From Pseudomonas sp. RIT-PI-S (lineage in GTDB: Bacteria > Pseudomonadota > Gammaproteobacteria > Pseudomonadales > Pseudomonadaceae): a DNA stretch of 64,000 bases. How positions within the stretch are numbered: the stretch's first letter is position 1; each line of letters opens with the position of its first letter. The stretch lies in NCBI RefSeq assembly GCF_025642975.1, contig NZ_JANZKJ010000007.1, positions 124,001 to 188,000 on the forward strand, read 5' to 3'. The position numbers were made by a program, and so were the translations under genes. Under the pieces are notes generated by a model. It saw only the letters and a list, made by a program, of their open reading frames with translations, searched no databases and had not been told where the DNA came from. Positions 1 through 64,000 of the stretch are shown in pieces.

Positions 1-1
1 T

Positions 2-2163
<2,162 letters not shown>

Positions 2164-2196
2164 GCGGGCTTTCCTTCAGGCAGTAAAGGATGATCA

Positions 2197-2553
2197 ATGA
2201 ACCAGCCGGTCGCTCCGGGTCCGCGTAGCGGTATTCTTTCGCTGACCATCAAGGACAAAGCGGTGCTGTATGCCGCCTATATGCCATTTATCAAGAATGG
2301 TGGACTGTTTATTCCCACCGCCAAGAGCTATCGGCTGGGCGACGAACTGTTCATGCTGCTCAACCTGATGGACGAGCCGGAAAAGATCCCTGTGGCCGGC
2401 AAGGTCGCCTGGATCACCCCGCGCGGTGCTCAGGGCAACCGCGCCGCGGGCGTGGGCGTGCAGTTCAACGATGGTGACGCCACTGCCCGCAACAAGATCG
2501 AGACCTACCTTGCCGGTGCGCTCAAGTCGGACCGGCCGACTCACACCATGTAG
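2197..2553 (+). CDS. pilZ: PilZ-domain protein, type IV pilus assembly PilZ
   Basis: A 118-residue single PilZ domain protein. The sequence matches the founding pilus-assembly PilZ rather than the long c-di-GMP-binding type: it lacks the RxxxR and D/NxSxxG pair expected of c-di-GMP binders and has instead a short N-terminus and the MPFIKNGGLFIPT segment. In Pseudomonas this protein is needed for type IV pilus biogenesis and works with FimX and PilB in the cytoplasm. A good ribosome-binding site (AAAGGA) precedes the start. It lies between holB and tatD in the usual order. Confidence 0.9.
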   Translation: MNQPVAPGPRSGILSLTIKDKAVLYAAYMPFIKNGGLFIPTAKSYRLGDELFMLLNLMDEPEKIPVAGKVAWITPRGAQGNRAAGVGVQFNDGDATARNKIETYLAGALKSDRPTHTM

Positions 2554-3357
2554 ATGCCCATGACTTCCTCTGCACCACTGCTCGTTGACTCTCACTGCCA
2601 TCTGGACCGTCTCGACCTCACCAGCCATGGAGGCTCCCTGGACGCTGCGCTGGCGGCAGCGCGCGAGCGCGGCGTGGGCCACTTCCTGTGTATCGGCGTC
2701 AGTGCCGACAATGCTCGAACGGTGCGCGAGCTGGCGGACCGTTATCCGGACGTCGACTGCTCGGTGGGTATTCATCCGCTCGACGTCGCTCCGGAAGGGG
2801 CACCAACCCTGGAGTGGCTGCTGAGCGAACTCAATCATCCACGGGTGGTGGCCATCGGCGAGACTGGGCTGGATTACCACTACGAGCCTGAAACCGCAGA
2901 GATACAAAAAGCATCGTTTGCCCTGCACCTGGAGGCCGCGACCATTACAGGCAAGCCGGTAATCGTCCATACCCGAGCGGCGCAGGCGGATACCTTGGCG
3001 TTGCTGCGCGAGGCGGCGCTGCCACAGGGCGGTGTGCTGCACTGCTTCACTGAGGATTGGCCCATGGCCAAGGCTGCGCTGGACCTGGGCTTTTATATCT
3101 CCCTTTCCGGAATCGTCACCTTCCGCAATGCCGAGGCACTGCGGGAGGTTGCGCGGCAGGTGCCGGCTGACCGGTTGCTGGTTGAAACCGACTCGCCCTA
3201 TCTGGCACCCATTCCCTATCGCGGCAAGCCCAATCTGCCGCAATACGTCTATGAAGTGGCCGCGTTCCTGGCCGATCTTCGCGGCGAAGCCTTCGAGGCG
3301 TTCGCCACGCAAACCACCGCCAATTTCCGCCGCCTGTTCCCGCTCGCCAGGGCGTAG
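2554..3357 (+). CDS. TatD-family metal-dependent deoxyribonuclease/hydrolase
   Basis: The TatD/YcfH amidohydrolase fold is shown by the metal-binding DSHCHLD at the N-terminus, GIHPLD, the GETGLDYHY segment with its metal-ligand glutamate, HTRAA, HCF and the C-terminal ETDSPYLAP. Family members have 3'-5' exonuclease activity on DNA; the physiological substrate of this paralogue is not settled. The ATG at 2554 abuts the pilZ stop codon; a second ATG at 2560 is equally possible. In either case translation is probably coupled to pilZ. Length (267 aa) is normal. Confidence 0.9.
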   Translation: MPMTSSAPLLVDSHCHLDRLDLTSHGGSLDAALAAARERGVGHFLCIGVSADNARTVRELADRYPDVDCSVGIHPLDVAPEGAPTLEWLLSELNHPRVVAIGETGLDYHYEPETAEIQKASFALHLEAATITGKPVIVHTRAAQADTLALLREAALPQGGVLHCFTEDWPMAKAALDLGFYISLSGIVTFRNAEALREVARQVPADRLLVETDSPYLAPIPYRGKPNLPQYVYEVAAFLADLRGEAFEAFATQTTANFRRLFPLARA

Positions 3358-3378
3358 GCCCGGCCTGCGCCGTGCAGG

Positions 3379-3497
3379 CAAAAAAAACCCGGGTTCTGGG
3401 GGGGAATCCGGGTTAAGACCATTAGGAGTAAAACAAAGGTGCGCGGTCCGTCGACACCTTTATCGGTACGCCACTTGGGGGGTATGGCGTATCAACA
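3379..3497 (-). ncRNA. rgsA: RgsA-type (P16) small RNA
   Basis: The gap after tatD holds, on the minus strand, a sigma-S-like -10 element (GCTAATACT read on that strand, about 3503-3511) and, about 110 nt downstream, a strong intrinsic terminator. The predicted transcript of about 118 nt contains the paired segments AAAGGTG/CACCTTT (3435-3441 and 3455-3461). In P. aeruginosa the RpoS-dependent, Hfq-binding sRNA RgsA (PA2958.1) lies beside the TatD gene PA2959, and its mature form is about 120 nt, so position, size, promoter type and terminator all agree. The 5' end is inferred, not measured. It might instead be partly the 3' UTR of the aminotransferase upstream. Confidence 0.75.
3380..3414 (-). 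terminator. Intrinsic terminator of the RgsA-like sRNA
   Basis: An 11 bp stem (3386-3396 with 3404-3414, one G-U pair) has a G-rich loop and is followed on the minus strand by a run of at least seven U. On the plus strand there is no U-run, so it acts on minus-strand transcripts, that is the sRNA and any read-through from the aminotransferase gene. Confidence 0.85.
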
Positions 3498-3502
3498 CAT
3501 TG

Positions 3503-3511
3503 AGTATTAGC
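3503..3511 (-). promoter_or_regulatory. Sigma-S-like -10 element of the sRNA
   Basis: Read on the minus strand the bases are GCTAATACT, close to the extended RpoS consensus CTATACT. There is no obvious -35 box, as is common for RpoS promoters. It would start transcription near 3497, giving an RNA of the size known for RgsA. Confidence 0.55.
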
Positions 3512-3586
3512 CACCCGGCCCAATCGTCCAGCGGCAAATGATCATTTTTTAAACAGTTTTGGAATCAGCGCGAGCGTGTTCACAAC

Positions 3587-4717
3587 TCACACGCTCAGTT
3601 GCCGAACGATCGCCAGGGCGTCTGCAATCGCCTCTTCGCCGGTATAGAAGTGGGGCGAGAAGCGCACACCCTTGCCGCGAGGTATGCACACCACCCCTTG
3701 GGCCATGAGCTGCTTATGCAGCGCGATGCTGTCCTTGCCATCCACGCTGAAGGAGAAGATGCCCGCTCTTCGTTCGGGCGCCAGCGGGGAATGGATCTGC
3801 CCACCCGGGATCTGCCGGATGCCCGAGATCAGTTGATCCACCTGCGCCTCGATGGCGCGATGAACCTGCTCCATGCCCACTTCTTCGAGCAGGCCGAGGC
3901 TTGCCTCCAGTGCCATGGTGCCCAGGATGTTCGGGCTGCCACATTCGAACCGTCGGGCGCTGTGTGCTGGCTCCCAACTTTCGCGGGTGTAGTCGCCCAT
4001 GTGCTCCAGCATATGCCAGCCATACTCCTGCAAGCGCAGGCGCGGGCGCAGCTCTGGGCGGCAATAGAACACCCCGAGGCCCTCCGGCCCAAGCATCCAC
4101 TTATGCCCATCGGCCATGGCGAAATCGCATTCACAGGCCTGAACATCGAACGGTGCCGAGCCCAGCTGCTGGATCGCGTCCACGCAAAACAGCACGTCCA
4201 GTTCACGGCAGCCTTGGCCAAGCTTGACCAAGTCCATCTTCAAGCCGCTGGCATATTGCACCGCGCTAATGGCCAGCAACCGCGTGCGTGGTCCACAGGC
4301 GGCGAGCAACGCGCCTTCTGGGTCATCGCCGGCGAGGCTGACCTTGATTACCTCGACCCCTTGCGGAGCGAGGGCTTCCCAGACGATGCGGTTGGACGGG
4401 AACTCTTCGTCGCTGATCACGACTTGGTCGCCAGGCTCCCATTCAAGCCCGAAGGCCACGAACGAGAGTGCCTCGGAGGTGTTCTTCACCAGGGCAATGT
4501 CGCTGCTGGCCGGCGCATTGAGCAGGCGTTGCAGGCGCTCGCGCAGCCGTTGCTCGACCTCTAGCCAGGTGGGGTAGTCTCGTGCCCCGGTTGAGACGTT
4601 CTCTTGGGCGAAACGGGCTACGGCGTCGGCACTGCGCTGGGGCCAAGGGGAAACCGCCGCATGGTTCAGATAGATGAGGCCGGCGGCTTGGGGGAATTCC
4701 TTTTGAAACCTGGACAT
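3587..4717 (-). CDS. Class V aminotransferase (NifS/isopenicillin-N-epimerase-like)
   Basis: A PLP-dependent fold type I enzyme of 376 aa. The PLP-binding lysine is in DGHKWMLGPEG (about residue 205), preceded by CVDAIQQLG with the conserved Asp. NHAAVSPWP near the N-terminus is the substrate-binding segment shared with isopenicillin-N epimerase-like and cysteine-desulfurase-like members. There is no desulfurase active-site cysteine loop that I can recognise, so desulfurase activity is not supported. The ATG at 4717 is chosen; the frame runs upstream to 4747 but would then approach the divergent tetR gene. Substrate unknown. Confidence 0.8.
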   Translation of the reverse strand: MSRFQKEFPQAAGLIYLNHAAVSPWPQRSADAVARFAQENVSTGARDYPTWLEVEQRLRERLQRLLNAPASSDIALVKNTSEALSFVAFGLEWEPGDQVVISDEEFPSNRIVWEALAPQGVEVIKVSLAGDDPEGALLAACGPRTRLLAISAVQYASGLKMDLVKLGQGCRELDVLFCVDAIQQLGSAPFDVQACECDFAMADGHKWMLGPEGLGVFYCRPELRPRLRLQEYGWHMLEHMGDYTRESWEPAHSARRFECGSPNILGTMALEASLGLLEEVGMEQVHRAIEAQVDQLISGIRQIPGGQIHSPLAPERRAGIFSFSVDGKDSIALHKQLMAQGVVCIPRGKGVRFSPHFYTGEEAIADALAIVRQLSV

Positions 4718-4788
4718 ATTGGGATGATCCGTGCAATTTGACGCCATTTAGGCATAATACCCGCTTCGATTCAGCCCCCGGTCCGTGT

Positions 4789-5424
4789 ATGCAGAAAGAA
4801 CCTCGAAAGGTCCGCGAATTCCGCCGTAGGGAACAGGAAATCCTCGACACGGCACTCAAGCTGTTCCTGGAACAGGGCGAGGACAGCGTCACCGTGGAGA
4901 TGATCGCCGATGCCGTGGGCATCGGCAAAGGGACCATCTACAAGCATTTCAAGTCCAAGGCCGAAATCTACCTGCGCCTGATGCTTGACTACGAACGCGA
5001 TCTGAACGGCCTGCTGCAGTCCTCTGACGTCGACCGCGACCGGGAGGCGCTGTCGCGCGCCTACTTCGAATTCCGCATGCGCGATCCGCAGCGTTACCGC
5101 CTGTTCGACCGCCTGGAAGAAAAAGTAGTCAAGGGCAGCCAGGTCCCGGACATGGTCTCGGAGCTGCACAGCATACGCGCCTCCAACTTCGACCGCCTCA
5201 CCCAGCTCATCAAGGGTCGGATCGACGAAGGCAAGCTCGAGGACGTTCCACCGTACTTCCACTATTGCGCCTCTTGGGCGCTGGTGCATGGCGCGGTGGC
5301 GCTCTATCACTCGCCGTTCTGGAGCAACGTGCTCGAGGACCAGGAGGGTTTCTTCCAATTCCTGATGGACATCGGCGTGCGCATGGGCAACAAGCGTAAA
5401 CGCGAGGGCGATGGCCCGGCCTAA
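4789..5424 (+). CDS. TetR-family transcriptional regulator
   Basis: The N-terminal TetR helix-turn-helix is clear: ILDTALKLFLEQG, then VTVEMIADAVGIGKGTIYKHFKSK, at about residues 14-55. The C-terminal ligand domain is not assignable. The protein is 211 aa from the ATG at 4789; an in-frame ATG at 4738 would add 17 non-conserved residues and overlap the promoter region of the divergent aminotransferase. The divergent layout suggests it may control that gene, itself, or both. Its stop codon overlaps the stop of the convergent membrane gene. Confidence 0.88.
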   Translation: MQKEPRKVREFRRREQEILDTALKLFLEQGEDSVTVEMIADAVGIGKGTIYKHFKSKAEIYLRLMLDYERDLNGLLQSSDVDRDREALSRAYFEFRMRDPQRYRLFDRLEEKVVKGSQVPDMVSELHSIRASNFDRLTQLIKGRIDEGKLEDVPPYFHYCASWALVHGAVALYHSPFWSNVLEDQEGFFQFLMDIGVRMGNKRKREGDGPA

Positions 5425-5840
5425 GCCATCGCTGCCAGCCCCGCTGCACCAGCCAGGAGCAGCGCGGCGGCTACCAGGTGCAGGCGGATGCCCCGTGCCA
5501 AGGTAGCCGCCACGCGGTCTTCGCCAGCGGCCCCGGCATTTTCCAGCTCAGCCAGCCTCAACAGGCTGACCCGCAGTAGCAGCGCTGCCGCTGCCAGGGT
5601 AGCCCCAAGCTGCCATTGCGCTAAGCGTGGCGCTGTTTCCAGCCCCGGGTAGCGGGCCTTGAATGTCATCACCAGGCACCCGGCCAAGGCTACGAAGCCC
5701 ACCCACGCCATGACGCAGCTGCGGCGGACGCGACCTGCCTGGGCGGCGTTAAGCCCCCCATACAGCAGTGCCAGGCAGCACGCCAGGGTGGCCGTGGCCA
5801 GGGGCAAGTCGCTTTGAAAAAGAAAACTTATAGGGTTCAT
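5421..5840 (-). CDS. Small inner-membrane protein of unknown function
   Basis: 139 aa from the ATG at 5840 with four hydrophobic segments (roughly residues 12-32, 42-62, 76-93 and 117-138) and little else; no signature residues. A longer frame to 5966 would cross the dinG promoter and start, so it is rejected. It is divergent from dinG with a possible SOS box between the two genes, so both could belong to the damage response. Function unknown; it looks like a conserved Pseudomonas hypothetical. Confidence 0.65.
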   Translation of the reverse strand: MNPISFLFQSDLPLATATLACCLALLYGGLNAAQAGRVRRSCVMAWVGFVALAGCLVMTFKARYPGLETAPRLAQWQLGATLAAAALLLRVSLLRLAELENAGAAGEDRVAATLARGIRLHLVAAALLLAGAAGLAAMA

Positions 5841-5899
5841 CGGAGTTTCGGTCGGCGCTTTTGAGAATAGGGGGTATGATAGCGACCTTCCCCGAACTA

Positions 5900-5915
5900 C
5901 TGATAATCCATCCAG
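5900..5915. promoter_or_regulatory. Candidate LexA (SOS) box upstream of dinG
   Basis: The bases form CTG-N10-CAG, the invariant frame of the gamma-proteobacterial LexA operator, 22 bp before the dinG start. The ten inner bases are only partly the alternating AT of the consensus, so it would be a weak box. dinG is SOS-controlled in Escherichia coli, which makes the position meaningful. Confidence 0.45.
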
Positions 5916-5937
5916 CCCTTTGGGCCGCTCGGACCAC

Positions 5938-8082
5938 ATGCTCAGCACTGAATTAAAATCCACCATCCAGGGCGCTTACAGCCGTTTTCTCGAGGCTAAG
6001 GGGCTCAAGGCCCGCTATGGCCAACGCCTGATGATCGCCGAGGTCGCCAAGGCACTAGGCGCCGTGCCCTGCGATGAAGAGGGCCGGCGCAGCGGCGAGC
6101 CTGCAGTGGTGGCGGTGGAGGCAGGTACTGGCACCGGCAAGACGGTAGCCTATAGCCTGGCGGCGATTCCGGCGGCCAAGGCCGCTGGCAAGCGGCTGGT
6201 GATAGCCACCGCGACTGTGGCACTGCAAGAGCAGATCGTTCACAAAGACCTGCCGGACATCATGCGCAACGCCGGCCTCAACTTCAGCTTCGCCCTGGCC
6301 AAGGGCCGAGGTCGCTACCTGTGCCTGTCCAAGCTCGATGCCTTGCTGCAGGAAGGCCAGGCGCAGACGGCGACTGCCCAGCTGTTCGAGGACGAGGGTT
6401 TTTCCATCGACGTGGACGAAGCGAGCCTCAAGCTGTTCACCAAGATGATCGAGAAGCTGGCCGGTAATCGCTGGGACGGCGACCGCGACAGTTGGCCGGA
6501 AGCGCTGGAAGACCCGGTCTGGGCGCGGCTGACCACCGATCACAGCCAGTGCACCAACCGCCATTGCCCTAATTTCCAGCAGTGTGCCTTCTATAAGGCA
6601 CGGGAGGGCATGGGCAAGGTCGATGTGATCGTCACCAACCACGACATGGTTCTGGCCGACCTCGCCCTGGGCGGCGGCGCCGTGCTGCCAGACCCGAAAG
6701 ATACCCTCTACGTCTTCGACGAAGGGCACCACCTGCCAGACAAGGCCATCGGCCACTTCGCTCATTTCACCCGGCTGCGTTCCACCGCCGACTGGCTCGA
6801 GCAAACGGCTCGCAACCTGACCAAGCTGCTAGCGCAGCATCCCTTGCCAGGAGACCTGGGCAAACTGATCGAGCAAGTCCCCGAACTGGCGCGGGAACTC
6901 AAGGCCCAGCTGCAATTCATGTATGGCGCTTGCGAGCAGCTGGCCGATTTTCGCCCAGGTGAAGACATGGAAGGCCGCGAGCGCCCGCGGCACCGCTTCG
7001 TCGGCGGCTTGGTGCCGGAGCACATCCGCGAGATGGGCATGGAACTGAAAAAAGGCTTTGCCCGCCTCACCGACCTTTACACGCGCTTGGCCGAATTGCT
7101 CAAGCAGGGTATGGAAGGTGAGGTGAATATCGGCATCGCCAGCCACCAGGCGGAAGAGTGGTACCCCCTGTTTGGCAGCCTGTTGGCCCGTGCCCAGGGC
7201 AGTTGGGAGTTGTGGGTGGCCTTTACCGCCGAGGATCCGGAGGGCAACCCGCCCATGGCTCGCTGGCTGACGCTGGTGGAAGCCGGGGCGGGGTATGACC
7301 TGGAAGTGAACGCCAGCCCCATCCTGGCGGCCGAGATGCTACGCCGTAATCTCTGGAACGTAGCCTTTGGCGCGCTTGTCACTTCCGCGACCCTGACCGC
7401 GCTGGGCCGCTTCGATCGCTTTCGCATGCGTGCCGGGCTGCCTCGCGACGCAGTGACCGCCGTGGTCCCCAGCCCCTTCCATCATGCCGATGCCGGCGTG
7501 TTGAGAGTGCCGGACCTGCGTGCCGACCCGCGGGATGCCGCTGCGCACACCGCGGCGATCATTCGAGAGCTGCCCGGGCTGGTCGAAGGCTCGCGCGGCT
7601 CGCTGGTGCTGTTCTCGTCGCGGCGCCAAATGCAGGACGTGTTCGACGGGCTGGACCGCGAATGGCGCCGGCAGGTGTTTATCCAAGGCAACCTCTCCAA
7701 ACAGGAGACCCTCAACAAGCACAAGGCGCGGGTCGATGAGGGCGACAGCAGTGTGCTGTTCGGCCTGGCCAGCTTTGCCGAGGGCGTCGACCTGCCTGGC
7801 GCCTATTGCGAGCACGTGGTTATCGCGAAAATTCCCTTCGCCGTGCCGGATGATCCAGTGGAGGCCGCACTGGCAGAGTGGATCGAAGCGCGTGGCGGGA
7901 ACCCGTTCATGGAAATCGCCGTGCCGGATGCGTCCCTGCGCCTGATTCAGGCCTGCGGCCGGCTGCTGCGCACCGAGCAAGACCGCGGCACCATCACCTT
8001 GCTGGACCGCCGCGTTGTCACCCAGCGCTACGGCAAGGCCATCCTCGACGCGCTTCCTCCGTTCCGCCGGGAGATCGGCTGA
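5938..8082 (+). CDS. dinG: ATP-dependent DNA helicase DinG
   Basis: An XPD-like superfamily 2 helicase (714 aa) that unwinds D-loops, R-loops and forked DNA 5'-3'. Walker A is AGTGTGKTVAYS (about residues 63-74) and the Walker B variant is FDEGHH (DEGH in place of DEAH). The four cysteines of the iron-sulfur cluster are visible in RYLC, QCTNRHC and QQC (about residues 125-220). Helicase motifs V-VI (FAEGVDLPG, QACGRLLRT) are near the C-terminus. I chose the ATG at 5938 (MLSTELK); six upstream residues in the open frame are not family-like. A possible SOS box lies just upstream. Confidence 0.95.
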   Translation: MLSTELKSTIQGAYSRFLEAKGLKARYGQRLMIAEVAKALGAVPCDEEGRRSGEPAVVAVEAGTGTGKTVAYSLAAIPAAKAAGKRLVIATATVALQEQIVHKDLPDIMRNAGLNFSFALAKGRGRYLCLSKLDALLQEGQAQTATAQLFEDEGFSIDVDEASLKLFTKMIEKLAGNRWDGDRDSWPEALEDPVWARLTTDHSQCTNRHCPNFQQCAFYKAREGMGKVDVIVTNHDMVLADLALGGGAVLPDPKDTLYVFDEGHHLPDKAIGHFAHFTRLRSTADWLEQTARNLTKLLAQHPLPGDLGKLIEQVPELARELKAQLQFMYGACEQLADFRPGEDMEGRERPRHRFVGGLVPEHIREMGMELKKGFARLTDLYTRLAELLKQGMEGEVNIGIASHQAEEWYPLFGSLLARAQGSWELWVAFTAEDPEGNPPMARWLTLVEAGAGYDLEVNASPILAAEMLRRNLWNVAFGALVTSATLTALGRFDRFRMRAGLPRDAVTAVVPSPFHHADAGVLRVPDLRADPRDAAAHTAAIIRELPGLVEGSRGSLVLFSSRRQMQDVFDGLDREWRRQVFIQGNLSKQETLNKHKARVDEGDSSVLFGLASFAEGVDLPGAYCEHVVIAKIPFAVPDDPVEAALAEWIEARGGNPFMEIAVPDASLRLIQACGRLLRTEQDRGTITLLDRRVVTQRYGKAILDALPPFRREIG

Positions 8083-8177
8083 GCAGCTGGGCCATAAGGG
8101 CGCCGTTGTTCTTCACAAAGCCGGCAATCGCTGAAACAATACGCAGCAATTTTACCCAGGCGCGCCCGGAGCTCCCC

Positions 8178-9323
8178 TTGCTAGTCAAAGGCCATTTTTC
8201 CCTTGAATTCGAAGCGGTGCGCGATGCCTTCGCCGCACTGTTCGACGACCGCCAAGAGCGCGGCGCGGCCCTGTGCGTTCAGGTCAATGGCGAAACCGTC
8301 ATCGACCTGTGGGGGGGCACTTGCGACAGGGACGGTGGCGAGGCCTGGCACAGCGACACCCTGGTGAACTTGTTCTCCTGCACCAAGACCTTCACCGCCG
8401 TGGCGGTATTGCAGCTGGCCGCTGAAGGCAAGCTGAGCCTGGATGCCCCGGTGGCGCAGTATTGGCCGGAATTTGCAGCCAACGGTAAAGCCGCCATCAC
8501 AGTGCGGCAATTGCTGAGCCATCGCGCCGGCCTGCCGGCCGTGCGGGAGCTGCTGCCAGCGGAGGCACTCTACGACTGGGCTGCCATGACCGCGGCGCTG
8601 GCGGCGGAAAAACCCTGGTGGGAGCCGGGAACGGCTCATGGGTATGCGGCGATCACTTATGGCTGGCTGTTGGGTGAGCTGATCCGCCGGGTGGACGGGC
8701 GTTCACCGGGCCGGGCAATCGTCGACCGGGTGGTGACGCCGTTGCAACTGGACTTCCATATCGGCCTGGCCGACAGCGAGTTCCACCGCGTTGCCCACGT
8801 TGCCCGAGGGAAGGGCAACCCAGGCGACGCGGCGGCCCAACGGCTGCTGCAAGTGACCATGCGTGAGCCGGAAGCCATGAGCACCCGGGCCTTCACCAAC
8901 CCGCCGTCGATCCTGACCAGCACCAACAAGCCAGAGTGGCGTCGCATGGAACAGCCAGCGGCCAACGGTCACGGTAATGCGCGCAGCTTGGCCGGTTTCT
9001 ATCAGGGGCTGCTGGAAGGCACCTTGCTTGAAAGCGAATGGTTGGACGAGCTCACCCGCGAACACAGCTCCGGCGATGACCTGACACTGCTAACGCCAAC
9101 GCGCTTCGGCCTGGGTTGCATGCTGGACCAACCAACTTTGGCCAATGCCACCTTCGGCATGGGCCCGCGTGCGTTCGGCCACCCCGGCGCAGGCGGTTCG
9201 GTGGGCTTTGCCGATCCAGAGCGGGGGGTTGCCTTTGGCTTCGTCACCAACACGCTAGGCCCTTACATATTGATGGACCCCCGCGCGCAGAAGCTGGCGC
9301 GTACGGTCGCCAGTTGCCTTTAA
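8178..9323 (+). CDS. EstB-type serine beta-lactamase-fold esterase
   Basis: 381 aa, beta-lactamase/penicillin-binding-protein fold. The catalytic SxxK motif is SCTK in LFSCTKTFTAVAVLQ (about residue 72), the Tyr of the YxN-equivalent is in HGYAAITYGWLLGEL, and HPGAGGSVGFADP is the C-terminal GxGG-type segment seen in EstB esterases. Such proteins usually hydrolyse short esters rather than beta-lactams. No signal peptide is seen, so it is probably cytoplasmic. No ATG fits; the TTG at 8178, six bases after a GGAG ribosome-binding site, gives the expected N-terminus LLVKGHFSLEF. The upstream open frame inside dinG is a shadow. Confidence 0.82.
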   Translation: MLVKGHFSLEFEAVRDAFAALFDDRQERGAALCVQVNGETVIDLWGGTCDRDGGEAWHSDTLVNLFSCTKTFTAVAVLQLAAEGKLSLDAPVAQYWPEFAANGKAAITVRQLLSHRAGLPAVRELLPAEALYDWAAMTAALAAEKPWWEPGTAHGYAAITYGWLLGELIRRVDGRSPGRAIVDRVVTPLQLDFHIGLADSEFHRVAHVARGKGNPGDAAAQRLLQVTMREPEAMSTRAFTNPPSILTSTNKPEWRRMEQPAANGHGNARSLAGFYQGLLEGTLLESEWLDELTREHSSGDDLTLLTPTRFGLGCMLDQPTLANATFGMGPRAFGHPGAGGSVGFADPERGVAFGFVTNTLGPYILMDPRAQKLARTVASCL

Positions 9324-9432
9324 CCTCACGCGACCGACGGTTACCCAGCCTGCGCGGAATGTTCTACCATCCAATCAACGATTTATGTGGGTTTTTTAAC
9401 CCGATTTATTGACACCACTTTCCGGATCGATC

Positions 9433-10452
9433 ATGTACGCCAAGAAGACTCTCGCTTTCGCTCTGTGCCTGGCCATTACGGGCTGTGCTCACACCTCGCA
9501 GGAAGCCCATTCCAACGCGGATGCAGGCTGGTGGCCGTTTGGCAAGGACGCCCCTGCCAAGGAAGTGGTAGCCAAGGACAACAGCGTGGAGCAGGCGGTG
9601 CAGGATCGGGTTGCCAAGGCCGAGGCTGCGTCCGATGCGAAGGCGGCAAGCGAAGGGCACTGGTGGTGGCCGTTCAGCGGCAATGACAAGCCTCAGGCCG
9701 CGGCGGTAAACCCCAAGGGCGCCCCTGCGGCGGCCATCGCGGCAGCCGCCAAGGTCGACCCGCAGGTGACCAAGGCCTGGCTGGATGCTTATGAGCCTAA
9801 GCTGCGCGAAGCAATCAAAGGCAGCAAATTCGAGCTCGAGCGCCATGAGGACATGCTGGTGGTCACCGCTCCGGTAGACAGCTCGTTCAACCCGGATCGC
9901 CCCGCGATGCTGCTGCCGGTTTCCTTGGCGCCCATCACCAACGTGGCCAAGGCCCTGGAGAGCGATAGCAAGACCTCGGTACTCATTCTTGGCCACGCCG
10001 ATGCATCGGGCGCTACCGACGCCAACAAGAAAGTCAGCCTGGAGCGGGCGCAGTCCGTTGCTGCGATCTTCCGCCTCAGCGGCTTGCAGCGTAACCGCCT
10101 GAGCCTGCGCGGCATGGGTGCGATCGTGCCACGCGCCGCCAACGACAGCCCTGCGGGTCGGGCCCTGAACCGCCGCGTGGAGATGCTGGTAACGCCTGAA
10201 AGCGGGATGGCCACCTTGATGGCCAAGTACGACCAGCCAACGCCGGTCGCCGCCGCTATCGTCGCTCTGCAGGATGTGAAAGCCGTGCCTGACGCACCAG
10301 TGGCTGCGCCTGCTACTCCTGCGAAGAAAGCGGCCACCGCCAAGAAGGCTACAGCGAAGCCTGCGGCAACCACCGCGAAGAAAAAGGCCGCCCCTGCCAA
10401 GAAAGTAGTGGCGAGCAAAAAGCCCGTGACTGATCAGCAAGCCAAAAACTGA
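9433..10452 (+). CDS. OmpA-family outer-membrane lipoprotein with Lys/Ala-rich tail
   Basis: 339 aa. A lipoprotein signal peptide ends in the lipobox ITGC (Cys about residue 18). A low-complexity linker follows with two WWPF repeats (about residues 34 and 76). An OmpA C-like peptidoglycan-binding domain then spans about residues 125-250, with [19 protein letters not shown] and [11 protein letters not shown]. The final 55 residues are Ala/Lys/Pro repeats of the PAKK/TAKK type, like histone H1 or AlgP tails, which is unusual on an OmpA lipoprotein. It probably anchors the outer membrane to the wall; the basic tail could bind polyanions, but that is inference. Confidence 0.85.
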
Positions 10453-10466
10453 GCCGGAACACGTCA

Positions 10467-11114
10467 ATGAGCAAATCCCTGGCGGACATGCGTCGTGATT
10501 ACACCCGCGAAGGCCTGACCGAAAGCGAGGCCCCGGCCGATCCGCTGATCCTGTTCCGCCAGTGGTTCGATGAGGCCGTGCAAACCGAACAGTTGCCGAT
10601 CGAGGCCAATGCCATGACGTTGGCCACCGTTGACAGCGAGGGCCGGCCGCACTGCCGGGTATTGTTGCTCAAGGGTGTCGACGACCAGGGTTTCACGTTC
10701 TTCAGCAATTACGAAAGCGCCAAGGGGCAACACCTGGCGCTGAATGCGTTTGCGGCCATGACCTTCTTCTGGCCGACCCTCGAGCGCCAGGTGCGTATCG
10801 AGGGGAGGGCGATAAAGGTCGCGCCCGCCGAGTCCGAAGCCTATTACCAGGTGCGCCCTCTAGGCAGCCGCATCGGTGCCTGGGCTTCGCCTCAAAGCCG
10901 GCCGATCAGTGACCGCGCTGAGCTCGAAGGCTTGCTGGAGCTGACTCGCCAGCGTTTCGGGGACACGCCGCCGAGCTGCCCGGATCATTGGGGCGGGTAT
11001 CGGTTGGTCCCTGACCGTATCGAATTCTGGCAAGGGCGGCCCAGCCGCCTGCATGATCGCCTCGATTACCGCCTGCACCATGGTGCCTGGCAACGGCAGC
11101 GGTTGGCCCCCTGA
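10467..11114 (+). CDS. pdxH: Pyridoxamine 5'-phosphate oxidase
   Basis: PdxH is the FMN enzyme that makes pyridoxal 5'-phosphate, the last step of vitamin B6 synthesis and salvage. The 215-aa length and the motifs [60 protein letters not shown] and the C-terminal [17 protein letters not shown] are all diagnostic, including the FMN-binding Arg/Lys residues and the RxH pair of the active site. It sits 14 bp after the OmpA-like gene and may share its transcript. Confidence 0.97.
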
Positions 11115-11247
11115 GGGCGGCGTCGCTGTAAGGTTTCATTCGCAGTGGGCGGAGCTGTCTTTGCGCGGCACCTTCAAAAATCTCGGGTTTCGTGACACGC
11201 TTTGCGGGACGGCGTTTAATGGCTGTCTGTCCTACGGAGTTTGATCC

Positions 11248-11712
11248 ATGCGTAAATCTGTTGTTTTTGCAAGCTGCTTCACTGCCATGTCCTTGCTGCT
11301 CGGCGGCTGCACCTCGAGCCTCACCGGCGACACCTATTCGCGTGACGAAGCGCGGCGCGTTCAAACCGTGCGCATGGGTACCATCGAGGCCCTGCGCCCA
11401 GTGAAACTCGAAGGCACTAAAACCCCCATCGGCGCTGGCGCCGGGGCAGTCGTCGGTGGCGTGGCGGGCAGCACGGTCGGCGGCGGGCGCGGTAGCCTGG
11501 TAGCGGCGGTCATCGGTGCGGTGGCGGGCGGTTTGCTCGGCTCGGCGACTGAAGAAGGCCTGACCCGTACCCAGGGCGTGGAAATCACCGTGCGCGAAGA
11601 CGACGGCAGCATGCGCGCTTATGTTCAGCAGGTGCAGGAAAACGAAATCTTCCGCATCGGTGAGCGCGTTCGCATCATGACCGTCGACGGCACCAGCCGC
11701 GTCACTCACTGA
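11248..11712 (+). CDS. Glycine-zipper outer-membrane lipoprotein, SlyB/Pcp-like
   Basis: 154 aa with a lipoprotein signal peptide and the lipobox LGGC (Cys about residue 21). A 17 kDa-antigen/glycine-zipper region follows (PIGAGAGAVVGGVAGSTVG through GAVAGGLLGS), about residues 65-105, which forms a membrane hairpin. The C-terminal part (EITVREDDGS...GERVRIMT) is the usual small beta domain of SlyB-like proteins. These proteins support outer-membrane integrity. The gene is single, with a strong terminator just downstream. Confidence 0.88.
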   Translation: MRKSVVFASCFTAMSLLLGGCTSSLTGDTYSRDEARRVQTVRMGTIEALRPVKLEGTKTPIGAGAGAVVGGVAGSTVGGGRGSLVAAVIGAVAGGLLGSATEEGLTRTQGVEITVREDDGSMRAYVQQVQENEIFRIGERVRIMTVDGTSRVTH

Positions 11713-11725
11713 CGGCCAAGCCAAA

Positions 11726-11752
11726 CGGGCCCGGGCTGCATGCCCGGGCCCG
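11726..11752. terminator. Perfect 11 bp GC stem between convergent genes
   Basis: CGGGCCCGGGC and its exact complement flank a five-base loop TGCAT. It lies between the stop of the lipoprotein gene (11712) and the stop of nhaA (11758), and so can end transcripts from both sides. The U-runs are poor, so it may work as a strong pause or with Rho. Confidence 0.7.
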
Positions 11753-11757
11753 GCTAT

Positions 11758-12939
11758 TCAGGCCGCCCGCTTGCTGGCGGCTGCCATGATCAGGTACCCA
11801 CCGATCGCCGCCAGCGTAGACCCCGTTAGAATCCCCATGCGGTCCTGGCCGGCGTATACGCTGGTCGCTGGGTCGAATGCCAGCGAGCCAACGAAGATGC
11901 TCATGGTGAAGCCTATGCCGCAAAGCACCGCTACACCGAGCAGTTGCCCCCAGTTCGCCCCAGTCGGCAGGGCCGCCAGGCCGCTACGCACCGCCAGGAA
12001 CGTCAGCCCGAACACGCCGATGGTCTTCCCTGCCAGCAAGCCGGCGGTGATCCCCAGCGGCACCGAATGGGTAAAGCTTTCCAGGTTCATGCCGGCCAGT
12101 GAAATCCCTGCATTGGCAAACGCGAACAATGGCAGGATGGCGTAGGACACCCAGGGGTGAAGGGCATGTTCCAGGCGCAGCAAAGGCGCTTCATGCTCGG
12201 TTTCATCGCCGCCGCGCAACGGAATGAAGAACGCCAACGCCACCCCGGCCAGGGTCGCATGCACGCCGCTTTTCAGTACGCAGACCCAAAGCACCGCACC
12301 CACCAGTAGGTAAGGCGCCAGGCGGCGCACGCCAGCACGATTGAGCCCGAACAGTACCGCCATGCACCCAGCGGCCAGCATCAGTGCGGTGCTCGACAAG
12401 GCACCGGAATAGAACAGCGCGATGATCACGATGGCCCCCAGGTCATCGATGATCGCCAGCGTCATCAAAAACAGCTTGAGAGAGGCGGGTACGCGTTTGC
12501 CGAGCAGGGCCAATACACCCAACGCAAAGGCGATGTCCGTTGCGGTAGGTATCGCCCAACCGGCGGCGGCCGCGGGGTCCTGATGGTTCAATGTCCAGTA
12601 GATAAGCGCCGGAACCGCCATGCCGCCGAGAGCGGCGGCGCCGGGCAAAATTACCTGGGAGGGCTTGGCCAAATGGCCCTGGAGCATCTCGCGCTTGACC
12701 TCCAGGCCGATCAACAGGAAGAACAGCGCCATCAGCCCATCGTTGATCCACAGCAGCAGCGGCTTGGCCAGCTCCAGCGGCCCCAGGCGCAACCACACCG
12801 GGATATCCAGAAAGCCCATGTACCAAGAGGAAGCCGGCGAGTTATTGGCCAGCAGCGCGACTACCGCAGCGATTATCAGCAGTAGGCCACCGGTGGCCTC
12901 CATCGCGAAGAATTTCCGAAGCGAGAGACGTACGGACAA
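11758..12939 (-). CDS. nhaA: Na+/H+ antiporter NhaA
   Basis: NhaA exchanges internal Na+ for external H+ across the inner membrane. The 393-aa length, [38 protein letters not shown] (the TDIAF unwound helix), [17 protein letters not shown] with the Asp pair that carries the ions, and [15 protein letters not shown] near the C-terminus are all diagnostic. The start is a TTG at 12939 with an excellent AGGAGG ribosome-binding site six bases before it; the next ATG would remove 12 residues. It has its own transcript, divergent from the PLP enzyme. Confidence 0.95.
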
Positions 12940-13009
12940 GGCGCCCTCCTGAGTCCAGTGAATAAAGGGGCGTACCCTAACGCGCTATGGCCGCCCGGCA
13001 AACAAAAAG

Positions 13010-13021
13010 TATAAGCTTATA
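13010..13021. promoter_or_regulatory. 12 bp perfect palindrome in the nhaA upstream region
   Basis: TATAAGCTTATA is a perfect palindrome, in a 205 bp divergent gap between nhaA and the cysteine-synthase-like gene. It could be a dimeric-repressor operator or contain a -10 box, but a palindrome of this size can arise by chance in AT-rich spacer DNA. A short GCCCC/GGGGC stem with four T lies at 13042-13063. Confidence 0.25.
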
Positions 13022-13144
13022 GCTGTTTGGAAGAAGCCATCGCCCCGTGCCCGTGGGGCTTTTGAGCTCATTCCTGAAAGAGTTTCCGATTATGTCCAGA
13101 CGCGCCCTGCGGATTGCAGTCGCGATTTCCCCAAGGATCTTTCC

Positions 13145-14236
13145 ATGACTGACCGCAGCTGGGCACTGGATGCCATTCGCTTGATCGAAGCCGACTTCCA
13201 GCGAAGCGCCGACACACACCTGATTCCTTTCGCGCTGCCTGGGTTCCCAGGTATCGACCTTTATTTCAAGGATGAGTCCAGCCACCCCACGGGGAGCTTG
13301 AAGCACCGCCTGGCCCGCTCGCTGTTCCTCTATGCCCTCTGTAACGGCTGGCTCAAGCCCGACAAACCTGTAATCGAAGCGTCAAGTGGATCCACGGCGA
13401 TTTCCGAAGCGTATTTCGCTCGTTTGCTGGGGCTGCCGTTTATTGCCGTGATGCCGGCGTCCACCTCGCAGGTGAAGATCGAGCAAATTGCCTTCTACGG
13501 TGGGCAAAGTCACCTGGTGGACGACCCCACGCAGATCCACCAAGCCTCGCTGGAGTTGGCGGAGCGCACAGGTGGGCACTTCATGGACCAGTTCTTGTAT
13601 GCCGAGCGCGCCACCGACTGGCGGGCCAACAACAATATCGCGGAGTCGATCTTCCAGCAGATGCGCCTGGAGCGTCACCCAGAGCCAGATTGGCTGGTGT
13701 CGAGCCCTGGCACGGGCGGCACGGTCGCTACCCTAGGGCGCTACGTGCGCTATCGCCAGCACCGCAGCCGGGTGCTATGCGCCGACGCCGAGCAATCGGT
13801 GTTCTTCGAGGCTTATCGCAGTGGTGACCGCAGCCTGACCCTGGCCCACGGTTCGCGTATCGAAGGCATCGGCCGGCCGCGCGTGGAGCCTTCATTCATG
13901 CCAGGGGTTATCGACAGCATGGTCAAAGTGCCGGACGCACTCTCTTTGGCGGCCATGCATTACCTCAGCGAACGCCTGGGCCGGCGCGTTGGCGCATCCA
14001 GCGGCACCAACCTGATCGGTGCGCTGGCAGCGGCCGGCAAAATGAGAGAAGAGGGCCGCCATGGGTCCATCGTGACCCTGCTGTGCGATAGCGGCGAGCG
14101 TTATGTGAGCACCTATTACAACAACGACTGGCTCACCGCCCAGGGCTTCGACCTTACGGCGCCGCTCGCCGCGGTTCGGCAAACGGTCGAGCAGGGCGCG
14201 CCGTTGCCAGCGTCCGTGCTGGCTCACTGCGGTTAG
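13145..14236 (+). CDS. PLP-dependent cysteine synthase/lyase-family protein
   Basis: A fold-type II PLP enzyme, 363 aa. The PLP lysine lies in [11 protein letters not shown] (about residue 58), with ASSGSTAIS near 83 replacing the usual SGNTG loop and SSPGTGGTV near 185 binding the cofactor phosphate. The arrangement is that of the cysteine synthase/cystathionine beta-synthase group, but the substrate-binding loop differs from CysK and CysM, so it may be a cysteine lyase or another beta-replacement enzyme. Good AAGGA ribosome-binding site. Single gene. Confidence 0.8.
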
Positions 14237-14244
14237 CGCATCGC

Positions 14245-15852
14245 TCAGGCGCCGAGGATGTCCTGAGCGACCGCCTCGGCCACACGGATGCCATCCACGC
14301 CGGCGGAAAGAATGCCGCCAGCATAGCCAGCCCCCTCACCGGCCGGGAACAAGCCCTTCAGGTTCAGGCTCTGGAAGCTGTGATCGCGGGTGATCCGCAG
14401 GGGCGATGAGGTGCGCGTCTCGATCCCGGTCAGCACCGCATCATGCATGCTGTAGCCCTTGATTTGCCGGTCGAAGGCTGGCAATGCCTCCCGGATCGCC
14501 TCGATGGCGAACGCTGGCAGCGACGGCGCCAGGTCGACCAGGGCTACCCCCGGCTTGTAGGAGGGCTCCACGCTGCCCAACCCGATGGACGCTCGGCCAG
14601 CGAGGAAGTCCCCCACCAGTTGGCCGGGGGCATGGTAGCTGCTGCCGCCCATTACATAGGCGGCGGCTTCCAGTTGCTCTTGCAATTCGATGCCAGCCAG
14701 CGGGCCGCCGGGGTAGTCCTGCTCCGGGGAAATGCCAACCACCAGGCCGGAGTTGGCGTTGCGCTCGTTGCGCGAATACTGGCTCATGCCGTTGGTAACC
14801 ACCCGCCCCGGCTCCGAGGTGGCCGCGACCACAGTGCCGCCTGGGCACATGCAGAAGCTGTAAACGGAACGGCCATTGCTGGCGTGGTAGACGAGTTTGT
14901 AATCGGCGGCGCCGAGCTTGGGGTGCCCGGCATATTTGCCCAGGCGCGCCTTGTCGATCACCGACTGTGGATGCTCGATGCGAAAGCCCACGGAAAACGG
15001 CTTGGCTTCCATGAACACCCCACGCGCATGCAGCATGCGGAAGGTGTCACGGGCGCTGTGCCCCAACGCCAGAACTACCTGCCGCGCCTGCAGCTGCTCA
15101 CCGCTAGCCAGCTCCACGCCGTGCACCCGCCCGTCCTCGATCAACAGGTCGGTCACCCGTGATTCGAAGCGGATCTCGCCCCCAAGGGTAATGATTTCCT
15201 GGCGGATATTCTCCACCATGCCGGTGAGGCGGAAGGTGCCGATATGGGGCTTGTTGACGTAGAGGATCTCCTCCGGCGCGCCAGCCTTGACGAACTCTTC
15301 CAGCACCTTGCGGCCATGATGCTGCGGGTCGCGGATCTGGCTGTACAGCTTGCCGTCGGAGAAGGTTCCGGCCCCACCTTCACCGAACTGCACGTTGGAG
15401 TCCGGGTTCAGCTCGCCTTTGCGCCACAGGCCCCAGGTGTCCTTGGTGCGTTGGCGCACTTCTTTGCCACGCTCCAGCACGATCGGCCGAAAGCCCATCT
15501 GCGCCAGCACCAGCGCGGCGAAAATCCCGCACGGGCCAAAGCCCACTACCAATGGGCGCGGGCCCGCGTCGGCAGGCGCCTGGCCAACGAAGCGATACGC
15601 CATGTCGGGCGTGGGCACCACGTTGTGGTCTTCGCTGAACCGCTCGAGCAACGCTGCTTCACCGGCAACCGCCACGTCTACCGCATAGATGAACAGCAGC
15701 TCGGTGTTTTTCTTACGCGCATCGTAGCTGCGCTTGAACAGGGTGTAGCCCAGCAGTTCAGTGCTGTCGATGCCCAGCCGCTGCACGATGGCATCGCGCA
15801 GGGCGTCGTCGGTGTGGTCCAGGGGAAGCTTGAGTTCGGTAATTCGTAGCAT
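14245..15852 (-). CDS. FAD-dependent oxidoreductase, COG2509 type
   Basis: 535 aa. An N-terminal domain of about 90 residues (LRITELKLPLDHTDDAL...) precedes a Rossmann FAD site at about residue 100 (VVGFGPCGIFAALVLAQMG). A second conserved patch is FGEGGAGTFSDGKLYS, and the C-terminus has the ATPGEGAGYAGGI-type motif seen here as FPAGEGAGYAGGI. The family is widespread and annotated as an uncharacterised FAD-dependent dehydrogenase; substrate unknown. It ends 8 bp from the stop of the convergent PLP enzyme. Confidence 0.82.
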   Translation of the reverse strand: MLRITELKLPLDHTDDALRDAIVQRLGIDSTELLGYTLFKRSYDARKKNTELLFIYAVDVAVAGEAALLERFSEDHNVVPTPDMAYRFVGQAPADAGPRPLVVGFGPCGIFAALVLAQMGFRPIVLERGKEVRQRTKDTWGLWRKGELNPDSNVQFGEGGAGTFSDGKLYSQIRDPQHHGRKVLEEFVKAGAPEEILYVNKPHIGTFRLTGMVENIRQEIITLGGEIRFESRVTDLLIEDGRVHGVELASGEQLQARQVVLALGHSARDTFRMLHARGVFMEAKPFSVGFRIEHPQSVIDKARLGKYAGHPKLGAADYKLVYHASNGRSVYSFCMCPGGTVVAATSEPGRVVTNGMSQYSRNERNANSGLVVGISPEQDYPGGPLAGIELQEQLEAAAYVMGGSSYHAPGQLVGDFLAGRASIGLGSVEPSYKPGVALVDLAPSLPAFAIEAIREALPAFDRQIKGYSMHDAVLTGIETRTSSPLRITRDHSFQSLNLKGLFPAGEGAGYAGGILSAGVDGIRVAEAVAQDILGA

Positions 15853-15956
15853 GGGAAGTCCAATAGCCGGCCGCTAAGCGGCGCACGTGCAAGCCGGCGA
15901 TTATACCTGCCCAGGCCGCCGCGGCCAGCGCGCCCAGGCGACCGGCGCGGCGACGC

Positions 15957-16625
15957 TCAATCGTTGGCTGCCGCGCCCGGGTAGGCGCAACCACGCTGGA
16001 CCTGATCGCCTACCCGCAGCTCGGCGGCGAGGAAACTGACTTGCGCGTCGTCGACGCAGCGCTGCGGCGCAAGCCACAATTCAATGTGCTGGCCATTGGC
16101 CTCGGTGCTCAAGCTACTGCCGCCCCCCGGCAGTTGTTCGAGCACATAGGGCAGGGCCAGCTCTGGCTGGCCTTCGCGCTCGAGCTTCATCCCATTGGCA
16201 TTGGCGCGCACGGCCCAGGCCGGGCCCTTGGCATAGAAGCGGGTGAGCTTGAAGTTTGGGTCCTTGCACGCCCCAGCCGTGCGCTCTACGCGATAAAGGC
16301 TCTGCAGGTTCAGCGTGCCGGCAACCCCCTCCACACTGTTTCCATCGAAGCGCCCGCGCAGGTCGGCGAACAGCTCGCCTGGCTCAGCGGCCAAGGTGGC
16401 TGCCTCTTGGGCGATTCCGGTCGCGCCGTTGTCCTGCACTACAAAGGTTCGTGCCGAGTCGCATGGGGTAAACAGCAAGTGGCCGCCGTTGGCGGTGAGC
16501 GTGCCCTGCATGCGGGTTTGCCCCGACAGCTCTTCCGGGGCATCGGCACTGAACGAGGGGAGCATTTGGCAGCCGGCGAGCAAGGGCAGCAGGGCGGCGA
16601 ACAGTAGCGGGCGGGCAGCGTGCAT
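15957..16625 (-). CDS. Predicted lipoprotein, COG3650-like
   Basis: 222 aa from the ATG at 16625, whose N-terminus is a classic lipoprotein signal with lipobox LAGC (Cys about residue 19). The rest is a secreted beta-rich domain with conserved cysteines (TPCDSAR, GACKDPNF, APQRCVDD, QRGCAYPG). The pattern fits the family annotated as a predicted membrane/META-like protein of unknown role. An in-frame start at 16661 would add 12 residues before the signal and is less likely. It lies about 50 bp after the SDR gene on the same strand. Confidence 0.72.
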   Translation of the reverse strand: MHAARPLLFAALLPLLAGCQMLPSFSADAPEELSGQTRMQGTLTANGGHLLFTPCDSARTFVVQDNGATGIAQEAATLAAEPGELFADLRGRFDGNSVEGVAGTLNLQSLYRVERTAGACKDPNFKLTRFYAKGPAWAVRANANGMKLEREGQPELALPYVLEQLPGGGSSLSTEANGQHIELWLAPQRCVDDAQVSFLAAELRVGDQVQRGCAYPGAAAND

Positions 16626-16676
16626 CGTGGGCCTCCGAAGAATGGTCGGCCACGTTAACACGGCACGCCCCAGCCG

Positions 16677-17279
16677 TTAGTAGCCAACCTGGTAATTCTG
16701 CCCCGTTTGCCGGCCTTCCACACTGCGCGAGTAGGCCAGTGCTACCTCTGCCCCGGGCACTGCCTTGAAACCACGGAAATACGACCCGTAGGTAGAAAGT
16801 GCCTCGACCAGCACCGTCGGGCTGACCGAGTTGATCCGCAGCCCGCGCGGCAGCTCGATGGCAGCACTGCGCACGAAGGCATCGACAGCGCCGTTGACCA
16901 GGCTGGCGCTGGCCCCACTGGCGATAGGGCTCTGGCTCAGGATGCCGGTGGTCAGGGTAAAGGAGCCGCCCTCATTGAGTACCTCCTGGCCTAGCAACAC
17001 CAGGTTGACCTGGCCCATCAGCTTGTCTCTGAGGCCCAGTTCGAAATCGGCCGGGGCCATCTCGGCCAGAGGCTTGAACACCACGCTGCCTGCTGCGCAG
17101 ATCACCGCGTCTAGCTTGCCCACGTGCCGGTATAGGTCGCGGATCGACGCCGGGTCGGCGATATCGACCTGTACGTCAACGTTCGACCTGCCGGCGCGTA
17201 CCAGGTCATGACGTTGCCCCAGTTCGGTTTCAATCGCGCTGCCAACGGTACCGGCCGCGCCGATAAGCAAAATTTTCAT
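16677..17279 (-). CDS. Atypical short-chain dehydrogenase (Lin1944-like)
   Basis: 200 aa with a Rossmann nucleotide site GAAGTVG at residues 7-13, CAAG near residue 62 and a compact SDR core. At the place where classical SDRs have YxxxK the sequence is SASLVNGAVDAF: both the catalytic Tyr and the Lys are missing, while the following SDR motif (IELPRGLRINSVSPT) is intact. That is the known state of a small atypical SDR group. It may bind NAD(P) without normal dehydrogenase chemistry. It is divergent from a LysR regulator with a 93 bp gap, so LysR control is likely. Confidence 0.78.
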   Translation of the reverse strand: MKILLIGAAGTVGSAIETELGQRHDLVRAGRSNVDVQVDIADPASIRDLYRHVGKLDAVICAAGSVVFKPLAEMAPADFELGLRDKLMGQVNLVLLGQEVLNEGGSFTLTTGILSQSPIASGASASLVNGAVDAFVRSAAIELPRGLRINSVSPTVLVEALSTYGSYFRGFKAVPGAEVALAYSRSVEGRQTGQNYQVGY

Positions 17280-17372
17280 AGTGATGTTCCTCCGGGTGAG
17301 CTATCACTCTACGCCGAGCTTTATGCTTGATAAGCCTACTAATCCAGAACCTATCGTTTTCGTGAGGAAACA

Positions 17373-18338
17373 ATGCCCGCCACCAACGATGACCTCTGCG
17401 CGTTCGCCGTGCTCATGGCTGCAGGATCTTTCACCGTGGCCGCGCAGCGGCTTGGCTGGAGCAAAGGGCAGTTGTCCAAGCGCATCAGCGCGATGGAACA
17501 CGCGTGTGGCGTGCAACTGGTGCACCGCACAACCCGGCGGCTGGGGCTGACCGCGGCTGGTGCTGCCTTGCTGCCCCACGCCCGGCAGTTGCTAGAGCAG
17601 AGCGAACGGGCACGACAGGCGCTGGGCGCGCTTCGAGACGAAACCAGTGGGCTGGTCCGCCTGACCTTGCCGGTCTCGGTGGGCGAGGCGGTGTTTCAGC
17701 CGCTGTTCGACTTCCTCACCCGCACATACCCGGCGCTTAGGGTGGAGGTCGACCTCTATAACGGTTATCGAGATTTGCTGCGCGAAGGTTTCGACCTGGC
17801 TGTTCGGGACCGCGTTGGCAGCGACGAGCGGCTGGTGGCGAGGCCGTTCCTGGATATCGAAGAGCTCACCTGCGCCGCCCCGGCCTATCTCGCACAACGA
17901 GGTACGCCCGACTCACCGCTTGCGCTGAGCAGTCACGCCTGCCTGCTGCATAGTTACCGGGGAGAACCCGAGCGCTGGCGCTATCACCGGGATCATGAGC
18001 CAGTCGAGGTCCAGGTCAGTGGCCCGATCATCACCAACCATTACAACTTGCTGCGGCAGGCCGCACTCAGCGGTGCCGGCATTGCCCGGCTCCCGTTCTA
18101 CCTGATCGGTGAGGATCTGGCGCAGGGGCGCCTGCAACGGTTGTTGCCGGCCTACCGCGCTCGGCGGTTGCCGCTGTATCTGGTTCACGGTTATGGCGCG
18201 GGGATGTCCAGGCGGGTCAGTGTGGTTGCCGATTGGCTGACGCAATGGGGCGCACGGGCCCGGGGCGGGGAAGAGGATAGGGCGACTGCCCGCGAAGCGC
18301 CGCGGGCAGTCGCTGGGCAGGATCAGCCGCCGAGGTAG
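17373..18338 (+). CDS. LysR-family transcriptional regulator
   Basis: The winged HTH is at residues 1-60 (FAVLMAAGSFTVAAQRLGWSKGQLSKRISAME...RTTRRLGLTAAG) with a periplasmic-binding-fold effector domain to about residue 295. The length of 321 aa is about 15-20 longer than usual: the last residues (after QWGARARGG) are charged, not LysR-like, and are encoded by DNA that also holds a 12 bp stem and the end of livF. Probably it controls the divergent SDR gene. GAGGAA precedes the ATG. Confidence 0.88.
   Translation: MPATNDDLCAFAVLMAAGSFTVAAQRLGWSKGQLSKRISAMEHACGVQLVHRTTRRLGLTAAGAALLPHARQLLEQSERARQALGALRDETSGLVRLTLPVSVGEAVFQPLFDFLTRTYPALRVEVDLYNGYRDLLREGFDLAVRDRVGSDERLVARPFLDIEELTCAAPAYLAQRGTPDSPLALSSHACLLHSYRGEPERWRYHRDHEPVEVQVSGPIITNHYNLLRQAALSGAGIARLPFYLIGEDLAQGRLQRLLPAYRARRLPLYLVHGYGAGMSRRVSVVADWLTQWGARARGGEEDRATAREAPRAVAGQDQPPR
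18283..18312 (-). terminator. 12 bp perfect stem downstream of livF
   Basis: CGACTGCCCGCG (18283-18294) and its exact complement (18301-18312) enclose a six-base loop. It begins 10 bp past the livF stop and would terminate the liv operon on the minus strand, although the following tract is C/T-rich rather than a pure U-run. It lies wholly inside the LysR reading frame of the other strand. Confidence 0.6.
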
Positions 18339-19024
18339 GCGTCGCGGACCTTCGGGTCGGTCAGCAGTGCCTGGCCGGTACCGGTCATCACTACCCGGCC
18401 GTTTTCCAGCACGTAGGCACGGTCAGCCACCCTCAGGGCCTGGTTGGCGTTTTGCTCTACCAGGAACACCGTCACCCCATCTCGCCGCAGCTGTTCGATG
18501 ATGTCGAAGATCTGCTGGATGATGATCGGTGCCAAGCCCAGGGAGGGCTCGTCGAGCAACAGCAGCTTGGGCTTGCTCATCAACGCCCGGCCAATGGCAA
18601 GCATCTGCTGTTCGCCGCCGGACATCGTCCCGCCGCGTTGGTGGTAGCGCTCCTTGAGCCGCGGGAACAGCTCCAGCACCTTGTCCAGCTGAGCCTGGTA
18701 GTCGCCCTTGTCGGTGAAGAAGCCGCCCATGGAGAGATTTTCTTCCACCGTCAGGCGGGCGAATACCCGGCGCCCTTCAGGCACCACGGCGATGCTTTTG
18801 CGCATGATCTGCGCCGAGTCCAGGCCCACCAGTTCCTCGCCCAGGTAGCGGATGCTGCCAGAGTGCGCGCGCGGCGAGCCGCACAGGGTCATCAGCAGGG
18901 TGGACTTGCCGGCACCGTTGGCCCCGATCAGCGTGACGATTTCCCCTTGGCGAATTTCCACGTTCACGCCGTGCAGTGCCTGGATCTTGCCGTAGAAGGT
19001 CGATACGTTTTCGAACTGCAGCAT
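18323..19024 (-). CDS. livF: Branched-chain amino-acid ABC transporter, ATPase LivF
   Basis: LivF is one of the two ATPases that power uptake of Leu/Ile/Val. Walker A is GANGAGKSTL (about residue 36), the signature TMSGGEQQMLAIGRAL near 140 and Walker B LLLLDEPSLGL near 160. The 233-aa length is typical. The gene is last in livK-livH-livM-livG-livF and starts just 1 bp after the livG stop. Its 3' end overlaps the convergent LysR gene by 16 bp. Confidence 0.96.
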   Translation of the reverse strand: MLQFENVSTFYGKIQALHGVNVEIRQGEIVTLIGANGAGKSTLLMTLCGSPRAHSGSIRYLGEELVGLDSAQIMRKSIAVVPEGRRVFARLTVEENLSMGGFFTDKGDYQAQLDKVLELFPRLKERYHQRGGTMSGGEQQMLAIGRALMSKPKLLLLDEPSLGLAPIIIQQIFDIIEQLRRDGVTVFLVEQNANQALRVADRAYVLENGRVVMTGTGQALLTDPKVRDAYLGG

Positions 19025-19025
19025 T

Positions 19026-19793
19026 TCAGGCTTCCCCCAGGTAGGCTTTGATCACGTCGGGGTTGTCCCGGATCTGCTCAGGCGTGCCATCGGCCAGGGG
19101 TGTGCCCTGGTTGATCACCACGATGTGGTCGGAAATGGTCATGACCAGCTTCATGTCGTGCTCGATCAGCAGCACAGTGGCGTTGTATTCCTCGCGCAGC
19201 ACGCCGATCAGCGCCTTGAGCTCGTCGGTTTCCCGCGGGTTGAGGCCCGCGGCGGGTTCGTCGAGCATCAGGATGCGTGGGCGGGTCATCATGCAACGGG
19301 CGATCTCCAGGCGGCGCTGCTGGCCGTAGGCGAGGGTGCCCGCCGGGCGGTTGGCCACGTCCTTGAGGTTCACCCGTTCCAGCCAGTGCTCGGCGTACTC
19401 CATGGCCTCGCGCTCGCTGCGGCGGAAGCCTGGGGTCTTGAACAGCCCGGCGAGGAAGTTCGTGTTCAGGTGCCGATGCTGCGCGATCAACAGGTTTTCA
19501 ACGGCGGTCATGTCCTTGAACAGCCGCACGTTCTGGAACGTCCGCACCACCCCCTTGCGGGCAATCACATGGCCGGGCAGGCCCTGGATGGGCTCGCCAT
19601 CGAGCAGGATGCTGCCCTCCGACGGCCGATAGAAGCCGGTCAGGCAGTTGAACACCGTGGTCTTGCCGGCGCCGTTAGGGCCGATCAGCGACACCACTTG
19701 TTTTTCCTTGACGGTCAAGGCCACGCCGTTGACCGCCAGCAGCCCGCCGAAGCGCATGGCCAGGCCGCTCACTTGCAAAATGTCACGGCTCAT
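19026..19793 (-). CDS. livG: Branched-chain amino-acid ABC transporter, ATPase LivG
   Basis: 255 aa from the ATG at 19793, which overlaps the livM stop by 4 bp. Walker [14 protein letters not shown]-loop region FQNVRLF, signature [16 protein letters not shown]-type element (here [14 protein letters not shown]) and Walker [14 protein letters not shown] are in order. The last part, [25 protein letters not shown], is characteristic of LivG. An in-frame start further upstream (19847) lies inside livM and is rejected. Cytoplasmic partner of LivF. Confidence 0.96.
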
Positions 19794-21043
19794 CGACGCA
19801 GCTCCATGTGGGGACGTTGCATGGGCAGCAGGCCCTGCGGGCGCCACACCATCATCAGCACCATCAAGGCGCCGAACATCAACATGCGGTAATCGCTGAA
19901 TTCACGCATCAGTTCAGGCAGCAGGATCATCACGATCGCCGCCAGGATGACCCCAAGCTGAGACCCCATGCCACCCAGCACCACGATGGCGAGAATGATC
20001 GCCGATTCGATGAAGGTGAAGGATTCCGGCGTGACCAGGCCTTGGCGAGCGGCAAAGAAACTGCCGGCGAAACCTGCGAAGGCTGCGCCCAGGGTAAAGG
20101 CCGAGAGCTTGATCACGGTGGGGTTCAGGCCCAGCGCGCGGCAGGCGATCTCGTCCTCGCGCAGGGCTTCCCAGGCGCGGCCGATCGGCATGCGCAGCAG
20201 GCGGTTGATCACGAAGAGCGCGATCAACGCTAATAGCAGCGCGACCAAGTACAGGAATATCACCTTGTTGACGGGGTTGTAGGTCAGGCCGAAGAACTCA
20301 TGGAAAGTGCGCATGCCCTCGGCGGCACGGCTATCGAAGGTGAGACCGAACAGGGTGGGTTTCGGGATGCCGCCGATACCGTTCGGGCCACCCGTGAGGC
20401 TGGTCAGGTTACGCAGGAAAATGCGGATGATCTCGCCGAAGCCCAAGGTCACGATCGCCAGGTAGTCGCCGCGCAGGCGCAGCACCGGGAAGCCCAGCAG
20501 GAACCCGAATGTCGCCGCCAACAAGCCAGCGATCGGCAGGCAGACCCAGAAGCTCAACCCGTAGTAGTGCGACAGCAGGGCGTAGCTGTAGGCACCCACG
20601 GCGTAGAAGCCTACATAGCCCAGGTCCAGCAAGCCCGCGAGACCTACCACGATGTTCAGGCCCAGGCCGAGCATCACGTAGATCAGCACCAGGGTAGCGA
20701 TGTCCACCGCGCCTCGCGAGCCGAAGAACGGCCACACGAACGCCAGCACTATCAGCGCCGCCAGGCCCCAGCGCTGGGTGCTTGGCAGGGTCAGGTAGTT
20801 GCTGACACTGCTCGGCACTAACGACCCACCGGAGCCTTTACGTGCTGCGGCGATACGCTCGGCGAACAATACTCGGAGGAACAGGGCCACCGAACACAGG
20901 GCAATGATGAGGATGGTGCGGGTATCCGCGCCTTGCACTTGCAAGGTAACGCCCGAGAACACCAGCTTGAGGCCGAACACCGGGTAGGCCACGGCCCACA
21001 CCAGCAACGCGCTGAACAGCGCGCTCTTGATTGACTTGCTCAT
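19790..21043 (-). CDS. livM: Branched-chain amino-acid ABC transporter permease LivM
   Basis: 417-aa inner-membrane permease. An N-terminal extension with two membrane segments precedes the conserved core ([32 protein letters not shown]-type element, here [20 protein letters not shown]). The EAA-like cytoplasmic loop [18 protein letters not shown] near residue 300, which docks the ATPases, is intact. It overlaps livH and livG by 4 bp each, so the permeases and ATPases are translationally coupled. Confidence 0.95.
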
Positions 21044-21963
21044 ACTTTTTCAACCTCCGGGCGACCGAGCAGGCCGGTCGGGCGGAACAGCAACACCAGC
21101 ACGAGCAGGCCAAAGGCGACTACGTCTTTGTATTGGTCACCGAAGATGTCACCACCGAACGCTTCGGCTACGCCCAGCACCAGCCCGCCGAGCATGGCAC
21201 CGGGAATGCTGCCGATACCGCCCAACACCGCCGAGGTGAAGGCTTTGAGACCGACAAGGAAACCGGCGCTGGGGTTGATCACGCCGTACTGCATGCTCAG
21301 CAGCATGGCGGCGACCGCTGCCAGCGCGGCACCGATCACGAAGGTCAGAGCAATCACGCTGTTGGTATTGATGCCTAGCAGGCTCGCCATTTTCATATCT
21401 TCGGCGCAGGCGCGGCAGGCACGGCCCATGCGGGAGCGGGCGATGAATTGGGTCAGCCCATACATGGTCGCGACCGTGACCAGGAACACTAGAATCTGGA
21501 TATAAGACACCACCACTTCTTCCGAGCCGCCGGGCCCGAACGTCAGGTTGCCGGGAAGCAGGTTGGGAATGGCGAAGTTGCCGGAGCCTTGGGACAGCTG
21601 CACGGCGTTCTGCAGGAAGATGGACATGCCGATCGCCGAGATCAGCGGGATCAGGCGGTTACTGTTACGCAAGGGGCGATAGGCGACTCGCTCGATGCTG
21701 TAGCCATAGGCACTGGTCACCAGGATGGCCGCGGCGAAGCCGGCGATCATCAGCACGGGCAGGCTATGGATGCCTAGCATGGCCAGGCCGGCAAGGGCCA
21801 TGAATGCCACGTAGGAGCCAATCATATACACCTCGCCGTGGGCGAAGTTGATCATGCCGATAATGCCGTAGACCATGGTGTAGCCGATGGCGATCAAGGC
21901 GTAGGTACTGCCAACGGTCAAGCCGTTAACCAGCTGTTGCAGGTAGTGAAAAATATCGGGCAT
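21040..21963 (-). CDS. livH: Branched-chain amino-acid ABC transporter permease LivH
   Basis: 307-aa permease with eight membrane segments. The N-terminus [21 protein letters not shown] and the docking loop [19 protein letters not shown] are diagnostic, as is [20 protein letters not shown] near the C-terminus. The TAGGAGCG ribosome-binding site is strong. A 221 bp gap with a terminator separates it from livK, so the permease-ATPase genes are probably expressed at a lower level than the binding protein. Confidence 0.95.
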
Positions 21964-22127
21964 TTGCCGCGCTCCTAAAAACCTGTCTGCATTTCTCCAG
22001 CGAGTCGGGTGGGGTGCGCACTCTCAGGGTGCGTTCAACCTCGTCTGCGTCCGGTGAACCGCCTGTAACGGTTTTAAGATTTTCAGGGAAAGCCTGCGCC
22101 GGATCTCGGCTCAGGCTTCGGTACTCG

Positions 22128-22160
22128 TAAAACAAAGCCCACTGCACGAAAGCAGTGGGC
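22128..22160 (-). terminator. Intrinsic terminator/attenuator after livK
   Basis: GCCCACTGC (22137-22145) pairs perfectly with GCAGTGGGC (22152-22160) around a six-base loop. On the minus strand it is followed by TTTGTTTTA. It lies 25 bp after the livK stop and before livH, so it can give more livK mRNA than livHMGF mRNA. Confidence 0.85.
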
Positions 22161-22184
22161 CTTGGGGAAACCGTAGCGCCGTGA

Positions 22185-23306
22185 TTACTTCGCTTCGGTT
22201 TTAGGTGCGTTGAAGTGCCATTCGTAGACCACGAACTGGAAGTTCTTCAGGTCGCCCTTGGCGTCGTAGCTCAGATCGCCCATTGGGGTTTTGAAGGTGC
22301 CGGCGTGGATGGCCTTGGCCACTTTCTCGGCGTCTTCGCTTTTAGCGGCTTGAATGCCGTCGGCGATGATCTGCACAGCGCTATAGGCGGGGAAAACGAA
22401 CGGGCCGCTCGGGTCTTCTTTCTTGTCCTTGAACGCCTGGGTCAGCGCCTGGTTGGCCGGGTCTTGATCGAAGGATTTAGGCAGGGTCACCAGCAAACCC
22501 TCGGAGGCATCGCCCGCGATTTGCGAGATGGAGTCGTTACCCACGCCTTCCGGGCCCATGAACTTGGCGTTCAGGCCTTTTTCCTTGGATTGACGGAGAA
22601 TCTGGCCCAGTTCCGGGTGGTAGCCGCCGTAGTAGACGAAGTCCACATTAGCCTGCTTGAGCTTGGCGATCAGCGAGGAGAAGTCCTTGTCGCCGGGGTT
22701 GATGGCTTCGAACAGGGCGACTTTCACCCCCTTGCTTTCGAGGGTTTGCTTCACCGCGGTGGCAATACCTTCGCCGTATTGCTGCTTGTCGTGGACAACA
22801 GCGACGATCTTGGGCTTCACGTGCTCGGCGATGTAGTTGCCCGCGGCCGGGCCTTGAGCGCTGTCCAGGCCGATGGTGCGGAATACGCCGTTGTAGTCAC
22901 CCTTGCTGGTGATATCCGGGCTGGTGGCGGCGGGCGTGATCATCAGCACGCCTTCATCTTTATACACGTCCAGTGCGGGCTGAGTGGAGCTGGAGCACAA
23001 GTGGCCGACCACGAACTTCACGCCGTCGTTCACCACCTTGTTAGCCACGGCCACGGCCTGCTTGGGGTCGCAGGCGTCGTCGTATTCCACGGCTTCGATC
23101 TTCTTGCCATCGACCCCGCCCTTGGCGTTGATCTGCTCGATTGCCATCTTGGCGCCGCGGAACTGCATGGCGCCGTATTCGGCTACCGGACCGGTCTTTG
23201 GCCCAGCGATACCGATTTTGATTGTGTCGGCGGCGAAGGAGTAACTAGCGGCACCGGCCAGTACCATGGCGGCGAACAGCTTGGACATCTTGGTAGTGTT
23301 GTGCAT
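22185..23306 (-). CDS. livK: Branched-chain amino-acid ABC transporter, periplasmic binding protein
   Basis: 373 aa. A Sec signal peptide ends at ASYSFA-A (about residue 25) and is followed by the Leu/Ile/Val-binding fold: DTIKIGIAGPKTGPVAEYG, then CDPKQAVAVANKVV, VVGHLCSSSTQPAL, and a C-terminal GDLKNFQFVVYEW. It delivers branched-chain amino acids to LivHM in the periplasm. Very similar proteins in Pseudomonas are called BraC. GTGGAG lies upstream of the ATG at 23306; a start at 23288 would only shorten the signal peptide. Confidence 0.95.
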   Translation of the reverse strand: MHNTTKMSKLFAAMVLAGAASYSFAADTIKIGIAGPKTGPVAEYGAMQFRGAKMAIEQINAKGGVDGKKIEAVEYDDACDPKQAVAVANKVVNDGVKFVVGHLCSSSTQPALDVYKDEGVLMITPAATSPDITSKGDYNGVFRTIGLDSAQGPAAGNYIAEHVKPKIVAVVHDKQQYGEGIATAVKQTLESKGVKVALFEAINPGDKDFSSLIAKLKQANVDFVYYGGYHPELGQILRQSKEKGLNAKFMGPEGVGNDSISQIAGDASEGLLVTLPKSFDQDPANQALTQAFKDKKEDPSGPFVFPAYSAVQIIADGIQAAKSEDAEKVAKAIHAGTFKTPMGDLSYDAKGDLKNFQFVVYEWHFNAPKTEAK

Positions 23307-23665
23307 AGGGCTCCACTCTCATGTTTTAGTTTTTATAGTCCGTTCGGCCGGGGCCGTGGACCGGGGTACTGCCGCCTGCCCTGGCAGGCTGCACCAGAAT
23401 CGACCACCCCGGCCAGCCCCTTGAGTATCACGAACGCAGTGTAGAGCGCGCGTCGTTCTCTTGAAAAGCTGGCCAGTTGCCGACTGCTGACGCCGTGTCG
23501 CTTAAATGAAAGTTTCTTATAGATTGCGAGCGGGCGTTTGCCGTTCATCGCGGTAACATCCCGAAAATGCGAGTGTTTCCTTGTGTAGCGGATATTGAAA
23601 CCGGGTTTTTCAGGAAAAGGGTTGCGGCTATCATAGGCGCCACTTCAGCCTCGCAGGCCCCCTTC
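23307..23665. other. Divergent intergenic region livK / DUF2288 gene
   Basis: This 359 bp stretch holds the upstream regions of livK (minus) and the DUF2288 gene (plus). Its livK-proximal part is GC-rich with short imperfect stems (GGCCGGGGCC near 23346). A minus-strand open frame at 23333-23548 has no family-like sequence. I see no clear sigma-70 pair or operator. Confidence 0.4.
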
Positions 23666-23971
23666 ATGACACAACAGACAAGCACCCTCTATGCCAAGCT
23701 GCTAGGGGAGACGGCAAGAATTAGTTGGCAAGAGTTACAGCCCTTTTTTGCCAAGGGTGCACTCTTGTGGGTCGCCCCAGCGGTGGACCTTATCCGAGTG
23801 GCTGAGGCCATGGCCGATAACGACAAATCGCAAGTTAGCGCCTGGCTAGAGGCCGGCGACCTGCAGAAAGTAGGAGAAGGGTTGGCGGCAGAGCTGCTGG
23901 AACGCGAGCCAGAGCTGTGGGCGGTCGTCGTGTCTCCCTGGGTGTTGTTCCAAGAAAGGGCATCCAGCTAG
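23666..23971 (+). CDS. DUF2288 family protein
   Basis: A 101-aa cytoplasmic protein of the DUF2288 family, recognised by TLYAKLLGETARISWQELQPFFA near the N-terminus, ALLWVAPAVDLIRVAEAMADN, and LLEREPELWAVVVSPWVLFQ at the C-terminus. Function is unknown. The ATG at 23666 begins the conserved part; an upstream in-frame start at 23567 adds 33 residues without family character. Confidence 0.85.
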   Translation: MTQQTSTLYAKLLGETARISWQELQPFFAKGALLWVAPAVDLIRVAEAMADNDKSQVSAWLEAGDLQKVGEGLAAELLEREPELWAVVVSPWVLFQERASS

Positions 23972-24035
23972 GGCGATGCGCTATTTGAGTGCGGCGGCGG
24001 TGGCTGCCCATTGCGGGTGCCACCGCTGGCGCCGG

Positions 24036-26876
24036 TCAGCCAGCCACCAACACCCGAATCGCTTCCAGCCGCAAGGCGGCCTTGGCCAGCATGGCCATGC
24101 CTTGCTCGCGTTGGTCGCGCAGTGCCTGAATCTCGCTTTCACGTACGCTGGGGTTCTTCTCGCGCAGCGCAGTCAGACGGGCGATCTCTTCGTCCAGCTC
24201 GGCGGCAAGCCGACGTTGCGCCTCGGCCACGCGTTCGGCATGTCGGGGCGCTACCTTGGCTTCGGCGCCGTTGATCCGAGGGGCTAGGGCGTCGCGCTGG
24301 GCCTGGATAAACTTGTTCGCGCTGCCTTTCGGCACGCTTTCAAGCTGGTCGTTGAGCGTTTCGAAGGCCACGCGTGGCGAGAGGTCGTTGCCGTTGCCGT
24401 CGAGCAGGCAGCGCAGTGCCATCGGTGGCAAGAAGCGGCCCAGTTGCAGGGCGCGCGGCGCCACCGCTTCGCTGACGTACAGTAGCTCGAGTAGCACGGT
24501 GCCTGGCTTGAGCGCCTTGTTCTTGATCAGCGCCACGGCGGTGTTGCCCATGGAGCCGGACAGCACCAGGTCCATGCCTCCCTGAACCATCGGGTGTTCC
24601 CAGGTCAGGAATTGCATGTCTTCGCGTGACAGCGCCTGCTGCCGGTCATAGGTAATGGTCACGCCTTCGTCGTCGCCGAGCGGGAAGCTGGCATCGAGCA
24701 TTTTTTCGCTGGGCTTGAGCACCAGGGCGTTTTCCGAATGGTCTTCGCTGTCGATACCAAAGGCGTCGAACAGGGTTTCCATATAGATAGGCAAGGCGAA
24801 CTGGTCGTCCTGTTCGTCGATCGCCTCCACCAGCGCCTGCCCTTCGCCCGCGCCGCCTGAGTTGAGTTCCAACAGCCGGTCGCGACCACTATGCAGTTCG
24901 GCTTCCAGGCGTTCGCGCTCGGCCCGTGCCTCGACGATCAACGCATCGAAAGCGGCATCGCTGCCGTCGTCGAGTTGCGCTTGCAGCTGTTCGCCGTAGC
25001 GGTGCTGCAAGGTGTTGCCGGTGGGGCAGGTATTAAGGAAGGCGTTGAGCGCTTCGTGATACCAGCGGAATTGCCGTGCCTGGGCAGTACCGGCCAGGTA
25101 CGGCACGTGAAGTTGGATGACGTGCTTCTGGCCGATCCGGTCCAGACGGCCGATGCGTTGCTCGAGCAGGTCCGGGTGGGCGGGCAGGTCGAACAGCACC
25201 AGGTGGTGCGCAAACTGGAAGTTGCGACCTTCCGAGCCGATTTCCGAGCAGATCAGTACTTGCGCGCCGTATTCCTCATCGGCGAAGTAAGCGGCGGCGC
25301 GGTCGCGTTCGAGGATGCTCATGCCTTCATGGAAGGTGGTCGAAGGGATCCCCGAGCGCACGCGCAGGGCGTCTTCCAGGTCCATGGCCGTTTCGGCCTT
25401 GGCACAGATCACCAGCACCTTGACCTTCTTCAATCCCTTGAGGGTGTCGATCAGCCAGCTAACCCGCGGGTCGAAGCGCCACCAGCGGTCCTCGTCACCT
25501 TCGCTCTGGTTGCGTTGCAGGGTGCGCTCAGGGTGCAGGGCCGCAGCCCCGGCGAGCTCCGCGTATTGCGCGGGCGCCTCGAGGGCATGGTGATGCAGTT
25601 CGCGCTCCGGGAAGCCCTGGATCGCTGCACGGGTGTTGCGGAACAGCACGCGGCCGGTGCCGTGGCGGTCGAGCAGTTCGCGAATCAGGCGTGCGCTGGC
25701 TTCAACGTCGCCGTCCTGCACCGCGCCGAGCAGCGCTTCGCCTTCGGCGCCGAGGAAGGCATGGATGGTCTTGTGCGCGCTTTCCGAAAGACGGCCCTGT
25801 TCCAGCAGCTCCTGCACGGCTTCGGCCACTGGCCGGTAATGCTCGCTTTCGTGGCGGAAGGCTTCCAGGTCGTGGAAGCGGTTCGGGTCCAGCAGGCGCA
25901 GCCGCGCGAAGTGGCTGTCCAGGCCCAGTTGCTCAGGGGTGGCAGTGAGCAGCAGCACGCCAGGTATCACCTGCGCGAGCTGTTCTACCAGCGCATATTG
26001 CGGGCTGACCTGATCGGGGTGCCAAACCAGGTGGTGCGCTTCGTCGACCACCAGCAGGTCCCAGCCGGCTGCGAAGAGCGCGTCCTGGGCTTTTTCCGAG
26101 CGGGTCAGCCACTCCAGCGACACCAATGCCAGTTGCGCGTCCTCGAAGGGGTTGCTGGCATCGCTTTCGAGGAAGCGTTCGGCATCGAACAGCGCCACCT
26201 GCAGGTTGAAGCGCCGGCGCATCTCGACCAGCCATTGGTGCTGGAGGTTTTCCGGCACCAGGATCAGCACACGGCTGGCGCGGCCGCTAAGCAGCTGCCG
26301 GTGGATCACCAGGCCCGCTTCGATGGTCTTGCCCAGGCCCACTTCGTCGGCAAGCAGTACCCGAGGCGCGATACGGTCGGCGACTTCACGGGCGATGTGC
26401 AGTTGGTGCGCGATAGGCTGCGCGCGAACGCCGCCCAAGCCCCACAGCGGAGACTGGATCAGCCGGCTGGCGTGCTGCAGGGTGTTGTAGCGCAGAGAAA
26501 ACCACGCCAGCGGGTCGATTTGCCCGGCGAACAGGCGGTCACTGGGCAGGCGGAATTGAATGAAGTTCGACAGCTGGGTTTCTGGCAGGGTGCGTGGCTG
26601 ATGCTGGGCATCGAAGCCGTGATACACCAGCAGGCCGTCCACGTCCTCGACTTCCCGGACAGTGAGCTTCCAGTTCTCGAAGTGAGTGATGACATCCCCT
26701 GGGGAGAATCGCACCCGGGTCAGAGGCGCATTGCGCAGCGCGTATTGGCGGGTGTCGCCGGTGGAAGGGTAGAGCACCGTGAGCAGGCGGCCATCCTGGG
26801 CGATCACCGTGCCCAGGCCGAGCTCCGCTTCGCTGTCGCTGATCCAGCGTTGTCCCGGTTGATACTGCTGCGCCAT
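24036..26876 (-). CDS. rapA: RNA polymerase recycling ATPase RapA
   Basis: RapA (HepA) is a Swi2/Snf2-type ATPase bound to RNA polymerase that helps recycle stalled polymerase. The 946-aa length is typical. N-terminal Tudor-like domains ([17 protein letters not shown]...) cover about residues 1-110. Walker A is [13 protein letters not shown] near 177, the DEAH box is [11 protein letters not shown] near 280 and helicase motif VI includes [11 protein letters not shown] near 585. The C-terminal coiled-coil [21 protein letters not shown] is also family-typical. It is a single gene. Confidence 0.96.
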
Positions 26877-27108
26877 GCCTTACTCCGCCTGCCAAAAGCC
26901 GAGGATTCTAACGGATCGCCAAGAGAGAACCAAAGTTGCCTGGCGCAATTGTAGTCCAGCTATGCCAAAGGGCTGCCGAAGCTTGGCCAGAGGGAGCCGA
27001 CGATTGGCCTCAAGTTCGCCGCCGCTGCGCCGATAATCCAGCTAGCCAGTGCTCCGTCAGCCACGCCTGGCCATGAGTGGAGCGATCAACCAGGTGCCTG
27101 GAGGCGAG

Positions 27109-27435
27109 ATGATTTCACCCGTGACACTGCAGCCGTTCGTGCCGATCAACCCCCAGCTCGATCCGGTCAAGCCGACCCCAGATATTCCTCCGGTGGGCCC
27201 GGTGCAAGCACCTTCGGCCGAAACGGACATCGACCTGCGCAACCGCGAGCGTGAGGAGGCGGCGCTGTTGTTGCGTGAGCATGAGCAACGCCGCCGCCGG
27301 CAGCCGCAAAGCGAGGACGAGCAGGCGCTGTTGGTGGTACCGGGAGATGAGCTCAATGCCGATAACACCGTGCCCGCCGTGCCGCTGATGGACGCCCCCG
27401 CCAGACAGGGCTTGTGGGTTGACCTTGAAGTGTGA
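27109..27435 (+). CDS. Conserved small proline- and charge-rich protein, unknown function
   Basis: 108 aa from the ATG at 27109, which has an excellent GGAGG ribosome-binding site. The N-terminal half is Pro-rich (VPINPQLDPVKPTPDIPPVGP), the middle a basic/acidic helix with EREEAALLLREHEQRRRR, and there are no membrane segments or cysteines. It resembles a hypothetical protein I associate with other Pseudomonas genomes. An upstream in-frame start at 27049 is less likely. No function can be proposed. Confidence 0.6.
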   Translation: MISPVTLQPFVPINPQLDPVKPTPDIPPVGPVQAPSAETDIDLRNREREEAALLLREHEQRRRRQPQSEDEQALLVVPGDELNADNTVPAVPLMDAPARQGLWVDLEV

Positions 27436-27493
27436 CTGGCCAGCGCCGCGATGACGCGCGATGATACAGCCACCTTTGACTGACATCACGACC

Positions 27494-27652
27494 ATGAGCC
27501 AGGACAACAACTTGCTGGATTTCGCCGCTGAGCGCGCCCGCCGCCAGCACGACTTGAACGACAAGCGCCTTGCTGAGGTTCGCCGCGCCTTCGAGCAGGC
27601 CATGCCCATGGCGGGCAAGAAAAAGCCTAAGAAAAAACCGAAAAAGCGTTGA
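27494..27652 (+). CDS. Conserved very small basic protein, unknown function
   Basis: 52 aa. The N-terminal part is a charged helix (NNLLDFAAERARRQHDLNDK) and the C-terminus is strongly basic with a KKKPKKKPKKR tail that could bind nucleic acid or a phosphorylated partner; that is inference. It follows the 108-aa gene by 58 bp and is ended by a strong terminator 93 bp downstream, so it is probably a real transcription unit. The start at ATG 27494 is chosen over 27461 because the extension is not family-like. Confidence 0.6.
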   Translation: MSQDNNLLDFAAERARRQHDLNDKRLAEVRRAFEQAMPMAGKKKPKKKPKKR

Positions 27653-27745
27653 CCTCGGTCAGCTCCCGGAATCGCGCTGGGCGTTAATGTTTGTGCCTCG
27701 AGGCAGCGGAACCCCACTGTCCTCGGGCACGCAAGGCATTTTATA

Positions 27746-27769
27746 GGCGGCTTCGGCCGCCTTTTTTTT
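27746..27769 (+). terminator. Intrinsic terminator
   Basis: GGCGGC-TTCG-GCCGCC stem-loop with a stable UUCG tetraloop followed by eight T. It ends plus-strand transcription from the small genes upstream. The rest of the 248 bp gap, up to the MaoC stop at 27901, shows nothing recognisable. Confidence 0.92.
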
Positions 27770-27900
27770 GCCTCAGGGTAAGCGGTGTGGCCGAAGCTCG
27801 TGCAGGTGATTTCAGGGCCGCCCCGCAAGCTTTTATAGGCGCTGGCGAAACCTGCGAACGGCCCCGCCCGATTCCTGCCGGTATTGGGCCGGCGTGGCAG

Positions 27901-28371
27901 CTAACCGACGGTAATCGGCGGCAGTTCGGCCAGGGTCACGGTCTGCGGCTTGCGCGGCGCGAGAATCTCAGCCTCGCCATCGACCACCAGCTCATCGCGC
28001 TGGTTGAACACGCGGGTGGCGATCCGGACCTTGAACTTGGGTAGTTTTTCCAGGATTTCCAGGCGCACGGTCAGGGTGTCGCCCAGCTTTACCGGCTTTT
28101 CGAAGGTCATTTGCTGCCCCAGGTAGATCGTGCCGGGGCCAGGCAGCTCACAAGCGACGGCGGCGCTGATCAGCGCGCCACTGAACATGCCATGGGCAAT
28201 GCGCTCTTTGAACAGCGAACGAGCGGCGTAGTCGGCGTCCAGGTGGACCGGGTTACGGTCCCCGGACAGGGACGCGAACAGCTGGATGTCCCGCTCCTCG
28301 ACCGTCCGGGTGTAGCTGGCGGTCTGGCCGACCTCGAGGGCCTCGTAAGGCGTGTTGGTGCTTTCGGTCAT
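27901..28371 (-). CDS. MaoC-like (R)-specific enoyl-CoA hydratase, PhaJ-like
   Basis: 156 aa with the hot-dog hydratase motif: FASLSGDRNPVHLDADYA (the Asp and His of the catalytic pair) at about residues 35-52, and AHGMFSGALISAAV, which follows it in this family. It converts trans-2-enoyl-CoA to (R)-3-hydroxyacyl-CoA, linking beta-oxidation to polyhydroxyalkanoate synthesis. The length and sequence resemble PhaJ4-type proteins. It is divergent from fadD2, so both act on fatty acyl-CoAs. The ATG at 28371 is used because the longer frame to 28482 is non-conserved. Confidence 0.85.
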   Translation of the reverse strand: MTESTNTPYEALEVGQTASYTRTVEERDIQLFASLSGDRNPVHLDADYAARSLFKERIAHGMFSGALISAAVACELPGPGTIYLGQQMTFEKPVKLGDTLTVRLEILEKLPKFKVRIATRVFNQRDELVVDGEAEILAPRKPQTVTLAELPPITVG

Positions 28372-28546
28372 GGAGGCGTGATCCTGTTCGCGTAAAGGGG
28401 CGTAGTGTATCGCCATGTGGCTTGGCCTTATCAATTCAGGATGTAAATAACGCATGCCCGGCGATTGCCATGTGTGCCGCACCTGCTACTTTCGCCTCAA
28501 GGCTGCGCTGGCATGAAGCCCGCCACCCAAGCAGGGGAAAACAACA

Positions 28547-30265
28547 ATGCAACCTGACTTCTGGAACGACAAGCGCCCCCGTGGGGTTCCCTCCGCCATC
28601 GACTTCACGGCATGGGGCTCGGTGGTCGACGTATTTCAACATTCCTGTAGGACCTTCGCCGACAAGCCCGCCTTCAGCAACCTGGGCCGCACCCTCACCT
28701 ATGCGGAACTCGAGCGCGAGGCGGTGGCCTTCGCTTCCTGGCTGCAGCAGCATACTGACCTGATACCGGGCGACCGCATCGCCGTGCAGCTGCCCAACGT
28801 GCTGCAGTACCCCGTCGCGGTGTTTGGCGCATTGTGCGCAGGGCTGATCGTGGTCAACACGAACCCGCTGTATACGGCCCGGGAGATGCGCCATCAATTC
28901 AAGGACTCCGGTGCCCGCGCATTGGTGTACCTGAACCTGTTCGGCGACCGCGTGCAGGAGGTCGTGGCCGATACGCCGATCGAATACCTGATCGAAGCGC
29001 GCATGGGCGACCTGCTGCCGCCGGCCAAGGGCTGGTTGGTGAACATGGCGGTGGCCCGCTTCAAGAAAATGGTCCCTACCTATCGGCTGCCCCAGGCGAT
29101 GCGCTTTAACGAAGCGCTGCGGGTTGGCCGCAAGGGCGCGATCACGCCAGTGCCGCTGCGCCGGGAAGACATCGCCGTGCTGCAATACACCGGCGGCACT
29201 ACTGGCCAGGCGAAGGGCGCGATGCTGACCCACGGCAACCTGCTGGCCAACATGCAGCAGATGCAGGCCTGGTTCGCCCAGCTTGGGCCCAGCGGTGAAC
29301 GTTTGATGCGCGAGGGCGAAGAAACCGCCATCGCGCCGTTGCCGCTCTACCATATCTACGCGTTCACCGCGAACTGCATGTGCATGATGGTCACTGGCAA
29401 CCATAGTGTGCTCATCACCAACCCCCGGGATATCCCTGCCTTCGTCAAGGAGCTTTCTCGCTGGAAGTTCAGCTCGCTGGTGGGCCTTAACACGCTGTTC
29501 GTCGCCCTGATGGACCACCCCGGTTTCGCCACCCTGGATTTCTCCAGCCTGAAGGTGACCAATTCCGGCGGCACCGCGCTGGTCAAGGCTACGGCAGACC
29601 GCTGGGAGGCGCTGACCGGTTGCCGTATTTCCGAGGGCTATGGCCTGACCGAAACCTCGCCGGTGGTCAGCACCAACCCTTATGGTCAGGCCGCGCGCCT
29701 GGGAACGGTGGGCCTGCCAGCGGTCGGCACGGCGGTGAAGGTGATCAACGAGAACGGCGAGGAGTTGCCCCTCGGGGAGCCAGGCGAACTGTGCGTGCAG
29801 GGCCCGCAGGTGATGAAAGGCTACTGGCAGCGGCCGGAGGCGACCGCCGAAGCCATCGACAGCCAGGGTTGGCTCAAGACCGGCGACATCGCGGTGATCG
29901 AGGCGGACGGCTTCGTGCGGATCGTCGATCGCAAGAAAGACATGATCATCGTCTCAGGCTTCAACGTTTACCCCAATGAGGTGGAAGAGGTGGTGATGGC
30001 GCACCCGCAGGTGCTCAACTGCGCCGCTATCGGGGTTCCCGACAACCGCACCGGTGAAGCCATTCGCCTGTTCGTGGTGCCCCGCGAGGGAACCGTCGAT
30101 ATCGAAGCGCTGAGTGCCTGGTGCCGCGAGAACCTCGCCGCTTACAAGGTGCCGCGGCAGATCGTGGTGCGCGACAGCCTGCCGATGACCCCGGTCGGCA
30201 AGATCCTGCGTCGCGCCCTGCGCGACGAGATAGCGGTTCCAGCCGGCACTGCTGCCAGCGTTTAG
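28547..30265 (+). CDS. fadD2: Long-chain fatty-acid-CoA ligase FadD2
   Basis: 572-aa acyl-adenylate-forming enzyme that activates fatty acids to acyl-CoA at the inner membrane. The ATP loop is YTGGTTGQAKGAML near residue 215, followed by GYGLTETSP near 365, and the C-terminal lysine region is GKILRR. It and the following gene are tandem paralogues sharing long stretches such as QHTDLxPGDRIAVQLPNVLQYPVAVFGA, so they arose by duplication. The first of the pair in P. putida is called fadD2, the second fadD1, and I follow that. Confidence 0.9.
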   Translation: MQPDFWNDKRPRGVPSAIDFTAWGSVVDVFQHSCRTFADKPAFSNLGRTLTYAELEREAVAFASWLQQHTDLIPGDRIAVQLPNVLQYPVAVFGALCAGLIVVNTNPLYTAREMRHQFKDSGARALVYLNLFGDRVQEVVADTPIEYLIEARMGDLLPPAKGWLVNMAVARFKKMVPTYRLPQAMRFNEALRVGRKGAITPVPLRREDIAVLQYTGGTTGQAKGAMLTHGNLLANMQQMQAWFAQLGPSGERLMREGEETAIAPLPLYHIYAFTANCMCMMVTGNHSVLITNPRDIPAFVKELSRWKFSSLVGLNTLFVALMDHPGFATLDFSSLKVTNSGGTALVKATADRWEALTGCRISEGYGLTETSPVVSTNPYGQAARLGTVGLPAVGTAVKVINENGEELPLGEPGELCVQGPQVMKGYWQRPEATAEAIDSQGWLKTGDIAVIEADGFVRIVDRKKDMIIVSGFNVYPNEVEEVVMAHPQVLNCAAIGVPDNRTGEAIRLFVVPREGTVDIEALSAWCRENLAAYKVPRQIVVRDSLPMTPVGKILRRALRDEIAVPAGTAASV

Positions 30266-30320
30266 TGCATTTACTCTAAACGTGACCGTACAGCCTCGTT
30301 TGGTTTCAAACATGACCTCG

Positions 30321-30336
30321 GAGCCCGGTCGGGCTC
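30321..30336 (+). terminator. Possible weak terminator between fadD2 and fadD1
   Basis: GAGCCC-GGTC-GGGCTC forms a 6 bp stem 56 bp after the fadD2 stop; a short T stretch follows only 8 bp later. It could be a partial stop or a processing site. The 174 bp gap also holds a fadD1-proximal AT-rich patch near 30375-30405 that may be its promoter. Confidence 0.35.
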
Positions 30337-30439
30337 TAGGCGGTCTTTCGCAAAGCTGATAATCTCGGCCCGCTTTTCAACATATCTATAAAAATCGCAT
30401 CAAATGCGGTGATCTCGCTGCACGAGGAGCAGGGTTCCC

Positions 30440-32137
30440 ATGGCCGACAATTACTGGACAGACAAGTACCCGCCGGGTATTCCCGCCGAGATCGATCCAG
30501 ACGCATACCCCAATATCCAAGCAGTGCTCCAGCAGTCGTGCCGGCGCTTCGCTGACAAGCCAGCGTTCAGCAACCTGGGCAAGACCCTGACCTACGGCGA
30601 GCTGTACGAGCTATCCGGGGCCTTCGCCGCCTGGCTGCAGCAGCACACCGACCTGGTGCCCGGCGACCGTATCGCCGTGCAGTTGCCCAACGTGCTGCAG
30701 TACCCCGTGGCCGTCTTCGGCGCGATCCGCGCAGGGCTTATCGTTGTCAATACCAACCCGCTCTATACCGCGCGGGAAATGGAACACCAGTTCAAGGATT
30801 CCGGCGCCAAGGCGCTGGTGTGCCTGGCCAATATGGCCCACCTGGCGCAAACGGTAGTGCCCAAGACCTCCGTGCGCCATGTGATCGTCACCGAGGTAGC
30901 CGACCTGCTGTCGCCGCTCAAGCGGGTGCTGGTCAATAGCGTGATCCGCTATGTGAAGAAAATGGTCCCCGCTTACCACATCCCTCAGGCGGTGCGCTTC
31001 AACCGCGCCCTGGCGCTGGGCCGCGGCGTGGCGGTGAACGAAACTTCCCCCCAGGGCGATGACGTCGCCGTGCTGCAATACACCGGCGGCACCACAGGGG
31101 TGGCCAAGGGCGCCATGCTCACCCACCGCAACCTGGTGGCGAACATGCTGCAGTGCAAGGCACTGATGGGGTCGAACCTGGACGAGGGCGCCGAAGTGCT
31201 GATCACGCCTCTGCCGCTCTATCACATTTATGCGTTTACCTTCCATTGCATGGCCATGATGCTGATGGGCAACCACAACATCCTGATCAGCAACCCGCGC
31301 GACCTGTCCGCCATGGTCAAGGAGCTGGGGAACTGGAAGTTCACCGGTTTCGTGGGGCTCAATACCCTGTTCGTCGCCCTGTGCAATAACGCCGATTTCC
31401 GCCGCCTCAACTTCTCCGCGCTCAAGCTCACGTTGTCGGGCGGCATGGCGCTGCAGGTAGCGGTGGCCGATCGCTGGCGCGAAGTCACCGGCTGCACCAT
31501 CTGCGAAGGCTACGGGATGACCGAGACCAGCCCGGTGGCCACGGTCAACCCCAAGCAGGCCGTGCAGGTGGGCACCATCGGTATCCCCGTTCCCTCCACG
31601 CTGTGCCGGGTGAGCGACGACAGTGGCCGCGAGCTGAGCTTCGGCGAAGTCGGCGAGCTGTGTGTGAAGGGCCCGCAGGTAATGAAGGGTTACTGGCAGC
31701 GCCCGGACGCGACCGCGGAGATCCTCGACGCCGATGGCTGGCTGAAAACCGGGGACATCGCGCTGATCCAGCCTGACGGTTACATCCGCATCGTCGATCG
31801 CAAGAAAGACATGATCCTGGTGTCGGGCTTCAACGTGTACCCCAACGAGCTCGAAGATGTACTGGTCACCCTGCCTGGGGTGTTCCAGTGCGCAGCCATC
31901 GGCATCCCAGACGAAAAATCCGGCGAGGCGATCAAGGTGTTCGTGGTAGTCAAGCCTGGCATGACCCTCACCCGCGAACAGGTGCTCGATTACATGCGCG
32001 CCAACGTCACCGGCTACAAGGTGCCCAAGGCCGTGGAGTTCCGCGACACCCTGCCGACCACCAACGTTGGCAAGATCTTGCGTCGCGAGCTGCGCGACGA
32101 AGAGCTTAAAAAGCTGGGGCTGAAGAAGACGGCCTGA
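30440..32137 (+). CDS. fadD1: Long-chain fatty-acid-CoA ligase FadD1
   Basis: 565 aa, same family and close paralogue of the preceding gene. The ATP/AMP motifs YTGGTTGVAKGAML and GYGMTETSP and the C-terminal GKILRRELRDEE are intact. The N-terminus (DNYWTDKYPPGIPAEIDPDAYPNI) matches the FadD1 type. AGGAG and AGGG lie just before the ATG. In Pseudomonas FadD1 is the main long-chain ligase in fatty acid degradation and lipid signalling. Confidence 0.93.
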   Translation: MADNYWTDKYPPGIPAEIDPDAYPNIQAVLQQSCRRFADKPAFSNLGKTLTYGELYELSGAFAAWLQQHTDLVPGDRIAVQLPNVLQYPVAVFGAIRAGLIVVNTNPLYTAREMEHQFKDSGAKALVCLANMAHLAQTVVPKTSVRHVIVTEVADLLSPLKRVLVNSVIRYVKKMVPAYHIPQAVRFNRALALGRGVAVNETSPQGDDVAVLQYTGGTTGVAKGAMLTHRNLVANMLQCKALMGSNLDEGAEVLITPLPLYHIYAFTFHCMAMMLMGNHNILISNPRDLSAMVKELGNWKFTGFVGLNTLFVALCNNADFRRLNFSALKLTLSGGMALQVAVADRWREVTGCTICEGYGMTETSPVATVNPKQAVQVGTIGIPVPSTLCRVSDDSGRELSFGEVGELCVKGPQVMKGYWQRPDATAEILDADGWLKTGDIALIQPDGYIRIVDRKKDMILVSGFNVYPNELEDVLVTLPGVFQCAAIGIPDEKSGEAIKVFVVVKPGMTLTREQVLDYMRANVTGYKVPKAVEFRDTLPTTNVGKILRRELRDEELKKLGLKKTA

Positions 32138-32181
32138 GGCGCGCGGATAAACGCTGCCTTCGGCCAGTCTGCGATGCCTTT

Positions 32182-32207
32182 TTCGCAGGCTGTGCCAGCT
32201 CCCACAA
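32182..32207. repeat. Single REP element
   Basis: Read in reverse complement the bases are TTGTGGGAGCTGGCACAGCC followed by TGCGAA, the same family as the reverse-oriented REP halves of the array at 40-41.6 kb. It is a lone copy in the convergent gap between fadD1 and the oxidoreductase gene. Confidence 0.7.
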
Positions 32208-32238
32208 ACGCCTGAAGCTAGGCGCTTTGGGACCAGAG

Positions 32239-32259
32239 CCGGGGTTGGATGAACCCCGG
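32239..32259. terminator. Stem-loop between convergent fadD1 and oxidoreductase gene
   Basis: CCGGGGTT and AACCCCGG pair across a five-base loop (8 bp, perfect). There is no T-run on either side, so it may act as a two-way pause or as an mRNA 3' end stabiliser. Confidence 0.4.
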
Positions 32260-32281
32260 ATCTGCCCCACCTCCACGCCCT

Positions 32282-33565
32282 TCAGCGCAACCTTTCCAGC
32301 ATCTGGTAATACCACATGCCCGCCGCCAGCAGCGGGTTACCCAGCAGCCTGCCCGCCGGCACCCGAACGTGGCGGCAACCGGCGAAGGTATCGAACCGCT
32401 CCAACGTACCGCTTACAGCCTCGGCCATGATCTCGCCCATGATGTGGCTGGTGGCGATGCCATGGCCGGAGTAGCCCTGGCAATACCAGACGTTCTCGGA
32501 CAGCTTGCCCACCTGGGGAATGCGGTTGATCACGATGCCCATGGCGCAGCTCCACTGGAAATCGATCTTCACGCCTTTGAGCCGCGGGAAGGTGCGCTCG
32601 ATGCACGGGCGCAGCTCGCCGGCGATGTCCCGCGAATCCCGGCCAGAGTAATTGGCGCCACCGCCGAACAGCAGACGGCCATCGGCGGTGAAGCGGTAAT
32701 AGTCGAGCACGAACCGGCAGTCATAGACGGCAAGGTCCTGGGGGTTCAGCTCCCGCGCCAGTTCGCCCAGGGGCTCGGTGGTGACGATACCGCCCATTGC
32801 CGGGAAGATCTTACCGGCCAGTTGGGCGGGTTCCAGTTTGTGATACACGTCGCCGGCGAGTATCACTTGGCTGGCATTGATGCGGCCATTACGGGTGACT
32901 ACCGCAGGGCTCGCGCCGTGGATGATTTCCAGTACCTCGCTGTGTTCGAACACCAGGGCGCCCAGGCTTTGTGCGGCGTGGGCCTCGCCCAGGCACAGGT
33001 TCAACGGGTGCAGGTGCAGGTTGCGGGTGTTCTTCAATGCGCCTATGTACAGGTCGCTCTGCAGGTGGTCGCGCACGCCGGCCTGATCGAGCAACGTCAC
33101 CTGGGCGCCCATGCCACGGCGTTCGGCCTCTTGTAGGCTGGCGCGGAGTTCGGCCATGTGCGCGGGCTTCATCGCCGCATGCAGGTGGCCATGCTTGAGG
33201 TCGCAGGCAATGCCATAGCGCTGCACGCGTTCTTCGATGATGGCGTGCCCGCGCCAGCGCAGGGCCCAGATAAAGTCGTCCACCTCATCGCCCAGGCGCA
33301 GGCGCATCTGCTTGCGCATGGCCTCGTCGCCAGACAGGCTGCCGGTCACCTGGCCGCCATTGCGGCCACTGGCGCCCCAGCCGATCTTGTGCTGCTCCAC
33401 GATGGCCACGCGAAACCCGCGTTCGGCCAGCTCGACCGCGGTGGCGACCCCGGTGAAGCCTCCACCGATGATGGCGATGTCCACGTGATGTTCCCCCTGG
33501 CAACGGGGGTAGGCGCTTTCCTGGGCGATGGTCGCGGTGTAATACGAAGGGCTTCGAGCCGTCAT
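32282..33565 (-). CDS. Gamma-glutamylputrescine oxidase-like flavoprotein (DAO family)
   Basis: 427 aa of the D-amino-acid-oxidase (DadA) family. The FAD Rossmann motif is DIAIIGGGFTGVATAVELAERG near residue 30, followed by ASGRNGGQVTGSL. The length and the C-terminal SGHGIATSHIMGEI resemble PuuB/YhbE-type oxidases, which oxidise gamma-glutamylputrescine to the aldehyde plus hydrogen peroxide. It follows the glutamine-synthetase-like gene by 22 bp on the same strand, which supports the PuuA-PuuB assignment. Whether putrescine is the true substrate is inference. Confidence 0.8.
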   Translation of the reverse strand: MTARSPSYYTATIAQESAYPRCQGEHHVDIAIIGGGFTGVATAVELAERGFRVAIVEQHKIGWGASGRNGGQVTGSLSGDEAMRKQMRLRLGDEVDDFIWALRWRGHAIIEERVQRYGIACDLKHGHLHAAMKPAHMAELRASLQEAERRGMGAQVTLLDQAGVRDHLQSDLYIGALKNTRNLHLHPLNLCLGEAHAAQSLGALVFEHSEVLEIIHGASPAVVTRNGRINASQVILAGDVYHKLEPAQLAGKIFPAMGGIVTTEPLGELARELNPQDLAVYDCRFVLDYYRFTADGRLLFGGGANYSGRDSRDIAGELRPCIERTFPRLKGVKIDFQWSCAMGIVINRIPQVGKLSENVWYCQGYSGHGIATSHIMGEIMAEAVSGTLERFDTFAGCRHVRVPAGRLLGNPLLAAGMWYYQMLERLR

Positions 33566-33587
33566 TGCTGAATCTCCAAATGCAGGC

Positions 33588-34949
33588 TCAAGCCTGGGTC
33601 AAGTACCAGCGCCAGTCTTGTTCACTCACCTGCGCCATGAATTGCCGGTATTCGGCACGTTTCACCGCCATGTACACCTGCATGAACCCTTCGCCGAACG
33701 CCTCCCAGGCCCAGGCCGACGCGCTCATAGCGTTGAGTGCGCTGAGCCAGTCGGTGGGGAGCAGCGAAGTCGCCTGGGCATAGCCATTGCCTTGCACGGG
33801 GGCGCCGGGGTCCAGCGAGCGGCGCACGCCGTCGTGGATCGCTGCGAGTATCGCTGCGGCCGCCAGGTAAGGGTTGGCGTCGGCGCCGCAGATGCGGTGC
33901 TCGATATGCCGGGTAGGCGCCGGGCCGCCGGGCACACGCAGGCTAACGGTGCGGTTGTCCACACCCCAGGTAGGTGCCAGCGGGGCATAGCTGTTGGCCT
34001 GGAAGCGGCGGTACGAGTTGGCGTTGGGGCAAAACAGCAGCAGGCTGGCGAGCAGGTGTTCGAGCATGCCGCCCAGGGAGTGGCGCAACAGCGGCGTACC
34101 CGCCTTGTCCTCGCTGGCGTAGAGGTTATGGCCGGTGGCGTCCGTGAGGCTTACGTGCATGTGCATGCCGGTGCCGGCCAGATGGTCGAACGGCTTGGCC
34201 ATGAAGCAGGCCTGCATGCCATGCCGGTGCGCCACGCCCTTGACCAGCCGTTTGTAGCGCACGGCCTGGTCCATCGCCTCGAGCGCCGGGCCGTGTTCGA
34301 GGGTGATTTCCACCTGCCCGGGGGCGTATTCGGAAATTGCCGTGCGCGCCGGAATGCCTTGGGCCTTGCAAGCGGCATAGAGGTCGGCCAGGAACGGCTC
34401 GATTTGCTCCAGTTCCCGCAACCCATACACCTGGGTACTGCGCGGGCGGCCGCCATCGGCGTCCAGCGCCGGTTGTGGCCGCCCGAACGCGTCGCGGCGC
34501 GGGTCCAGCAAGTAAAACTCCACTTCACAGGCCATCACCGGGTAATAGCCGTCGGCGTGCAGCCGTTCGATCACTTGGGCCAGCACATGGCGAGGGTCGG
34601 CGACCGTGGCCGGCATTCCCTGCTCAGGGTGCAAACTCACCTGTACCGCGGCGGTAGGCACTTGCCGCCAGGGCAGGCGCACCAGGCTGCCGGGCAGGGG
34701 ATAGGCACGGCAGTCGATGTCGCCGACCTCCCACACCAGGCCGGAATTTTCCACGTCGTCGCCGTTGAGGGTCAGGCCCAGCATTGTGCTGGGCAGCGGG
34801 CGGCCGCTGGCGTAGGTCGCCAGCAGTTCCTCGCGATGCAGCAGCTTGCCGCGGGGGACGCCATTGGCATCGAGGATAAACAGCTCGAACAGTTCGATAT
34901 CCGGGTTTTGTTCCAGGAACAACCGGGCTTCTTGCTCAGTGGCAAACAT
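33588..34949 (-). CDS. Glutamine synthetase-family gamma-glutamylpolyamine synthetase (PuuA-like)
   Basis: 453 aa from the ATG at 34949. It is a glutamine synthetase fold: ACEVEFYLLDP (metal-binding Glu residues), FMAKPFDHLAGTGMHMHVSL (the catalytic His/Glu segment) and the C-terminal RIEHRICGADANPYLA-type element (here HIEHRICGADANPYL). These proteins ligate glutamate to polyamines rather than ammonia; nothing in the sequence shows the adenylylation tyrosine of GlnA. The oxidoreductase gene follows and would take the product. The long plus-strand frame across it is a shadow. Confidence 0.83.
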   Translation of the reverse strand: MFATEQEARLFLEQNPDIELFELFILDANGVPRGKLLHREELLATYASGRPLPSTMLGLTLNGDDVENSGLVWEVGDIDCRAYPLPGSLVRLPWRQVPTAAVQVSLHPEQGMPATVADPRHVLAQVIERLHADGYYPVMACEVEFYLLDPRRDAFGRPQPALDADGGRPRSTQVYGLRELEQIEPFLADLYAACKAQGIPARTAISEYAPGQVEITLEHGPALEAMDQAVRYKRLVKGVAHRHGMQACFMAKPFDHLAGTGMHMHVSLTDATGHNLYASEDKAGTPLLRHSLGGMLEHLLASLLLFCPNANSYRRFQANSYAPLAPTWGVDNRTVSLRVPGGPAPTRHIEHRICGADANPYLAAAAILAAIHDGVRRSLDPGAPVQGNGYAQATSLLPTDWLSALNAMSASAWAWEAFGEGFMQVYMAVKRAEYRQFMAQVSEQDWRWYLTQA

Positions 34950-35337
34950 GGTCACTCGCTCGCGCCGCCGGGGCGCACGATCACAGGGCCGTGCCGAGGA
35001 GGGCACGAATTAGCGGGGTCGAGGGGCGAGGGCGTCTGGCGGGCGGGCGTGGCGGCAATGCCACAGGGCCCAGAAAGCGAGGATGATGTTGAACAGCGGG
35101 TTTTCGCCGGGATGGCCGCCACGCTTCGTGAACGAAGGGCCGGCGGTGTGGCGGGAGCTGCGCACGGGCGAAATCATGCCGGGATGCTCCCATGGCCACT
35201 TTCGTTCGTTCAATGGGGATTAGAAGAACTTCGGTTGCGCGTTGGCTAAACATTGCCTTGAGGCTGCCGCGCGAAAGTCGGGTAAATCTGCGACAATCCT
35301 CCGCACTTTTCTTGCCGTGCCCGCCCGGGCCTGACTG
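34950..35337. other. Intergenic region between PuuA-like gene and hrpA, with a possible small minus-strand ORF
   Basis: The 388 bp holds the upstream DNA of both genes. On the minus strand, a 55-residue frame from ATG 35177 to 35010 has a GGGAG ribosome-binding site at 9 bp and encodes the hydrophobic patch NPLFNIILAFWALWHCR. That may be a small membrane peptide expressed just before the PuuA-like gene, but I know of no relative. Nothing else is recognised. Confidence 0.3.
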
Positions 35338-38300
35338 ATGACCGAACCGACGCCTTCCCTCGACACCCTGCTGCGCAACCTTGACCTCGCCCAGACCGCC
35401 GACCGCCATCGGCTGCGTCGGCAGTTGCACGAACTGCGTAAAGCGCCGGACGACGCCAAGCTGGCGCGCTGGCTGGAACGCTACGAGGCGTCGTGCGCGG
35501 TGGTGCAGGCACGGCGAGCGAGCGTGCCGAGCATTCGCTACGACGATCAACTGCCGATCGCCGCCAAGCGCGACGAGATCAAAAAGCTGGTCGCCGAGCA
35601 TCAGGTCGTCGTTATCGCCGGGGAGACCGGTTCGGGCAAGACCACCCAGTTGCCGAAGATCTGCCTTGAGCTGGGCCGCGGCCAGGCCGGCCTCATCGCC
35701 CACACCCAGCCGCGCCGGATCGCTGCCCGCAGCGTTGCCACCCGGGTAGCGGAAGAGCTCGCCACGCCGCTGGGTGCCTTGGTGGGTTATCAGGTGCGCT
35801 TCGAGGACCAGACCGGCCCGCAGAGCCTGATCAAGCTGATGACCGACGGCATCCTGCTGGCCGAGACCCAGCATGACCGTTTCCTCGAGCGCTACGACAC
35901 CATCATCGTCGACGAAGCCCACGAGCGCAGCCTGAACATCGACTTCCTCCTGGGTTACCTGAAAACCCTGCTGCCGCGCCGCCCGGACCTGAAAGTCATC
36001 ATCACCTCGGCGACCATCGACCTGGAACGCTTCTCCAAGCACTTCGACGGCGCGCCGGTGATCGAGGTGTCGGGGCGCACCTTCCCGGTGGACGTGTGGT
36101 ATCGGCCGCTGGTGGGAGAGCAGGACGAAGATGGCAACGCGGTCGAGGAAGACCTCAGCATCGACCAAGGCATCCTCGCCAGCCTTGAAGAGTTCGCCGA
36201 ACTGGAGCGCCGCGAGCGTAAGACCCCCGGTGACGTGTTGGTATTCCTGCCCGGCGAGCGGGAGATTCGCGATGCCGCGGACTACCTGCGCAAGGCTCAG
36301 TTGCGCCATACGGAAATCTTGCCGCTGTATGCGCGGCTTTCGCCGGCCGAGCAGCAGCGGATTTTCCAGTCGCACCCTGGGCGGCGCGTGGTGCTGGCCA
36401 CCAACGTGGCGGAAACGTCCCTGACCGTGCCCGGCATCCGTTATGTGATCGACAGCGGCACCGCGCGCATCAGCCGCTACAGCTATCGCGCCAAGGTGCA
36501 GCGGCTGCCGATCGAAGCGGTGTCCCAGGCCAGCGCCAACCAGCGCAAGGGGCGTTGCGGCCGGGTCGAGCCGGGCCTGTGCGTACGCCTGTACAGCGAA
36601 GAAGACTTCAACGCCCGGCCGGCTTTCACCGACCCGGAGATCCTGCGCACCAACCTGGCCGCGGTGATCCTGCAGATGCTGCACCTGCGCCTGGGCGCCA
36701 TCGACGCCTTCCCCTTCATCGAGCCGCCAGACGGCAAGGCAGTGAGCGACGGCTTCAACCTGCTGCAAGAGCTGCGGGCGGTCAGCCGTGAGAATCAGCT
36801 CACCCCGCTGGGCCGGCAACTGGCGCGCTTGCCGGTGGACCCGCGCCTGGGCCGCATGCTCCTCGAAGGCGCCCAGCAAGGCAGCCTGGCCGAGGTGCTG
36901 ATCGTGGCCAGTGCGTTGTCCGTGCAGGATCCCCGCGAGCGGCCGCCGGAGCGCCAGCAGGCGGCCGACCAGGCGCACGCGCAGTGGAAGGACGTGGATT
37001 CGGACTTCACCGCACTGGTCAACCTGTGGAACGGCTTCGAGGAGCAGCGCCAGGCGCTGGGGTCCAACCCGCTGCGCAACTGGTGCCGCAAGCACTTCCT
37101 CAATTACCTGCGCCTGCGCGAGTGGCGCGACGCCCACCGCCAGCTTTCGCTGATCTGCCGTGAGTTGCAGTTGCCGGTGAATCCAGAGCCGGCGGACTAT
37201 GCCCGGTTGCACCGGGCGATCCTCTCCGGGCTGTTGAGCCAGGTGGGGCAAAAAACCGAAGAGGGGGACTACCTCGGCGCGCGCCAGCGGCGGTTCTGGG
37301 TGCATCCCTCCAGCGGTATCGGGCGCAAGCGGCCGCAATGGTTGATGGCTGCCGAGCTGGTAGAAACCACCAAGCTCTACGCACGGGTGGTGGCCCGCAT
37401 CGACGCGCAGTGGCTGGAGCCGTTGGCCGAGCACCTGATCAAGCGCAACCACTTCGAGCCGCACTGGGAGAAAAAGCGCGGCCAAGTGGTGGCCTTCGAG
37501 CAACTGACCCTTTATGGGCTGATCATCGTCGGCCGCCGCCCGGTGCACTTTGGCCCTATCGACCCTGTGGCTTCGCGCGAGCTGTTCATTCGCGAAGCGC
37601 TGGTGCGCGGCGAGATTCAATCCAAGGCGCGTTGCCTGACGGCCAACCGGGCGCTGCTCGAACGCCTGGATGAACTGGAAGCCAAGGCGCGTCGGCGCGA
37701 CATCCTCGCCGACGAAGAAACCCTCTACAGCTTCTATGAAGCACGGCTGCCCGAGAACATCCACCAGACCGCGACCTTCGACAGCTGGTATCGCACCCAC
37801 AGCCAGAAAGACCTCAACCTGCTGATCATGCGCGAAGAAGACGTGCTCGCCCGCGACGCCAACGAGGTGACGGCGGCGATGTACCCAGACACGCTCAAGC
37901 TGGGGGACCTCAGCCTGCCGCTCAGCTACCACTTCGAGCCGGGGAACCCGCGCGACGGCGTGACCCTGCGCGTGCCGGCGCCGCTGTTGTCGACGCTGCC
38001 CGCCGAGCGGCTGGCCTGGCTGGTGCCGGGGTTGATCGAAGCCCGCTGTATCGCCCTGGTGCGCAACCTGCCCAAGGCGGTGCGAAAGAACTTCGTGCCG
38101 GTGCCAGATTTCATCAAAGCCGCGCTTGCCCGCATGGTTTTCGGCCAGGGCAACCTGGTTCAAGCGTTGGGCGCGGAGCTGACCCGCATGACCGGGGCCC
38201 GCGTCAGCGAACAGGACTGGGCCGACGCCGAGCACCAGCTGGAAGGGCACTTGCGGATGAACCTGGAAGTGGTCGACGCCGCGGGCAAGTTCCTCGGCGA

Positions 38301-39249
38301 AGGGCGCGACCTCGATGCCCTGAACGCGCGCTTCGCCGAAGCCGGGCAGGCCGCACTGGCCATGCCTGGCGCGGCGCGCGAGCCGACGCCGGTGCAGCCC
38401 AAGGCCTTCGCCGCTGTGGCCGAAACCGCGCGGCACAGCGTTGCCGGCTTGCAATTGACCGTGTACCCGGCATTGGTGGAAGAACAGGGCGAGGTGCGCG
38501 AGGGCCGTTTCGCCACTGCCGCCGAGGCCGAACACCAGCATCGGCGTGCCCTGCAACGGCTGTTGCTGCAGCAACTGGCCGAGCCGGCGCGGTTCCTGCG
38601 CGGCAAGCTGCCCGGGCAGACCCAGATGGGCCTGTTGTACCGGGACCTGGGCCGTATCGAAGCGTTGGTGGAGGACATCCTCCTGGCCAGCCTCGACAGC
38701 TGCGTGCTGGACGGCGAGGCCAGCCTGCCGCGGGACGGCGCCGGCCTGGCCAGCCTGGCCGAGCGCAAGCGCGGGAGCTGGGCCGAGCACGCCGAGCGCC
38801 TGGCCCGGCTGGTGCTGGAGATCCTCACCCTGTGGCATGGCTTGCAGAAGCGCTTCAAGGGCCGGATCGACCTGGCTCAGGCGGTGGCCCTCAATGACAT
38901 CAAGCAGCAGCTGGCGGCGCTGGTCTATCCTGGGTTTGTGCGCGAGACCCCTGCGCAATGGCTCAAGGAGCTGCCGCGTTACCTGAAGGCCATCGAACTG
39001 CGCCTGGATAAGATCGGCGCTCAGGTACAGCGGGATCGGGTGTGGAGCGGCGAGCTGGGTCAGCTGTGGGCGCAGTACCAGGCCCGCGCCGCCAAGCATG
39101 CCCAGGAAGGCAAGCGCGATCCGAACCTGGTGCTGTATCGCTGGTGGCTGGAGGAGTACCGCGTGTCGTTGTTCGCCCAGCAGTTGGGGACCCGCGCGCC
39201 GATTTCCGATAAGCGCCTGACCAAGCAGTGGGCGATGGTCGAGGCCTGA
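35338..39249 (+). CDS. hrpA: ATP-dependent RNA helicase HrpA
   Basis: 1303-aa DEAH-box RNA helicase with the full HrpA layout. Walker A GETGSGKTT is near residue 97, the DEAH box DEAHERSLN near 190, and motif VI QRKGRCGRVEPG near 400; a helicase-associated and an OB-like region follow. The C-terminal third (DUF3418) ends in KLGTRAPISDKRL-type residues (here LGTRAPISDKRLTKQW). HrpA acts on mRNA and, in other bacteria, on stalled ribosomes. The huge open frame on the opposite strand (34981-39282) is an artefact of the GC-rich codons. Confidence 0.96.
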   Translation: MTEPTPSLDTLLRNLDLAQTADRHRLRRQLHELRKAPDDAKLARWLERYEASCAVVQARRASVPSIRYDDQLPIAAKRDEIKKLVAEHQVVVIAGETGSGKTTQLPKICLELGRGQAGLIAHTQPRRIAARSVATRVAEELATPLGALVGYQVRFEDQTGPQSLIKLMTDGILLAETQHDRFLERYDTIIVDEAHERSLNIDFLLGYLKTLLPRRPDLKVIITSATIDLERFSKHFDGAPVIEVSGRTFPVDVWYRPLVGEQDEDGNAVEEDLSIDQGILASLEEFAELERRERKTPGDVLVFLPGEREIRDAADYLRKAQLRHTEILPLYARLSPAEQQRIFQSHPGRRVVLATNVAETSLTVPGIRYVIDSGTARISRYSYRAKVQRLPIEAVSQASANQRKGRCGRVEPGLCVRLYSEEDFNARPAFTDPEILRTNLAAVILQMLHLRLGAIDAFPFIEPPDGKAVSDGFNLLQELRAVSRENQLTPLGRQLARLPVDPRLGRMLLEGAQQGSLAEVLIVASALSVQDPRERPPERQQAADQAHAQWKDVDSDFTALVNLWNGFEEQRQALGSNPLRNWCRKHFLNYLRLREWRDAHRQLSLICRELQLPVNPEPADYARLHRAILSGLLSQVGQKTEEGDYLGARQRRFWVHPSSGIGRKRPQWLMAAELVETTKLYARVVARIDAQWLEPLAEHLIKRNHFEPHWEKKRGQVVAFEQLTLYGLIIVGRRPVHFGPIDPVASRELFIREALVRGEIQSKARCLTANRALLERLDELEAKARRRDILADEETLYSFYEARLPENIHQTATFDSWYRTHSQKDLNLLIMREEDVLARDANEVTAAMYPDTLKLGDLSLPLSYHFEPGNPRDGVTLRVPAPLLSTLPAERLAWLVPGLIEARCIALVRNLPKAVRKNFVPVPDFIKAALARMVFGQGNLVQALGAELTRMTGARVSEQDWADAEHQLEGHLRMNLEVVDAAGKFLGEGRDLDALNARFAEAGQAALAMPGAAREPTPVQPKAFAAVAETARHSVAGLQLTVYPALVEEQGEVREGRFATAAEAEHQHRRALQRLLLQQLAEPARFLRGKLPGQTQMGLLYRDLGRIEALVEDILLASLDSCVLDGEASLPRDGAGLASLAERKRGSWAEHAERLARLVLEILTLWHGLQKRFKGRIDLAQAVALNDIKQQLAALVYPGFVRETPAQWLKELPRYLKAIELRLDKIGAQVQRDRVWSGELGQLWAQYQARAAKHAQEGKRDPNLVLYRWWLEEYRVSLFAQQLGTRAPISDKRLTKQWAMVEA

Positions 39250-39333
39250 AGCGAACGGGCACGTTCGTTCCAGATGTGGCAAAATCGGCGGTCATTGCCT
39301 GACCAAGGCGTCTCATCATTCAGAGGAACGAGC

Positions 39334-40455
39334 GTGCATAGCGTCGTTATCAGTGGTACCGGGCTGTTCACCCCGGCCCAGAGCATCACCAATGACGAAT
39401 TGGTGGAATCATTCAACACCTGGGTTCACCAGCACAATGCCGCCAACGCCGACGCAATCGCGCGGGGCGAGCTCGAGCCGCTGGGCGAATCCAACGCGGC
39501 CTTCATCGAAAAAGCCTCGGGCATCAAAAGCCGTTTCGTAATGGACAAGGCCGGCATCCTCGACCCGCAGCGCATGGTGCCGCGCCTGCCTGAGCGCAGC
39601 AACGACGAGCCATCGATCCTGTGCGAGATGGCCGTGGCTGCCGCTCGCCAGGCCCTCGAACGCGCTGGCCGCACGCCGGCGGACGTCGACGCGGTGATCG
39701 TGGCCTGCTCGAACCTGCAGCGCCCGTACCCGGCCGTGGCCATCGAAGTGCAACAGGCGCTGGGCATCCAGGGCTTCGGCTTCGACATGAACGTCGCCTG
39801 CTCCTCGGCGACCTTCGGTATTCAAGCCGCCTGCAACGCCGTGCAGCTCGGCCAGGCCCGCTCGGTGCTGGTGGTGGACCCGGAAATCTGCACGGGCCAC
39901 CTGAATTTCCGTGACCGTGACAGCCACTTCATCTTCGGCGATGCAGCCACCGCGGTGCTGGTGGAGCGCGCCGACCTGGCGACCTCGCCGTACCAGTTCG
40001 AAGTGCTGAGCACCAAGCTGCTGACGCAGTTCTCCAACAACATCCGCAACAACTTCGGCTTCCTCAACCGCGCCGCGGAAGAGGGCGTGGGCGGCGATGA
40101 CAAGCTGTTCGTGCAGGAAGGTCGCAAGGTGTTCCGCGAGGTGTGCCCGATGGTCGCCGAGTTGATCGGCAAGCACCTGGAAGAGAACGACATCGAAGTG
40201 TCGAAGGTGTCGCGCTTCTGGTTGCACCAGGCCAACCTGAGCATGAACCACCTGATCGTCAAGAAGCTGCTCGGCCGCGACGCCACGCCGGAAGAGGCAC
40301 CGGTGATCCTCGACACCTACGCCAACACCAGTTCGGCCGGCTCGGTGATCGCCTTGCACAAATACCAGGACGACTTGCCCAGCGGCGCGCTCGGCGTGCT
40401 GAGCTCGTTCGGTGCGGGTTATTCGATCGGTAGCGTGATCCTGCGCAAACGCTGA
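39334..40455 (+). CDS. FabH-like beta-ketoacyl-ACP synthase III
   Basis: 373 aa from the GTG at 39334 (AGAGGA 7 bp upstream). The active-site Cys is in NVACSSATFG (about residue 153), the His in FWLHQAN near 292 and the Asn in YANTSSAG near 330. It is longer than FabH and matches Pseudomonas proteins of the PA3286 type, which condense a medium-chain acyl-CoA with malonyl-ACP and so feed beta-oxidation products into fatty-acid synthesis. That fits the nearby fadD genes; the assignment to that activity is by resemblance. The 3' end is followed directly by the REPIN array. Confidence 0.85.
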   Translation: MHSVVISGTGLFTPAQSITNDELVESFNTWVHQHNAANADAIARGELEPLGESNAAFIEKASGIKSRFVMDKAGILDPQRMVPRLPERSNDEPSILCEMAVAAARQALERAGRTPADVDAVIVACSNLQRPYPAVAIEVQQALGIQGFGFDMNVACSSATFGIQAACNAVQLGQARSVLVVDPEICTGHLNFRDRDSHFIFGDAATAVLVERADLATSPYQFEVLSTKLLTQFSNNIRNNFGFLNRAAEEGVGGDDKLFVQEGRKVFREVCPMVAELIGKHLEENDIEVSKVSRFWLHQANLSMNHLIVKKLLGRDATPEEAPVILDTYANTSSAGSVIALHKYQDDLPSGALGVLSSFGAGYSIGSVILRKR

Positions 40456-41620
40456 AACGCGGTTCGCAGGCGCTGCCTGCTCCCACAAGGCGGTGCCCGC
40501 TTGTTGTAGGAGCGGGCCGAAGCCCGCGAACCCCTTTACAGCGGCTCTCAGGCTCTACCTGCTCCCACAAGGGCGGCGCCCACCTGTTGTAGGAGCGGGC
40601 CGAAGCCCGCGAGCCCTTTTACAGCGGTCCGCAGGCGCTGCCTGCTCCCACAAGGGCGGCGCCCGCTTGTTGTAGGAGCGGGCCGAAGCCCGCGAACTCT
40701 TTTACAGCGTTTCGCAGGCGCTGCCTGCCCCCACAAGGGCGGCGCCCACCTGTTGTAGGAGCGGGCCGAAGCCCGCGAACTCTTTTACAGCGGTCCGCAG
40801 GCGCTGCCTGCTCCCACAAGGGCGGCGCCCGCTTGTTGTAGGAGCGGGCCAAAGCCCGCGAACCCTTTTACAGCGGTCCGCAGGCTCTACCTGCTCCCAC
40901 AAGGCGGTGCCCACCTGTTGTAGGAGCGAGCCAAAGCCCGCGAACCCTTTTACAGCGTTTCGCAGGCGCTGCCTGCTCCCACAAGGCGGTGCCCACCTGT
41001 TGTAGGAGCGGGCCAAAGCCCGCGAATCCTTTTACAGCGGTCTGCAGGCTCTACCTGCTCCCACAAGGGCGGCGCCCACCTGTTGTAGGAGCGGGCCGAA
41101 GCCCGCGAACCCTTTTACAGCGTTTCGCAGGCGCTGCCTGCTCCCACAAGGCGGTGCCCACCTGTTGTCGGAGCGGGCCGAAGCCCGCGAACCTTTTACA
41201 GCGTTTCGCAGGCGCTGCCTGCTCCCACAAGGGCGGTGCCTAGATTGTAGGAGCGGGCCGAAGCCCGCGAACCCTTTTACAGCGGCTCGCAGGCGCTGCC
41301 TGCTCCCACAAGGGCGGTGCCTAGATTGTAGGAGCGGGCCGAAGCCCGCGAACCCCTTTACAGCGTTTCGCAGGCGCTGCCTGCTCCTACAAGGCGGTGC
41401 CCACTTGTTGTAGGAGCGGGCCGAAGCCCGCGAACCCTTTTACAGCGTTTCGCAGGCGCTGCCTGCTCCCACAAGGGCGGCGCCCGCTTGTTGTAGGAGC
41501 GGGCCGAAGCCCGCGAACCCTTTTACAGCGTTTCGCAGGCGCTGCCTGCTCTCACAAGGGCGGCGCCCGCTTGTTGTAGGAGCGGGCCGAAGCCCGCGAA
41601 CCCTTGCACTGCAGTTCGCA
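40456..41620. repeat. Tandem array of fourteen REPIN units
   Basis: Cores (GTAGGAGCGGGC) start at 40506, 40589, 40672, 40755, 40838, 40920, 41002, 41085, 41167, 41247, 41328, 41410, 41493 and 41576, i.e. a period of 80-83 bp. Every unit holds a forward REP, in which GCGGGC-CGAA-GCCCGC forms a hairpin and GCGAAC ends the core, and then a reverse REP, GCAGGCGCTGCCTGC followed by TCCCACAAG. The two halves are inverted relatives, so a unit is one REPIN. Units differ at a few positions (GGCGGC/AGGCGGT; CTCTAC for GCGCTG before cores 2, 6 and 8; TAGATTG before cores 10 and 11). It fills the gap between the convergent FabH-like and porin genes. No REP transposase (RAYT) is in the window. Small open frames here are not genes. 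Confidence 0.93.
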
Positions 41621-41665
41621 GGCTTCTTGCGCTCTTGCAGGGGCCTTCTTCCCCGCCTCTTAGCG

Positions 41666-42934
41666 TTAGAACTTCGCTTCCAGATCCACCTGCAAGGTAT
41701 CCACATCGGCATCGCGCTTGGCCGCGAAGTAGGTGTCGGACTCAGCCATGAAGTAGGTAGCGCCAAGGGCGAAGTTCTTGTCGATGTCGTAGCTGACCTT
41801 GAACTTGTGGCCGCGGGCACCGGCGAAGCCGCCACCGAAGTCCGAGTCGGTGAAGGCGCCTACCACGGCGTTACGCTGCACGTCGCGATAGTTGTAATCC
41901 AGGCTCCACTTGTCGAAGACCTTGGTCTTGGCGCCCGTCAGCCAGGCAACATCGTGGTCGTCGGAGGCGTCGGCGTTCTTCACGTACTGGCCGTACAGCG
42001 CGAGCGGGATGGCCAGGCCGCTGATATCCACCTGGGCGAAGCCCTCGTACAGCTTGAACTGCTCGTTGGCGCTGTTGCCGTTGATCGACAACGCGGTGGT
42101 GTCCTCGTCGCCATCGAAGCCATACACGCTGCCGCCCACGGTCAGTTTCAGGTTATCGGTGACGCCGAAGCGGCCGCCCAACTGGCCGGCGTACATGCGC
42201 AGGTCATGACGGAATTCGACGCCTTCCCCGTCCACGTTGTCCTTGAGGTTGTAATAGCCGACGCTGCCGAACAGCTCGGACTTGCCGCCCAAGGCGTGCT
42301 TGTAGGTGGCGGTGGCGCCTTCGGGGTTGATGTCGCCGTCCCAGATCACGTCGCCCATGCTGACCCACGGCTGGGCCATCTTGCCGCCGATCAGGTGCAG
42401 GTTCGGCAGGGCTGTGGGGTGCCAGTCCAGGTAGGCCAGGTCGATCCAGGAACTCTTCTTGACGAAGTAGTTGTCCAGGTTTTCGTTGGTCGAGCGGGCG
42501 TCGTTGCTGCTGCCAGTGGCCAAGCGGATGCCGGCATCCACCTGCGGGTTGATCTCGCTATACACGCCAAAGCGGGCCCGCACGCGTTGGCGATCCTGCT
42601 CCTTGCCGCTGTTGCTGGCGGCGCCTTCGGTGTCCTGGTTTTCGTAACGCAGGCGCACGTCACCTTTGATCTGGGTCTTGGAGGCCCAAGCGACTTTCTG
42701 CTGGAAGGCGTTGAGATCTTCCTTCTTGACCTGTTGCGCCGCGACTTGCTGCTGCGCCTCTTGCTCCTTAACGAGTTCGCCCTTGAGCTCGGCATACTGG
42801 TTGGCGCTGATCGAACCGTTGGCGCGAAGCATGTCTAGCAGCTTCTCGTCCACGCCAGCATGGGCTGGTACGGTGGTGGCCAACAATACAGCCGCGCACA
42901 TACCCGCTCCGGTTCGTGTTGAAACAAGACGCAT
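41666..42934 (-). CDS. Putative outer-membrane porin
   Basis: 422 aa from the ATG at 42934 (GGGAG upstream). A Sec signal peptide ends at VPAHA-G (about residue 26). A short coiled-coil segment with many Glu/Gln (LKGELVKEQEAQQQVAAQQV) is followed by a 16-strand-like beta-barrel rich in Gly and aromatic residues, ending in a terminal Phe (DLEAKF), the outer-membrane insertion signal. It fits the large putative-porin family of Pseudomonas; substrate unknown. It is transcribed towards the REPIN array. Confidence 0.82.
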   Translation of the reverse strand: MRLVSTRTGAGMCAAVLLATTVPAHAGVDEKLLDMLRANGSISANQYAELKGELVKEQEAQQQVAAQQVKKEDLNAFQQKVAWASKTQIKGDVRLRYENQDTEGAASNSGKEQDRQRVRARFGVYSEINPQVDAGIRLATGSSNDARSTNENLDNYFVKKSSWIDLAYLDWHPTALPNLHLIGGKMAQPWVSMGDVIWDGDINPEGATATYKHALGGKSELFGSVGYYNLKDNVDGEGVEFRHDLRMYAGQLGGRFGVTDNLKLTVGGSVYGFDGDEDTTALSINGNSANEQFKLYEGFAQVDISGLAIPLALYGQYVKNADASDDHDVAWLTGAKTKVFDKWSLDYNYRDVQRNAVVGAFTDSDFGGGFAGARGHKFKVSYDIDKNFALGATYFMAESDTYFAAKRDADVDTLQVDLEAKF

Positions 42935-43249
42935 AAAGTACTCCCAGGTTAAAAGGCGGGATGGTGGCCACCCCAAGACAGGTCCAGAAGGACATCGATG
43001 CGGGGTTACGCCAAGGCGACCCCCGTCTTCGAAACTGGCGCAAGTATTGCGAGGCGTTATGACAGGTGCGTGGCGAACAGATGGCAGATTGGTTACAAGC
43101 GAAGCGGAAGCAACCGCTCTAGCGCGCTGCTTCAAAGCCATTCGTGGGCAAATGGCCGCTATTGCCTGGGATGCCGTTGGGCCTGGCCGCGGTGAATCGG
43201 GCTGGCTTTTACGCGATACTCGCGGCAACTGCGGCGATGGGGGAGATTT
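42935..43249. other. Divergent intergenic region, porin / FemAB-like gene
   Basis: 315 bp, GC-rich, holding the promoters of both divergent genes. I searched by eye for sigma-54 (TGGC-N9-TGC), strong sigma-70 pairs and palindromes and saw none worth naming. A few short open frames cross it but have no coding character. Confidence 0.4.
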
Positions 43250-44374
43250 ATGACCGTGCAGATCTGTACCCGCCTGGCCGAGGTGCCAGCCACCGCCTGG
43301 GATCACTTGCTCAGCGATGCGCAGCCCTTCCTGCGTCACGCCTTCCTGAGCAGCCTTGAGGACAGCGGCAGCGTTGGCCCCGGCACCGGTTGGCGCGCGG
43401 AGCACCTGCTGTTGTGGGAGGAGGGCCAGCTGCGTGCCGCGCTGCCGGCGTACCGGAAGAGCCATTCCTATGGTGAATACGTCTTCGATCACGGCTGGGC
43501 GGACGCCTGCCGCCGCGCAGGCTTACCCTATTACCCCAAGTTGCTCTGCGCGGTGCCCTTCAGCCCGGTGAGCGGGCCGCGGTTGCTGGCCCACGACCTG
43601 GACCAAGGCATGGCACTGATACGTGGCCTGCCGGCGCACTTGTTGGCGCATGGCTATTCCAGCGCCCATGTGAACTTCACCGAGGCCGGCCTGGACCGCC
43701 ACCTGGCCCGAGAGCCGGGTTGGCTGGAGCGTTGGGGCTGCCAGTATCACTGGCATAACCGCGGCTACCGAGACTTCCAGGATTTTCTCGACACCCTCAG
43801 CTCACGCAAGCGCAAGCAGATGCGCAAGGAACGTGAACAGGTAGCCGCGCAAGGGTTTGAATTCCAGTGGCTGGAGGGCTTTGAGCTGGGTGAAGCCCAT
43901 TGGGATTTTGTCTACGCCTGTTACGCCAACACCTATGAAGTACGGGGGCAGGCGCCTTACCTGGAGCGTGCGTTCTTCAGCCTGCTGGCCGAGCGCATGC
44001 CTGAGGCCATTCGCGTGGTGTTCGCTCACCAGGCGGGGCGGCCGGTGGCCATGGCGTTTTGCCTGGTGGATGGCCAAACGTTGTATGGCCGGTATTGGGG
44101 CTGCCTGGCGGAGTTCGACCGCCTGCACTTCGAGACCTGTTTCTATCAAGGCATGGACCAGGCCATCGCCATGGGTTTGTCCCGCTTCGACGCGGGCGCC
44201 CAAGGCGAGCACAAGCTGATCCGAGGCTTCGAGCCGGTGATTACCCGTTCCTGGCACTACCTCCTGCACCCCGGGCTGCACGCGGCCGTCGGCGAATTTC
44301 TCGAGCGCGAGCGCGAGGGCATCGCCCGCTATGCCAGCGAGGCCCGTCAGGCGCTGCCCTACCGGCAGGGCTAG
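43250..44374 (+). CDS. FemAB/GNAT-like acyltransferase (DUF482/COG3146)
   Basis: 374 aa of the peptidoglycan-recognition/biosynthesis-type acetyltransferase family COG3146: the N-terminal [66 protein letters not shown] and [17 protein letters not shown] are the conserved blocks. Members have two GNAT-like lobes; no physiological reaction is established. Its TAG stop shares bases with the stop of the convergent MCP gene (CTAG at 44371-44374). Confidence 0.82.
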
Positions 44375-45687
44375 CGGCTCAACTGCGTGGCGAACTGCCC
44401 TACGGCGCTCACTACCTTCTGCGCGCCGTCCTGGATCTCAACGATCACGCTGCCCGCCTGGCCTGCCAGGTCCAGGCCATCCTGGGCCTGCTGCTTGCCG
44501 GTCGCGATCACAGTGACCGCGTCCGACGCGAGCTTCTGGTTCTGTTGCACCACGCCGGCGATCTCCGCCGTGGCCTGGGTAGTGCGCGAGGCCAACTGGC
44601 GCACTTCATCGGCGACCACCGCAAAACCGCGGCCTTGTTCTCCGGCACGCGCCGCCTCGATGGCGGCGTTGAGCGCCAGCAGGTTGGTTTGCTCGGCGAT
44701 GCCGCTGATGGTCTTGATGATGGTGCTGATGATCTGGCTTTGCTGGTCCAGCGCTTCGATGCCTTCGGCGGCTTCCTCCATGTGCTTGGCGAGGTTGCGC
44801 ATGACTGCAACGGTTTGCTGAACCACATCGGCGCCGCGATGAGCGCTGCTGTCGGTTTGAACCGAGGTGCTGTAGGCCAGGTTCGCCGCTTCGGCCACGG
44901 CCTTTTCGCGGTTGACCTGCTCGGTGATCACAGTGGCGAATTTAATGATCTTGACCAGCCGGTCATTGGCGTCCAGCACCGGGTTATAGGACGCTTCCAG
45001 CCACACCGGGCGGCCCTGGCTGTCAACCCGCTCGAAGCGAGCGGCCACGTATTCACCGCGCCGTAGCTTTTCCCAAAACCCTTGATACTCCGGTGAGCTG
45101 GCTTCAGCCGCGGTGCAGAACAGGCGATGGTGCTTGCCTTTGATCTGCTCCAGGCGATAACCCATGCCCTGCAAGAAGCGATCATTGGCGGTCAGCACAT
45201 GGCCCTGCAGGTCAAATTCGATCACCGCCGTCGAACGCAACAGGGCCTTGATCACCCCCTCCTGCTCGCGGGAGGTTTCTATGGTGCGGGTAAGGTCGCT
45301 GGCATAGATGGCGAAATAGACGACCGCACCGCTGGCATCCCTGCTTGGGTGCATCAAGGCCCGAAGCCATGCCTCGCGGCCATCCTTGCGCAACAGCCGC
45401 AGGGCGCCGCTGAAGGGTTCACCGCGCTCCAGTGCGGTGCGCACGCGAAGGTGGAAGGGGTCACGCTTGACGTGCTCCGGGACGATGTCTTCCAGGAGCT
45501 TGCCGATCAGATCCTGGCGGCGATAGAGCATTCCATTTTCGAAATTGGCGTTCACATGCTCGATGCGGCCGCTGGCGTCCAGACGCATACCGATCATGTC
45601 GGCGTCCAGGGTATCCCGGACTTGCCGCACCGAGGCGAGCTCTTCACGCAGTGCCGCCAATTCCGCTTTCTGTTGTTTGTTGAACAT
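44371..45687 (-). CDS. Soluble PAS-PAS methyl-accepting chemotaxis protein, BdlA-like
   Basis: 438 aa without membrane segments. A short coiled coil ([20 protein letters not shown]) leads into two PAS domains (about residues 20-140 and 140-260; [20 protein letters not shown] and [20 protein letters not shown] start them). The MCP signalling part has the tip [20 protein letters not shown] at about residues 330-350. No HAMP. The order and size match BdlA, the biofilm-dispersion protein of P. aeruginosa. The ATG at 45687 is chosen over 45729. Confidence 0.85.
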
Positions 45688-45817
45688 CGCAGGTACCTGC
45701 CAAGACCCGAAGGGAGTATGCCAAGCCATCGGCTAGACCTTGCTCTGCTTTAATCGGCGCGAAAAACGGCTGACCGAAGGCATTCTGGCCAGGCGTGGGC
45801 GTGGTATGGCGGGTGCG

Positions 45818-47017
45818 TCACCCCAGCGCGGGGGCGCGCGGGGGTTGCGGCAGGTGAAAGCTGAACAGCGTGCCGGCCTCGACACTGGAGGTGACTTGCA
45901 AGTGGCCGCCGTGGGCCTCGGCGATCTGCTGCGCGATGTACAGGCCGAGCCCAAGGCCGCTGCCGGCGCGCTCACCGTGACCCCGGGAGAAGGGCTGGAA
46001 CAGCTTGACCAGTACAGCGTCTTCGATCACCGGCCCCAGGTTGTGCACGCTGATCAACAGCCCGGTTGCAGTGCGCTCGGCAGTGATCGTCACCACCCCA
46101 TCCCTGGCGCCGTGCACGATGGCGTTGCTCACCAGGTTCGACACCAGTTGCGAGACTCGCTCACGGTCGCAGCAGGCGCCGTCCAAGTCGCCGAGGAACA
46201 GCTGCAAGGTGCGCTGGGGGTGGACCCGCTGAATTTCAGCAACCACGTGACGCAGCGCCTGTGGAAGGTCCGGGCAGGGCTCGAGGTTTACGGTGATACC
46301 GCCACCGAGGCGTCCACGGGCGAAGTCCAGCACATCTTCGACCAGCCGAGAGGCCCGTCGGCCGCTGGCCAGGATGTGTTCCACGATACCTTTGGTGCGC
46401 TCATCCGGGCTGCGGCGCAGCAGCAGTTCGGCCCCCGCGCCGATGGCGAACAGCGGGTTGCGCAGGTCATGCCCGAGCACCGCGATGAACTGCTCGCGCA
46501 GCTCGGCCACTTCCCGTTCGTGTAGCAGGGCCTGTTCAGTACGCTGTTGGTGATCCTGCGACTCCATCAGGGTCGTCAGCAGGCGGGCGAAGGATTCCAC
46601 CATAGTCGTCGCGGTGCTGTTGCGAAGCTGCGTCGGCAGCGGATCGAAGGCGCACACGGTGCCGAACAGGCGCCCGTCGGGGTAGAACAGCGGCACCGAT
46701 ATATAGCTCTCGAAGCTGTACTGGCGTGGAGTGTGGTGATTGCAGTAAAGAGGGTCGGTGCTGGCGTGGTCGATCACGATGGTGCGGTGGCTGCCGCGGA
46801 TTTCGTCGCACAGGGTGCTGCTCAACTCCAGCTGCCCGCCGGGTTCCAGGCCGAAGCCCAGGCGGTCATGCACTGCGCAGGCCGTCCAATGGCTGTCGCT
46901 CACCCGCGCCACGGCGGCAAAGCGCAACCCAGTGGTATCGCACAGCACACGGAGCATGCCGGGAACGGCCTCGATCCGGCCGATAAGCGCCACATCCGAG
47001 CTGAAGTTGTTTGCCAT
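45818..47017 (-). CDS. GAF-domain sensor histidine kinase
   Basis: 399 aa. The N-terminal GAF domain (about residues 12-155) is followed by a HisKA dimerisation helix with the H-box LGHDLRNPLFAIGAG (phosphoacceptor His about residue 190), then a HATPase domain with the N-box SQLVSNLVSNAIVHG, and the G-box GSGLGLGLYIAQQIAEAHGG. There is no membrane segment and no receiver domain, and no response regulator lies next to it, so it is an orphan kinase. A GTG at 47026 would add three residues. The MCP gene downstream and the GGDEF-EAL gene upstream are on the same strand. Confidence 0.88.
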   Translation of the reverse strand: MANNFSSDVALIGRIEAVPGMLRVLCDTTGLRFAAVARVSDSHWTACAVHDRLGFGLEPGGQLELSSTLCDEIRGSHRTIVIDHASTDPLYCNHHTPRQYSFESYISVPLFYPDGRLFGTVCAFDPLPTQLRNSTATTMVESFARLLTTLMESQDHQQRTEQALLHEREVAELREQFIAVLGHDLRNPLFAIGAGAELLLRRSPDERTKGIVEHILASGRRASRLVEDVLDFARGRLGGGITVNLEPCPDLPQALRHVVAEIQRVHPQRTLQLFLGDLDGACCDRERVSQLVSNLVSNAIVHGARDGVVTITAERTATGLLISVHNLGPVIEDAVLVKLFQPFSRGHGERAGSGLGLGLYIAQQIAEAHGGHLQVTSSVEAGTLFSFHLPQPPRAPALG

Positions 47018-47229
47018 CCGAGCCACTGTGCAAAAAGGGTCAAAGCCGCAGTTTATCGGTGCGCTGGTGGATTTGTAAGAAAAAAAGCTGGCATGGCCGC
47101 GCGGATCCTTGGCTTGCGCCGGCCACGGCGGGCCCGGGCAACGCCTGGGAATGGCCAGGCAACTTCGAACGTTTGCCGGGCAAGGTTCACGGGCTGCCGC
47201 TCACCTACATCCGCCGTGGGCCACCCAGC

Positions 47230-49815
47230 CTAGCCGGCGCTGGCGCGGCCGGGTGGAGCGTTCTGGTCGTGGAGCAGGCTGAGCAAGGCGTCCCGGTCTA
47301 TCGGCCGGCTGAGGAAGTAACCCTGCACCTCATGGCACTGGTCATGGGTCAACGCGCTCAGTTGCTGCTCGGTTTCCACACCCTCGGCCGTTACGGTCAT
47401 GCCCATGGCCTTGCCCAGGCTGATGATCGCCCGTACCACCGCGCGGTCGCCTTCGGCGGCGGTGGTGCCATTGAGCGCAGCGATGAAGCGCCGGTCGATC
47501 TTGATGCTGTCGAACGGATAGGCCCGCAAGTACCCCAGTGAGGAGTAGCCGGTGCCGAAGTCATCCATGTTCAGTTTCACCCCCAGCTCTTTCAGCGCGT
47601 TCATGGTCGCCAGGGCGTTGTCGATGGCGGTGAGCATCACATTCTCGGTGATCTCCAGCTCCAGGCGCTGCGCCGGCAGGCCGGTGGCGATCAAGGTGTC
47701 GCGCACATCCTTGACCACGTCGCTGCGGGCGAACTGCGCTGGTGACAGGTTGACTGACACCACCAGCGGTTGCGGCCAGGTGCAGGCGGTACGGCATGCT
47801 TCATAAAGCACCCAGCGGCCGAGCGGAACGATCAGCTCCGACTGCTCCGCCAGCGGAATGAACGTATCTGGCCCGATCAGCCCTTCCACCGGGTGGTGCC
47901 AGCGCACCAGCGCCTCCACGGACACGATGGCCAGGCCGTCGATCTGATAACGGGGCTGGTAGTGCAACACGAATTCCTGGTTGCGTATGGCAAGCCGTAG
48001 CTCGCTCTCCAGCCGGCGCCGATGCTGGATCTGCTCACTCATTTGCTCGGAGAAATAGCGCCAGGTGCCCTTGCCGTCATTCTTGGCCTCGTACAAGGCA
48101 ATGTCGGCGCAGCGGATCAGCTCGTGGCCTTCATAGCCCTGCAGGCGGCTCTGCGCAATGCCCAGGCTGGCACCTACGTGCAAGGTGTGCTCGGCATAGC
48201 TCACCGGCTGCTGCAGGCTATCGATCAGGCGCTGGCAGAAGCGGTCGATCTCGAAGCGGTTCTCTGGCCCGCAGAGGATCAGCACGAACTCATCGCCGCC
48301 CAAACGGGCGATCAGGTCCAGGTCGCGGGTGCTCGCCTTGAGGCGCTTGGCGATTTCCAGCAGCACCGCATCGCCGGCCGGGTGCCCAAGGCTATCGTTG
48401 ATGGGTTTGAAGTTATCCAGGTCGATGAGTATCAGGGTCAGTGGCGGCCCTTCATGGCGGGGCGCCAACGCATCTTCGAGGTAGCGCCCGAGCAGGTTGC
48501 GGTTGGGCAGCCCGGTGAGCGCGTCATGCATGGACAAGTGCTGGATCTGCGCATGGGCCGCCACTTCATCGGTGATGTCGTTGGCAGTGCCACGAAAGCC
48601 AACCACCGAGCCTGCCTCTAGAATCGGCCGGGCCGAAACCCGGCAATGGCGGCGGTCGGTGTTGTGGTCGCGGTAGGCGCAGCGCAAGGTCGTCCCGGTC
48701 GTGGGGTGCTCTGGCAGGCTGGCCAGCCACGGGCCGATGGGCGTGGTATCGCAACTGAGCAGTTGCTCGATCGGCACGCCTATCCACGCCTCGACCCCAT
48801 ACCCGGTGACCTCGGCGAAGCGGGCCGAGAGGTAGGTCAGGCGGCCGCGGCTGTCGGCCTCCCAGATCCAGTCCGAGGCGGCCTCAGCCACTGCCCGGAA
48901 GCGCTCCTCGCTCGCCTCCAGCGCGCGGTTGCTGGCATGCAGCACCTGCAGGTGTTCGTCGATCCGCCGTGCCGCGCGGATGGCAAAAAAGAAGAAATAA
49001 GCGAGCAGCAGGGCCAGGATCACCCCGATGGTCAACAGCCCCGGCAGCACACTCCAGAGCAGCTCGCGCCCTGGCTGGCCTTGAGTCCAGGTCAGATAAA
49101 AGCCGGTGTGGTCCAGCTGCATGCTGGCTAGGGAGCCCGGCTGGCGGTCGACGCTAAGGTTCTTGAGGCTGAAGTTCTCCCCCATCAACGCCAGCTTTTC
49201 CGGAGTGAGTTGATCGACGAACACCAGCACCGGCAGCTGCTGCAGGTCCAGGTTCGAGGGATGGCTGTCCGGCTGGATCACCGCGGCCACCAGCAGTGCA
49301 GGCCAACCGTTGAACAGCACATAGCGGCTGACCCCTTCACGCCGGGGAGCGGCCGCCCGAGCGGCATCGACGAGGTCTGCCTGGGCGGCGTCGCTGAATG
49401 AAGCGAACTGCGCTTCGCTTGGCAGGCCCTTATATAAGGCGTAGCGCGTCAGCCGACGGTCGATCACGAATACCCCCTCGAACCCCGAGGCGGTGTACAG
49501 GGTGCTGCCCATGTTGCGTTCGTCATAGGCCCACTGGCGGTCCAACGGCCCTGCGGCGAGCTCTTGGTAGCCCGCGTCCCAGATGGCGTTGGTGAGCAGC
49601 ACGGCCATGTTCGCCGCGACCCTCGCTTCCAAGGCCTTTTCGGTGAAAAACCGGCTTTGCTCGGCCTCGGCGGTGTCGAGGCGGTTGGCCAGGGTGAAGA
49701 GCGCGACCAGGGCCACGGCGAAAATAACGGCGAAAATGGCACCTACGATCAGCAAGAATCGCCGAGTACGCAAGAACTGGGGCTGGGTGCCAGGCGCGGA
49801 CGCTCTCATTTCCAT
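47230..49815 (-). CDS. CHASE4-PAS-GGDEF-EAL cyclic-di-GMP protein
   Basis: 861 aa from ATG 49815. TM1 at about residues 19-42 and TM2 at about 258-285 enclose a periplasmic CHASE4-like sensor. PAS (about 300-415), GGDEF (about 425-585) and EAL (about 600-850) follow. The GGDEF motif is intact (ARLGGDEFVLIL), and RDLD five residues before it forms the RxxD inhibitory I-site. The EAL motif is also intact (VEALVRW), as are the later metal-ligand blocks (NLSPAQF, LEITEN, MDDFGTGYSSLGYLR, KIDRRFI, TAEGVET). It could make or break c-di-GMP. The start is uncertain (49854 and 50139 are also open). Confidence 0.88.
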   Translation of the reverse strand: MEMRASAPGTQPQFLRTRRFLLIVGAIFAVIFAVALVALFTLANRLDTAEAEQSRFFTEKALEARVAANMAVLLTNAIWDAGYQELAAGPLDRQWAYDERNMGSTLYTASGFEGVFVIDRRLTRYALYKGLPSEAQFASFSDAAQADLVDAARAAAPRREGVSRYVLFNGWPALLVAAVIQPDSHPSNLDLQQLPVLVFVDQLTPEKLALMGENFSLKNLSVDRQPGSLASMQLDHTGFYLTWTQGQPGRELLWSVLPGLLTIGVILALLLAYFFFFAIRAARRIDEHLQVLHASNRALEASEERFRAVAEAASDWIWEADSRGRLTYLSARFAEVTGYGVEAWIGVPIEQLLSCDTTPIGPWLASLPEHPTTGTTLRCAYRDHNTDRRHCRVSARPILEAGSVVGFRGTANDITDEVAAHAQIQHLSMHDALTGLPNRNLLGRYLEDALAPRHEGPPLTLILIDLDNFKPINDSLGHPAGDAVLLEIAKRLKASTRDLDLIARLGGDEFVLILCGPENRFEIDRFCQRLIDSLQQPVSYAEHTLHVGASLGIAQSRLQGYEGHELIRCADIALYEAKNDGKGTWRYFSEQMSEQIQHRRRLESELRLAIRNQEFVLHYQPRYQIDGLAIVSVEALVRWHHPVEGLIGPDTFIPLAEQSELIVPLGRWVLYEACRTACTWPQPLVVSVNLSPAQFARSDVVKDVRDTLIATGLPAQRLELEITENVMLTAIDNALATMNALKELGVKLNMDDFGTGYSSLGYLRAYPFDSIKIDRRFIAALNGTTAAEGDRAVVRAIISLGKAMGMTVTAEGVETEQQLSALTHDQCHEVQGYFLSRPIDRDALLSLLHDQNAPPGRASAG

Positions 49816-50101
49816 GTTTCGGCCGGTTCCTTGTGCAAAGCCGTTGCCGCTCATTGCCCATAGCTTGCAAAAACGGTCGATATCCTTATCGAGGGGCAAT
49901 GCGACCCAGCGCACGCGGGGTCCGATGACATCTCGACGGGGCCCGGCGGTCAGAGGTTCCCACCTTGACATACCGACCGTCTGGCTAATGCGCCGGGCCA
50001 ACGCTGCCAGCGATGCAGCGCACACTGAGCGCCTGTATGCTGGCCCGAACGGCGCCAGGCTGATGTCGCGCGCCCTCAACCCGAAGGGAGTGCCCTTGCT
50101 G

Positions 50102-51166
50102 ATGGCTTTGCCTCCATTGCACGCGAATGAACAACCCACCGAACTGCCAAGCTCTCGCTCGGCGGAAGGCCGCTACCACAACCTCACCGTGCTGCCGCGC
50201 GACGGGGTGCTGAAGAAGTTGCGCATCGGCTTCAAATACCTGTTGCTGCGCAAGCCTGCGAACACTCGCCCCAGTGCACCGCTACCGGTGCAGCCGCTGT
50301 CACGCCAGGCGCTGCTCGACGCGCCGGATAACAGCCTCTGGCGGCTTGGGCATTCCACCATGCTGATCAAGGCCAGCGGGCAGTTCTACCTCACTGACCC
50401 GGTGTTTTCCGAACGCGCTTCACCCGTTCAGTGGGCTGGGCCGCGGCGCTTCCATGCGCCGCCGCTCGATCTCGCCGAGCTGCCTGCGCTGGCCGCGGTG
50501 ATCATTTCTCACAATCACTACGATCACCTCGACCACGCCAGCGTGATGGCGCTGGCCGCGACTACCGAGCACTTCCTGGCGCCGCTTGGGGTGGGCGACA
50601 CCCTGGTGCAATGGGGCATCCCTGCGGCGAAGGTTCGCCAGCTGGACTGGTGGCAAGAAACCGAGCTGGCCGGCATTCGCTTCGCCGCCACGCCGGCCCA
50701 GCATTTTTCCGGGCGCGGCCTGTTCGACAGCAACCAGACGCTCTGGGCCTCTTGGGTGATGATCGCTCCAGGCTGGCGGCTGTTCTTCAGCGGCGATTCA
50801 GGCTACTTCGATGGGTTCAAGCGTATCGGTGAGCGCTACGGGCCGTTTGACCTGGCCATGGTCGAGACCGGCGCCTACAACGTGGCCTGGCCTAGCGTGC
50901 ACATGCAGCCGGAGGAAAGCCTCAAGGCGTGCCAGGACGTCAAGGGCCGCTGGATGCTGCCCATCCACAACGGCACGTTCGACCTATCCATCCACGCCTG
51001 GCAGGAACCATTCGAGCGCATCACCCGGCTGGCCGAGGCGGCGGGAATGCCCTTGGCCACGCCGCGCCTGGGCGAGCGGCTCGACCTGCTGCAACCGCAG
51101 CGCGGCACGCCGTGGTGGCGCGAGGCGCTGGCGCTCAGCGAGGCGGAGCCGGCGTACCCACGTTGA
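50102..51166 (+). CDS. MBL-fold metallo-hydrolase (NAPE-PLD-like/UlaG-like)
   Basis: 354 aa. The metallo-beta-lactamase signature HxHxDH is visible as SHNHYDHLDH (about residue 140), with LGHSTMLI upstream, FFSGDSGYFDGF containing the metal-ligand Asp, and a last His in MLPIHNGTF. The length and blocks resemble the NAPE-PLD/RomA branch. No signal peptide. Start codon is uncertain: ATG 50102, TTG 50096 and GTG 50090 are in frame behind the same AAGGGAG site. Its stop abuts the convergent FNT gene. Substrate unknown. Confidence 0.8.
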   Translation: MALPPLHANEQPTELPSSRSAEGRYHNLTVLPRDGVLKKLRIGFKYLLLRKPANTRPSAPLPVQPLSRQALLDAPDNSLWRLGHSTMLIKASGQFYLTDPVFSERASPVQWAGPRRFHAPPLDLAELPALAAVIISHNHYDHLDHASVMALAATTEHFLAPLGVGDTLVQWGIPAAKVRQLDWWQETELAGIRFAATPAQHFSGRGLFDSNQTLWASWVMIAPGWRLFFSGDSGYFDGFKRIGERYGPFDLAMVETGAYNVAWPSVHMQPEESLKACQDVKGRWMLPIHNGTFDLSIHAWQEPFERITRLAEAAGMPLATPRLGERLDLLQPQRGTPWWREALALSEAEPAYPR

Positions 51167-52018
51167 TCAAGGCGCCTTGCGGCCGGAGGCGTCGCTGCGG
51201 ATCTGCGCGTGGCTGATCAGGGCAAAGATAAAGCTGCCACCGATGATGTTGCCGGCCAGGGTAGGGCCGGCGAAGCCGAGCCAGAATTCACTCCAGGGCA
51301 GCTCGCCTGCCCACACCAGGTAAGAAACCTCCGCGGCGCCCACCACGATGTGGGTGAAGTCCCCGAGCGCCATCAGGTAGGTGACCATCACGATCACCCA
51401 GATGCGGGCGCTATCCAGCGCGGCGATCATCCACACCATGGTGGCGATCATCCAGCCGGAGATCACGCCTTTGGAGAACATCTGCGACGGAGCGTTTTCC
51501 ATGACCTTGCGCCCGATGTCCAGGAAGGCGGCATCGGTGTTGGCGTCGAAAATCGGCAAGTGCAGCATCACCCACGACACCAGCAGCGTGCCGACCAGGT
51601 TGCCCCCCAGCACTACCCCCCATAGCCGCAGCAACCGGCCGAAATTTCCCAGGGTCGGCTTGGTCATCACCGGCAGCACCGCTGTGAGGGTGTTCTCGGT
51701 AAACAGCTGCTGGCGCGCCAGGATCACTGCGAGGAACCCGGCCGAGTAACCGAAGCTGGCGATCACATGGCTGGGGTCGCCGTCGGGCAGGCGGGCGTTG
51801 AGCAGCCCCATGGCCATCAATGACAGGCCCATGGTCAGCCCGGCTGCCAGCGCTGACCAGAACAGGGCCGCCACGCTGCGTTCAAGCTCATGATCGCCTT
51901 CGCTGCGGATGATCTCGTGCAGCACCGCAGGGCGCGGCGCCTTGCTTTCGTCGACTTCCTGTTTTTCATCCTGGGACAGGCCAGGGGTTTCTTTATGGTG
52001 GTGGCTTGGTTCGGTCAT
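51167..52018 (-). CDS. Formate/nitrite transporter-family protein, YfdC-like
   Basis: 283 aa. After a charged, His-rich N-terminus of about 45 residues come six membrane segments of the FNT fold, including the entry motif ALAAGLTMGLSLMAMGL, LFTENTL, and LGGNLVGTLLVSW. The region ALGDFTHIVVGAAEVSYLV replaces the usual FNT motif and fits the YfdC subgroup rather than FocA or NirC. The substrate is not established. It is followed on the same strand by nothing and starts 43 bp after the alpha/beta hydrolase gene, which may be in the same transcript. Confidence 0.83.
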   Translation of the reverse strand: MTEPSHHHKETPGLSQDEKQEVDESKAPRPAVLHEIIRSEGDHELERSVAALFWSALAAGLTMGLSLMAMGLLNARLPDGDPSHVIASFGYSAGFLAVILARQQLFTENTLTAVLPVMTKPTLGNFGRLLRLWGVVLGGNLVGTLLVSWVMLHLPIFDANTDAAFLDIGRKVMENAPSQMFSKGVISGWMIATMVWMIAALDSARIWVIVMVTYLMALGDFTHIVVGAAEVSYLVWAGELPWSEFWLGFAGPTLAGNIIGGSFIFALISHAQIRSDASGRKAP

Positions 52019-52061
52019 CAGGCGTGCTCCAGAGTTGAGCTACTGACTTCCGGCCGTCTCG

Positions 52062-52958
52062 TTAGTTGCGGGCCGCGCTCACGCCAAACAGCTCCCGCAC
52101 TGCCAGGGCATACTCCCGGCCGCCGATGCCCAGGCTGTTGTTGTGCGTGCCACCCGGGATCAGCAACAGCCGCTTGGGCGCCTGGGCCGCGGCGAACAGC
52201 TCCCGGCTGAAGCGGTCGGGCACGTACTTGTCGTCGGTGCCGTGGGCGATCAACACCGGCATGCGGACCTTGCCGATCTTGTCCACGGAATCGAATTTTT
52301 CCGAGAGAATCCAGCGGATCGGCAGCGACGTATCGATCACCGCCTGGGCCGCATCGGCCATGTTGGTGAAGGTCGATTCGATCATCAGCCCGGCGGCGGG
52401 CGGCGCTTCGCCCTGGCCAATGCGCTCGGCCAATTCCACGGCGATGGCGCCGCCCAGGGAGTGCCCATAGATGAAGCGCTTGCCGGCATCGGGCTGCAGC
52501 GTCACCAGCCGGGCCCAGGCGGTTTCGGCGTCTTCGTACACGCTTCGTTCCGAAGGCAGCGCACCGCGGCTCTGGCCGAAGCCGCGGTAGTCTATGGCCA
52601 ATACCGAGAACCCCAGCGCGCGCAACTGGCCGATCCGCCGCAGCTGTGCGGTCAGGTCCCAGCGCGTGCCATGCAGGTAGAGCGCAGCGGGCGCCCCCGG
52701 CGTGGGCGCCGGCCACCACCAGGCGTGTACGTACTGGCGCGTGCCGGTCAACTCCGCTGCCGCCGGGATGTCCATCTCCACTACCCCGGGCGGCAAGCCG
52801 CTGAACCAGCTCGCCGGCCCCGGCTCGATGTTGAAGATCAGCTCCCGCTCCTTGTACGCCAGCCGCGAGCAGCCATAGGGCAGGCCCACCGCCACCCCCA
52901 GTGCGAGAACGGCCAGGGCACGCCAGCCGCGGCGGCGAAAAGCGCTTGATAAGGCCAT
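52062..52958 (-). CDS. Alpha/beta hydrolase, membrane-anchored
   Basis: 298 aa with an N-terminal hydrophobic anchor (ALAVLALGVAVGLPYGCS, with a possible but weak lipobox). The fold is that of the BAAT/ABHD17 group: YLHGTRWDLTAQLRRI (oxyanion hole), VLAIDYRGFGQSRG, nucleophile GHSLGG (about residue 166), a late Asp in HGTDDKYVP and His in GGTHNN. This triad is complete. It faces the periplasm if the anchor is uncleaved. Substrate unknown. RBS-like AGGTA precedes the ATG. Confidence 0.83.
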   Translation of the reverse strand: MALSSAFRRRGWRALAVLALGVAVGLPYGCSRLAYKERELIFNIEPGPASWFSGLPPGVVEMDIPAAAELTGTRQYVHAWWWPAPTPGAPAALYLHGTRWDLTAQLRRIGQLRALGFSVLAIDYRGFGQSRGALPSERSVYEDAETAWARLVTLQPDAGKRFIYGHSLGGAIAVELAERIGQGEAPPAAGLMIESTFTNMADAAQAVIDTSLPIRWILSEKFDSVDKIGKVRMPVLIAHGTDDKYVPDRFSRELFAAAQAPKRLLLIPGGTHNNSLGIGGREYALAVRELFGVSAARN

Positions 52959-53129
52959 TGGCGGGTACCTGGCAAAGGCGAAGAGGTGTAGATGAGACTA
53001 CGCCGCGGCGGCCGGGTTGCGGCCGGGGCACCGTAAAGGCCCTGGCTCAGCGGACAGGGTGCACAGTAGCGCACCGGCGGCGTCTGATGGGCCGTGCGCT
53101 TCCAAGGCCGCTGATCATCACACCACTGG

Positions 53130-53849
53130 TCATGCGGAACCTTCACCAACTTCCCGTACATGCAGCGCTCGGTCTAGCAGCTCGATTTCATAGCGGTGAC
53201 GGTCGTTGAGCATTTTCAGAAGCAGGCTACCTAGGGCAAACCCAACGAGTATCGCCAGCCCGAGTAGCGGCGCCAGGTTGAGGGGATGCTCTATCAACCT
53301 TTCGGCAAATGCACGGCGCACCGTTTCAAAGCCACTCAGCACTTGTACGGAGGAAAACCCCATTATTACCAAGGTAAGGACAGCTATCTTGTCTCCAGCT
53401 ATGAGAGTAACGCGCCGCTCATAGCGGGCGACTTTTTGGCTCAACAGCAAATGGGCGTGCTTGAGTTCCTCGGTGGAATATTTCAGCAACGTTTGTACGT
53501 AGGTTGCTTCTGTATCGAATTGCCCAAGCAGCTGCGCTAGGGTGTCGTCGCGCCAGTGACGCAGTTCGGACATGGCCGCGATGATTGGAAAACACAAAGC
53601 GATAAGTAGAAGTACCAGGCCGAGCAATCCGCTGACGGCCCCGGCTAGTTGTGCAGTGTCGCTAACTGGCTGCCCGGCCCGGGCCCAGCCGGCAACACAC
53701 AGAGCGGGGATGAACATCGTAATACTGGCCCAGAAACAGCGTCGTCCGAGCCGCTCAGTGAGGCCCAGGAAAGGCCGTTGCGCATGGACTGTATGAGCCC
53801 TGCAACTATTGAGGAAGATAAGTATTGTCCTGACGTGCGCTGGCAGCAT
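53130..53849 (-). CDS. Orphan membrane protein with coiled-coil, unknown function
   Basis: 239 aa. Four membrane segments fall at about residues 38-58, 67-92, 151-173 and 189-213. Between the second and third is a cytoplasmic or periplasmic helix (about 95-145, LRHWRDDTLAQLLGQFDTEA...VARYERR) that could form a coiled coil, and the tail after the fourth is basic/acidic. I recognise no family. The DNA is more AT-rich than the flanks and the codons are less biased, so it may be acquired. The AAGG sequence 8 bp upstream supports the ATG at 53849, although later starts remain possible. Confidence 0.5.
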   Translation of the reverse strand: MLPAHVRTILIFLNSCRAHTVHAQRPFLGLTERLGRRCFWASITMFIPALCVAGWARAGQPVSDTAQLAGAVSGLLGLVLLLIALCFPIIAAMSELRHWRDDTLAQLLGQFDTEATYVQTLLKYSTEELKHAHLLLSQKVARYERRVTLIAGDKIAVLTLVIMGFSSVQVLSGFETVRRAFAERLIEHPLNLAPLLGLAILVGFALGSLLLKMLNDRHRYEIELLDRALHVREVGEGSA

Positions 53850-54128
53850 GCTTGGAGCCTTTCGAGGTGGGAGGGAGCATTTAACACTACCTCTTCACAT
53901 GAGCGAGCCCTGCCAAAGCCTGTTGGGAATGGTTTTACAGCACATTAGTAAAAAGCCTACGTCGTCGTATGCACTGTAGGACCTGCACTGCACGCGAACC
54001 GGCGTAGTCCGACGCCTTACCTAGGTCAAACAACGCATTCCTATGGCGGCATTTACCTAAGCCAGCCTGGATATGTGGTCCGCCTATAACGGGTTTCCGC
54101 CGCACATCGGCACTCTAGGAAGCCTGCA
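53850..54128. other. AT-richer intergenic region before the monooxygenase gene
   Basis: This 279 bp gap is more AT-rich than the window as a whole. It holds an AGGAAG ribosome-binding site just before the ATG at 54129. I see no clear promoter, operator, tRNA or repeat end. The junction of a possible acquired segment should lie in or near it. Confidence 0.4.
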
Positions 54129-56024
54129 ATGACAATCGGTTCTAGCTTTGATCATCCTGCTGATCTCACCTCTCCTGGCACCCGCGCCGCGCCATGGGCC
54201 GCGCGCTTCCCTAACCCCCCTGATCTCTGCTTCGATTACCGCAAACTAGTAGAGCTCAGCGGTGGTATAGCCGAGGCAAAAGAGCCCGAGCGTAGGATTG
54301 GTATTATTGGCGCGGGCGTGGCTGGGCTCTGCGCCGCACGCGAACTCCTACGCGCAGGCTTTAAAAACGTGACGTTGATCGAGCAGTCCAGCCGAATAGG
54401 CGGCCGACATCTTACGGTTGCCGGCCCAGATGGGGGTGCTCCTTTCGAAATGGGGGCCATGCGCATCCCTTTTTTTAACCGCACGGGTGAGCCGCCCCAG
54501 GCCGGGCGGTCATTGATGGCCTACTTTGCTGGCCTCTTCGACTTAAAACTCTCGAATTTTCCCAATCCGGGTACCTCCTGGGTAAATGCCACAGGTATCT
54601 ATTTACGGGAAGGTTGTCTGCTTGGTGACACGCCACAGCTGTTGATCTGGACAAACGCGACCGGAGAAGAGCCACCGCCTTCAGATACTCTACAAAGAGT
54701 TTTTACAAAGTGGCTGCGGTTTGCCAAGCGAATGAGTGCGGTAGTGTCCCTGCACTACGGAACCGCCCGGTGGCCGATGTTATGGGCGGCTATTGTGGAG
54801 CGGTATTCGCCGCTTTCTTTCAGAGATCTTGTGCACCTCGAGGAGGCGCTTCAGAACCACCCAGACCCTTCGGACTTTGGCGGCCTCGGCATGACTGAAG
54901 AAGAGTCTCGAATTTTCTACGCTATCGGCATTGGGGACGGCAGTTGGGGGGCATTCTATGATGTCTGCTGCCTGTACCCCTTGCGGACCGCGATATTTGG
55001 ATTCAGCAGTCATCTTCAACTCGTTCACGGGCGGGTTGACGCAAACGATGCACCATTGCCAGCTCCGTTCATTGGTGCAAGGCAAATAAAGGATTCAGCT
55101 GGGCACGATTTCGATGCCCCGGCTTATCTCGGAATCGCCGCCTTGGACGATTGCCTGATGCATTTGCCTATCGCCGAGCTACATCGATCGATGTACGAAA
55201 CGTTGGTAGCAAAGCCGGATGGCCTTTTGATGAGATCCAAGGTCACCCGGATCGAGCGACGCTCGGCTGGCGAACTCAGCGTCACTGTTAAGAATGATGA
55301 GGGTGTCAAGCGGCTGCTTTTTGATGAGCTCATTGTCACCATCCCTTCATGGATATTGGAAACATGCGTCGAGCTGATAGGTTTCGATAAAAAAACCCTA
55401 CCTTTTGAGATTATCGATGCTTGGAAACATGCTCATTGGGAAAGCAGTTGCAAGGTCTACGCTCCACTAGATAAAGCTTTTTTTGAAAAAGAAATTGCTA
55501 TCCCGCAAATTCTTGTGACCGACAGCTTCGTGCATGATGTTTATGCATATCGATACAGTGAGCGCTATAAAGCTGACTGTATTTTGCTAAGTTACACTTG
55601 GGAGGATGATGCAAACAAACTATGTGCCTTCACCGATAGCGAGTTAGCTCAAAGGTGCCTGGCAGAGCTTGACCGTATTTTGCTGCGCTGTACCAACGTT
55701 GGGCTGGCAATTTCTCCTTATGTCGATATATCCAAGGCTCGCGTGCAGCGCTGGTTAAATGATCCCAATGCTCACGGATGTGCCCGATTGTATCGGCCGG
55801 GTACCTATCAGGATGTAGTGCGATTGATGGCGTTCAACCGAGATCACTCAGGCAAGAGTCGTTTGTACCTTGCCGGCGAAGGGTACTCCGCAGATGCGGG
55901 GTGGACAGAGCCAGCCCTGCGTGGCGCTTTGGACGCCGTTATCAACCTATGCAACAACACAGGGGCGAGATTTCATGGCGGATTCTCGATGGGCGATTAC
56001 CCCGAGTATTACCAGCGGAAGTAG
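54129..56024 (+). CDS. Flavin amino-acid 2-monooxygenase/oxidase-like protein
   Basis: 631 aa, flavin monoamine oxidase superfamily. The FAD Rossmann motif RIGIIGAGVAGLCAARELL is at about residues 56-74, RIGGR near 90, GAMRIPFF (the substrate-side Arg segment) near 110, FPNP near 148 and the C-terminal FAD contact YLAGEGYSADAGWTEPALRGA near 590. The layout resembles tryptophan 2-monooxygenase and the lysine monooxygenase DavB, which turn an amino acid into its chain-shortened amide, rather than ordinary amine oxidases. Strikingly AT-rich compared with neighbours. A nitrilase-family amidase follows 127 bp later, fitting a monooxygenase-amidase pair. Substrate unknown. Confidence 0.7.
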   Translation: MTIGSSFDHPADLTSPGTRAAPWAARFPNPPDLCFDYRKLVELSGGIAEAKEPERRIGIIGAGVAGLCAARELLRAGFKNVTLIEQSSRIGGRHLTVAGPDGGAPFEMGAMRIPFFNRTGEPPQAGRSLMAYFAGLFDLKLSNFPNPGTSWVNATGIYLREGCLLGDTPQLLIWTNATGEEPPPSDTLQRVFTKWLRFAKRMSAVVSLHYGTARWPMLWAAIVERYSPLSFRDLVHLEEALQNHPDPSDFGGLGMTEEESRIFYAIGIGDGSWGAFYDVCCLYPLRTAIFGFSSHLQLVHGRVDANDAPLPAPFIGARQIKDSAGHDFDAPAYLGIAALDDCLMHLPIAELHRSMYETLVAKPDGLLMRSKVTRIERRSAGELSVTVKNDEGVKRLLFDELIVTIPSWILETCVELIGFDKKTLPFEIIDAWKHAHWESSCKVYAPLDKAFFEKEIAIPQILVTDSFVHDVYAYRYSERYKADCILLSYTWEDDANKLCAFTDSELAQRCLAELDRILLRCTNVGLAISPYVDISKARVQRWLNDPNAHGCARLYRPGTYQDVVRLMAFNRDHSGKSRLYLAGEGYSADAGWTEPALRGALDAVINLCNNTGARFHGGFSMGDYPEYYQRK

Positions 56025-56093
56025 CGTTAGCCCTAGGAAGCCAGCGCTCCGCTAGAAATTTCACACACGCACTTAGGAAACTGCCGGCTTTAA

Positions 56094-56138
56094 TATTCGA
56101 ATGGATGGTATTCATATGTAAAGACATCCATTCGAATA
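56094..56138. promoter_or_regulatory. 14 bp perfect inverted repeat upstream of the amidase gene
   Basis: The arms TATTCGAATGGATG (56094-56107) and its exact complement (56125-56138) enclose a 17-base loop that contains the palindrome CATATG. It is followed on the plus strand by AAAAAGG, which is the ribosome-binding site of the next gene, so it is not a plus-strand terminator; no clear T-run is present on the minus side either. It may be an operator, an RNA leader hairpin, or a recombination scar at the edge of the AT-rich gene. Confidence 0.6.
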
Positions 56139-56151
56139 AAAAGGCTTGCAA

Positions 56152-57051
56152 ATGATTCCTCCATCACCGCATTGCATCAGCCCCGTCCGCGTGGCCGTCG
56201 TTCAATTCGATCCTCAATGTGGAATCGACAACCTTCCCGCCAATGTCGCGCACGGCCTGGCCCTTGCCGAGCGGGCCGTTGCCGATGGAGCTCGGTTGAT
56301 CGTGCTTCCCGAGCTGTGTAATACCGGCTATGCCTACCGCGGCCGTACCGAGGCCTATGCCCTTGCCGAGGCAGTGCCCGATGGGGCGACTGTGCAGTTG
56401 TGGCAGGCTTTCGCACGCAAACACGGGGTGTACCTGGCCGCAGGGATCGCCGAGCGGGATGGCATGCGGTTGTATGACTGCGCGGTGTTGCTGGGGCCTG
56501 AAGGTTTTATCGGGAAGTATCGCAAGGCGCACCTTTGGAATTGCGAAAAGCTTTGGTTCTGCCCGGGTGACCTGGGGTTCCCTGTTTTCGAAACGCCCAT
56601 CGGCCGCATCGGGCTCATGATCTGCTGGGACCTGTGGTTTCCGGAAGTGCCTCGGCTATTGGCTTTGCAAGGCGCGGACATCATTTGCAGCCTGAACAAC
56701 TGGGTATGGACGCCCCCGCCGTTGTTCGACGACACCGGCAAATGTATGGCCTCGTACCTCACCATGACGGCGGCCCATGCCAACAACGTATTCATCGCTG
56801 CCGCCAACCGCGTTGGCAGCGATCGCGGCGACCGCTTCCTCGGCTGCTCGTTGATCGCGGGCACCAACGGCTGGCCGATCGGCAAGGTCGCGGGCGCGGA
56901 GGAGGAGACCATCCTCCAGGCCGATATCGACGTGGTTTGCGCCCGCAGCGCACCTATTTGGAACAGCCTCAACGACCTGCCAAGGGATCGCCGCGCTGAC
57001 CTTTATGACTCGATGCTGGGCTACCGGCTGCATCCGATGATGCCTCGATAG
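56152..57051 (+). CDS. Nitrilase-superfamily carbon-nitrogen hydrolase (amidase)
   Basis: 299 aa with a complete Glu-Lys-Cys triad: Glu in VLPELCNTGY (about residue 47), Lys in GKYRKAHLW (about residue 122) and Cys in LMICWDLWFPE (about residue 157). This is the aliphatic-amidase/carbamoylase branch, not true nitrilases; a cytoplasmic enzyme that would cleave an amide to acid plus ammonia. Placed after the monooxygenase-like gene it could hydrolyse that enzyme's amide product, as DavA does for DavB. The TAG stop overlaps the GGAG of the next gene. A TTG at 56146 is an alternative start. Confidence 0.85.
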   Translation: MIPPSPHCISPVRVAVVQFDPQCGIDNLPANVAHGLALAERAVADGARLIVLPELCNTGYAYRGRTEAYALAEAVPDGATVQLWQAFARKHGVYLAAGIAERDGMRLYDCAVLLGPEGFIGKYRKAHLWNCEKLWFCPGDLGFPVFETPIGRIGLMICWDLWFPEVPRLLALQGADIICSLNNWVWTPPPLFDDTGKCMASYLTMTAAHANNVFIAAANRVGSDRGDRFLGCSLIAGTNGWPIGKVAGAEEETILQADIDVVCARSAPIWNSLNDLPRDRRADLYDSMLGYRLHPMMPR

Positions 57052-57061
57052 GAGACCGCCG

Positions 57062-58237
57062 ATGATTCCTGTACGCATAAAGTCCGCGCCGCTGCTGCCT
57101 GCCGCGCTGTTGGTCACCTTGGCGCTCAGCGTGTTAAGCGCGGGGATACTGTCGAGTGAGGCGGGTACGGCGCTGGCATGGTCCGGTTATGCAGACATGA
57201 TGGCGCAGTTGAATGAACCTGCTGGCCGCTGGCGCTGGCTGATCGGGGACATGAGCGAGGTCGTCTTCTACAAACATGAATTCGCTTCGCTAGGGCTGGT
57301 GGGCGGCGGTTTGCTGGCTTGGTGGGCGGGCCGTGCCGGCAAACGTTGGCAAGGTTTTCCGATCGCTTATGGCAGCGGGCGCTGGCCATGGCTGGTGCTA
57401 GCGTCGACGCTGGGCCTAGTCCTGGGCAACCTGATCTGGGGTTGGACGTTGACCGCGGGACAATGGCAACCGACCTTCGTCGCCTTCGTATCGCTGCCAG
57501 CGGCCATGGTATTGCTGTACGGCCCTGGCTGGCGGATCGCCCTGAGCGGCGGGGTGATGGGGGCGCTGCTGGTCACCCCTGCCAGCCTGTTACTGGTGTC
57601 GGCGGTTTGCCTGCCGCTACAACTCCCGGCGGTGGTCGGCAACGTGCTAGGCATGGCCGCCGCAAGCCTGCTGGCTTTTTACCTGTGCCAGTGGGTTCCA
57701 GCACTGGTCCGCCCAGCGGCCCAGGCCACGCGCGGCGCTGCGATGGAGGCTCCGATCGCGCCGCGCTACGGCCTCGGCTGGGGGTTGCGACGGGTCCTGG
57801 CAGATTTTTCCGAAGCGCCTTTTTATGGCAACGAGTGGGCGAGCCTGGGTTTGATTGGCGGTGCGCTGCTGGCCCATGCACTTAACCCGGAAAGCCCGTT
57901 CTATGGGTCTGGCTGGCTTGCGCAGCTGCTGGTTGGGCAGGCCTTCGCGTCCGCGGTGGGCGTGTGGGTGTGGCACCGGCGTTGGGTCGAACGCGGCTGG
58001 TATCCCACCTACATACCCTTGGTGTCAGTGGTGCCCGCCAGCATCCTGGTGCATGGTCCGGCCCCTGCTGTGATTGCATTGAGCGGGTTACTCGGCGCGC
58101 TACTGACGCCGCCATTGGCAGTGGCGATCAGCGACCGCCTGCCTGCGCATTGCCACCCTTATATCGGCAACGTGCTGTCTATGGCCGCCGGTGTCCTGAT
58201 ACTGGTGCCTCTCGTAGGCTGGCTGGTGGCGCCATGA
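57062..58237 (+). CDS. Unrecognised membrane protein with two homologous halves
   Basis: 391 aa, about ten membrane segments. Residues 57-207 and 243-384 are copies of one unit. Matching blocks are SEVVFYKHEFASLGLVGGG versus SEAPFYGNEWASLGLIGGA, YGSG in both, WQPTFVAFVSLPA versus WYPTYIPLVSVVPA, ALSGGVMGALLVTP versus ALSGLLGALLTPP, and VGNVLGMAA versus IGNVLSMAA. The repeats contain Glu, Tyr and His inside hydrophobic segments, as transporters do. I know no family name for it. It is between an amidase and an asparaginase-like gene, overlapping the latter by 4 bp (ATGA), so it may move the amide or amino-acid substrate. The start ATG has GGAG 6 bp upstream. Confidence 0.8.
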   Translation: MIPVRIKSAPLLPAALLVTLALSVLSAGILSSEAGTALAWSGYADMMAQLNEPAGRWRWLIGDMSEVVFYKHEFASLGLVGGGLLAWWAGRAGKRWQGFPIAYGSGRWPWLVLASTLGLVLGNLIWGWTLTAGQWQPTFVAFVSLPAAMVLLYGPGWRIALSGGVMGALLVTPASLLLVSAVCLPLQLPAVVGNVLGMAAASLLAFYLCQWVPALVRPAAQATRGAAMEAPIAPRYGLGWGLRRVLADFSEAPFYGNEWASLGLIGGALLAHALNPESPFYGSGWLAQLLVGQAFASAVGVWVWHRRWVERGWYPTYIPLVSVVPASILVHGPAPAVIALSGLLGALLTPPLAVAISDRLPAHCHPYIGNVLSMAAGVLILVPLVGWLVAP

Positions 58238-59298
58238 CCGCTGTTGAACCTCAGCAGCCCCGCCTGGCGCTGGCCGCAATGGGCGGCACACTCAGCATGG
58301 CGGCCCGCCCCGGAGAGGCCGGGATAGTGCCGATGGTCGACGCTTGCGCCTGGGCTGAGCGGCTGCCCACGTTGACGCAGCTTGCTCCGGTCCAGTTGCA
58401 AACCCTGTGCTTGCTGCCGAGCGCTTCGTTGGGTTTCGATCAGGTAATGACCGCCCTGACCTGGGCTCAAGGGCAGGTGCGCGGCGGGGCAACCGGCGTG
58501 GTTATCACGCAAGGAACCGACACCCTTGAGGAAACGGCCTACTTGCTTAGCCTTCTTTGGGACCATGCCGTACCCCTGGTATTGACCGGGGCGATGCGTG
58601 GGGCCGACGATCCTTGCGCCGATGGCCCGGCTAACTTGATCGCCGCGGCGCAGGTAGCACTGGCTGCCAACAGCCGCGACCGTGGTGTGCTGGTAGTGAT
58701 GAACGCTCAGGTTCATGCCGCCAGTGCCGTACGCAAGGCACACACGCTGGCCCTGGACGCCTTCACCTCTCCCGAAGGCGGGCCATTAGGCTACCTGGAG
58801 CACGGCAAGGTCTGTTACCAATTTCCCGCCGCAGCGCTGCCTGCCGGGCTGCGCCTCCAGCGGTTGGGGCAGCGGGTTGCGCTGTTCGAGGCAAGCCTTG
58901 GCGAAGGGCCTGAATGGATAGAGCACGCATGCCGTAGCGGCTATGAGGGCATTGTCATAGCTGGCTTCGGTGCCGGCCATGTGGCGGCCTGCTGGGCGCC
59001 TTGGTTGGAACGGGCCGCTCGGCAGATGCCGGTGATCGTTGCCAGCCGCACCGGGGCTGGGAGCACGGCTTCCAATACCTATGGTTTTGCCGGAGGGGAA
59101 ATCGACTTGCGCCGGCGCGGCATTCATATGGCCGGGCACCTATGCCCGCGCAAATGCCGCCTGTTGCTGTGGGCGTTGATCGGCGCCGGGGCGCTGGAGC
59201 AATTGCCGCTGCGCCTGGTGGCTGGCCGTGGGCCCGGGCTGTCATCCGGGGCCACGGCGAACCCCGCTCACTCGTCTTCGTCATCCTGCGCGGGCTGA
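58234..59298 (+). CDS. L-asparaginase/glutaminase-family amidohydrolase
   Basis: 354 aa. The first catalytic block is AMGGTLSM (Thr of GGT) and the second is ITQGTDTLEET, which keeps the Thr-Asp pair; Lys of the triad is in VRKAHTLALDAF (about residue 168). The usual substrate-binding SQDM is SASLGF, and the Tyr of the flexible loop is not visible, so asparagine is not the certain substrate. No signal peptide, so cytoplasmic. The start is the ATG at 58234, overlapping the membrane gene; a longer open frame to 57964 is a shadow. Its 3' end overlaps the convergent regulator by 31 bp, which adds a Ser-rich tail (SSSSSCAG). Confidence 0.82.
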   Translation: MTAVEPQQPRLALAAMGGTLSMAARPGEAGIVPMVDACAWAERLPTLTQLAPVQLQTLCLLPSASLGFDQVMTALTWAQGQVRGGATGVVITQGTDTLEETAYLLSLLWDHAVPLVLTGAMRGADDPCADGPANLIAAAQVALAANSRDRGVLVVMNAQVHAASAVRKAHTLALDAFTSPEGGPLGYLEHGKVCYQFPAAALPAGLRLQRLGQRVALFEASLGEGPEWIEHACRSGYEGIVIAGFGAGHVAACWAPWLERAARQMPVIVASRTGAGSTASNTYGFAGGEIDLRRRGIHMAGHLCPRKCRLLLWALIGAGALEQLPLRLVAGRGPGLSSGATANPAHSSSSSCAG

Positions 59299-60164
59299 AT
59301 CTGGTCCATCTTCAGTTCCAGGCGGTAAGCCAGTGCCAGGAACAGCGCCTGGCACAGGCACAGGGTGGCGCTGAGCGAGCGGAACGCAAAGGCGCTGCCC
59401 TCGTTCACCAGCAACAGGCCGTGAGCACGCTTGGCCAGGGGCGAGAGGGTGCTGTCGGTGATGACCAGGGTCTTGGCCTTGTTGTGCTGGGCGATGCGCA
59501 CGCACTGCTGGCTCTCCTTGCCGTAGGGCGTGAAGCTGATGGCGATCAGCAAGTCATTGGCGCCGATGCTGCGCATCTGCTCGCGGTAGCCGCCGCCCAG
59601 GCCGCTGATCAGGTGGATGCGCTTGTTGGTGTGCTGCAGGTTGTAAACGAGGTAATCGGCCACCGCGAAGGAGCGGCGCACGCCCACCACATAGATGCTA
59701 TCGGCGTTCACCAGCAGGTCGACCGCGGTGTCGAACGCGCGGTCGTCCAACTCTTCGCCAAGCCGATCCAGGCCCGAGCGCGTGGCATTGATGCACTCGC
59801 GGGCAAGGTCGGCGCTGCTTGCACGCTGGGCCTTGTTGGCGATCATGCTGCGGATGCGTTGCTGGTAGTTCTGTACGGGTGTGGCCTTGTGCGTGTAGGC
59901 CTCGCGGAACAAAGCCTGCATTTCGCTGAAGCCCTTGAAGCCAAAGCGCTGGCAAAACCGCACGATTGCCGAGGGGTGCACTTCGCATTGTTCGGCGATA
60001 TCGCTGATGCGGTCGACCATCACCCGGTCGCTTTGCTGGTTGACGTAAGCAGCCACCCGCTTGAGCTGCCGCGGCAGGCTCTCGAAATCCCGAGTGATGA
60101 GCTGTAGCAACTCATCGACGCTGGCGGGCAGTGCGGGAGCGTCGATGGGCGGATCGGACGGCAT
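59268..60164 (-). CDS. RpiR/MurR-family regulator of inositol catabolism
   Basis: 298 aa. N-terminal HTH_6 domain about residues 15-95 (VMVDRISDIAEQCEVHPSAIVRFCQRFGFKGFSEM) and C-terminal SIS sugar-phosphate domain about 130-260 (IYVVGVRRSFAVADYLVYNL). Divergent from iolC, it is probably the local iol regulator; such proteins respond to an inositol-pathway sugar phosphate or intermediate. The ATG at 60164 is used; upstream frame to 60239 is low-complexity. The C-terminus is acidic (QDDEDE) and is encoded opposite the end of the asparaginase-like gene. Confidence 0.85.
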   Translation of the reverse strand: MPSDPPIDAPALPASVDELLQLITRDFESLPRQLKRVAAYVNQQSDRVMVDRISDIAEQCEVHPSAIVRFCQRFGFKGFSEMQALFREAYTHKATPVQNYQQRIRSMIANKAQRASSADLARECINATRSGLDRLGEELDDRAFDTAVDLLVNADSIYVVGVRRSFAVADYLVYNLQHTNKRIHLISGLGGGYREQMRSIGANDLLIAISFTPYGKESQQCVRIAQHNKAKTLVITDSTLSPLAKRAHGLLLVNEGSAFAFRSLSATLCLCQALFLALAYRLELKMDQIQPAQDDEDE

Positions 60165-60266
60165 GCGGACCTCTATCGGCAGGGCTCGGCGCCACACGTT
60201 AACCCATTCGGCGGGGACCGGGGAGACGGTCGGCGGCAACGCGGAGTGTACCCGTGGCTCGGTAAA

Positions 60267-60313
60267 AATAGAAACTAAATTCCATATAAAAAACTTTGGA
60301 AATTCTATTTGAA
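60267..60313. promoter_or_regulatory. Candidate operator between the RpiR regulator and iolC
   Basis: An AT-rich patch in an otherwise GC-rich gap contains TTCCA (60280-60284) and TGGAA (60297-60301) as an inverted pair with 12 bp between, each also followed outward by an AATAGAA-like tract. A -35-like TTGAAA starts at 60309, 17 bp before TAGCCT. The site is in the right place to control both divergent genes. Symmetry is imperfect. Confidence 0.4.
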
Positions 60314-60394
60314 AATTGCCTGGGGCCGATCTAGCCTTGGCTCATTCCTGAGCGGCCCGCGGTGCAGGGCCCAAAACAAAAACAAGGAGCCACC

Positions 60395-62332
60395 ATGGGT
60401 GACGTCGCTTTTGCCAGCGGGCGCCAGTTGGATGTGATCTGCCTGGGCCGCCTGGGTGTGGACCTCTATGCACAGCAGATCGGCGCCCGGCTCGAAGATG
60501 CCAGCAGCTTTGCCAAGTACCTCGGTGGCTCCTCGGCCAACATCGCCTTTGGCGCCGCCCGGCTGGGCTTGAGGTCCGCAATGCTGACCCGGGTAGGCGA
60601 CGACCACATGGGGCGGTTCTTGCTGGAAACCTTGCAGCGCGAAGGCTGCGACACCCGCGCGATAAAGGTCGACCGCGAGCGGCTCACGGCCATGGTGCTG
60701 CTGGGTATCAAGGACCGCGACACCTTCCCGCTGGTGTTCTACCGGGAGAACTGCGCCGACATGGCGTTGTGCGAAGCCGACGTGGACGAGGCCTTCATTG
60801 CCAGCAGCAAGGCGCTGTTGATCACCGGCACTCACTTCTCCACCGAGAGCGTGTACGCGGCCAGCAGCAAGGCGCTGGACTGCGCCGAGCGGCATAACGT
60901 GAAACGCGTGCTGGACATCGACTACCGCCCGGTGCTGTGGGGGCTGACCGGCAAGGCCGACGGCGAAACCCGGTTTATCGCCAACGCCCAGGTGAGCGCC
61001 CACGTGCAGCGGATTCTCCCGCGCTTCGACCTGATCGTAGGCACCGAGGAAGAATTCCTCATCGCCGGCGGCGGCGAGGACCTGCTCCAGGCGCTGCGCC
61101 GGGTGCGTGAACTGACGGCCGCGACGCTGGTGGTGAAGCTCGGCCCACGCGGCTGCTGCGTGCTGCACGACGAAATCCCCGATCGCCTCGAACAAGCAGG
61201 CCTGCACCAAGGGGTGCAAGTGCAGGTGCTCAACGTGCTGGGGGCGGGCGATGCCTTCATGGCCGGTTTTCTGCGCGGCTGGCTCACGGGTGGCGATGAC
61301 GAACATTGCTGCCGTCTGGGCAACGCTTGCGGCGCGCTGGTGGTGTCGCGCCACGGCTGCGCACCGGCAATGCCCACCCTGGCGGAGCTGGATTACCTGC
61401 TGCACAGCCCGGTGGCCATCACCCGGCCGGACCTGGACCCCACCCTGGAGCGCTTGCACCGGGTGAGCGTGCCGCGGCGGCGCTGGCGGCAGCTGTTTAT
61501 CTTCGCTTTCGACCACCGCTTCCAGCTGCTCGACGCCGCGCGCCAGGCGGGCGCGGACCCCGCGCGGATTCCGCTGCTCAAGCAGCTGTTCGTCAGGGCC
61601 ATCGAAGCGGTGGAAGCCGACCTCGCGGCCCGTGGCGTGGCGGCAGACGTAGGCCTGCTGGCGGATGAGCGCTTCGGCCTGGACGCGCTCAATGCCGCCA
61701 CCGGCAGGGGCTGGTGGATCGGCCGGCCGGTGGAGTTGCAGCAGTCTCGGCCGTTGGCCTTCGAACACGGCCGCTCGGTGGGCAGCCAACTGCTCGCCTG
61801 GCCACAGGAACAGATCGTCAAATGCCTGGTGCAATTTCACCCAGACGACGACCCGCTGCTGCGTCTGGAGCAAGAGGCGCAGGTCAAGGGGTTATATGAC
61901 GCCACCAAGGCCAGCGGCCATGAGCTGTTGCTGGAGGTGATCCCGCCCAAGAACCATCCCACGGCACGGCCGGACGCCTTATTGCGGGCTATCAAGCGGC
62001 TGTACAACATCGGCGTGTTCCCCGACTGGTGGAAGATCGAGGCCCAGCCCACGGAGGTGTGGGCGCGCCTGGACGCCTTGATCAACGAGCGCGACCCCTG
62101 GTGTCACGGGGTGGTGCTGCTGGGCTTGAACGCCGCCGGGGAAGCGCTGGCCGAGGGCTTCCGGCAGGCCGCGGCCAGCACCACGTGCCGTGGTTTTGCC
62201 GTGGGGCGGACGATTTTCGCGCAGCCGGCGCGGGCCTGGCTGGCTAACGAGATCAATGACCGCGAGCTGGTGGCGCAGGTGCGCGCTACCTTTGAATTCC
62301 TCATCGAGGCCTGGCGCCAAGCGCGTGCCTGA
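60395..62332 (+). CDS. iolC: IolC: 5-dehydro-2-deoxygluconokinase fused to an aldolase-like domain
   Basis: 645 aa, about twice the size of a simple kinase. Residues 1-330 form a PfkB-family kinase: KYLGGSSANIAFGAARLG near 50 and the ATP/catalytic NVLGAGDAFMAGF near 290. Residues 340-645 form the DUF2090 domain (FIFAFDHRFQLLDAARQ near 370), thought to be a 5-dehydro-2-deoxyphosphogluconate aldolase. The fusion would phosphorylate the inositol intermediate and cleave the product. AAGGAG precedes ATG 60395. First gene of the iol operon here; iolE follows after 42 bp. Confidence 0.92.
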   Translation: MGDVAFASGRQLDVICLGRLGVDLYAQQIGARLEDASSFAKYLGGSSANIAFGAARLGLRSAMLTRVGDDHMGRFLLETLQREGCDTRAIKVDRERLTAMVLLGIKDRDTFPLVFYRENCADMALCEADVDEAFIASSKALLITGTHFSTESVYAASSKALDCAERHNVKRVLDIDYRPVLWGLTGKADGETRFIANAQVSAHVQRILPRFDLIVGTEEEFLIAGGGEDLLQALRRVRELTAATLVVKLGPRGCCVLHDEIPDRLEQAGLHQGVQVQVLNVLGAGDAFMAGFLRGWLTGGDDEHCCRLGNACGALVVSRHGCAPAMPTLAELDYLLHSPVAITRPDLDPTLERLHRVSVPRRRWRQLFIFAFDHRFQLLDAARQAGADPARIPLLKQLFVRAIEAVEADLAARGVAADVGLLADERFGLDALNAATGRGWWIGRPVELQQSRPLAFEHGRSVGSQLLAWPQEQIVKCLVQFHPDDDPLLRLEQEAQVKGLYDATKASGHELLLEVIPPKNHPTARPDALLRAIKRLYNIGVFPDWWKIEAQPTEVWARLDALINERDPWCHGVVLLGLNAAGEALAEGFRQAAASTTCRGFAVGRTIFAQPARAWLANEINDRELVAQVRATFEFLIEAWRQARA

Positions 62333-62374
62333 CCCCACTGAGCAACGACCAGAACAAGAACAGGTGCAGCTGAC

Positions 62375-63271
62375 ATGAGCGAACACAGGTTGCGGATCGG
62401 CATCAACCCGATCTCCTGGGCCAACGATGATCTGCCCTCCCTGGGGGGCGACACGCCGCTGGGTACCATCCTGGAGGAGGGCCGGCAGATCGGCTTCGAA
62501 GGCTTTGAGCTCGGCGGCAAGTTCCCGACCGAGCCCAAGGCCTTGGGCGAGCTGCTCGGGCGCTATGGCTTGGCGCTGGTGTCAGGCTGGTATTCCAGCC
62601 AGCTGGCTCATCGGGAGCTGGCCGCGGAAATCGAAGCCATCGAGCCTCATGTGGAGCTGCTGGCGCAGAACGGCGCCAAAGTGCTGGTGTATGGCGAGGT
62701 CGCGGGCTCGATCCAGGGCAGGCGGGTGCCGCTGATCGAGCGGCCGCGCTTTCACAGCGATGCGCAATGGCAGGCGTATGCCGAGAAGCTCGATGGCCTG
62801 GCTGAGTTCACCGCCAGCCGCGGCCTGCGCCTGGCGTACCACCACCACATGGGTGCCTATGTCGAGGCTCCGGCAGACGTGGACCGGCTGATGGCGTTGA
62901 CCAGCCCGGCCGTGGGCCTGCTGTTCGATGCCGGCCATTGCTACATGGGTGGCGGCGACCCACTGACGGTGCTGCAAAAGCATATCGGCCGCGTGTGCCA
63001 TGTGCATTTCAAAGACGTGCGAGCGCCGGTGGTGGCCCTGGCCCGCAACAACCAATGGAGCTTTCCGGACTGCATCGTCAACGGCACCTTCACCGTGCCC
63101 GGAGACGGCGATATCGACTTCGCCGCGCTGCTCAAGGTGCTGGTCACCCATGGCTACGAGGGCTGGCTGGTGGTCGAGGCCGAGCAGGACCCGGCCGTGG
63201 CGCCGGCCTATGAATACGCAAGCCTGGGCTACCGCACCCTGCGCGATCTGCTCACCCAGGCCACTGCCTGA
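62375..63271 (+). CDS. iolE: Myo-inosose-2 dehydratase
   Basis: 298 aa, xylose-isomerase-like TIM barrel. IolE dehydrates 2-keto-myo-inositol (scyllo-inosose). Diagnostic blocks are IGINPISWANDDLPSLGG at the N-terminus, GFELGGKFP, AYHHHMGAYVE (metal-binding His), LLFDAGHCYMGGGDP and CHVHFKD, VPGDGDIDF. Good length. The order iolC-iolE-iolB is standard in Pseudomonas. The gene overlaps nothing and has iolB 21 bp later. Confidence 0.95.
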   Translation: MSEHRLRIGINPISWANDDLPSLGGDTPLGTILEEGRQIGFEGFELGGKFPTEPKALGELLGRYGLALVSGWYSSQLAHRELAAEIEAIEPHVELLAQNGAKVLVYGEVAGSIQGRRVPLIERPRFHSDAQWQAYAEKLDGLAEFTASRGLRLAYHHHMGAYVEAPADVDRLMALTSPAVGLLFDAGHCYMGGGDPLTVLQKHIGRVCHVHFKDVRAPVVALARNNQWSFPDCIVNGTFTVPGDGDIDFAALLKVLVTHGYEGWLVVEAEQDPAVAPAYEYASLGYRTLRDLLTQATA

Positions 63272-63292
63272 TACCGGCTTGAGGAGGCCCTG

Positions 63293-64000
63293 ATGAACCT
63301 GCTCGTCAAAGCAAACCCGGCAGCCCGCGACCTCGTACAGGTACCGGAAAACGCCCTGCATTACGTGGGCTTCAGCGCGCACCGCCTGCAACCGGGCGAC
63401 AGCCTGCCCCTGGCCGCGGGCGGCCAAGAGTTGTGCGTGGTGCTGCTTAGCGGTACGGCGAGTATCGCCGGCGATCACCCGGACCACGGTGCGTTCGCCT
63501 GGCCCAGCCTGCCCGGGCGCGCCAGCGTGTTCGAAGACGTCTCCCCCTACGCCGCTTACCTTCCTCCCGGCAGCGAGGGCCAGCTACGGGCGGGCAGCCA
63601 GGCGGAGGTGGCGCTGTGCAGGGCCCCGGGCAACCCTGACCGAAGCGCGTGGCTGGCGCCGCGGCTGATCACCCCGGCCAGCATGAAGCGCTCGGCCCGG
63701 GGTAAAGGTGCGAACACCCGCTATGTGTGCGACATCCTGCCAGACACCGAACCTGCGTTCTCGTTGCTGGTGGTGGAGGTGCGCACCCCCTCCGGGCATT
63801 CGTCCAGCTACCCACCCCATCGCCATGACGAGGACAACCTGCCAGCGCAGAGTTACCTGGAGGAGTCTTACTACCACCGCATCGATCCGGAGCAGGGCTT
63901 CGTGTTCCAGCGGGTATACACCGACGACCGCAGCCTGGACCAGGCCATGGCCGTGGAGAACCACGACACGGTGCTGGTGCCCCGGGGCTATCACCCGGTG
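63293..64000 (+). CDS. iolB: 5-deoxy-glucuronate isomerase IolB (partial)
   Basis: The first 236 codons are present, and the end is outside the window. GAGGAGG precedes the ATG at 63293. IolB isomerises 5-deoxy-D-glucuronate to 5-dehydro-2-deoxygluconate, the substrate of IolC. The KduI/IolB cupin is recognised by RYVCDILPDTEPA, GHSSSYPPHRHDEDN (metal-binding His residues), YLEESYYHRI and QRVYTDDRSLDQAMAVENHD. These are family-typical. Confidence 0.93.
   Translation, partial: MNLLVKANPAARDLVQVPENALHYVGFSAHRLQPGDSLPLAAGGQELCVVLLSGTASIAGDHPDHGAFAWPSLPGRASVFEDVSPYAAYLPPGSEGQLRAGSQAEVALCRAPGNPDRSAWLAPRLITPASMKRSARGKGANTRYVCDILPDTEPAFSLLVVEVRTPSGHSSSYPPHRHDEDNLPAQSYLEESYYHRIDPEQGFVFQRVYTDDRSLDQAMAVENHDTVLVPRGYHPV

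Follow-up and report, generated by a model that had tools for sequence, protein, structure and literature searches.

A conserved nitrilase-family amidase gene and a urea-transporter-fold membrane protein gene form the core of a putative amide catabolic module in Pseudomonas

Analysis of a 64,000-nucleotide stretch of DNA from Pseudomonas sp. RIT-PI-S (the window) revealed a four-gene unit whose core is a nitrilase-superfamily amidase gene (NIT) and a gene for a membrane protein (MEM) with, by model comparison, the fold of urea transporters (UT). An asparaginase-family gene (ASN) is a common member of the unit, and a flavoenzyme gene (FMO) is optional and often decaying. We hold, with rather more confidence than doubt, that the unit would serve as a catabolic amide module combining a UT-fold channel, one or two amidases and an optional amide-forming flavoenzyme. 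The features of the locus are as follows.

54129..56024, plus strand: FMO, FAD-dependent relative of amino-acid 2-monooxygenases and L-amino-acid oxidases, in a clade of its own
56025..56151, plus strand: FMO–NIT control region, with a counterpart retained at FMO-less loci
56095..56137, plus strand: perfect 13-bp inverted repeat ATTCGAATGGATG / CATCCATTCGAAT, immediately 5′ of the ribosome-binding site
56135..56142, plus strand: AATAAAAA, matching the Crc/Hfq CA motif AAnAAnAA (as defined in the matched part of PMC3480352) and adjoining the ribosome-binding site
56152..57051, plus strand: NIT, CN_hydrolase (nitrilase-superfamily) amidase with the triad Glu54-Lys125-Cys158
57062..58237, plus strand: MEM, membrane protein with a modelled urea-transporter fold; predicted amide channel
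57245..57298, plus strand: MEM residues 62–79, GDMSEVVFYKHEFASLGL, with Glu66; first-repeat motif resembling a Gln-containing UT segment (by eye)
57800..57853, plus strand: MEM residues 247–264, ADFSEAPFYGNEWASLGL, with Glu251; second-repeat motif (by eye)
58234..59298, plus strand: ASN, asparaginase-family amidohydrolase with Thr/Thr-Asp/Lys retained and a lid loop without tyrosine

The four plus-strand open reading frames in a row noted in the preliminary description were all found at these coordinates, together with the close packing of the last three genes, in which NIT and MEM are 10 bp apart and MEM overlaps ASN by 4 bp. The gap between FMO and NIT is 127 bp, and these two genes are possibly on separate transcripts. 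ATG 56152 was taken as the NIT start, with an in-frame TTG also present at 56146. Pfam assigned FMO to Amino_oxidase (PF01593; 5.6e-40), NIT to CN_hydrolase (5.6e-54) and ASN to Asparaginase (5.8e-48), the last confirming its asparaginase-like character, and returned no match for MEM at E ≤ 0.1.

Conservation was assessed at the named loci, the best 80 of 292 MEM relatives, to which the locus counts refer. NIT lay directly 5′ of MEM in 80/80; at one locus (L127) it is split across two reading frames, and at another (L172) it is ended by the contig edge. ASN was present at 54 of the 80 and not found at 26, and FMO was intact at 48, broken at 10 and not found at 22. When the same four-gene order was sought in other genomes, FMO-NIT-MEM-ASN with an intact FMO was found at 36 of these 80 loci. 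The unit occurs at many chromosomal sites. In a comparison of 57 loci, the four protein clusters contained 47, 47, 36 and 35 members and the next-largest cluster 15, indicating that the unit recurs amid differing surroundings. The gene linkage exceeds chance. In a Pseudomonas sample of 149 genomes, MEM was present in 50 (one being a weak 33% partial match), and every one of the 35 genomes encoding a near-full-length FMO carried MEM too. Since FMO was broken or not found at 32/80 loci and ASN not found at 26/80, a near relative, P. quercus (L126), included, neither is required for NIT–MEM. The proposed four-gene unit is conserved, but its invariant core is NIT–MEM and not the flavoenzyme. The locus also occurs in pseudomonads that are easy to culture, P. 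fluorescens FW300-N2E3 (L175) among them. Among the literature matches listed, subscription journals and preprints excepted, the titles and opening lines of abstracts contained no description of the cluster or of MEM.

The structure model of MEM (pLDDT 83, pTM 0.83) matched the 16 UT entries listed by VIA-align with Z scores of 21.6–23.1 over 286–303 residues, and the next-best fold match was Rh/Amt with a Z of 12.4. The top 8 Foldseek matches were UT chains only, with probabilities of 0.96–1.0, although the best E value was 0.017. Judged from the model, MEM has the urea-transporter fold; the earlier label of an unrecognised membrane protein holds for sequence families but not for the fold. 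Pfam UT (PF03253) was absent from the matches at E ≤ 10 for 20 MEM family members, the AmiS/UreI Pfam profile was unmatched by MEM and the 20 members, and a MEM profile search against the PDB gave nothing at E ≤ 1. A weak match to the ThrE (threonine/serine exporter) Pfam profile appeared in 5 of the 20 members (best E 0.0049) and was absent for the window's own MEM. An hhalign comparison of MEM with seven Pseudomonas UTs covered just 39 columns at 12% probability, so that sequence-profile proof of MEM–UT kinship is weak only. By eye, MEM contains two repeats with a pore-segment pattern similar to that of UT; in these motifs, matched by eye and not by structural alignment, MEM reads Glu66 and Glu251 where Gln is invariant in the seven Pseudomonas UTs. 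A helix of residues 11–33 lies mostly ahead of the UT-aligned part.

MEM homologues adjoin amidases in alphaproteobacteria and actinobacteria as well. A plasmid search (PLSDB, whose gene tables are incomplete) found six MEM loci, and at 5/5 inspected MEM was next to amidase-type genes: the order was NIT-MEM-amidase-tautomerase in Phyllobacterium, asparaginase-NIT-MEM in Paenarthrobacter, and amidase-MEM in Rhodococcus (two loci) and Prescottella. In Variovorax, NIT-amidase-tautomerase follows a branched-chain-type ABC transporter at the position that MEM occupies in Phyllobacterium. Within a class sample of 274 genomes, MEM was found in its own genome only. Given the modelled fold, MEM is plausibly a channel for small amides. 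Of the uptake or export role first proposed for it, the uptake part is plausible, and export fits the less-favoured auxin reading considered below.

The intact triad reported for NIT was borne out, Glu54-Lys125-Cys158 being unchanged in 14/14 aligned relatives. NIT scored 152.7 of 410.25 bits against the N-carbamoylputrescine amidase model, under the cutoff, and 65 of 427 bits against the aliphatic amidase (AmiE) model; it is 37% identical to the davA-like amidase of its own genome. The sub-cutoff match, the urea-channel fold of the MEM model and a 51% NIT relative in Ancylobacter beside ABC transporter and urease genes would suit a ureido/carbamoyl or urea module, with MEM conducting urea and NIT acting as a hydrolase of N-carbamoyl compounds. 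We consider such a module distinctly unlikely: NIT shares 63% identity with the copies that accompany amidase or asparaginase genes, Pfam UT is already present in 80 of 99 Pseudomonas genomes, and no urease is annotated around the five plasmid MEM loci in the incomplete PLSDB gene tables. ASN has asparaginase domains with the Thr, Thr-Asp and Lys that we take to be catalytic, and its lid loop after GGT, where we presume a tyrosine to have a role, contains no Tyr in 13/13 aligned sequences (by eye).

The flavoenzyme forms a separate clade, neither DavB nor IaaM, and is 24% identical to the davB-like protein of its own genome and 25.6% identical to an IaaM-like protein (L121). Its best PDB match was tryptophan 2-monooxygenase (4iv9, 2e-32), and L-amino-acid oxidases were also among the best matches. 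The FMO structure model was poor (pLDDT 64), and the pocket claims do not draw on it. In lysine-enzyme numbering, with residue roles as given in the matched part of PMC5832979, the carboxylate-binding Arg102 and Tyr416, pocket Trp418 and cage Trp516 are retained in 31/31 members, and Asp238, Cys254, Gln258 and cage Phe473 are all replaced in 31/31. The Asp238 position is Phe276 in all 31, and Phe276 is invariant in 36/36; the second cage aromatic, Phe473, is Ala in 31/31 and Phe in DavB and 7/7 other FMO-like proteins. According to the same part of PMC5832979, the C254I substitution abolished detectable monooxygenase activity in the lysine enzyme. The Cys254 position is Phe in 31/31 FMO members and Leu or Tyr in the seven others, and this variation makes it non-diagnostic; the IaaM-like L121 carries Tyr there. 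Seven of eight other FMO-like genes, from three groups, adjoin or sit one gene from an amidase-type gene (the exception, L120 5807-7621, has no amidase alongside), which favours an amide-forming flavoenzyme. From these alignments and neighbourhoods, FMO may be amino-acid 2-monooxygenase-like, producing an amide from an amino acid. A DavBA-like lysine/arginine route is disfavoured by the FMO active site and by a separate davBA-like pair elsewhere in the genome.

Were FMO a plain L-amino-acid oxidase, yielding keto acid, ammonia and hydrogen peroxide and riding with an independent amide-uptake operon NIT-MEM-ASN, the replacement of Cys254 and Phe473, the oxidases among its best PDB matches and the persistence of NIT–MEM at the 32/80 loci with FMO broken or not found would fit. 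FMO also has a lower GC than NIT in 48/48 loci, a hint of separate origin. We rate a plain oxidase as rather unlikely, however, as the top PDB match, the amidase linkage of 7/8 other FMO-like genes and the 35/35 co-occurrence with MEM in the genus sample speak against it. In a phylum sample of 299 genomes searched at 1e-60, FMO was found only in its own and one same-genus genome, and on plasmids there was none at 1e-40. The match to 4iv9 is also what an auxin-type biosynthesis would predict, in which FMO converts tryptophan to indole-3-acetamide, NIT or ASN converts this to indole-3-acetic acid, and MEM is an exporter. In the matched parts of PMC3596284 and PMC8515041, tryptophan 2-monooxygenase genes of plant-associated pseudomonads, which may or may not be FMO, are assigned to an auxin route by genome annotation. 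We judge this route very improbable: the FMO clade is separate from the IaaM-like L121, FMO reads Phe276 and Trp273 against Val247 and Phe244 of tryptophan 2-monooxygenase (matched part of PMC5832979), NIT lies outside the amidase family seen beside IaaM-like genes, and a CA motif at NIT suggests catabolism.

This motif was evaluated in leaders from 77 of the 80 named loci and the window, 55 after dereplication; two Stenotrophomonas leaders (L159 and L173), unlike the others, and the truncated L172 were dropped. The CA motif was present at the NIT start in 51/55 leaders, the window included, compared with 1/40 for FMO, 0/54 for MEM and 0/37 for ASN. With the patterns used, sigma-54-like sites were found in 0/55 stretches upstream of NIT and 0/53 upstream of FMO, and sigma-54/nitrogen control was set aside. 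The matched parts of PMC6422490 and PMC3480352 describe an A-rich Crc/Hfq site at the ribosome-binding site of the amidase gene amiE. Given the CA motif at the NIT start and no sigma-54-like site, Crc/Hfq-type carbon catabolite control of NIT would fit better than the nitrogen scavenging first suggested, which the leaders do not support.

The conserved stretch before NIT also contains a tandem repeat of 22 bp and a box resembling TTATAAA, and the leader is kept before NIT in a genome without MEM (G017). Rfam gave no match for the window stretch and, at 13 loci, three matches only, far under gathering scores, and an already-known riboswitch before NIT was set aside. RNAalifold predicted no pairs in the first leader alignment. 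Rather than being (only) a promoter with activator sites, the conserved stretch could be a structured RNA switch in read-through mRNA that masks the NIT ribosome-binding site. The mean folding z was −2.69 before NIT (n = 55) versus −1.57 before FMO (46), −0.75 before MEM (48) and −1.94 before ASN (46). In a wide alignment, 13/15 pairs varied on both sides, with 69 cells versus 34.1 when shuffled and a score of 0.208 versus 0.121 shuffled and ≤0.061 when slid; the leader retained in G017 points the same way. However, the wide alignment had been fitted to the model itself, and covariation was not in excess in a narrow alignment (2 pairs vs. 2.2 shuffled). Pairing of the ribosome site was similarly frequent before FMO (37/46) and NIT (45/55), model R1 misses the window's own leader, the two Stenotrophomonas leaders bear no resemblance to the rest, and the tandem repeat and box suggest a promoter. 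An RNA switch is thus, in our assessment, doubtful.

In the catabolic amide module that we favour, the UT-fold channel MEM would pass small neutral amides across the inner membrane, and cytoplasmic NIT would hydrolyse them to carboxylate and ammonia, trapping the product and driving inflow. ASN, where present, would cleave a second amide or the first-step product. As the flavoenzyme is so often broken or not found, hydrolysis of channel-imported amides can stand alone. An intact FMO would act by oxidative decarboxylation on an L-amino acid that is neutral and probably hydrophobic, yielding an amide that NIT would then open, a pairing that would parallel DavB-DavA on lysine. NIT-MEM-ASN would be under its own control region, with tandem-activator-like repeats, a −10-like box and the Crc/Hfq CA motif at the NIT start. 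More tentatively, and with the balance somewhat against so full a picture, MEM could be a new UT-fold amide-channel family that partners nitrilase-family amidases in proteobacteria and actinobacteria. In Pseudomonas, a new amino-acid 2-monooxygenase, FMO, remodelled at its active site by the loss of one cage aromatic and acting on a neutral amino acid, would then supply the channel module, and a structured mRNA leader would control the NIT operon by masking the ribosome-binding site while exposing a site for Crc/Hfq.

The MEM family, unrecognised by Pfam and NCBIfam, thereby gains a testable function, that of an amide channel on a urea-transporter scaffold. Among the matches listed, the solved structures of this fold are urea transporters, and an amidase-linked UT-fold branch would show a possible selectivity shift from urea to amides. 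FMO marks a clade of amidase-linked flavoenzymes with a substrate pocket unlike that of aligned relatives.

Several known systems resemble the present cluster. DavB-DavA (lysine 2-monooxygenase and 5-aminovaleramidase) likewise pairs a CN_hydrolase amidase with a relative of flavin amino-acid oxygenases, and the genome has such a pair separately; however, FMO and NIT are only 24% and 37% identical to it, Asp238 is Phe in FMO, and the present cluster adds a channel and an asparaginase-like gene. IaaM-IaaH (tryptophan 2-monooxygenase and indoleacetamide hydrolase) shares the flavoenzyme superfamily and an amidase partner, whereas FMO belongs to a separate clade and its partner is nitrilase-type, not of the Pfam Amidase family. 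SLC14 and bacterial urea transporters share the modelled fold of MEM (Z 21.6–23.1) and, by eye, its two repeats and pore-segment pattern; unlike them, MEM has no Pfam UT (PF03253) match, reads Glu in place of Gln in each pore-segment motif (by eye), carries the residue 11–33 helix mostly before the aligned part and is amidase-linked. The amiE amide operon of P. aeruginosa, whose channel is AmiS, differs in that NIT is not AmiE-like (65 of 427 bits) and MEM has no AmiS/UreI Pfam match. In both systems, nevertheless, the ribosome-binding site of the amidase gene carries an A-rich site of the Crc/Hfq type, as far as the matched parts of PMC6422490 and PMC3480352 describe it for amiE.

The preliminary description had reported four consecutive plus-strand genes with a 10-bp gap and a 4-bp overlap, and this row was present at 54129-59298. 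The cluster is real and has the following layout.

54129-56024, plus strand: FMO, flavin amino-acid 2-monooxygenase-like gene (Pfam Amino_oxidase)
56152-57051, plus strand: NIT, nitrilase-superfamily amidase gene (Pfam CN_hydrolase)
57062-58237, plus strand: MEM, membrane-protein gene (no Pfam family recognised)
58234-59298, plus strand: ASN, asparaginase-like gene (Pfam Asparaginase)

FMO and NIT are separated by 127 bp, NIT and MEM by 10 bp, and MEM overlaps ASN by 4 bp. No NCBIfam family was shown above its cutoff for the four proteins, and MEM had no match at all. The own genome measures 4.89 Mb, and the closest named MEM carriers among the matches listed (best 80 of 292) were Pseudomonas quercus and P. 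japonica. An orphan 239-aa protein without a Pfam family adjoins the cluster (53130-53849, minus strand); among 130 loci searched, a relative was found only in P. japonica (L127), at the same place and 49% identical. Directly downstream, the stretch 59268-63271 holds a convergent RpiR-type regulator gene and iolC- and iolE-like genes, which we take to belong to inositol catabolism; neither RpiR-type nor iolE-like genes were seen adjoining the cluster in the other loci compared.

A genome contig search confirmed 292 MEM relatives, and the best 80 (78 Pseudomonas and 2 Stenotrophomonas) form a sample tilted to close kin because they are the most similar loci. Within these 80, NIT lay directly upstream of MEM in every case and was open over its length in 78; it was split over two reading frames in P. 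japonica 66C3 (L127, 7049-7944), where the other cluster genes were open, and cut by the contig end in L172, whose stretch is too short to judge FMO. ASN was present in 54/80, with an in-frame stop in the L169 copy, and L133 ends too early for judging ASN. FMO was intact in 48 loci (stop in none) and broken in 10, and no FMO was found in the other 22; L178 carries part of the gene only. Of the four-gene row noted earlier, the NIT-MEM pair was kept throughout (80/80), and FMO, broken or not found in 32/80 (best 80 of 292), is dispensable. In the genus sample, MEM occurred in 50/149 genomes (one a weak match), and nearly full-length FMO copies of at least 55% identity in 35 (in two of these the copy has a single in-frame stop); every one of the 35 also carried MEM when the sets were compared by eye. 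FMO fragments were found in G122, G102, G024, G076, G085, G057, G067 and, at a contig end, G081. Protein clustering over 57 loci, of which 52 were genome stretches and five came from plasmids, gave 47 NIT, 47 MEM, 36 FMO and 35 ASN members, the next-largest cluster having 15. In the class sample of 274 genomes, MEM was found only in the own genome. In L080, L090 and L112, MEM is found on the upstream side of FMO; L112 has two MEM copies, and L080 and L090 show the displaced one only.

MEM had been called an unrecognised membrane protein, which was right as to Pfam and NCBIfam families; beyond that claim, the predicted structure points to a urea transporter (UT) fold. The AlphaFold2 model built on 60 sequences had a pLDDT of 83 and a pTM of 0.83, and its eight best Foldseek matches in the PDB were all UTs (best E 0.017). 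Moreover, VIA-align against the 16 UT entries listed gave Z 21.6-23.1 and rmsd 3.3-4.7 over 286-303 aligned residues, the next among the matches listed being Rh/Amt (Z 12.4). Kinship was not confirmed by sequence methods: Pfam UT at E≤10 was not listed for any of 20 MEM members, five of which matched ThrE weakly (best E 0.0049), hhalign against seven Pseudomonas UTs aligned 39 columns at 12%, and a PDB profile search was empty. MEM is therefore termed UT-fold rather than a member of the UT family. Pfam UT (PF03253) at E≤1e-10 was absent from the own genome and present in 80/99 genus genomes searched. UTs consist of two pseudo-symmetric halves with ten transmembrane helices in all, plus two pore helices (PMC10541013). 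The two halves of MEM contain matching motifs, GDMSEVVFYKHEFASLGL and ADFSEAPFYGNEWASLGL, and comparable segments in seven Pseudomonas UTs are GFSQ-like and GLGQ-like; by our own reading of the motifs only, MEM appears to carry Glu where the UT pore segments have Gln.

A common fold does not prove the permeant of MEM, and amides are proposed because of its amidase neighbours. MEM was found on six plasmids by tblastn, and an amidase-type gene adjoined it in 5/5 loci opened: nitrilase and amidase in Phyllobacterium, nitrilase preceded by asparaginase in Paenarthrobacter, and amidase in Rhodococcus (two plasmids) and Prescottella. A Variovorax NIT relative (64%), with amidase and tautomerase annotations as in Phyllobacterium, has a branched-chain-type ABC transporter upstream, and its record was absent among the MEM matches of the plasmid tblastn. 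In Ancylobacter, a 51% NIT relative is followed by a branched-chain-type ABC transporter and urease genes. This exchange of parts suggested that MEM sits in the slot of a transporter. NIT without MEM occurred in Embleya (unannotated) and on a Streptomyces plasmid. Taken together, a predicted amide channel-amidase core is well supported by context and fold.

NIT was the most conserved part of the cluster: the Pseudomonas and Stenotrophomonas proteins compared share 69-87% identity with that of the window, and those of Phyllobacterium and Paenarthrobacter share 63%. The NIT triad is intact, and the best relative among solved structures is 3ivz, an entry named nitrilase. ASN retains Thr19, Thr95-Asp96 and Lys168, and the lid tyrosine is absent in 13/13 rows, so that plain asparagine as its substrate is not assured.

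The view of FMO as 2-monooxygenase-like was upheld by its best PDB sequence match, tryptophan 2-monooxygenase (amino-acid oxidases came next), and weakened by active-site replacements. With DavB (lysine 2-monooxygenase) aligned and residues numbered as in AAO/MOG, 31 intact members keep Arg102, Trp235, Tyr416, Trp418 and Trp516, and carry Phe in place of both Asp238 and Cys254, Leu in place of Gln258 and Ala in place of Phe473; these positions were likewise invariant in a 36-row set. One report states that Asp238 of AAO/MOG binds the basic side chain, that D238F shifts substrate use towards Leu, Met and Phe, and that C254I loses detectable monooxygenase activity (PMC5832979). In contrast to this DavB-type enzyme, FMO has Phe at position 238, which makes lysine or arginine less likely as substrate than a neutral, perhaps hydrophobic compound. 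Feeding of the core from amino acid to amide is likely; the product may be amide or keto acid. In a 23-row tree (midpoint root; the window's own row with a long end branch), the branch of the family was long, had full support and was separate from DavB, an IaaM-like (tryptophan 2-monooxygenase) group and a group near glyA. An amidase-type gene adjoined, or lay one gene from, 7/8 other FMO-like genes examined: CN_hydrolase in L119, L120 (copy at 12891), L122, L123 and L124 (there assigned by similarity to NIT only), and Pfam Amidase in L121 and L125; no such gene lay beside the L120 copy at 5807. The separate FMO-like group of L120, L122, L123 and L124, near what is presumably glyA, has Asp at the substrate position (Gly in one L120 copy) and is mostly paired with CN_hydrolase, with a Transp_cyt_pur-type permease also in L120; it is perhaps a basic amino-acid 2-monooxygenase pathway. 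The GC content of FMO was lower than that of NIT in 48/48 loci, which, with its frequent decay, suggests a later or looser attachment to the cluster.

The stretch before NIT (the leader) was conserved even in loci without FMO. G017 (locus L216) has NIT with its leader, without MEM and without a close FMO, indicating that the putative control region travels with NIT. A hairpin predicted over the NIT ribosome-binding site (mean folding z -2.69; site paired in 45/55) and a covariation excess on a wide alignment, which was fitted to the model, would favour an RNA switch rather than a promoter; however, a narrow alignment of the leaders gave no excess, and pairing before FMO was about as frequent (37/46), so that neither reading is preferred here. 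The window's own version of this hairpin is a perfect 13-bp inverted repeat, and a model built from its relatives did not recognise it. Matches to this model at E≤1 occurred in 13 of 59 genomes; wherever strong matches were checked they lie ahead of NIT, that of G017 included despite its lack of MEM, and three weak ones are without explanation. The leader also contains a TTATAAA-like box, and an A-rich sequence, e.g. AACAATAA, precedes the ribosome-binding site. A tandem repeat spaced by 22 bp had an identity of 0.43 (0.14-0.34 at other spacings), with its anchor in 44/55 leaders. AraC-type regulators bind tandem half-sites, and a co-directional AraC-type gene with a DJ-1/PfpI domain lay within 1.5 kb upstream in 41/80 loci (best 80 of 292); none was seen by eye in the window's flank. 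The regulatory signals seen gave no support to the nitrogen-scavenging role proposed earlier. Furthermore, a CA motif marked the gene start in 51/55 NIT, 1/40 FMO, 0/54 MEM and 0/37 ASN genes, against 110/660 for the complete set of long-ORF starts, which contains the NITs as well as spurious ORFs. The predicted NIT site resembles that at the start of amiE, where, according to two reports, Hfq together with Crc binds a CA site of the same kind (PMC6422490, PMC3480352).
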